Shown here: piece after piece, positions 1 through 36,012 of the stretch
Layout of the letters: each line of letters begins with the position of its first letter
Position numbering within the stretch: the stretch's first letter is position 1
NCBI GenBank assembly: GCA_027012955.1
Contig: JALUYL010000077.1
Span: 1-36,012 of the forward strand
Reading direction: 5' to 3'
DNA: 36,012 bases
Source of the DNA: Sulfurovum sp.
Lineage (GTDB): Bacteria > Campylobacterota > Campylobacteria > Campylobacterales > Sulfurovaceae
The notes under the pieces: model-generated
What the model saw: only the letters and a program-made list of their open reading frames with translations
Database searches by the model: none
What the model was told of the DNA's origin: nothing
Made by a program: the position numbers and the translations under genes

Positions 1-64
1 CAGAGATTTTACCTTGTAATGATTTTTTTAAGCTCAAAAATTACTATGAGGAAAAATTAGTCAC

Positions 65-496
65 TTGGGTGGGTTTGAATTTGCAAGTGGCTCTAAAGAA
101 AAATATTTAGCAAAAGAGATTGGGGAAAATTATAAATTTTTGATGGAAGACACACAACAATATATTAACATCTATCAGAATAGTTTGTATCAAAAAATGT
201 TTAACGCAATGAAAAAAGAGACACCCGAGGCAATAGATATTTATGAAGAAGAGATAACTAAAATGAGAAAATCACATAGGGGTAGTATAAATAGTATTCA
301 TTTTATTGCAAGTTCTCTATGGATAAAAATAAAAAGTTTATTAGGCGTGGAAATCAAAGATTTTGGCTATGTTTCAAAATATATAGCACATAATTTAGTT
401 TACGTAGCAACGCCTAAATTGGCACAGACATATAAAGATTATCTCCAGCATATAGAAGAGAATAAATCTTTTTTGAAAAAATTAAAAACTTTATAA
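65..496 (+). CDS. hypothetical protein, possibly 5'-truncated or frameshifted (TTG start, no clear RBS)
   Basis: ORF track; no recognisable motif; near window edge. Confidence 0.45.
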   Translation: MGGFEFASGSKEKYLAKEIGENYKFLMEDTQQYINIYQNSLYQKMFNAMKKETPEAIDIYEEEITKMRKSHRGSINSIHFIASSLWIKIKSLLGVEIKDFGYVSKYIAHNLVYVATPKLAQTYKDYLQHIEENKSFLKKLKTL

Positions 497-602
497 ATAT
501 GTTGTGAAATTTAGAGGATAGGTGTCAGGTGAACGTAATCGTAGCCAAAACACCTATTAAATTATCTTTGACAATTTTTCTTTGCTTGGTTATAATGTAT
601 CA

Positions 603-848
603 ATGAAATACAGATTAAGCAAACATGCTATAGACGTGATGAAAGCCAGAAATATCAATGAAGATTGGGTAGAGTATACAGTAGATAATCCATCTTTAAA
701 GGTAGTTAAAGCACCCAATGAAGTGCAGTTGTTTTCAACTATAGAAGCCTATGAAAAGAGATGTCTTAAAGTTGTCATAAATCCCATATCTATGGTGATT
801 ATAACTGTCTACTTTGATAGAAACATGAGAAAGAAAGGTTGCAAATGA
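603..848 (+). CDS. DUF4258-like small protein, possible toxin-like partner
   Basis: ATG at 603 gives MKYRLSKHAIDVMKARNINEDWVEYTVDNPS..., DUF4258-like pattern; overlaps next ORF by ATGA. Confidence 0.65.
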   Translation: MKYRLSKHAIDVMKARNINEDWVEYTVDNPSLKVVKAPNEVQLFSTIEAYEKRCLKVVINPISMVIITVYFDRNMRKKGCK

Positions 849-1042
849 AAATTATATATGATAATGAAACAGATAGTATCTATGTTCAATTTACAAATGA
901 TACCGTGGTGGAGAGCGAAGAAAAAGAGAATGGAACGATAGTGGACTATAATGCAAACGATGAAATAGTAGCCGTCGAAGTATTAAATGTAAAAACAAAC
1001 CCCTATGAGATAGATATACCTACCGTACTAAAGAGTGCATAG
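845..1042 (+). CDS. DUF2283 family small protein
   Basis: MKIIYDNETDSIYVQFTNDTVVESEE...GTIVDYNANDEIVAVEVLN matches the DUF2283 pattern; ATGA overlap with upstream ORF. Confidence 0.75.
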   Translation: MKIIYDNETDSIYVQFTNDTVVESEEKENGTIVDYNANDEIVAVEVLNVKTNPYEIDIPTVLKSA

Positions 1043-1058
1043 AGATTTTCTCTTGGCT

Positions 1059-1075
1059 ATGTACAGGTTGTACAT
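1059..1075. repeat. short palindrome ATGTACA-GGT-TGTACAT, possible operator or hairpin
   Basis: perfect 7-bp inverted repeat, 3-nt loop. Confidence 0.5.
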
Positions 1076-1155
1076 GGTAGAGTTTTTAACTAAAATCTTT
1101 TCTATTTTGTTAGCCCTTACGGCGAGATTTTGATTCTATACATATTGCCTTACGT

Positions 1156-1176
1156 GGTTGGTGTGACCAACCCTAC
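1156..1176 (-). repeat. REP-like element GTAG-GGTTGGT-CAC-ACCAACC (minus strand)
   Basis: GTAG head plus perfect 7-bp stem; same architecture as other elements in the window. Confidence 0.6.
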
Positions 1177-1189
1177 GGATACTAAAGCA

Positions 1190-1218
1190 TTGACATTTTA
1201 TTGTTTATGTCGTATAAT
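1190..1218 (+). promoter_or_regulatory. sigma70 promoter: TTGACA, 17-bp spacer, TATAAT, upstream of TA module
   Basis: perfect consensus hexamers at 1190-1195 and 1213-1218; AAGGAG RBS before ATG 1251. Confidence 0.8.
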
Positions 1219-1250
1219 AAATAAAATACTATACGATAAAGGAGTTTTTT

Positions 1251-1490
1251 ATGACCTCAAAAATTACACTATATTCAGAAAAATACCTCATAGAACAGAT
1301 GAAAATTTATGCAAAAGAGCAGAATACTTCAGTGTCTAAAATAGTTAATGAATTTTTTATGAACCTTTTAGAATCAAGAAAATATGAACAACCCAAAAGT
1401 AAGATTACTGACGGACTTGTGGGGCGATTGGATGGTGCTAATGTAGATGAAAAAAGTTACAAAGAGTACTTAACGAAGAAATATCTATGA
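1251..1490 (+). CDS. DUF6364-like ribbon-helix-helix antitoxin
   Basis: MTSKITLYSEKYLIEQMKIYAKEQNTSVSKIVNEFF pattern; strong RBS; ATGA overlap with PIN gene. Confidence 0.8.
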   Translation: MTSKITLYSEKYLIEQMKIYAKEQNTSVSKIVNEFFMNLLESRKYEQPKSKITDGLVGRLDGANVDEKSYKEYLTKKYL

Positions 1491-1906
1491 AAATCTTACT
1501 TGATACCAATGTTGTGCTTGACTTACTTTTAGCACGTGAACCTTTTGTTACGTATGCGAGAGAGATATTTGTTTTGATTGAAAATACTGAGATAGAGGGG
1601 TACTTGTGTGCCAATTCTGTAACTACATTGCATTATCTGATAGGAAGAGAAAAAAATAAAGAAGAAGCAGACGAGATAATATCTGAACTGTTATCACTCT
1701 TTGAAGTAACACTGGTCGACAAAAAGGTACTCACTGAAGCCACAACAAATAATGGTATAGATTATGAAGATAGTGTCATCTATACTTCGGCATTTCATCA
1801 TGATGTAGAGATTATTGTCACAAGAGATAAAAAAGGATTTCAGAACTCTAAAATATCTATACTGACACCCCAAGAATTTTTAGCATTTTGGTTAACGAAA
1901 AAATAG
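1487..1906 (+). CDS. PIN-domain toxin (VapC-like ribonuclease)
   Basis: N-terminal LLDTNVVLDLLL and C-terminal DYEDSVIYTSAFHHDVEIIVTRDKKGF acidic-residue motifs. Confidence 0.88.
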   Translation: MKILLDTNVVLDLLLAREPFVTYAREIFVLIENTEIEGYLCANSVTTLHYLIGREKNKEEADEIISELLSLFEVTLVDKKVLTEATTNNGIDYEDSVIYTSAFHHDVEIIVTRDKKGFQNSKISILTPQEFLAFWLTKK

Positions 1907-1934
1907 GTAAAATATTTAAAAAAAGGAAAACGCT

Positions 1935-2822
1935 ATGAAAATTATCAAATTATTTTTACTTCTTAGTTTGGGAGTGTGTGCATCTTTCAAGTTAGATGTT
2001 CCAAAGAGCATTGATGTCTCAGAGCTTGAAGCAATAGTGAAAAATGGTTGGAATGAAGATAATAAGACTTTGAATAATTTGATTGTTTCTAATGTTGAAC
2101 GGATGATGCCTATAATTTTAGAGAAAATAAAAAAGCCCGTTTTAAAAGGTATAATTACAGAAAAAGATTCTTTCCCTATCTCAAGAATATTGCTGAGTAG
2201 AGACGATTACTCATTACTATTTGCGTATTGCAAATATCTAGAATTTAATAACGAAATAGATAGAGCATTAAATTTATATATAAAGAGTTTAGTTGGACTC
2301 AATAATATGGAAGAGAAAACAATGCTTAGTGCGATATTTCATTTAGTTATTGAAGGGATGATTGTTGATAATTTAAAGAGAAATACTATGGTGATGTCTA
2401 AGTTAGAGTATGCAAAATTAGAAAAGATATTAATCTTAAATACGGATATATTAAGAGATGCTTTAAGAGAAGAACAAAAAAATATGATAGAAATATTAAC
2501 TTTAAATGCAAAATTACCAAAAGAAATATTGGTTTTACTCCGTAAATATAGTAATGGCTACATTAAAGCATATATAAGTATAAAGAATAAAAAAGAACTT
2601 ACTAAAATTGAAAAAATATTTAATAAGGACAAGAAAGAAATTGAAGCAAAATATTATAATTGGACAGAAAAAAATATTATTCCAAAGGATATTGATAGAG
2701 ATGAACTCATAGCATCAATTATCTTTTTTACTGGATTACCAGGATTTAGACTTATTGAAGATGTTTGGAATAATATAGTGAGAAATAAGAAATTATTAGA
2801 TGCTTTACAGCAAAGAATTTAG
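1935..2822 (+). CDS. hypothetical exported protein
   Basis: N-terminal signal-like MKIIKLFLLLSLGVCASF; AGGAAA RBS region; no recognised domain. Confidence 0.65.
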   Translation: MKIIKLFLLLSLGVCASFKLDVPKSIDVSELEAIVKNGWNEDNKTLNNLIVSNVERMMPIILEKIKKPVLKGIITEKDSFPISRILLSRDDYSLLFAYCKYLEFNNEIDRALNLYIKSLVGLNNMEEKTMLSAIFHLVIEGMIVDNLKRNTMVMSKLEYAKLEKILILNTDILRDALREEQKNMIEILTLNAKLPKEILVLLRKYSNGYIKAYISIKNKKELTKIEKIFNKDKKEIEAKYYNWTEKNIIPKDIDRDELIASIIFFTGLPGFRLIEDVWNNIVRNKKLLDALQQRI

Positions 2823-3440
2823 CTGGTATTTTAACCCATCTTCTACACTCCACCAGCCCTCAAACACAGCATCATAATAAGGCTGTGTTACTTTTACAAA
2901 ATCTTCTCTGTCTTCATACAAATTCACACACCAGTCAAAGTCAATATTTCGTGCTTTAAGTGCTTCTATGGAGAGCATGGTATCGTTGATGCAACCCAAA
3001 CGGCTTGGGGCGACGAGTAGGGTTTTGATGTTTAGTTCTTGTATGAGGTCTAGCATGGTGTAGTCTTTGGTGATGGGAACGAGTAAGCCTCCTGCACCTT
3101 CGACTAAAAGTATGTCACAAAGTTTGGAGAGAGTGTGGTACTTTTCTATGATTTTTTCTATCTTAATAGTGTGTTTTATGTCTGCACAAAAAGGTGCTGC
3201 GGGTAGAGCAAAGGTGTAAGCGGTGATGTCCAGTGGGTTGAGGTCTTTAAAGTTCTCATTAACCTTTTGGCAAGCTTCAAGTAGTATAGTGGCATCAGGA
3301 GCTGTATGGGTTACGCCTGTTTCTATGGGTTTATAGACCCCCACCTTTAAACCTTTTGAAGCAAGAGCTTCTATGAGCTGTAGTGTGGTGTGCGTTTTAC
3401 CTACATTGGTACCCGTAGCGGTGATGAAAAGTGACGTCAT
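2805..3440 (-). CDS. bioD: dethiobiotin synthase
   Basis: TATGTNVGKTHTTLQL P-loop, YKPIETG, VEGAGGLLVPI motifs; ATG at 3440. Confidence 0.93.
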   Translation of the reverse strand: MTSLFITATGTNVGKTHTTLQLIEALASKGLKVGVYKPIETGVTHTAPDATILLEACQKVNENFKDLNPLDITAYTFALPAAPFCADIKHTIKIEKIIEKYHTLSKLCDILLVEGAGGLLVPITKDYTMLDLIQELNIKTLLVAPSRLGCINDTMLSIEALKARNIDFDWCVNLYEDREDFVKVTQPYYDAVFEGWWSVEDGLKYQLNSLL

Positions 3441-3511
3441 ACACAATTCCTATACATTTTTTGATACAATTATAGTAGAAATAGATAGATAAACAAATTT
3501 AAGGATATAGA

Positions 3512-3811
3512 TTGCCAAAGTTTGAAGAAGAATTAGAGCTAGCCTTGGAGCTTGAAGAGCCACAAATGTTTAAAGTGTTGTTGCACAATGATGACTATAC
3601 GAGTATGGATTTTGTGGTCGATATATTGACGGGTGTTTTCCATAAGAGTTTCGCACAAGCAGAGCAGATTATGTTGCAGATACATGAAAAAGGCAAAGCG
3701 ATTTGTGGTGTGTACTCTTTTGAGATAGCACAAACCAAAGCACAACAGGTAAAGCAAAAAGCAAAACAAAATGAGTTTCCACTTTTGGCGACTATTGAAG
3801 AAGATGCATAA
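3512..3811 (+). CDS. clpS: ATP-dependent Clp protease adaptor ClpS (TTG start)
   Basis: MFKVLLHNDDYTSMDFVVDIL motif; immediately upstream of clpA. Confidence 0.95.
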   Translation: MPKFEEELELALELEEPQMFKVLLHNDDYTSMDFVVDILTGVFHKSFAQAEQIMLQIHEKGKAICGVYSFEIAQTKAQQVKQKAKQNEFPLLATIEEDA

Positions 3812-3820
3812 AGGATTAGT

Positions 3821-6010
3821 ATGATTAGTATAGCACTTAACGATGTATTTAAAGAAGCGGTAGGGTATGCGAAAGAGAACAGACATGAGTACTTGACAGT
3901 TGAGCACCTTTTCCTGTCTATCGTGCGAAGTGAAGCGGGTAAAGAGATACTCTCTTTGCTTGATGCAAATTTAGCGAACCTTGAAGCAGGGATACAAGAG
4001 CATATCACTAAGACGATACCTTCACTTAAAGAAGCGGTAGAGCCTTTTGAAACGGTGGCACTCTCTCGTGCCATTAATGATATGATGACACATATACATA
4101 GCTCAGGACGTACAGAAGCTACCATAGGCGATATGATAGCGGCTATTTTTATGCAAGAACACTCGTATGCGGTGTACCTTATGAAAAAAGAGGGTATCGC
4201 CCGTGTAGATGTGCTTGAGGTGATTTCTCATCGTTATGACAAACCACAGGTAGACTCAGATGAGGCTAAAGCTGAAGAGACTTTGCTTGACCAGTTTACT
4301 ATGGAGCTTGTGGCGTTAGCCAAAACAGGGAAGATAGACCCAGTAGTAGGTCGCGTAGATGAGATAGAACGTGTCATGCAGACACTCTGTCGCCGTAAAA
4401 AGAACAATCCTCTGCTTGTCGGAGAACCAGGTGTGGGTAAAACAGCCATCGCTGAAGGACTTGCACTTCGCATCTGCGAAGACGATGTACCAGATGTACT
4501 GAAAGGCTCAAGAGTTTATGCACTTGACATGGGTGCTTTGGTAGCAGGTACAAAATACAGAGGTGACTTTGAAAAACGTCTCAAAGGTATCATCAAAGAG
4601 CTTTCGCATCAAGATGAAGCCATACTTTTTATAGATGAGATTCATACGATGGTAGGTGCAGGGGCAACGAGTGGGGGAAGTATGGATGCTTCTAACTTAC
4701 TCAAGCCAGCACTCGCTCGTGGTGACTTGAAATGTATAGGTGCAACGACCTACCAAGAATACAGAAACTTCTTTGACAAAGATAAGGCTCTTAGCCGTAG
4801 ATTTGCAAAGATAGATGTAGAAGAGCCTAGCAAAGAAGATACCTTTACCATACTAAAGGGGATTCAGCATAAGTATGAAGATTATCATCATATTACATTT
4901 ACAGACGAAGCATTGGAGTCTGCGATAGACCTGTCGGTAAAATATCTTCACGATAGATTTTTACCAGATAAAGCGATGGATATCATCGATGAGGTGGGTG
5001 CGTCATTTATGCTTAGAGGGCAGAGTAATGTAACCGTAAAGCCAAAAGATATCGAAATGTCAGTGGCTAAGATGATGAAGTTGCCATCTACTGTGATAGG
5101 TACAGACGATACCAAGAAGTTGAAAAATTTAGAAAAAGATCTCTCTTCACATATCATAGGGCAAGATGAGGCGATAAAAGCACTCTCAACTGCTATAAAA
5201 CGCTCTTATGCAGGGCTTAATGGCGAAGATAGACCGATAGGTTCTTTCTTGTTTGTAGGCCCAACGGGTGTAGGTAAAACAGCTTTGGCAACACAGCTTG
5301 CAAAGACCATGCATGTACACTTTGAGAGACTGGATATGTCTGAGTATATGGAGCCACATACTATCTCCAGACTTGTAGGAGCACCTCCTGGGTATGTGGG
5401 GTATGAACAAGGTGGATTGCTTACAGAGATGATAAAAAAACATCCACATACGGTGTTGCTTCTTGATGAGATAGAAAAAGCGCATCCTGACATTATGAAT
5501 ATCTTACTTCAGGTGATGGATGGCGCAAAACTGACAGACAACAATGGTGTGGTGAGTGACTTTAAAAATGTCATTCTCATTATGACCTCTAACATAGGTA
5601 CCAAAGAAGCCAATGTGATGGGCTTCGAGAAAGATACTTCTTCTAAAACTGATAAAGCACTGGCTGCATTTTTCTCTCCAGAGTTTAGAAACCGTCTTAG
5701 CGGTACTATAACCTTTAATACACTCTCTTTAGATGTGTTAATGACCATTGTCGATAGAGAGATGGATAAAGTCAATGCACTTTTAACACCTAAAAAAGTG
5801 ACAGTCAAACTCAACAAAAAAGCTAAAGCATACCTTGCAAAAGAGGGCTATGATGAACGCTATGGTGCAAGACACATTGCCCGTGTGATAGATGAGAAAG
5901 TTAAAGAAGCACTTACTGATGAGATACTCTTTGGAAAACTCAAAAAAGGCGGCTCAGTTAAAGTGGGCTTGAAAAATGACACACTTAACTTTGAGTTTAC
6001 GAAGATATAG
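3821..6010 (+). CDS. clpA: ATP-dependent Clp protease ATP-binding subunit ClpA
   Basis: two AAA+ modules ([24 protein letters not shown]), Clp_N domain. Confidence 0.97.
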
Positions 6011-6016
6011 ATAGCG

Positions 6017-6757
6017 ATGGATGAAGCAACCCCAGAGGATTACTATGTCCCGCCTTTGAGTAAATACTCTTCTGCTTTTCCTGACCCACGTTATGCATCC
6101 GATGAAGGCTTGCTTGCTTACGGGGGTGATCTTAGCTCTCATAGACTTCTTTTTGCCTATAAAAAAGGGATATTCCCTTGGTACTCTGAAGGTGACCCGA
6201 TACTGTGGTGGTCACCCAATCCTAGACTTCTACTTTACCCCGATGCGTTTATAATGCGTAAATCTTTTAGAAGAGTGTTACGTTCTGGAAAATTTACAGT
6301 CACTTTTGATAAATATTTTTCAGAGGTCATTCACCATTGTGCCACAGTCCACAGAGAAGGGCAGGAAGCATCATGGATAGTCCCTGAAATTATTGAAGCT
6401 TATGTTAGATTGCATGAAGAGGGCTTCGGGCACTCTGTAGAGGTACATCTTGATGGAAAACTTGTAGGTGGATTGTACGGGTTGGCATTTGGAAAAGCCT
6501 TTTTTGGAGAGTCAATGTTCTCTTTAGTCTCAGATGCATCAAAAGTGGCATTTAAAGCACTAAGTGACGTTTTAGGAGACAGAGGTTATGATTTTATAGA
6601 CTGTCAAATGAAAACAGATCATATGGTAGGTTTAGGTGCCAAAGTTGTTGAGCGAGATATCTTTCTTGATGCGCTTGAAGAGGCTATCACTAAAGAGACG
6701 GACTTTGGTAAATGGCACGATTTTAAATGGACTTACCATGAACAGGACGATTTATGA
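6017..6757 (+). CDS. aat: leucyl/phenylalanyl-tRNA--protein transferase
   Basis: FPDPRYASDEGLLAYGGDLS, GIFPWYSEGDPILWWSPNPR motifs. Confidence 0.96.
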   Translation: MDEATPEDYYVPPLSKYSSAFPDPRYASDEGLLAYGGDLSSHRLLFAYKKGIFPWYSEGDPILWWSPNPRLLLYPDAFIMRKSFRRVLRSGKFTVTFDKYFSEVIHHCATVHREGQEASWIVPEIIEAYVRLHEEGFGHSVEVHLDGKLVGGLYGLAFGKAFFGESMFSLVSDASKVAFKALSDVLGDRGYDFIDCQMKTDHMVGLGAKVVERDIFLDALEEAITKETDFGKWHDFKWTYHEQDDL

Positions 6758-6847
6758 GCAAAGCTCTAAATCTACGCTGACGCTATGTCACACCTAAAGG
6801 TATACACTTCGATAACTTCAGCAGTTGGCTCATGTGACTGGTCACAT
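6754..6847 (+). repeat. two-hairpin dispersed repeat, copy 1
   Basis: GAGC-AAA-GCTC ... CTACGCTGACGCT ... TTCAGCAGTTGGCTC-ATGTGAC-TG-GTCACAT; near-copy at 21752-21823. Confidence 0.75.
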
Positions 6848-6878
6848 ATGAATTGAGAATTATTAAAAAGGGTAAAAG

Positions 6879-7874
6879 ATGGTAAATAGAGATATAGGAT
6901 TCTCTTTATGGTTAGACTTCGTTGAGAGAGATTATTTGAAAAATGAGTTTTCTTCTTTGATTGAAAAAGGGATTATTAATGGGGCAACATCCAATCCATC
7001 TATTTTTGCAAGTGCTATTACCACGTCACCTGCGTATGCCGAACAGCTCAAAGGCTTGGAAGGTAAAACACCCAAAGAGAAATATGAAGCCCTCGCTATA
7101 GAAGACATCCGTACTGCTGCACAAGCGTTACGTGCCTCGTATGATGCAGGAAATGATGGGTATATATCTATAGAAGTAGATCCCTTTTTATCAAACGATA
7201 CTGAGGGTACCATCGAAGAGGGTAAACGTTTGTTTGCAACCATTGGTGAGCCCAATATAATGGTAAAAGTACCTGCCACAGAAGCTGGGTATGATGCTAT
7301 GACAGAGCTTCTGTCTAATGGAATTTCTGTCAATGCCACACTTATTTTTTCACCTAAGCAAGCACAGAAATGTTTAAAGGCAATGAAGAGAGGATTGGAT
7401 GATTTTGAATCATCTGGTGGAGGACGTTGTGAAGCAGTGATTTCTGTCTTTGTGAGTCGTTTTGACAGATTGCTCGACAGTGATTTGGAGAAAGAAGGAC
7501 TTGACGTTTCCAAAACAGGTATTTACAATGCTGCTAAGATTTATAATCTTGTTGAAGCAAACCATACACCATCTGTACGTACACTCTTCGCAAGTACAGG
7601 CGTTAAAGGTGATGATCTGCCTGCAGATTATTATATGAGAGAATTGTTGGCACCACACTCTGTCAATACAGCACCACTAGCAACCATAGAGTCATACATC
7701 GCTACGGAGGCATCTGCACCAAAATTGCCTATCGATGATGCTGTACTCAATGGATACTTTACGAAACTATCAGACAATGGGTTTGATATGGATGCGGTAT
7801 ATGCCGAACTCTTAAATGATGGTTTGGTTGCTTTTGAACAAGCATTTAAAGAGATGTTAGATACACTAAATTAA
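6879..7874 (+). CDS. tal: transaldolase
   Basis: GATSNPSIFASAI, IMVKVPATEAGYDAM, NATLIFSPKQA motifs. Confidence 0.95.
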   Translation: MVNRDIGFSLWLDFVERDYLKNEFSSLIEKGIINGATSNPSIFASAITTSPAYAEQLKGLEGKTPKEKYEALAIEDIRTAAQALRASYDAGNDGYISIEVDPFLSNDTEGTIEEGKRLFATIGEPNIMVKVPATEAGYDAMTELLSNGISVNATLIFSPKQAQKCLKAMKRGLDDFESSGGGRCEAVISVFVSRFDRLLDSDLEKEGLDVSKTGIYNAAKIYNLVEANHTPSVRTLFASTGVKGDDLPADYYMRELLAPHSVNTAPLATIESYIATEASAPKLPIDDAVLNGYFTKLSDNGFDMDAVYAELLNDGLVAFEQAFKEMLDTLN

Positions 7875-7893
7875 TATACCATAAAGGGATATC

Positions 7894-9039
7894 ATGGAAG
7901 AGAAGCTCAAACTATATCTTAGAACAATGATAAGTAACAAGGGGTCTGACCTCCATATAAAAGCTGGTTCGCAAGTACGTGTGCGTATCCATGGTGTTCT
8001 AAAAGTGTTGGGTAAAGATGCGCTTACTGCAGATATGGTCGAAAAACTCGCCAAAGAAATTACTACAGCAGATCAATATGAAAAGCTTGTTACTGACCGA
8101 AACCTTGACTTTTCTTATGTGTTGGGAAGTGAAAATAGATTTAGGGTAAATTTCTTTTATCAAATGGATGGACTCTCTGCTGTATTTCGGATTATCCCTG
8201 TAGATATCTTGTCTTTGGATGACTTAAATCTTCCTCCTGTTATTAAAACATTTACAGAGTTACAAAGAGGCTTGGTACTAGTCACTGGGGTGACAGGTTC
8301 TGGTAAATCAACCACGCTTGCAGCTATACTTGACAAGATAAACAGAGAACAAAAAAAGCATATCATTACTGTAGAAGACCCGATAGAGTTTGTACACCAA
8401 GATAGAGGCTGTCTCATTAACCAAAGAGGGATAGGACAAGACGCCCACTCTTTCTCTGATGCACTAAGAGCAGCACTAAGAGAAGATCCCGATATCATAC
8501 TTGTTGGGGAAATGAGAGACTTGGAAACCATCGACATTGCACTGCACGCTGCCAATACAGGACACTTGGTTTTTTCTACTCTGCACACACTTGATGCAAA
8601 AGAAACCATTGACAGAATTGTCGGTATGTTTGGGAATGAAGAGCAAAACCGTATTCGTATGTCTTTGGCTTCGGTGCTTGAAGGGGTTATTTCTCAAAGA
8701 CTTATTCCTACTGTTCGTGGAGGCAGAGTTGCGGGTATCGAGATTCTTAAAAAGACAGCACGTATCGAACAACTTATTGCTGAAAACAGAGATAATGAAA
8801 TCTTAGATGCTTTGTTTGAAGGTAAAGAGATTTATGGAACACAGACGTTTGATCAAGCCTTACTCGACCTTTTGCGTGGAGGGGAGATTGACAGTGAAAC
8901 AGCACTCGAATATGCGACAAACCCAGCCGATATGAAACTTAAAATGCAAGGGGTTGGTAAAGGGGCTATCGTTCAAGAGAGTTTTGAAAAAGATGATGTA
9001 GAAGCAGATGTCTTTGGCTTTAAAGAAGAGGACGAATAA
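7894..9039 (+). CDS. pilT: type IV pilus retraction ATPase PilT-like
   Basis: SDLHIKAG, GVTGSGKSTTLAAI Walker A, GHLVFSTLHT, RGCLINQRG. Confidence 0.92.
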   Translation: MEEKLKLYLRTMISNKGSDLHIKAGSQVRVRIHGVLKVLGKDALTADMVEKLAKEITTADQYEKLVTDRNLDFSYVLGSENRFRVNFFYQMDGLSAVFRIIPVDILSLDDLNLPPVIKTFTELQRGLVLVTGVTGSGKSTTLAAILDKINREQKKHIITVEDPIEFVHQDRGCLINQRGIGQDAHSFSDALRAALREDPDIILVGEMRDLETIDIALHAANTGHLVFSTLHTLDAKETIDRIVGMFGNEEQNRIRMSLASVLEGVISQRLIPTVRGGRVAGIEILKKTARIEQLIAENRDNEILDALFEGKEIYGTQTFDQALLDLLRGGEIDSETALEYATNPADMKLKMQGVGKGAIVQESFEKDDVEADVFGFKEEDE

Positions 9040-9057
9040 AACTTTAATTCTAACTCG

Positions 9058-9063
9058 GTATAA
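9058..9063 (+). promoter_or_regulatory. putative -10 box TATAAT upstream of rplY
   Basis: CGGTATAATTCGCG about 60 nt upstream of rplY; -35 not clear. Confidence 0.5.
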
Positions 9064-9119
9064 TTCGCGTCTATTTTGCTCAATATATGGGTGAAAAGAT
9101 TTAATTTTAAAGGACAGAA

Positions 9120-9656
9120 ATGTTAGAAGGTATCGTTAGAGAGAGTATCGGGAAACGTACTGCAAAAGTACTTAGAAGAGATGGTTATCTAACTGCAAAC
9201 CTTTACGCAAATGGCGTAGAGAACATTCAAGCTGCGTTTAAACGTGGTGAATTTGTAAGAGCAGTTAGAAATAAAGAGAGCCTAGCATTCGCTGTTAAAG
9301 TGGGTGACACAGAGTTAAATGTTGTGATTCAAGAGTATCAACTACACCCAATTAATGGTGATGTAAAACATGTTGATTTAAGGGTAACTGTACCAGGGCA
9401 AGTAACAAACTTCCTTGTACCTGTTACTACACATGGAACACCAATTGGACTTAAAAACAAAGGTGTACTTGTTATGTCTAAAAAAAGATTAAAAGTAAGA
9501 GGAGCTATCGAAGATATGCCTGCGAAATTTGATCTTGATGTTGAGCCATTAGACAGAGATGCATCAATTCTTGTAAGAAATATTGACGTGCCTGCTAACT
9601 GTAAATTGATGGACAGACCAGATGTTGCTATCTGTGGTGTAATCAAAGCTAAATAA
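9120..9656 (+). CDS. rplY: 50S ribosomal protein L25/general stress protein Ctc
   Basis: L25 fold-like sequence; upstream of pth as in many bacteria. Confidence 0.93.
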   Translation: MLEGIVRESIGKRTAKVLRRDGYLTANLYANGVENIQAAFKRGEFVRAVRNKESLAFAVKVGDTELNVVIQEYQLHPINGDVKHVDLRVTVPGQVTNFLVPVTTHGTPIGLKNKGVLVMSKKRLKVRGAIEDMPAKFDLDVEPLDRDASILVRNIDVPANCKLMDRPDVAICGVIKAK

Positions 9657-9675
9657 TAAGCAATGAAAGTATAAT

Positions 9676-10248
9676 ATGACACTCTTTGTTGGTCTAGGTA
9701 ACCCAGGATCACAATACGAAGAGACCCGTCATAATATAGGCTTTAAAGTCATCGACAAACTTGTCGCTGACTTTGGAGCACGTGATATCTCCAAAACTTC
9801 TTTTCATGGGCAACTTTATCGCTCAGCCAATTCACTTTTTTTAAAACCTACTACGTTTATGAATCTTTCAGGCAAGTCTGTACAACCTGTCAAGCATTTT
9901 TTCAAAGTAGAACTAGATGATGTTATCGTCATACATGATGATATCGACCTGCCTTTTGGTGCGGTACGTTTTAAAAGAGGTGGTGGACATGGTGGGCATA
10001 ATGGACTAAAATCTTTAGATACATATATAACCAAAGAGTATTTACGTGTACGCGTAGGCGTAGGTAAGCCTGAATACAAGTCACAAGTGGCAGACTATGT
10101 TTTACATGATTTTTCAAGAGAAGAACAAATAGCGTTAGAAAAACTCATTTCTCATGTAGCCTTAGCATGTAAAAAGTTGACACAAGAAGAATTAAACAGT
10201 GTAAAATCTCTCTATAGTTTAAAATCTATAGAAGGTTTAACCTCGTGA
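9676..10248 (+). CDS. pth: peptidyl-tRNA hydrolase
   Basis: LFVGLGNPGSQYEETRHNIGF, HDDIDLPFGAVRFKRGGGHGGHNGLKS. Confidence 0.97.
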   Translation: MTLFVGLGNPGSQYEETRHNIGFKVIDKLVADFGARDISKTSFHGQLYRSANSLFLKPTTFMNLSGKSVQPVKHFFKVELDDVIVIHDDIDLPFGAVRFKRGGGHGGHNGLKSLDTYITKEYLRVRVGVGKPEYKSQVADYVLHDFSREEQIALEKLISHVALACKKLTQEELNSVKSLYSLKSIEGLTS

Positions 10249-11327
10249 GTATATTAAGCCCAAAACTTTATTTTGTCTATTTGGCTAAACATTATGTTAA
10301 GAATCTATTGGTGATTTTATTTGGACTCTCTTTTGCGTTTGCTGCGATAGATTACTTCCAACATATACAACAGTTAGATGTCTCTGGAAATTATAAGATA
10401 CTCTATATTTTTTATATGTGGCAAGAGGCATTGGGGTTACTGTATCCTCTTGCTATCGTTTTTGCGCTTATCATGACGAAACTTGCTTTGGTAAAACAGA
10501 ACACTATGGGAGCCTTTCATGCCTTTGGTTATGACAAAAAGAAACTGTTTGCTCCACTCATAACCATTGCCACATTAACGTATATGATATTTCTTTTACT
10601 TCACACAACAGGCTTTTCTTATGCCAAAGATAAAGCAGCCTTTTTACTGAAAAATGAGTTGGGTGTTTATGATGTCAGTGACCTTTTTTTCAAATACAAT
10701 GATACCTTTGTCTACATTAATACCTTAGACCCCATAGCAAAGAAAATAAAAGATATTACCATTTTCAAAGTAGAGGGGTATCAGGTACGATATACCATCA
10801 ATGCACCTTACGCAACCTTTAATGGTCATGTTTGGGATGTCCATGATGCGACACTTAAAACGCATATATATAAAGAGGGGAACTTAGAGAGATACAAGGT
10901 AGAGCATAAAGAAAGCATTAAAACGTTAGAGGGGTATAAGCCAAAGATTATTGAGTCCTTATATGAGGGGAAAGCACTCAATCTCATGGATGCATACAGC
11001 ACATGGAAATTACTGAATAAACAGCATCTTAATTCTGATAAAATCCGAGCTTCCTTTTATAATAAAGTCATTGTACCTCTCTTCTCTATAGCCTTGATGC
11101 TCATACTCTTTTTTAAGATACCTTTTCACGCAAGAATGGTGGCTTTAGAAGCTGTGGTAGCACTTTCTTTGGGCGCAACATTTGTCATATGGGGTGTACT
11201 TTTTGGACTTGGACAGATAGGAGAAAATGGTGTATTGCCGCCTGAAGTTTCTAGTATTTTGCCTGTTGTGTTGTTGTGGGTGTATGCACTTTATGTATAC
11301 CGTACAGATGAAAATAACTTAGCATAA
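10245..11327 (+). CDS. LptF/LptG-family (YjgP/YjgQ) permease, GTG start overlapping pth
   Basis: multi-TM permease with periplasmic domain, downstream of pth; GTGA overlap. Confidence 0.85.
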   Translation: MSILSPKLYFVYLAKHYVKNLLVILFGLSFAFAAIDYFQHIQQLDVSGNYKILYIFYMWQEALGLLYPLAIVFALIMTKLALVKQNTMGAFHAFGYDKKKLFAPLITIATLTYMIFLLLHTTGFSYAKDKAAFLLKNELGVYDVSDLFFKYNDTFVYINTLDPIAKKIKDITIFKVEGYQVRYTINAPYATFNGHVWDVHDATLKTHIYKEGNLERYKVEHKESIKTLEGYKPKIIESLYEGKALNLMDAYSTWKLLNKQHLNSDKIRASFYNKVIVPLFSIALMLILFFKIPFHARMVALEAVVALSLGATFVIWGVLFGLGQIGENGVLPPEVSSILPVVLLWVYALYVYRTDENNLA

Positions 11328-11369
11328 AAGGGCTGCAGAAAGAAACATTTTTTACATCGTTCAAGTGCA

Positions 11370-11560
11370 TGGAAGTTGCAAACAACGTATCAAACTGACC
11401 ACCTCCTCCTGTTGGTGATAATTCGAGTTTTACTTAGAGAAATCGATTTTATATTTGTTTAAGCTTTCTTCTCAGAGAAGGGTATTTCTGAATTTAGCTA
11501 CTTGATTGAGGTGGAATTATGTTAGTGATTAGAATTGGCGAATGCGTTTGAATCAATTAG
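11370..11560. mobile_element. possible degraded IS (IS21-like end) remnant
   Basis: non-coding stretch with AACTGACCACCTCC...GTTGGTGATAA resembling IS21-family end sequences; recognised from memory only. Confidence 0.3.
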
Positions 11561-11688
11561 TAATATTTTTGACGGGAGGACTGTTTTTTAGTATATTATG
11601 GTAGAATTTTACCTTAAAATGTAGCTTGAGTTGCTACCGATATATTATGTTACTATCAATTTCAAATTTATAGTTTAAAGGATACTAG

Positions 11689-13248
11689 ATGCCAAAGTTT
11701 AAATTTGAGCTAACCCATATAAAGTTTATAATGTATTATACAATAATACATTATGTAATATTTAACTTATTTATCTACGATAAAGTTTTAAAATGGTTTT
11801 ACATACGTGGTACATTTGAGTATCTTGGATATACAGCTTGGATATTAGCTGGTTATGTATTTTTTGTATTTATTATGACATTATTTGCACATCGTTATAC
11901 AACAAAGGCATTTGCTATTTTTACACTGTTTGCTAGTACTGCCTGTATATACTTTAGTTTAAAGTACAATGTTGCTATTGATGAAACTATGATAACAAAT
12001 ATCATACACACAGATCCTGTAGAAACAACTTCTTTAGTATCAGTTAATATGATCCCATATTTAATCTTTTTATTTATATTACCATCATTATTTATAATAT
12101 TTAATATAAAAATAACTTATCAAAAACCACTGAAACACTTATTGAAAATTATTGTTGTATCTTTTATTTCTATAGGATTGGTTGCGGCTATTACATATGC
12201 TTCATTTTCAAATCTATCAAGAGTGGCACAATCTTCAAAAAAATATATTTTATACAACCTAGTACCTGTAAACTATCTAGGGACTAGTTTGGATATGCTA
12301 GGGCATCATATTTATGACAACTATTTTAAACATAAGCATAAAATAAAAAAATTTAAAGCTACTATTGCAAAAAAACAAGATTTAGTAGTGGTATTAGCTA
12401 TAGGTGAAGCTACAAGACAAAAAAATATGAGTTTATATGGATATAATAGAGTAAATACAAATCCACTTTTAAGTACCGTGAAAGATTTACATACTTTAAA
12501 TGGTATAGCAAGTATAGCCTCAACATACTATGCACTTCATAAAACATTAAGAAAGAATGATATTACGTTAACAAATATAACTTTAAATGCACATCTACCT
12601 ACAGCTTGTTATGTAAATTTTAGTATTTATGATAATTGTGCTCAAGGTGAAATTATGGTAAAAGATTATGATGGTGATGGTGGAATTTATGATAATGATG
12701 TGATACCTCTATTAAAGAAAAACCTACAAACTTATAAAAGTGGAGAAAGATTAATTTTATTACATTTAGGTGGTGGTAGTCATGGACCCGTCTATAGTGA
12801 TAGATTTCCATCAAATTTTATAAAGTTTAAACCATACTGTACAAATCCAGATGTACTAAACCAATGCACAAAAGATGAGCTATACAATGCGTATGATAAC
12901 TCACTTTTATATGTTGATTATGTAGTATATAATGCTATACAAACCCTCGAAAAAGCAAAGGTACCTTATGTATTTATTTATCTCTCAGACCATGGGGAAT
13001 CTTTAGGGGAAAATAATGTTATTTTTCATGGTATGCCACCAGGATTTACGCTACCTGATGAACAATCACATATACCACTTTTGGTAAAAGCTTCTGTTCC
13101 AATTAAAATCGTTAAGAAGAAAGAGTATAGTCAGCCTGATATTTTTGATACGATATTAGATCTATTGAATATTGATGCAAAAGGTTTCGATCAAAAAGGA
13201 AGTTTTATAAAAATAGGCGAATTCGCCATAGATAAAAGTACATTATGA
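11689..13248 (+). CDS. EptA-like phosphoethanolamine transferase (sulfatase-fold membrane protein), divergent catalytic motif
   Basis: five N-terminal TMs, IGEATRQKNMSLYGYNRVNTNPLL, LHLGGGSHGP, LSDHGESLGENNVIFHGMPPGF.LPDEQSHIPLL. Confidence 0.85.
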   Translation: MPKFKFELTHIKFIMYYTIIHYVIFNLFIYDKVLKWFYIRGTFEYLGYTAWILAGYVFFVFIMTLFAHRYTTKAFAIFTLFASTACIYFSLKYNVAIDETMITNIIHTDPVETTSLVSVNMIPYLIFLFILPSLFIIFNIKITYQKPLKHLLKIIVVSFISIGLVAAITYASFSNLSRVAQSSKKYILYNLVPVNYLGTSLDMLGHHIYDNYFKHKHKIKKFKATIAKKQDLVVVLAIGEATRQKNMSLYGYNRVNTNPLLSTVKDLHTLNGIASIASTYYALHKTLRKNDITLTNITLNAHLPTACYVNFSIYDNCAQGEIMVKDYDGDGGIYDNDVIPLLKKNLQTYKSGERLILLHLGGGSHGPVYSDRFPSNFIKFKPYCTNPDVLNQCTKDELYNAYDNSLLYVDYVVYNAIQTLEKAKVPYVFIYLSDHGESLGENNVIFHGMPPGFTLPDEQSHIPLLVKASVPIKIVKKKEYSQPDIFDTILDLLNIDAKGFDQKGSFIKIGEFAIDKSTL

Positions 13249-13814
13249 AAAAGTTATTTAAATATCTTTTAGTTTTCTTTGCTTTACTTATTTTAACAAT
13301 TTTATTTGATATCCATATAAAAGGTAATTTTTATCAAATTGATAAAAATGTTTATAGAAGCGGAACATTAAATAAATTTAATTTAGAATATTATATAAAA
13401 AAATATCATATAAAAACTATCTTAAATTTAAGAGGTAAAAGTAATGAAGAATGGTATAAAATTGAATCAAAATTGATAAAAAAATATATGATTAAAATAA
13501 TTAATTATCCTATTTCAAGTCAATCTTTTTATGATTTTAATCAAACTTCAAAAATAGTCAATTTATTAAAAAAAGTTAAAAAACCTTTGCTTATTCATTG
13601 CAATGGTGGTGCGGATAGAACTTCACTGGTTTCTGCTTTGTATATTTTTGCAGTAAAACATCAATCAAAAGAGATTGCAAAAAAAGAATTAAGTTGGTTT
13701 TATGGGCATTTACCAGGAATTAGAAAAGGTGTAGAAAATATGGATAAAAGTTTTGAAAATTATGTAAATAAATTTTTAGAGGTACCTCAAGACTTGATAC
13801 CTCGTAAGCCATGA
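13245..13814 (+). CDS. membrane-anchored tyrosine/dual-specificity-type phosphatase
   Basis: N-terminal hydrophobic anchor; HCNGGADRTS = HCX5R(T/S) signature at 13596-13625; ATGA overlap with upstream transferase. Confidence 0.85.
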   Translation: MKKLFKYLLVFFALLILTILFDIHIKGNFYQIDKNVYRSGTLNKFNLEYYIKKYHIKTILNLRGKSNEEWYKIESKLIKKYMIKIINYPISSQSFYDFNQTSKIVNLLKKVKKPLLIHCNGGADRTSLVSALYIFAVKHQSKEIAKKELSWFYGHLPGIRKGVENMDKSFENYVNKFLEVPQDLIPRKP

Positions 13815-13875
13815 CTTTTTAATCACTTTTTAGATAAAATCACCTTAAAATAGATAAAATTTTAGGACAAAATAG

Positions 13876-15099
13876 ATGAATATAGATACTAAAGCATTGG
13901 CGGAAAAATATGGTACGCCATTGTATATGTATGATTTTGATTATATTGAAAACAGATATACAACACTTAAAGATGCCTTTGCCGGAAAAAAATCGATTGT
14001 TAATTATGCCGTAAAGGCAAACTCCAACCTATCAGTCATAGCACATTTGGCTAAACTAGGAGCTGGTGCAGACTGTGTGAGTATTGGTGAAGTCAACCGT
14101 GCGCTTACAGCAGGTGTGGATAAATATAAAATTATCTTCTCAGGTGTAGGGAAGCGTGATGATGAGATACGTGAGGCTTTGCAAAAAGATATTCTTATGC
14201 TTAATCTTGAGTCTGAAGCAGAGATGAAACGCGTAGAGTTGGTGGCAAAAGAACTGGGCAAAGAAGCGCGTATCTCTATACGTGTTAACCCAAACATCGA
14301 CCCTCAGACGCACCCTTATATTTCTACAGGTTTACATGAAAACAAGTTTGGGGTTGAACTAGATATGGCTAAACGTATGTATATTTACGCCAATAAATCA
14401 GAATTTCTCAACCCTGTAGGGATTCATTTTCATATAGGCTCACAGCTTACAAAATTGTCACCTATTCAAGAGGCAGCAAGTATTGTAGCTGATCTGGTAC
14501 GTTCACTTAAAGCGATTAAAATTGACATTAAATTCTTTGATGTGGGTGGTGGGATTGGTGTTGTGTATGACGATGAAGTGACTATTACTGCCGCAGAGTA
14601 CACGCAAGCCATTTTCCAAGCAACAAAAGGTTTGGATATTACGCTCCTGTGTGAACCTGGACGTTACATGGTAGCAAATGCAGGGGCATTTTTCACCAAA
14701 GTGTTGTACGAAAAAGTAAATGCAGGTAAACGCTTTGTCATTGTAGATGGTGCGATGAATGACCTCATAAGACCAAGCCTGTATGATGCATACCACAAGA
14801 TAGAAGCTGTAGGCGTGGATGCAAATGTGGAAACTACACCTGCTGATGTCGTAGGTCCAGTGTGTGAAAGTGGAGATTTCTTTGGTAAAAATGTACCTTT
14901 ACCTCCTCTGTCTCACAATGATCTCATAGTGGTGCAATCAGCAGGAGCCTATGGTTTTACTATGGCGAGTAATTACAATACACGTTCTAAACCTGCTGAA
15001 GTTGCCATTCAAGGTGGGAAAGACAGACTCATACGTAAACGTGAAACATACGATGACCAAGTGCGATTAGAATTGGAATATCTAGGGGTCATGGGTTGA
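13876..15099 (+). CDS. lysA: diaminopimelate decarboxylase
   Basis: YAVKANSN PLP lysine, HFHIGSQ, CEPGRYMVANAG, CESGDFF. Confidence 0.97.
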   Translation: MNIDTKALAEKYGTPLYMYDFDYIENRYTTLKDAFAGKKSIVNYAVKANSNLSVIAHLAKLGAGADCVSIGEVNRALTAGVDKYKIIFSGVGKRDDEIREALQKDILMLNLESEAEMKRVELVAKELGKEARISIRVNPNIDPQTHPYISTGLHENKFGVELDMAKRMYIYANKSEFLNPVGIHFHIGSQLTKLSPIQEAASIVADLVRSLKAIKIDIKFFDVGGGIGVVYDDEVTITAAEYTQAIFQATKGLDITLLCEPGRYMVANAGAFFTKVLYEKVNAGKRFVIVDGAMNDLIRPSLYDAYHKIEAVGVDANVETTPADVVGPVCESGDFFGKNVPLPPLSHNDLIVVQSAGAYGFTMASNYNTRSKPAEVAIQGGKDRLIRKRETYDDQVRLELEYLGVMG

Positions 15100-15148
15100 T
15101 TTTTTTGGGACAAAAAAATAAAGCCTTGACCTCAATTAAAGGACAGAG

Positions 15149-16216
15149 ATGACTTTAGATACATTACGATTAAAAATAGATAGCCTTGATGATACACTGC
15201 TTAAGCTTTATAATGAGCGTATGGAGCTTGTACATCAAGTGGGTGAACTTAAAAACACTACAGGTGCACCTATCTATAGACCTGAACGTGAACAGGCTAT
15301 TTTAAATCGTCTAAAAAGTCAAAACGCGCAATCAGGTGGCAAGCTGACTGATGCAGCCATAGATGCACTTTTTTTAGAGATGTTTGCTGTGGCACGTAAC
15401 CTTGAACTTCCAGAAGGCGTAGCATTTTTAGGACCAGAAGCTAGCTTTACCCACCAAGCAGCAGAGAGTAAGTTTGGCGCTATGTCAGCATATATTCCTA
15501 TGGTATCTATACAGGGTATCTTTCGTGAAGTAGACAAGGGTACAGCAAAGTTTGGTGTGATACCTATCGAAAATTCATCCAATGGTATCGTGAGTGACAC
15601 GATTAATTGTCTGGATGAATATAATCTGAAAATCATCGCCGAAGTGATGATAGATGTGCATTTTGCTTTTGCTACACTAAGCGAGGATATCAAGCAGATT
15701 AAGAAGATTTATTCTAAAGATATCGCCTTTGGTCAGTGTAGAGCATTTTTACAAGACTTAGGGCTAGATGATGTAGAGTTGGTACCCGTGGAATCTACAG
15801 CAAAAGCTGCAAAATTAGCAGCGAATGATGACAGTACTGCAGCACTTTGCCCTGCTATCGCGGCTAAACTCTATAACTTGCCTATACGTTTTAACAATGT
15901 AGAAGACAATACCAACAACAGAACACGCTTTTTCATTATCTCCAATTTTGAAAATGCTTCTTCGGGGGATGATAAGACTTCATTGCTTGTGAGACTTTCA
16001 AATACCCCCGGTTCTTTGGTTGATTTTTTAAATCACTTTGAAGAAGCAGGGATTAACTTGACAAAGATTAAATCTCACATCGTTGAGGGCGAGTCCATCT
16101 TTTTTATAGAGTTCCACGGACATAAAGATGATACAAAAGTAAAAAATGTTTTAGAAACACTCAATGATGAAATAAAAGTGTTGGGCTCCTATGTTCGAGA
16201 AACAGATGATGTTTAA
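15149..16216 (+). CDS. pheA: bifunctional chorismate mutase/prephenate dehydratase
   Basis: N-terminal CM domain, FLGPEASFTHQAA, NNRTRFFII, ACT-type TPGSLVDFLNHFEEAGINLTKIKSH. Confidence 0.96.
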   Translation: MTLDTLRLKIDSLDDTLLKLYNERMELVHQVGELKNTTGAPIYRPEREQAILNRLKSQNAQSGGKLTDAAIDALFLEMFAVARNLELPEGVAFLGPEASFTHQAAESKFGAMSAYIPMVSIQGIFREVDKGTAKFGVIPIENSSNGIVSDTINCLDEYNLKIIAEVMIDVHFAFATLSEDIKQIKKIYSKDIAFGQCRAFLQDLGLDDVELVPVESTAKAAKLAANDDSTAALCPAIAAKLYNLPIRFNNVEDNTNNRTRFFIISNFENASSGDDKTSLLVRLSNTPGSLVDFLNHFEEAGINLTKIKSHIVEGESIFFIEFHGHKDDTKVKNVLETLNDEIKVLGSYVRETDDV

Positions 16217-16240
16217 AAAAATGAAAAAGTAGAAATTGAA

Positions 16241-17335
16241 ATGAAGTTTAATAAAGTACTTGAAAATATAAAGACCTATGAAGCGGGAAAACCTATAGAA
16301 TTGGTAGTACGCGAATTTGGCATTGATGCCAAAGATGTCGTAAAACTAGCTTCCAATGAAAACCCTATAGGTACAAGTCCTGCAGTAGAAAAAGCCATTA
16401 TCAATAATGCCAGTAAAGCACATCTTTATCCTGATGATTCTATGTTTGAGCTAAAGGCAGCTTTGGCTTCAAAGTATGCAGTAAATGAAGACAATATTAT
16501 CATCGGAGCAGGTTCAGATCAAGTATTGGAGTTTATTTCTCGTGCTGTGTTAGATGAAAACACCTCTGTACTTATGTCCGCAGTAACTTTTGCTATGTAT
16601 GAAATATATGCAAAACAAATGGGTGCAAAGATATACAGAACAGCAAGCTACGCACACAAATATGATGAGTTTATGGAAGCATACCACATGCATAAACCAA
16701 AGATTATTTACCTCTGTACCCCAAACAACCCTACAGGAGATGCTACGAGTAAAGAAGAAGTACTCAAAATCATTCATGAGGTAGACAAAGAGACACTTAT
16801 CGTTGTAGATGGTGCGTATATGGAGTATGCCGCAGCAAAAGACAGTAAATATGCTATGGAACCAAATGACATACTTGATTTCCCAAATGTCATTTATTTA
16901 GGTACTTTTTCCAAAGCCTATGGTTTGGGCGGTATGCGTGTTGGGTATGGTATCGCAGACAGTGAGATGATAGAGCAACTTTACAAAATGAGACCACCGT
17001 TTAACATCTCTACACTTTCACTTGCAGCTGCGATTGAAGCGTGTCAAGATGAGACTTTTGTTAAGGAGTCAATTGTTTTACACCAAGAACAGATACAACG
17101 TTATGAAGCCTTTGCCAACGAGAACGGATTTACATATATTGAGAGTTATACAAACTTCATTACCTATCTATTCTCTGATGATATGGATTCGACAAAGATA
17201 GCAGATGCCCTGCTAAAACGAGGTGTCATCATACGTAACCTAGCTTCGTATGGTATGAATGCGATGCGTATTACTGTAGGTACTGCCAAACAAAATGATA
17301 TTTTCTTTAAACACTTTTTAGAAGCGCTTGCTTGA
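16241..17335 (+). CDS. hisC: histidinol-phosphate aminotransferase
   Basis: [39 protein letters not shown]. Confidence 0.94.
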
Positions 17336-17550
17336 AAAAAGTACTTGTGGTAAAAGCATCGAAGGTGAAGGTGACCCCTTTTGTATTGGATGATTTTATG
17401 CAAGTTAAGCAGAGGCATGGTAGTATGACTAAAATTACAAAAAAATCCTTAAAAAATTTAGCCGATGATTTAGGACTCTCATATGATGATAAACAGATTG
17501 GTTTTACTAAAAAACTAATAACGGCATATTTAGAAAGACAGGTAAAATGA
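17332..17550 (+). CDS. hypothetical small protein at the expected fliFGH position
   Basis: TTG start overlapping hisC stop (TTGA); ends overlapping dxs start; 72 aa. Confidence 0.55.
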
Positions 17551-19349
17551 TGAACATAAAAGCACGTTCTATTGAAGAGTTGAACACCCTTGCAGAAGAG
17601 ATACGACAAAAGATTCTTGACACTGTCAGTAAAAATGGTGGACACCTCTCTTCAACTATGGGTGCAACCGATTTGATTGTAGCGATGCATAAAGTGTTTG
17701 ATGTTGAAAAAGACCCTTTTATCTTTGATGTGAGTCATCAAGCGTATGCGCATAAATTACTTACAGGACGGTGGGAGAGCTTTAGTACCTTGCGTCAGTT
17801 TGATGGTGTCTGTGGCTATACTAAGCCAAAAGAATCCAAATACGACTACTATGTGGCAGGGCACAGTTCTACATCCATTTCACTTGCTATAGGAGCTGCT
17901 AAAGCCATCGCACTAAAAGGTGAGGACAGAGTGCCTGTAGCCTTTATAGGCGATGGTTCTATGAGTGCGGGTATGGTGTATGAGGCACTTAATGAGCTTG
18001 GAGACAGAAAATACCCCGTTATCATCATTTTAAATGACAACGAGATGAGTATCGCAAAACCGATAGGGGCTATCTCTAAGTTACTGTCTCAAACAATGGC
18101 AGGCTCTTTTTACCAAAAATTTAAGGGTAAAGTCGAGAAAGTACTCGAACATCTACCTGAAAGCGCACACTATATGGCAAAACGCTTTGAAGAATCATTG
18201 AAGCTTATTACCCCCGGTATTTTATTTGAAGAGATGGGGATAGAATACATAGGCCCTGTTGATGGACATAATATAGAATCTCTCATAGAGACGATGGAAG
18301 TTGCCAAGGCATTGGGTAAACCTGTGATTATTCACGCGCAAACCACCAAGGGTAAAGGGTATGAAATCGCAGAGGGCACCAAAGAACATTGGCATGGCGT
18401 GAGTGCTTTTAATCTTAAAACGGGCATGTCACCTAAAAAAGATGGTGCCAAAGCGGCAACAGCTATCTTCTCAGAAACACTTGTGCAAATGGCGGATGAA
18501 GATGAGAAGATTGTCGGTGTTACAGCCGCCATGCCTTCTGGTACAGGTATGTCTGCGGCGATAGAGAAATATCCTGAACGTTTTTGGGATGTAGCTATTG
18601 CTGAACAGCATGCAGTTACATCTATGGGTCCTTTGGCAAAAGAAGGGTTTAAACCTTTTTGTACCATATACTCCACTTTTTTACAACGTGGCTTTGATCA
18701 GGTGATACATGACATCGCACTTATGGATTTAGGTGTAGCCTTTGCGATGGATAGAGCTGGTATCGTAGGTGAAGATGGTGAGACTCACCAAGGAGCCTTT
18801 GATATCTCTTATTTGAGAGGTATACCTAACATGACACTTCTCGCTCCCTATAATGAAACTACGATGAAACTTTGTATGGCATTTGCAAAAGAGTACACTC
18901 ATCCTTGTGCCTTTAGATACCCAAGAGGTGCCTTTTTAGCAGAGGACTGTGAAAGTCCAGCGTATGAATTAGGTAAATCTGTTTTACTTCAAGAGGGTGA
19001 TGAGATACTCTTTATTGGGTATGGAAACGGTGTAGGGCGTGCACAAAAGGTGGCTGAGCTTGTCGAAGTCAAAGTAGCTATCTTAGATTTACGTTTTGTG
19101 AAGCCATTAGATGTTGAGATGTTAGTGAACTTGAGCAAAAAGTATAAAAAATGGTTTGTATTTTCAGACTCAGCCAAAATGGGTGGTGTCGGTTCTGCTG
19201 TGTTAGAGTGTTTAAGCGAAAATGCTATACAAGATGTTTCGTTAACCTCTTTTGAGTATGATGATGCTTTTATTACCCATGGTAATACGAAGTTGGTTGA
19301 AGAGAGTTTGGGATTACTCCCTGAACAATTGGCAAAAAAAATATTGTAG
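17547..19349 (+). CDS. dxs: 1-deoxy-D-xylulose-5-phosphate synthase
   Basis: SHQAYAHKLLTGR, GDGSMSAGMVYEALN, AEQHAVTSMGPLAKEG; TAG stop inside repeat. Confidence 0.96.
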   Translation: MMNIKARSIEELNTLAEEIRQKILDTVSKNGGHLSSTMGATDLIVAMHKVFDVEKDPFIFDVSHQAYAHKLLTGRWESFSTLRQFDGVCGYTKPKESKYDYYVAGHSSTSISLAIGAAKAIALKGEDRVPVAFIGDGSMSAGMVYEALNELGDRKYPVIIILNDNEMSIAKPIGAISKLLSQTMAGSFYQKFKGKVEKVLEHLPESAHYMAKRFEESLKLITPGILFEEMGIEYIGPVDGHNIESLIETMEVAKALGKPVIIHAQTTKGKGYEIAEGTKEHWHGVSAFNLKTGMSPKKDGAKAATAIFSETLVQMADEDEKIVGVTAAMPSGTGMSAAIEKYPERFWDVAIAEQHAVTSMGPLAKEGFKPFCTIYSTFLQRGFDQVIHDIALMDLGVAFAMDRAGIVGEDGETHQGAFDISYLRGIPNMTLLAPYNETTMKLCMAFAKEYTHPCAFRYPRGAFLAEDCESPAYELGKSVLLQEGDEILFIGYGNGVGRAQKVAELVEVKVAILDLRFVKPLDVEMLVNLSKKYKKWFVFSDSAKMGGVGSAVLECLSENAIQDVSLTSFEYDDAFITHGNTKLVEESLGLLPEQLAKKIL

Positions 19350-19410
19350 GGGTAGACCCATGTGTCTGCCCTATGAATTTTAAAGGGTAAACACACGGGT
19401 TTACCCCTAC
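19346..19410. repeat. REPIN-like inverted pair of GTAG-headed palindromes
   Basis: arms GTAGGGGTAGACCCATGTGTCTGCCCT (19346-19372) and reverse complement of GTAGGGGTAAACCCGTGTGTTTACCCT (19384-19410); 4 mismatches in 27, all transitions. Confidence 0.9.
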
Positions 19411-19492
19411 GGGTTGGATTTTAAAAAGTATCTTGCGAGATATTTTTTTAAGTTCAGTGACAGTGAACAAAAAAAAGTTAAGGATTTAAAAA

Positions 19493-20650
19493 ATGGCTAA
19501 CCAATACATTTTTACAAGTGAATCAGTAACCGAAGGTCATCCAGATAAAATGGCTGATCAGATCTCAGATGCTATATTAGATTATATCATCGCAAGAGAT
19601 CCACAAGCTAGAGTAGCATGTGAGACGTTAGTGAGCAATGGTTTTTGTGTTATCGCAGGAGAACTAAAAACAACAGCGTACGCACCTATGCAAGAGATTG
19701 CAAGAGAGGTGATAAAAGAGATAGGCTATACTGATGCAATGTACGGATTTGATTACCGTTCTGCGGGTGTACTTAATGGTGTAGGTGAACAAAGTCCCGA
19801 TATCAACCAAGGAGTAGATCAAGCAGATGGTGAGATCGGTGCAGGGGACCAAGGACTTATGTTCGGGTACGCTTGTAAAGAGACACCAGAGCTTATGCCT
19901 CTACCTATCTCTTTGGCGCATAAAATTACTGCAAAACTTGCAGAAGTACGTAAAAATGGTACTGTCCCGTTCTTACGCCCAGATGGTAAAGCACAGGTCT
20001 CTGTGAAGTATGTAGATGGAAAACCTGTGGCTATCGATACGATAGTGGTTTCTACACAACACCATGACAATGTTACCTTAGAACAAGTACAAAAAGCGGT
20101 ACTTGAAGAGGTGATTAAAGCAGTCATCCCTGCTGAACTTATGAGTGACGATATCACTTATCACATCAACCCTACAGGGCGTTTTGTAATTGGTGGTCCT
20201 CAAGGTGATGCAGGGCTTACAGGTAGAAAAATTATCGTAGACACTTATGGCGGTTCTTGCCCTCATGGAGGAGGCGCTTTTTCTGGTAAAGACCCTACAA
20301 AAGTTGACCGTTCTGCTGCGTATGCAGCCAGATATGTGGCTAAAAACCTAGTAGCAGCAGGGGCTTGTGAAAAAGCAACACTGCAAATAGCCTATGCTAT
20401 TGGTGTGGCAAAACCCGTGTCTATTTATGTAGATACACATGGTACAGCCAATGTGGATGAAGATCAGATTGTCGCATGTGTTTCAGACCTTTTTGATTTG
20501 ACACCTAAAGGTATTATGGAAGAGCTTGATTTGTTGAGACCTATCTATAAAAAAACAGCAGCGTATGGTCACTTTGGTAGGGAAGATGCTTCTTTTACTT
20601 GGGAACAAACACCTCGAATAGAAGAAATAAAAAAATATTTAAAACTTTAA
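19493..20650 (+). CDS. metK: S-adenosylmethionine synthetase
   Basis: [48 protein letters not shown]. Confidence 0.98.
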
Positions 20651-20681
20651 TATAATATTAATTATCAATACTGTTTAAACT

Positions 20682-20720
20682 TCGCTCTGTTGGGAAATAG
20701 AGCGATGTAGGTGTTTTTTT
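20682..20720 (+). terminator. possible Rho-independent terminator after metK
   Basis: TCGCTCT-(10 nt)-AGAGCGA stem followed after several nt by GTTTTTTTG. Confidence 0.4.
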
Positions 20721-20797
20721 GTGAATCGCTTTAAGATTAAAGATTTATTTAATTTTTTTTGCTATAGTTTGAGTATATTTTAATAAAAGGAATGAAA

Positions 20798-21160
20798 ATG
20801 GCAGTAATTATTAATGATACTTGTATCAACTGTGCGGCTTGTATTGACGAATGTCCAGTAGAAGCAATTGTAGATGAGGATGATAATCCAACGGGTGAGG
20901 AGTACTACTATGTATATCCAGATAAATGTGTTGAGTGTGTAGATCACTTTGATTCTCCAGCATGTGCTGAAGCTTGTCCAACAGAAGATTGTATTACTTG
21001 GGATATGCCTTTTACAGCAGAGAATAAAGAGTACTTTTCTGGTGACAATTACTTAGATGGTAAAGGTTACGGTATTGATGATGCTGATGCTCAAATGCCT
21101 TTTAGAGATGATATCTCTGCTGAAGATAGAGCAGCAAGAAGATCAGTAGTAGAAGATTAA
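20798..21160 (+). CDS. 2x[4Fe-4S] ferredoxin (YfhL/FdxB-like)
   Basis: CINCAACIDECPVEAI and CVEC...CAEACPTEDCI cysteine motifs; ATG 20798 after AAAAGG. Confidence 0.92.
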   Translation: MAVIINDTCINCAACIDECPVEAIVDEDDNPTGEEYYYVYPDKCVECVDHFDSPACAEACPTEDCITWDMPFTAENKEYFSGDNYLDGKGYGIDDADAQMPFRDDISAEDRAARRSVVED

Positions 21161-21181
21161 TCTCTACGAAAAGATAGAATA

Positions 21182-21206
21182 AAGGCTACTTCTCGGTAGT
21201 CTTTTC
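21182..21206 (+). terminator. probable Rho-independent terminator after ferredoxin
   Basis: AAGGCTAC-TTCTCG-GTAGTCTTTTCTT hairpin plus T-rich tail. Confidence 0.6.
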
Positions 21207-21325
21207 TTAGAAAGAACATCTCGAAAAAATTTCAACTTATTTTAATGTATTTTTAGATAAAATTCCGCCCAAATACTCTCCACATAACTTAATTTGGAAG
21301 TAAATTATCGCTTTAGGAATATAAG

Positions 21326-21739
21326 ATGGAACAAACATTATCAATCATCAAACCAGATGCAGTAGCAAAAAATGTCGTAGGTCAAATTTTGGCTAGATTT
21401 GAAGCAGCAAACCTTAGAATTGCAGCAACAAAAAAAATCAGACTAAGTAGAGTAGATGCAGAAGCATTTTACGCTATCCACGCTGAAAGACCTTTCTTTA
21501 AAGACCTTGTAGACTTCATGATTTCTGGTCCAGTTGTAGTAACTGTACTTGAAGGTGAAAATGCAATGCAAACAAACAGAGATCTTATGGGTGCTACTAA
21601 CCCTGCTGAAGCAGAAGCTGGTACTATCAGAGCTGACTTTGCAGATAGCATCGATGCGAATGCAGTACATGGTTCTGACTCTGTTGAAAATGCAACAAAC
21701 GAAATCAATTTCTTTTTTGCACAGAGAGAGATTAATTAG
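21326..21739 (+). CDS. ndk: nucleoside diphosphate kinase
   Basis: [44 protein letters not shown]. Confidence 0.98.
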
Positions 21740-21751
21740 ATAGGACGGAGA

Positions 21752-21823
21752 ATGGGCAAAGCCCATCTTTCCTACGCTAACGCTGAGTTAATTTCAGCAG
21801 TTGGCTCATGCGACTTGTCGCAT
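21752..21823 (+). repeat. two-hairpin dispersed repeat, copy 2
   Basis: ATGGGC-AAA-GCCCAT ... CTACGCTAACGCT ... TTCAGCAGTTGGCTC-ATGCGAC-TT-GTCGCAT; near-copy of 6754-6847. Confidence 0.8.
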
Positions 21824-21851
21824 AAATAAATATAAAGTAAGGGATAACCTT

Positions 21852-22226
21852 ATGGTAATTGTATTTGACAAAATAAATTCCACAGCAAAACCCATTGAAC
21901 TTTCTTCAAAGGGTGTGACGCTTGATGGAACATTACAAAAAAGTGGTTATCATCAAGTAACTTTGGATGCGACACTAAATGGATACTTTGATTTAGAGTG
22001 TGATAGATGTGGTGACACATACAACTATGATATGAACTCTAAGTTAAGATTGAAGTTGAGTGATCTTGTTTCTGAAGATAAAGTTGATTTAGATATAATT
22101 GAATTTTTAGATGGCAAAATAGACCTTTTGTACATACTAGAGAGTGAAATTACATCAGTAGAAAGTTCTTATCATTATTGTGACAAATGTGACGGTAATG
22201 ATGAAGATTTTGAGATTGAATATTAA
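21852..22226 (+). CDS. DUF177 (YceD-like) protein
   Basis: ATG 21852 after [18 protein letters not shown]...YHYCDKCDG; directly upstream of rpmF. Confidence 0.85.
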
Positions 22227-22237
22227 AAGGATATAAC

Positions 22238-22399
22238 ATGGCAGTACCTAAGAGACGTGTGAGTCACACAAGAGCAGCGAAAAGAAGAACACATTACAAA
22301 TTGACATTACCAATGCCTGTAAAAGATGCAGATGGAACATGGAGAATGCCTCACCACATGAACATGACTACTGGTGAGTACAAAACAACTAAAGTGTAA
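22238..22399 (+). CDS. rpmF: 50S ribosomal protein L32 (not in supplied ORF track, 53 aa)
   Basis: [63 protein letters not shown]; upstream of plsX. Confidence 0.95.
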
Positions 22400-22402
22400 T
22401 TG

Positions 22403-23392
22403 ATGATACGCATCGCAATTGACGCAATGGGTGGGGACTTCGGTCCCGAACCTATAATAGAAGGTGTAATACAAGCGCTGGATGAAAAACAATTCTTGCC
22501 TATACTTGTAGGCGATAAAGAACAAATTTTAGAACATCTCCCACAATATTATGTTGATAAAGTAGAGTTTGAACAGTCTTCTGATGTGATTGCTATGTCT
22601 GATGCAGCGACAGATGCATTGAAACGTAAAGATTCGTCTATTTTTAAAGCAGTTGAACTTGTACGTGATGGCAAAGCTGACGCAGTACTTTCAGCAGGAC
22701 ATTCAGGGGCTACTATGACTGCTGCTACTTTACGTATGGGTAGAATTCCTGGTATTAAAAAACCGGCACTTGCAACATTAATGCCTAGTATTACTAAAGA
22801 TAAAACATTGGTACTTGATGTGGGTTCTGTGACAGACTGTAAACCTGAAAATCTTTTTCAGTTTGGTGCTATGGGTGAAGCCTATGCAGCAAAAATTATG
22901 AAGATTAAAAATCCTAAAGTAGGACTTTTAGCCAATGGTAGTGAAGACTCTAAAGGGAATGAACTTACAAAGGCAACTTTCCCATTATTGAAAGCTTTAG
23001 ATGGATTTATCGGTAATGTTGAAGGAAAAGATATCTTCAATGGTAAAGTAAGTGTGGTTGTTTGTGATGGATTTACAGGTAACATCTTGCTGAAAACTGC
23101 AGAAGGTGCAGTCTCAACCATTTTTGACTTGATGAAGCAGTACATACGTAAATCACTCCCTGCAAAAGTAGGTGCTTTGATGATGAAGAAAAAAGTCTTT
23201 GGAAACATGAAAAAGCAAGTAGATAAAGATGAGTATGGTGGAGCACCATTGCTTGGACTCAAAGGCTGTGCTATCATTTCTCATGGAGCATCTAGCCCTA
23301 AAGCTATCAAAAATGCAGTGTTTCAAGCTATCTCTTATGTAGAGTCAGATGTCAATACAAGCATCGAAGCGATTTTAGAAAAAAGCGCATAA
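22403..23392 (+). CDS. plsX: phosphate acyltransferase PlsX
   Basis: IAIDAMGGDFGPEPIIEG, SAGHSGATMTAATLRMGRIPGI. Confidence 0.97.
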   Translation: MIRIAIDAMGGDFGPEPIIEGVIQALDEKQFLPILVGDKEQILEHLPQYYVDKVEFEQSSDVIAMSDAATDALKRKDSSIFKAVELVRDGKADAVLSAGHSGATMTAATLRMGRIPGIKKPALATLMPSITKDKTLVLDVGSVTDCKPENLFQFGAMGEAYAAKIMKIKNPKVGLLANGSEDSKGNELTKATFPLLKALDGFIGNVEGKDIFNGKVSVVVCDGFTGNILLKTAEGAVSTIFDLMKQYIRKSLPAKVGALMMKKKVFGNMKKQVDKDEYGGAPLLGLKGCAIISHGASSPKAIKNAVFQAISYVESDVNTSIEAILEKSA

Positions 23393-23405
23393 CCCCATTA
23401 TTAAA

Positions 23406-23436
23406 GGGAACAAGTCGTGGCTTGCTTCCCATTTTC
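23406..23436 (+). terminator. palindrome between plsX and fabH, terminator or REP-like
   Basis: GGGAACAAG-TCGTGG-CTTGCTTCCC with one bulge, followed by ATTTTC. Confidence 0.5.
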
Positions 23437-23505
23437 TCACTCATTTTTAGAAGTTCCCTATCAAACTTATGGTAAAATAAATCCAATAATGTGTTAAGGA
23501 TAATT

Positions 23506-24513
23506 ATGTCACAAATTTATGCTTCATTTAAATCTATAGGTGCGTATGTGCCTGAGAAGATTTTAAGCAATACTGATCTTGAAAAAATGGTAGATACTAC
23601 AGATGAGTGGATACTTAAACGAACAGGTATCAAAGAACGTCATATAGCAGCTGATGATGAAGTAACGAGTGATATGGGTGCTAAGGCAGCAGAACTAGCG
23701 ATAGAGCGTTCAGATGTATCTAAAGAAGACATTGACTTAGTGCTTTGTGCTACCGTAACACCTGACTATTTTAACATGCCTTCTACGGCATGTATTATCT
23801 CAGATAAATTAGGCATTAATAATGTACAGGCTTTTGATATTTCAGCGGCATGTAGTGGATTTGTCTATTTGTTGACTGTGGCGAAGGCATTTGTTGAGTC
23901 TGGTATGAAAAAGAATGTACTGATTATTGGGGCAGAAAAGTTTTCTTCGATTGTCGATTATACTGACAGAAGTACGTGTATTTTATTTGGTGATGGTGCC
24001 GGTGCTGCGATTATTTCTGCTACAAATAAGAAAGAAGAAGCCTTTGTCGATGTACATGCCAGTGCAGATGGTTCGTATGCTGACTTCTTGGTGACCCCAG
24101 CGCCAGGGAGTATCAATCCTGTGAGCCAAAAAGTGATAGATGAAGGGCTGAACTTTGTGCAAATGAAAGGAAATGAAACCTTTAAACTTGCAGTCAAAAC
24201 ACTCACAAAAGATGTGAAAGAAATACTGGCTAAAAATGAGATAAACTCCGAGGATATTCCTCACTTTATCCCTCACCAAGCAAACTACCGCATCATCAAA
24301 GCAGTAGGCGATGCGCTTAAGATGAAAGAGGAGCAAGTAGTGCTTACTGTGGGTAAATACGGTAACACTTCGGCAGCTTCTATTCCTATGGCAATTAATG
24401 ACATTTGGGAGTCGGGTAGACTTCAAAATGGAGAACTTATGCTACTTGATACTTTCGGTGGAGGGCTTACTTGGGCTTCTGCACTTTTGCCTTTTGCAGG
24501 GAAAGCTAAATAA
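23506..24513 (+). CDS. fabH: 3-oxoacyl-[ACP] synthase III
   Basis: [52 protein letters not shown] 23506. Confidence 0.97.
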
Positions 24514-24531
24514 ATTTTATGAATGTTTATT

Positions 24532-24555
24532 GGTGTGATGGCAATCACCCCCTAC
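24532..24555 (-). repeat. single REP-like unit GTAGGGGGTGATTGCCATCACACC (minus strand)
   Basis: 22/24 identical to the 32877-32900 unit; differences keep the stem paired. Confidence 0.85.
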
Positions 24556-24565
24556 AGGTATAAAA

Positions 24566-25375
24566 ATGAAAATTGCATTTATAGGCGATATCGTAGGCAA
24601 ACCTGGTCGTTTGATGCTCAAACGACACCTTAAAAGGCTACAACAAGAACACTTCATTGACTTTACTATAGCCAACTATGAAAATGCCTCACATGGCTTT
24701 GGACTCACTGAAAAAAACTGTATAGAACTCCTTGGTTACGGGGTTGACATGATGACAGGTGGAAACCACTCTTTTGATAAAAAAGAGATACTGGAGATGT
24801 TTGATAGATATCCGCTCATTCGTCCTATCAATTACCCTAAAGAGACAGCAGGTGAAGGTCTGTATCGGACAACACTTCTAGGGCATGAATTAGCCATTAT
24901 CAACCTTATGGGGCACTACACTATGCCTATGGTAGATAACCCCTTTACGATGATAGTTAAAGAGGTTAAAAAGCTTAAAGCACAACATATAAAACACATC
25001 ATCATAGATATGCATGCGGAGGCAAGTTCAGAAAAAAATGCTTTGCGTCAAATGCTTAAAAATGATATCTCTGCCATACTTGGTACGCATACGCATGTGG
25101 CTACCGATGATTTACAGGTAGTTGATGGCTGTTGTTATGTAACAGATGTGGGGCTTACTGGTTGTCGTAATGGTGTGATAGGTATGGATGATGCTGTACC
25201 TATGCGACGTTTTTTAACCTCGTTAGGAGGGCATTATGATGTACCTGATGAATGTAAAGCCATCTTTCAAATGCTTATTTTTGAGTTAGATGATAATGGA
25301 CGTTGTGTAGGTGCACAGAAGATAAAAATACATGATGACAAACCTAAGATAGTGACTGAGGCTTGGATGGAGTAG
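24566..25375 (+). CDS. TIGR00282-family (YmdB-like) metallophosphoesterase
   Basis: MKIAFIGDIVGKPGR, GGNHSFDKKE, DMHAEASSEK, GTHTHVATDD. Confidence 0.92.
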   Translation: MKIAFIGDIVGKPGRLMLKRHLKRLQQEHFIDFTIANYENASHGFGLTEKNCIELLGYGVDMMTGGNHSFDKKEILEMFDRYPLIRPINYPKETAGEGLYRTTLLGHELAIINLMGHYTMPMVDNPFTMIVKEVKKLKAQHIKHIIIDMHAEASSEKNALRQMLKNDISAILGTHTHVATDDLQVVDGCCYVTDVGLTGCRNGVIGMDDAVPMRRFLTSLGGHYDVPDECKAIFQMLIFELDDNGRCVGAQKIKIHDDKPKIVTEAWME

Positions 25376-25442
25376 GGGGCGATTGCTATCGCACCTTTTA
25401 ATTTTTGTATATCTTCATTGGTATGATAGCAATCGCCCCTAC
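25372..25442. repeat. REPIN-like inverted pair between convergent genes
   Basis: GTAGGGGGCGATTGCTATCGCACC (25372-25395) and GGTATGATAGCAATCGCCCCTAC (25420-25442); both outer ends supply TAG stops. Confidence 0.9.
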
Positions 25443-27331
25443 ATATTTTTCTTTATACGTACTTTTTTAGGGTCAAAAAGGGCTATGGCTTCTTTTATCA
25501 TCGGTTCTTGAAGTAGTGTTGAAGGGTCTTTCTCTTTTGCGGCTTCTGTGTCTCCTGCTTCAGGGGAGATACATGAGCTTTTCATCTCTATCTCTTCTAG
25601 CATAGAACTTGTGTCTGCGTCAGCATGTGGAGGGTTTGTTGTGGTGGATGAATCCACCCTACGCGTAACTTCAGGAGTATTAACTACTTTTTTTTTAGCT
25701 ACATTGACAATCTTGGTTTCAAAACCAAAGGTGTCTTTGACAAACATGTTTATGAGACCCCAGTGTGTGATGAGCAGTTTTTTGTCATCGCCATCTGCGT
25801 GTGAACCCCATGTAAGTTTGTTGTCTTCAAAACTTTCAAAGCTAATGTTACGCTCAAAACAAGTACCCAAGTCATAGTCTCTATCGTAAATCTTTTTGAC
25901 AAGTGCATCAAAGGTTTTTTGATGTGGGTTTACTTTTGGTACAACGGGTGCTGGTGGTGTAGGAACAGGTTCTACTTTGATAAGTTCAACCGTTATTTCT
26001 TCTTCAACTATAGGTTCAGGGATTACCTTAATCTCTTCAGTGACTAAGGCTGTCTCTATGTTTTCAGGCTCTGTTGTACTTTCTTTAACGGGTTCTTCAA
26101 TGGGCTCTTCAACTATAGGGGTTGGAGTGGTTGTTACCTCAGGTTCTTCTTTCGTAATAGGGGTCGGTAAAGAAGTATCTATCTCATCTTGCGTAATGGT
26201 GATGACTTCAGCAGGGGCTGAGACATCAGGGGTAGGTGAAGTGACCATGATTTCAGAGACTTCAACACCTTTGAGCTCATTTTCAAGTCCTCGTATCATG
26301 GTGTCTATGTCTTTGATTTGTAAAGACTCCATCATTTTAAATAGTGCCAGTGAGAGGACAAATTCTCCATCACTTCCTAAAGAAAGCAAGGCTTTTGACT
26401 CAGCGATGACTCTAAAAAAACGTTCGATAATCATGGGGCTAAGTTTCCCTTGATTTGAGAGGAGTAAATCTTTTAGGTAAAGGGTTAGCTCATCAAGAAT
26501 CATCTCTGCTTCATAGTCTCGTGCCATGTTGATGAAGCTTAAAAGCTTACTAGTATCTTTAGCCATAATATCATTGAGTAAGGTTTCCAAGTGGCTAGGC
26601 TCGATGATGCCAAGCATCCCTGTTACGGTAGCTACATCTACAAAGTTTTTAGAGTAGACTATGGCTTGGTCAGTAAGGGTGAGAGAGTCTCTTAGACTTC
26701 CTGCACCAGAACGTGCGATGATGTCTAAGGCTTCTACTTCATACCCTATTGCTTCAAGGTCTAAAATGTGTTCTAGGTGTTTGAGTACAAGATTTTGTGG
26801 TATTTTTTTAAATCTAAAATGCTGTGTTCTCGAAAGAATAGTCGCAGGCAATTTTAAAGGATCAGTCGTTGCCAAGATGAACTTTACAAAATCTGGTGGT
26901 TCTTCCAGTGTTTTAAGTAAAGCATTAAAGGCTTGATTGGTCAGCATATGGACTTCATCGATGATGAAAATTTTGTAACGTGCTGAGCTTGGTTTGTATT
27001 TGGTGTGTTCTATAAGGTCTTTAATATCGTCGATACCACGGTTGGAAGCTGCATCCATCTCTATGATGTCCATATGCGAATTGTCTGTCGCCATTTTACA
27101 GTGGCTGCATACTCCACATGGATGAGAGGTCGCACCTTGTTCACACAGCAGTGCTTTAGCGAAGATACGTGCGGTAGAAGTTTTACCTGAACCTCTAAGT
27201 CCAGAAAAGAGGTAGGCATGAGAGAGTCTGTTGCCATCGAGTGCAAGTGAGAGCGTTTGTGAGACTGCTTCTTGTCCTATGAGGTCATCAAAGGTGGCAG
27301 GTCTGTATTTTCTTGCTAAGGCTAATGACAC
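25439..27331 (-). CDS. dnaX: DNA polymerase III subunits gamma/tau
   Basis: ARKYRPATFDDLIGQE, GLRGSGKTSTARI, zinc site CGVCSHC, DEVHMLTNQAFNALLKTLEEPP; GTG start at 27331 more likely than 27358. Confidence 0.95.
   Translation of the reverse strand: MSLALARKYRPATFDDLIGQEAVSQTLSLALDGNRLSHAYLFSGLRGSGKTSTARIFAKALLCEQGATSHPCGVCSHCKMATDNSHMDIIEMDAASNRGIDDIKDLIEHTKYKPSSARYKIFIIDEVHMLTNQAFNALLKTLEEPPDFVKFILATTDPLKLPATILSRTQHFRFKKIPQNLVLKHLEHILDLEAIGYEVEALDIIARSGAGSLRDSLTLTDQAIVYSKNFVDVATVTGMLGIIEPSHLETLLNDIMAKDTSKLLSFINMARDYEAEMILDELTLYLKDLLLSNQGKLSPMIIERFFRVIAESKALLSLGSDGEFVLSLALFKMMESLQIKDIDTMIRGLENELKGVEVSEIMVTSPTPDVSAPAEVITITQDEIDTSLPTPITKEEPEVTTTPTPIVEEPIEEPVKESTTEPENIETALVTEEIKVIPEPIVEEEITVELIKVEPVPTPPAPVVPKVNPHQKTFDALVKKIYDRDYDLGTCFERNISFESFEDNKLTWGSHADGDDKKLLITHWGLINMFVKDTFGFETKIVNVAKKKVVNTPEVTRRVDSSTTTNPPHADADTSSMLEEIEMKSSCISPEAGDTEAAKEKDPSTLLQEPMIKEAIALFDPKKVRIKKNM
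25643..25662 (-). repeat. REP-like unit GTAG-GGTGGAT-TC-ATCCACC embedded in dnaX CDS
   Basis: GTAG head plus perfect 7-bp stem; translates in-frame as RRVDSST. Confidence 0.65.
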
Positions 27332-27429
27332 ATAATCTCCTATATAAATAAGTACCAATATTGTAGTAGATTTTTACTTTTGGTTGGTATAATTGAGATA
27401 ATAAATATCGGGAAAGAGAAGGAGTTGAT

Positions 27430-28308
27430 ATGCGTATGGGTGATGAACGCGAAAGTAGAAATGTAGACGATAGAAGAGCCACGTCAGGGCGTAGTGGGGG
27501 AGGCTTGCCTTCTATGGGAACGATGATGATGTTGTGGCCTATAGTAAAGCCACTACTTCGTTCTAAATTTGGTATGTTACTCATCGCTGCAGGGGTAGGT
27601 GCATATATGATGGGGTACAATCCTTTGGCATTACTCGGAATGGGTGGCAGCTCTGTGTCGCGCCCTGTAGATAAAGCAAAAGATGAAAAACAAGCAGTGT
27701 TCATCAAAAAAGTCTTGGCGAGCACTGAAGATATTTGGAAAAAACAGTTACGTGGATATAGAGAACCTGTGATGGTGCTTTACCGTGGGAGTACGAGAAG
27801 TGGCTGTGGGCATGCGTCTGCACAGATGGGTCCTTTTTATTGCCCTGCTGACCAAAAAGTCTATCTTGATTTAAGCTTTTTTGATGAGTTGGCAAAGAGA
27901 CATGGCGCACCAGGTGATTTCGCACAAGCCTATGTACTCGCACATGAGATAGGGCACCACATACAAAACATGCAAGGCACACTTGCCAAAGTACAAAAAG
28001 CAAAACAGAGTTGGGGTGGAAGTTCTAAAAAAGCCAATGCCTTACAGGTGAAAGTAGAACTTCAAGCAGACTGTTATGCCGGTGCATGGGCAAATCTTGC
28101 ACATAAGCAGTTTAATATACTCGAAGCTGGTGATGTAGAAGAAGCCCTAAGAGCAGCAAGTTCCATAGGAGATGATACCTTACAAAAAGAAGCAGGAAGA
28201 GCTGTGCGTCCTGATGCTTTTACTCATGGAAGTTCAAAACAACGTTTAGAGTGGTTTAGACGAGGGTTGAAGAGTGGTGATATTCGTCAGTGTAATACGT
28301 TTGGGTAG
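27430..28308 (+). CDS. YpfJ-like neutral zinc metallopeptidase
   Basis: MRMGDERESRNVDDRR, VLAHEIGHHIQNMQG, ELQADCYAGAWA. Confidence 0.93.
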   Translation: MRMGDERESRNVDDRRATSGRSGGGLPSMGTMMMLWPIVKPLLRSKFGMLLIAAGVGAYMMGYNPLALLGMGGSSVSRPVDKAKDEKQAVFIKKVLASTEDIWKKQLRGYREPVMVLYRGSTRSGCGHASAQMGPFYCPADQKVYLDLSFFDELAKRHGAPGDFAQAYVLAHEIGHHIQNMQGTLAKVQKAKQSWGGSSKKANALQVKVELQADCYAGAWANLAHKQFNILEAGDVEEALRAASSIGDDTLQKEAGRAVRPDAFTHGSSKQRLEWFRRGLKSGDIRQCNTFG

Positions 28309-28329
28309 TTCGTTTAAAAGGAGAAGTAA

Positions 28330-28581
28330 ATGTTATATTTCTATGCTTTTTTAGGAATGTTGGATTTAGTTGCTATTATTTTAGTGATTAATGAAGATAT
28401 ATTTTATGAGATAGAAGAAAAGTTTTTTAAAATATTTTGGATAATTCTAATACCTTTTTTAGGTGCAATTTTTGCAATGATTAAATTAAGTAGATTACAT
28501 GATAGCTCAAGTCCAAAGAGTACAGAGGCAGAAGACATTATAAATTATGATAATGTTGATCCTCATAATATGGAATTATAA
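28330..28581 (+). CDS. small membrane protein, PLD-nuclease-N-like
   Basis: two hydrophobic segments, FFKIFWIILIPFLGAIFAMIKLSR. Confidence 0.6.
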   Translation: MLYFYAFLGMLDLVAIILVINEDIFYEIEEKFFKIFWIILIPFLGAIFAMIKLSRLHDSSSPKSTEAEDIINYDNVDPHNMEL

Positions 28582-28587
28582 AACCCA

Positions 28588-28617
28588 GTAGGGTGTTGTG
28601 AAGGCACAACATCCTAC
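28588..28617. repeat. GTAG-headed palindrome GTAGGGTGTTGTG-AAGG-CACAACATCCTAC
   Basis: 13-bp inverted repeat with one mismatch. Confidence 0.75.
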
Positions 28618-28688
28618 AGAAGCATCTAACCCCATCTTAGCTATAATCCTTTCAATTAAATTAACCACCATATCATAGTCAAAATATG

Positions 28689-28714
28689 CGTTCCCAACGA
28701 GGACGTTGGGAACG
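28689..28714. repeat. perfect palindrome CGTTCCCAACG-AGGA-CGTTGGGAACG upstream of leuS
   Basis: 11-bp perfect stem, 4-nt loop, ~25 nt before leuS ATG. Confidence 0.85.
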
Positions 28715-28739
28715 AGTGGTGTGAGAAGGACGAGAAAAT

Positions 28740-31181
28740 ATGAGTTACAATCCAAATGAGATTGAAGCCAAATGGCAGAAAAAATGGGATGATGAGAAGG
28801 CTTTTGAACCTGATGATGCTTTAACAAGAAAGAAGAAATACATACTTTCTATGTTTCCTTTTCCTAGTGGTAGACTACACATGGGGCATGTGAGAAACTA
28901 TGCTATCGGTGATGCATTTGCGCGTTACTATAGAAAACAAGACTTTAACGTACTTCACCCTATTGGTTGGGATGCCTTTGGTATGCCTGCTGAGAATGCT
29001 GCCATTAAACATGGTAAACACCCAAAAGACTGGACATACTCAAACATAGATTATATGAGAAAAGAGCTTAATACACTTGGACTTTCTTTCTCTAAAACAC
29101 GTGAGTTTGCTACCTGTGATGAGCTCTACACGAAGTGGGAACAAGAGTTCATCATTAGGATGTTTGAAGAGGGTTTACTTTATCGTGAATCTACGACTGT
29201 AAACTGGTGTGAGGACTGTCATACGGTACTTGCCAATGAGCAGGTAGAAGAAGGGTGCTGTTGGCGTTGTGACAATCCTGTTGAGCTTAAAGAGATGCCA
29301 GGGTATTACTTAGACATCATTAAATATGCAGATGATTTGCTGGGTGATTTGAAACAGCTTGAGGGTAAATGGCCAAACCAAGTGCTTACGATGCAGGAAA
29401 ACTGGATAGGAAAATCACAAGGGCTTGAGTTTGAGTTTGAACTGAGCGAAGAGAGTAAAGCAAAACTTGGTGGAAAATTTGAGAAGTTTACTGTGTTTAC
29501 TACACGTCCAGATACTATTTTTGGGGTGACTTACTCTGCATTGGCAGCTGAACATCCTATTACCAAGTACCTTTTAGACCATAATTTACTAGACAATGAG
29601 ACTGCAGAAAAAATAGTTACTATTACAAATATGACAGAGATAGAACGTGCCAAAGAGGGAAAAGAGGGGTATGACTTAGGGCTTACCGTCATTCACCCAC
29701 TTACACGTGAAGAGATACCTGTATGGACAGCAAACTTCGTATTGGCTTCTTACGGTGGTGGTGCGGTGATGTCTGTACCTGCACATGATGAGCGAGACTT
29801 TGAGTTTGCTACGAAATATGACTTGCCGATTAAACGTGTGATTGCTGGTGGAGAGGAATTGCCTTATACCGCTGAGGGTACTTTGGAAAACTCTGATATG
29901 TTTACAGGCATACCAAATGTAGATGCAAAAAAAGAGATTATCTCGATGTTCGAAGCCAAAGAAGTGGGTAAAGGTACTACTAATTATAAGCTAAGAAACT
30001 GGGGTATCTCACGTCAGCGTTACTGGGGTGCACCTATTCCGTTTGTACATTGTGATGACTGTGGGCTTGTTGCTGAAAAAGTGGAGAATTTGCCTATTGC
30101 TTTACCTGAAGATGTAGAGATAACGGGTGAAGGGAACCCACTGGAAAATCACCCAACATGGAAAAACTGTGCCTGTCCTAAGTGTGGTAAAGATGCCAGA
30201 CGTGAGACAGATACTTTAGATACTTTTGTGCAGTCTAGTTGGTATCAGTTCCGTTATGCAACGAACCCTAAGAAGTGGAATAAAGTAGGTATAGACAAAG
30301 AAGATGCCAATTATTGGTTAGGAGTAGACCAGTACATCGGTGGGATAGAGCATGCTATCTTGCACTTGTTGTATGCACGTTTCTTTACCAAAGTACTTCG
30401 TGACCTTGGGTACCACGACATTGATGAGCCTTTTGAGAACCTGCTTACACAAGGTATGGTACTTATGGATGGTGCGAAGATGTCTAAATCTAAAGGGAAT
30501 ACCGTTGACCCTGATGCCTTGGTAGAAAAGTATGGTGCAGACACAGCACGTCTCTTTACCCTTTTTGCTGCACCTCCTGCCAAAGAACTTGAGTGGAATG
30601 ACTCTGCTGTTGAAGGTGCGTTTAGGTTCATTAAAAAACTCTATGACAGAAAAGAGAAAGTAACAGGTAGTACTTTGCCAAATATAGATCAAAGTACATT
30701 AAGCAAAGAATCAAAACTCGCACGAGTAAAAGTGTATGAAGCTTTACCAAAATCTACAGATGTCTATGAAAAAACATTTGCGTTTAACACGCTTATTGCA
30801 GCTTGTATGGAAGCACTTAATGCACTTGATAAACAAGATAATGAAGATGTGTGGACAGAGGGGATGTATATTATGTTGAACCTTTTAGAACCTATCATCC
30901 CGCATGTGACAACGGAACTTTCTGAAATGTTGTTTGCAAGAGAAAATTTGGGTGCGAAGTTGGAAGTAAAAGAAGAAGTTTTTGTGCAAGACAGTATTGC
31001 CTACATGGTGATGATTGGTGGTAAAAAGCGTACAGAGATTGAGATGAGTCCATCTGCGAGTAATGATGAAATTCTAACTGCTGCAAAAGAAGCAGGGGCA
31101 AAATGGTTAGAGGGAATGACGATAGTTAAAGAGATAGTCGTACCTAATAAACTGGTAAATTTAGCTGTAAAACCAGCATGA
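28740..31181 (+). CDS. leuS: leucyl-tRNA synthetase
   Basis: [16 protein letters not shown] (HIGH-like), [10 protein letters not shown]1 editing domain. Confidence 0.98.
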
Positions 31182-31195
31182 AATAAGGAGAGAAA

Positions 31196-31702
31196 ATGAG
31201 AGGAATATTATCTACGATGGGGCTTTTGCTTGTTTTGACTGCTTGTGGCTATAAACCGTCTTCTCATTTGATAAGAAATGTTTTTTCTGACACGGTATAT
31301 GTGAAAGTAAAGGTTGATAGGGTAGAGCCAGAAAATGCCCCTTTTGTGAAAGATGAGATGAATCGTCTTGTGTATACACGTTTTAAAGGTCGTGTGACAT
31401 CCAAAGAAGAGGCGGAGAGTGAAATCACCATTGCGTACACGGGAAGTAGTTACTATCCTTTGGCGTATAAAGATGGATATGTGACACGGTATAGAGCAAA
31501 TATACATGTACACTTCGATATGGTGACAAAAGATGGAAAAATGAGTAAAGATATTTCAAGTATCGTTGAGTCAGATATTCAGGCATCGTCACTCACATCT
31601 TCGACCTTAAGAACCGAAGCGATACGTAAAGGGTTGGAAAAAGCTTTAGATGAGTTTTTGGCATACGTGAGTGCAAGAGGAATGCTCGACAAGAGTAAAT
31701 AA
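31196..31702 (+). CDS. LPS assembly lipoprotein LptE-like
   Basis: LLLVLTACGYKPSSH lipobox; located leuS-X-folC. Confidence 0.8.
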   Translation: MRGILSTMGLLLVLTACGYKPSSHLIRNVFSDTVYVKVKVDRVEPENAPFVKDEMNRLVYTRFKGRVTSKEEAESEITIAYTGSSYYPLAYKDGYVTRYRANIHVHFDMVTKDGKMSKDISSIVESDIQASSLTSSTLRTEAIRKGLEKALDEFLAYVSARGMLDKSK

Positions 31703-32880
31703 TGCAAAGCATTCATGACTTTTTAGACCATAAACATCTCTACTACAAAGAGATAGACCATAAGCGTGTACATGACGCTTATGCACTACTTAAACCACAC
31801 ATAACACACCCCAGAACAGTGCATATTGTAGGTACCAATGGTAAAGGCTCAACTGGGCGAATGTTAGCGCATTTGGCATATAAGTCTGGAATGAGTGTAG
31901 GGCATTACTCTTCACCCCATATTTTGAAATTCAATGAACGTATTTGGATAGATGGAAAGGATGTTTCTGATGAGGTTTTGGAAAGTGCACATCAAAGACT
32001 TTTTGCTGTTTTAGGTAAAGAGATGTCTGATGCACTCTCTTACTTTGAGTACACAACACTTTTAGCATTTGTCGTCTTTGAAAAGTATGATTTGATGGTA
32101 CTTGAAGCAGGGCTTGGGGGTGAGTTTGATGCGACCAATGTATGTGACAAAGAATTAAGTATCATTACTCCCATCGGCATAGACCATCAGGCGTTTTTGG
32201 GTGAGACGATAGAAGAGATAGCTTCTACAAAGATACGTAGTATTCAAAAAAAAGCATTATTAGCACCACAGTCTTATGTTGAGGTGGTTGAGGTGGCGAA
32301 GGAGATTGCAAATGATAGAGGTGCAACTTTATTGACTGTAGGGTCGATGAAACCGACCAATCAAAACAATGAGCATATGGTCGATTTTATCGACCCTACA
32401 CTTGCATCCATAGCTAAGACAAAAGCTTGGGCAGATTATCTAATCATTAATGCCAGTATTGCTTTAGAAGCTCTAAATATCTTAAATATTAAGTATGATA
32501 TGAATGATTTAAAAACTTTAGAGCTTTTCGGACGTTTTTATGCCTTGACAGACAATATCCGCATTGATGTAGGGCATAATCCTTTAGCTGCACGTGCCAT
32601 AGAAAAAGCTTTAGATAAAGAAGTAGTACTCATCTATAACTCTTTGGACGACAAAGATTATAAAGAGGTGTTAAGAACGCTTAAACCTAAAGTCAAACGT
32701 GTAGAGATTATTGAGATTGAGTCACAACGTGCGACGACGTTAGAAGAGATAGAAAAAGCGTTGCAAACCGTAGGTTTGGAATATAGTTACTTTAAGAATG
32801 AAATAAAAGAAGAAGAAAACTATTTGGTTTTTGGTTCTTTTTATGTTGTAGAAGCATTTTTAAAACAAAGAAATATGTAG
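31702..32880 (+). CDS. folC: folylpolyglutamate synthase/dihydrofolate synthase
   Basis: GTNGKGSTGRMLAHL, EAGLGGEFDATNV, ITPIGIDHQAFLG; TAG stop inside repeat. Confidence 0.94.
   Translation: MQSIHDFLDHKHLYYKEIDHKRVHDAYALLKPHITHPRTVHIVGTNGKGSTGRMLAHLAYKSGMSVGHYSSPHILKFNERIWIDGKDVSDEVLESAHQRLFAVLGKEMSDALSYFEYTTLLAFVVFEKYDLMVLEAGLGGEFDATNVCDKELSIITPIGIDHQAFLGETIEEIASTKIRSIQKKALLAPQSYVEVVEVAKEIANDRGATLLTVGSMKPTNQNNEHMVDFIDPTLASIAKTKAWADYLIINASIALEALNILNIKYDMNDLKTLELFGRFYALTDNIRIDVGHNPLAARAIEKALDKEVVLIYNSLDDKDYKEVLRTLKPKVKRVEIIEIESQRATTLEEIEKALQTVGLEYSYFKNEIKEEENYLVFGSFYVVEAFLKQRNM
32338..32399. repeat. REPIN-like inverted pair embedded in folC CDS
   Basis: GTAGGGTCGATGAAACCGACCA (32338-32359) and reverse complement of GTAGGGTCGATAAAATCGACCA (32378-32399), 20/22 identical; ORF stays open. 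Confidence 0.85.
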
Positions 32881-32900
32881 GGGGCGATTGCCATCGCACC
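32877..32900 (+). repeat. single REP-like unit GTAGGGGGCGATTGCCATCGCACC between folC and mfd
   Basis: same unit as 25372-25395 (one mismatch); contains folC stop. Confidence 0.88.
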
Positions 32901-32914
32901 AAAAAGTGAGAATA

Positions 32915-35900
32915 ATGTACCAAAGTAATAGTTATGAATACCTAGAGACACTAAGTGAAGCCAAACTTCTCATCTGTAATGATGATAAAGAGGCAATACA
33001 AGTACGAGATGTTGCAGTGCTACTTGGGTTTGATACTTTTGTCTTACCAGACTTACGTGTGAGTGCAGGTGAAGATTTACGTGCGTATGCAGAAGATGTA
33101 CAGTTACTTTTTTTACAATTGGCTTCTTTTCATCAAAGCACTAAGAAAAAAGTACTTATCTCTCCACTTAGAACACTACTCATACCTTTCCCAAAACCAG
33201 AATATTTTTCGTCTCAGACTATAGAGTTTGGTGAAACACTTAAACTCCAAGAACTCAAAGATACACTGTACCAATGGGGCTATCACTTTACAGACATTGC
33301 AGCACAGCGTGGTGAAGTTTCATTTCGTGGGGACATACTAGATATTTACCCTATAGATGCAGAGAAACCGTATCGTATCTCTCTTTTTGATGAAGAGGTG
33401 GAAACGATACAGCATTATGATGAAGGTACACAAAAACGTGTGAGTGAAGAACTAGAAGAACTTACTTTCACTCCTGCTTTTTTAGCTTTAGATGAAGCAG
33501 AGTATGAGGTACTCAAAAATAGATGTGAACGCAGTCATTATGATACCTTTGTCAAAGATATAGATGCGTTAGGACTTTGGCATTTGGAAGACTTAGGGCA
33601 AAGTGCGTTAGAGCAGTTTTCAGGCGTATGGGCATCCAACTTGGATGAAGAACTTAAAGAAGTCTATGAACTGACCGAACCTCTAGTCCCACGTAAATCT
33701 TTTTTACTCCCTGTCATTCCTGAGGGCTCTAAATATCGTGACCTTGAAGCCGTCAATCCTAACAACCTTTTAGAGTCACATAAAGAGAAAAAGATAACTA
33801 TTATCGCCAAGAATGAGAGTATCGTCAGAGGCTCTGAATTACACTCATTTGAAAATATAGAGTTTGTCTATCAAGAGGGGATTGTTAATCTTCTTGGCTC
33901 AGACAGGCTCATCCTCTCTCTCAATAAACCACTCAAACGTAAAAAAGTAAAAAAAGCCTCTATTATCTTAGATGAACTCAAACCGGGTGACTATGTAGTG
34001 CATGAGAACTATGGTGTGGGGATTTTTAAAGGGATAGAAAAACGTGAGATACTGGGGTCACTCTCAGAGTTTGTGGTGATGCATTATCAAAATGAAGATG
34101 CCTTGCTTATTCCTGTGTCGAGTCTTGAAGTGATAGACCGTTATGTGGCTGAAGGTGGTGCTTTACCAGTACTTGACCGTATGGGGAAAGCCAGCTTTAA
34201 AAAGTTAAAAGCCAAAGTCAAAGAGAAACTTTTTGCCATTGCTTCACAAATCATCAACCTCTCTGCACAGAGACATCTAAAAAAAGGTATCAAACTCAAA
34301 CGAAACATGGAAGAGCATGCCATCTTTATGTCTGAAGCAGGGTTTGTACATACCGAAGACCAAGAACGTGCCATTAATGATATGTTGGATGATATGGCAT
34401 CGGGTAAGATGATGGATAGACTGCTTTCTGCAGATGTTGGGTTTGGTAAAACAGAAGTGGCGATGAATGGGATGTTTGTGGCGGTAAAAAATGGGTATCA
34501 GGCGATGATGATAGCCCCTACAACACTACTCTCTTCTCAGCATTATAAATCATTCAAAGAACGTTTTTATAATCATGGTATCAAAGTGGCAAAACTTGAT
34601 AGATTTTCTACAGCCAAAGAGAAAACACTCACACTTAGAGGCTTAGAAGAGGGGACTATCGATGTTGTGGTAGGAACGCATACGCTACTTAAAGCCAAGT
34701 TTAAAAATTTAGCCCTTGTTATCATAGATGAAGAACATAAATTCGGGGTGAAACAAAAAGAAGCACTCAAAGAGATAGCTATCGATGTGCATCTACTCTC
34801 TATGTCTGCTACACCCATCCCTCGTTCACTCAACCTTGCTATGTCAGATGTCAAATCTTTCTCTGAAATCCTTACGCCTCCTACGGAGCGTTTAGGTGTA
34901 AGAACCTTTGTGAAATCGTATGATGACAAAGTGATAAAAGAAGCGATTTTAAGAGAGATGCGTAGAGGTGGACAGATATTTTATGTCTTTAACTCTATTG
35001 CAGGCATAGAAGAGAAGAAAAAAGTACTTTTAGAGATACTCCCTAAACTTCGCATAGCCGTACTCCATTCCAAAATCTCTGCTAAAGAGACAGAAGATGA
35101 GATGATGAAATTTGAAGATGGGGAGTATGATGTACTGCTCTCTACTTCCATCGTAGAGTCTGGGATACATATGCCTCATGCCAATACGATGATAGTCGAT
35201 GGCGCAGACAACTTTGGTATCGCCGACCTGCACCAGCTCCGTGGACGTGTAGGTCGTGGAGGCAAAGAGGGGTACTGTTACTTTATGGTGACGGACAAAG
35301 AGCGTTTGACAGACAATGCCAAACGACGTCTGCTGGCACTGGAATCTCACTCAGACTTAGGAAGTGGAGCTGTACTTGCCTTCCATGACCTTGAGATACG
35401 TGGAGGAGGAAATATCATCGGTGAAGCCCAATCTGGACATATCAAACAGATAGGGTATTCACTTTACCTGCGTATGCTTGAAGATGCTATTAAGGAACTC
35501 TCAGGACAAGACAAAGAAGTCGCCCATAACATCGATATGAAACTCTCTATTGATGCATACCTGAATGAAGAGTTGATAGAAGAGGATAGATTACGTTTAG
35601 AACTTTATAGAAGACTTTCACTTTGTGAGTCTACGGGAGAAGTGTATGAAATTGAGTCTGAAATAGCAGACAGATTTGGTAAGTTAGATACGATTACCCG
35701 CCAATTCATCGATGTCATAGTTATGAAGGTGCTTGCGCGTGAAAAAGGTATCTCTAAAGTCTCATCATATGGAGAGAATGTCTTCATTGAATTTAGAGAA
35801 GAGGGTGTAGAAAGAGTACAATTAAAATCGAACTCGAAAGATGATGATGACATTATCTCTACGGCAATGGCTTATTTAAAAAAATACCCAAATCACGAAA

Positions 35901-35920
35901 TAGAATTTTCCACATCCTAA
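32915..35920 (+). CDS. mfd: transcription-repair coupling factor
   Basis: RGDILDIYPIDAEKPYRISLFDEEVE, LKPGDYVVHENYGVGIFKGIE, SADVGFGKTEVAMNG, IIDEEHKFGVKQKE; ATG 32915 preferred to 32888, which lies in the repeat. Confidence 0.96.
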   Translation: MYQSNSYEYLETLSEAKLLICNDDKEAIQVRDVAVLLGFDTFVLPDLRVSAGEDLRAYAEDVQLLFLQLASFHQSTKKKVLISPLRTLLIPFPKPEYFSSQTIEFGETLKLQELKDTLYQWGYHFTDIAAQRGEVSFRGDILDIYPIDAEKPYRISLFDEEVETIQHYDEGTQKRVSEELEELTFTPAFLALDEAEYEVLKNRCERSHYDTFVKDIDALGLWHLEDLGQSALEQFSGVWASNLDEELKEVYELTEPLVPRKSFLLPVIPEGSKYRDLEAVNPNNLLESHKEKKITIIAKNESIVRGSELHSFENIEFVYQEGIVNLLGSDRLILSLNKPLKRKKVKKASIILDELKPGDYVVHENYGVGIFKGIEKREILGSLSEFVVMHYQNEDALLIPVSSLEVIDRYVAEGGALPVLDRMGKASFKKLKAKVKEKLFAIASQIINLSAQRHLKKGIKLKRNMEEHAIFMSEAGFVHTEDQERAINDMLDDMASGKMMDRLLSADVGFGKTEVAMNGMFVAVKNGYQAMMIAPTTLLSSQHYKSFKERFYNHGIKVAKLDRFSTAKEKTLTLRGLEEGTIDVVVGTHTLLKAKFKNLALVIIDEEHKFGVKQKEALKEIAIDVHLLSMSATPIPRSLNLAMSDVKSFSEILTPPTERLGVRTFVKSYDDKVIKEAILREMRRGGQIFYVFNSIAGIEEKKKVLLEILPKLRIAVLHSKISAKETEDEMMKFEDGEYDVLLSTSIVESGIHMPHANTMIVDGADNFGIADLHQLRGRVGRGGKEGYCYFMVTDKERLTDNAKRRLLALESHSDLGSGAVLAFHDLEIRGGGNIIGEAQSGHIKQIGYSLYLRMLEDAIKELSGQDKEVAHNIDMKLSIDAYLNEELIEEDRLRLELYRRLSLCESTGEVYEIESEIADRFGKLDTITRQFIDVIVMKVLAREKGISKVSSYGENVFIEFREEGVERVQLKSNSKDDDDIISTAMAYLKKYPNHEIEFSTS

Positions 35921-36012
35921 AAAATCACTAACTCTGAATCAATAGACGAGAGGCAGGTGGTGTTTCTATGCAAAGTTACTACCCTGAGTAAGAAATACCA
36001 TTTTTTCAAGAT

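Follow-up and report, generated by a model that had tools for sequence, protein, structure and literature searches.

GTAG-headed inverted repeats in frame within folC of a Sulfurovum-clade genome, and the diverse repeats of the same FolC loop in its relatives

In a Sulfurovum-clade metagenome assembly of 1.72 Mb (110 contigs, completeness 76 %), the gene of FolC, an enzyme of folate extension, carries within its reading frame two inverted GTAG-headed hairpins which, by their sequence features, constitute a REPIN of the GTAG type. Very probably a RAYT transposase drove the insertion of this element into a permissive loop of the enzyme, where it was tolerated and where such elements later decay or are replaced. 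An insert of this kind is a known phenomenon, as in-frame GTAG REPs and the RPEs of Rickettsia have already been described; the notable part, as far as the gene comparisons indicate, would be that unrelated repeat families have repeatedly colonised the same enzyme loops across the genus.

The inverted pair and its position in FolC

The window, i.e., the whole stretch of DNA analysed, is contig C77 of the assembly with a length of 36,012 nucleotides. The gene and the parts of the element are located as follows:

31702..32880, plus strand: folC (folylpolyglutamate/dihydrofolate synthase), the host gene, 392 aa, an ORF with a TIGR01499 score of 295.9 bits
32338..32359, plus strand: left REP unit GTAGGGTCGATGAAACCGACCA, GTAG head and hairpin GGTCGAT-gaa-ACCGACC with one stem mismatch
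32360..32377, no strand: spacer of 18 nt separating both REPs
32378..32399, minus strand: right REP unit, inverted, reading GTAGGGTCGATAAAATCGACCA on the minus strand, with a perfect 7-bp stem
32338..32400, plus strand: codons of FolC residues 213-233, the REPIN-encoded VGSMKPTNQNNEHMVDFIDPT by translation, a flexible loop according to the model

The pair at 32338-32399 covers 62 bp overall. As originally predicted, its two 22-nt units are identical at 20 of 22 positions; the differences, at unit positions 12 (G/A) and 16 (C/T), are both transitions. Translation from codon 213 leaves the frame intact and yields 21 residues, in agreement with the approximately 21 that had been anticipated. In each unit GTAG stands immediately 5' of a short palindrome, and the units correspond to the pattern GTAGGGTCGATnnnATCGACC or are one mismatch away from it. 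Two such REPs in inverted orientation, 18 nt apart, have the arrangement of a REPIN. The pair is the top-scoring inverted repeat of folC. Its score of 20.0 was reached by none of 400 synonymous-codon shuffles in which protein and codon counts were preserved (mean 10.5, maximum 17.1), thus chance codon usage does not explain the palindrome.

The structural model of FolC had a mean pLDDT of 91.1 and resembled most closely, among solved folds, the FPGS (FolC) of H. pylori (6k8c). The minimum of confidence fell on residues 211-230 (blocks 69 and 59), between a strand at 209-212 and a helix at 232-241. A position in a surface loop had been named as support for an insertion, and the model did place the segment in a low-confidence loop. 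Low confidence, together with the length variation among relatives, suggests that the segment is exposed at the surface.

Dispersed copies and RAYT genes

In the window genome the GTAGGGTCGATnnnATCGACC pattern was matched 18 times at up to three mismatches, the reversed pattern once. The intergenic copies that the original prediction had recommended to look for were present: the folC REP is dispersed over six other places, all intergenic and mostly inverted pairs, a count without folC itself, without matches of one hairpin that overlap on opposite strands and without one intragenic match of doubtful status. The other inverted pairs of the family span 54-71 bp. A family A match with three mismatches inside a gene (C29:4855) is probably due to chance and was discarded. 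At one mismatch, the pattern was found in 8 of 45 genomes of the genus, the window genome included; 28 genomes from other genera gave no match. More GTAG hairpins with other stems are present in the window:

32877..32900, plus strand: REP from a different family (GTAGGGGGCGATTGCCATCGCACC), which provides the TAG stop of folC with its GTAG head; the family also flanks the L017 RAYT gene
25643..25662, minus strand: single REP GTAGGGTGGATTCATCCACC, within the dnaX linker and in frame (dnaX at 25442-27358, minus strand)
25372..25442, no strand: REPIN (GTAGGGGGCGATTGC...) between convergent genes; its two GTAG ends provide the TAG stops of dnaX and of the gene at 24566-25372
19346..19410, no strand: family C REPIN (GTAGGGGnnnACC...GTGTnnnCCC), whose left GTAG is the stop of the upstream gene
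24532..24555, minus strand: single intergenic REP GTAGGGGGTGATTGCCATCACACC

GTAG heads coincide with the TAG stops of adjacent genes at window positions 19346, 25372, 25442 and 32877 and at G000:C105:13161. In 53 loci, 12 of the 32 G-TAG stops had a REP, ten of them at the 3' end of folC, a second slot in which the REP families differ by species. The stem trinucleotide of family C varies freely with compensating changes (GTAGGGGnnnACC...GTGTn'n'n'CCC), e.g., at 19346-19410 of the window and in G010:C119 and C182; the 39 family C matches of G010 comprise many stem variants and are concentrated on two contigs. Across the fetched loci, REP-like hairpins reached 12.9 per 10 kb in intergenic DNA, 4.0 in folC and 0.57 in other ORFs, compared to 0.39, 0.23 and 0.24 for control heads. 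Most matches in the neighbouring ORFs belong to one conserved coding motif of mfd and were rejected as insertions.

One RAYT gene (NF047646, 151 bits) is present in the window genome, with REPINs of the GTAGGGGGCGATTGCCATCGCACC family, another one than that of folC, on both sides. Every one of the 24 inspected high-scoring RAYTs of the genus, that of the window genome among them, is flanked by GTAG hairpins with a stem of their own; a weaker class (about 92-101 bits, eight loci) is without directly flanking GTAG REPs. At G013:C45 the hairpin flanking the RAYT is GTAGGGTCGATTTATCGACC; it has the same stem as the folC element, but its loop comprises 2 nt and not 3 nt. Hairpins of the type GTAGGTCGGG flank the RAYTs of G039, G042 and G013:C67, and similar hairpins lie in the FolC loops of L024, L033 and L077. 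A RAYT with exactly the folC REP was not found in the window genome, a metagenome assembly of 76 % completeness. TnpA_REP recognises the GTAG motif and the hairpin of a REP and cleaves single-stranded REP DNA (PMC8266576); a RAYT presumably performed the insertion into folC. Three weaker Y1 transposases (L015, L016, L018) were considered as source and rejected, none adjoining a GTAG REP pair; L018 is located at a contig end. The genes L015 and L016 adjoin ORFs resembling RHS-repeat proteins.

The FolC loop and other loops across the genus

In an alignment of FolC, a check proposed with the original prediction, the segment showed no conservation in distant Campylobacterota, whose loop is short, as it is in many congeners. 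FolC of related genera has a short, REP-free loop, and about half of the congeners lack a recognisable palindrome in it. The expectation that the insertion is present only here failed: FolC of L052 carries this family at the identical codon, and in many congeners the loop contains palindromic elements of other kinds. The eight strongest inverted repeats among 84 distinct FolC genes all lie at residues 215-224, with differing sequences. GTAG REPs, labelled by sequence pattern, occupy the loop in about 21 of 56 in-group genes and comprise at least four stem types; non-GTAG repeats, e.g., CTTCGACAGGCTCAG...CTGAGCTTGTCGAAG, were present in eight of the 56, and the loop of L102 holds an apparently degenerate REP. 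The nearest relatives (FolC about 85 % identical) have other elements in the loop, therefore the empty site of the window insertion is deduced from more distant congeners. The insertion event was not seen directly; the strains compared are congeners, none of them a close enough pair.

In a tree from which the loop was excluded, at least 28 changes of loop type were required over 60 tips, a figure that counts state changes, not insertions, on a tree with many unresolved forks. Well-supported sisters often differ in loop type (L077/L080, L026/L039, L047/L087). A common stem plan is seen in families C and D, which may have been inherited, and an allele exchange between species is a possible source of changes in loop type. 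As the stems of A, C/D, C2/F and E are unrelated or clearly different, at least about four separate arrivals seem to be needed, plus those of the non-GTAG repeats. The left ends of the elements cluster at two codons: A, D, F and one E copy share one codon, while C and C2 begin 21 nt upstream of it, and the phase is nearly always the same. The right end lies in most FolC loops a few nucleotides before the helix codon. Downstream of folC in L077 and L080, the mfd start appears with an in-frame TTCGACAGGCTCAG-type repeat (LRQAQG).

In-frame REPs were present in four proteins of the window genome: FolC, DnaX, AnmK and MutY. About 7 of 31 DnaX genes have REPs in the linker, of several families. AnmK of the window genome (G000:C102:6571-7725; L322) contains a family C REPIN at residues 253-285. 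In most congeners the loop of AnmK is short, the alignment breaking around window-genome residues 252 and 286; among the compared loci L337-L366, a family E REP occupies the same loop in L354, and L343 and L345-L349 have other repeats there. Judged by the alignment, AnmK is the cleanest comparison of filled and empty states, and it appears to favour a general tolerance in permissive loops over anything specific to FolC. In MutY (G000:C91:5606-5631, L325), a single in-frame REP encodes GQTHGSAPT.

Explanations and known systems

According to the favoured explanation, a REPIN, a non-autonomous mobile repeat of two inverted GTAG-headed REP hairpins, would have been copied into place by a RAYT/TnpA_REP acting in trans and would have ended up in a FolC loop that is exposed and has little structure. 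The reading phase GTA GGG ... CCC TAC A would avoid the TAG of the GTAG head, so that the protein would have gained about 21 tolerated residues. These residues are probably neutral, and FolC with the insert is expected to remain active. Over evolutionary time elements of the loop would arrive, decay and get replaced with no visible benefit. The loop is regarded as permissive because relatives have either a short loop without any element or one with different REP families or further palindromic repeats.

Against this explanation, an accident of conserved FolC residues and their codon usage hardly deserves consideration as the origin of the palindrome, with 0 of 400 shuffles reaching its score, with the REP recurring in intergenic DNA and with encoded residues that are not conserved. 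Selection of the palindrome as a nucleic-acid element of folC, either a DNA target or a hairpin by which the mRNA is slowed or stabilised, would agree with the perfect stem kept in the right REP, with the presence of some palindrome in the FolC loop of many species and with the general discussion of REPs as RNA or DNA control elements (PMC3733652). However, about half of the congeners do without a recognisable palindrome in this loop, the stem mismatch of the left REP also alters an amino acid compared to an intact REP, and the same sorts of elements occur in loops of the unrelated genes AnmK and DnaX; we consider such a selection very improbable.

Insertion with subsequent tolerance may still be refined, and most of it is compatible with a FolC loop that is a preferred landing site, either since the transposase favours a DNA motif (e.g., GTAG/CTAC) or since a resident REP is exchanged. 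Insertion starts that cluster at two codons in nearly always the same phase are consistent with such a preference, as are the frequent coincidence of GTAG heads with TAG stops (12 of 32 G-TAG stops) and the second slot at the 3' end of folC, whose families vary by species. Yet the reading frame and the loop edges alone limit where insertions survive, a single inherited insertion may underlie families C and C2, several loops are colonised, as AnmK and DnaX show, and REP-free congeners are mostly without GTAG at the site. A preferred site is thus unlikely. Also unlikely is the proposition that FolC at about residues 206-235 and AnmK at about residues 253-285 genuinely serve RAYT-driven REPINs of the Sulfurovum clade as sites of repeated landing or exchange, beyond what tolerance alone would produce; if it held, mobile DNA would keep rewriting the same protein segments of core enzymes.

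RAYT-associated repeats, usually treated as extragenic, thus provide core enzymes with protein sequence genus-wide. One loop seems to be colonisable several times by unrelated repeats, and the FolC loop looks like a safe harbour. In FolC and AnmK, filled, replaced and empty sites form a natural series, by which the site choice of REPINs and the cost of in-frame inserts become testable. Caution is advised in the interpretation of hypervariable insertions in such proteins, which may be mobile DNA and not adaptation.

Intragenic GTAG REPs, including inverted dimers encoding 20-30 residues in frame, were described by Di Nocera et al. 2013 (PMC3733652). In that paper, REP heads are noted as TAG stops, Sulfurovum sp. 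NBC37-1 is named as carrier of GTAG repeats, and one case of different REPs at about the same site is given, recB of two Xanthomonas species; FolC is absent from the passages considered. Shared with our observations are the GTAG-headed hairpins, the in-frame inverted dimers and the TAG stops from heads. In contrast to the one recB case there, one FolC loop and one AnmK loop were here occupied by several unrelated families genus-wide. In the open-access literature searched, this paper was the sole one pairing Sulfurovum with the term repetitive extragenic palindromic, and no prior description of a repeated, genus-wide colonisation of the same FolC and AnmK loops was found there.

With the REPINs and RAYTs of other bacteria (Bertels and Rainey 2011, PMC3116915; PMC8266576) the folC element shares the two inverted REPs, and the genus shares the matching REPs that flank RAYT genes as well as a different REP per RAYT. 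Those REPINs were described as extragenic, whereas the folC copy sits inside a conserved enzyme gene. In-frame palindromic repeats in housekeeping genes are shared with the Rickettsia RPEs (PMC3733652, and general background), although RPE-1 is longer than the folC element. The intragenic RPE-4 and RPE-6 of R. conorii are placed by PMC3733652 in its CGTC class, for which no dedicated transposase was found there. The resemblance to RPEs that had been suggested from the DNA applies to the outcome, an in-frame palindromic insert; the GTAG head and the RAYT association point to the GTAG REP/RAYT group rather than to the RPEs.
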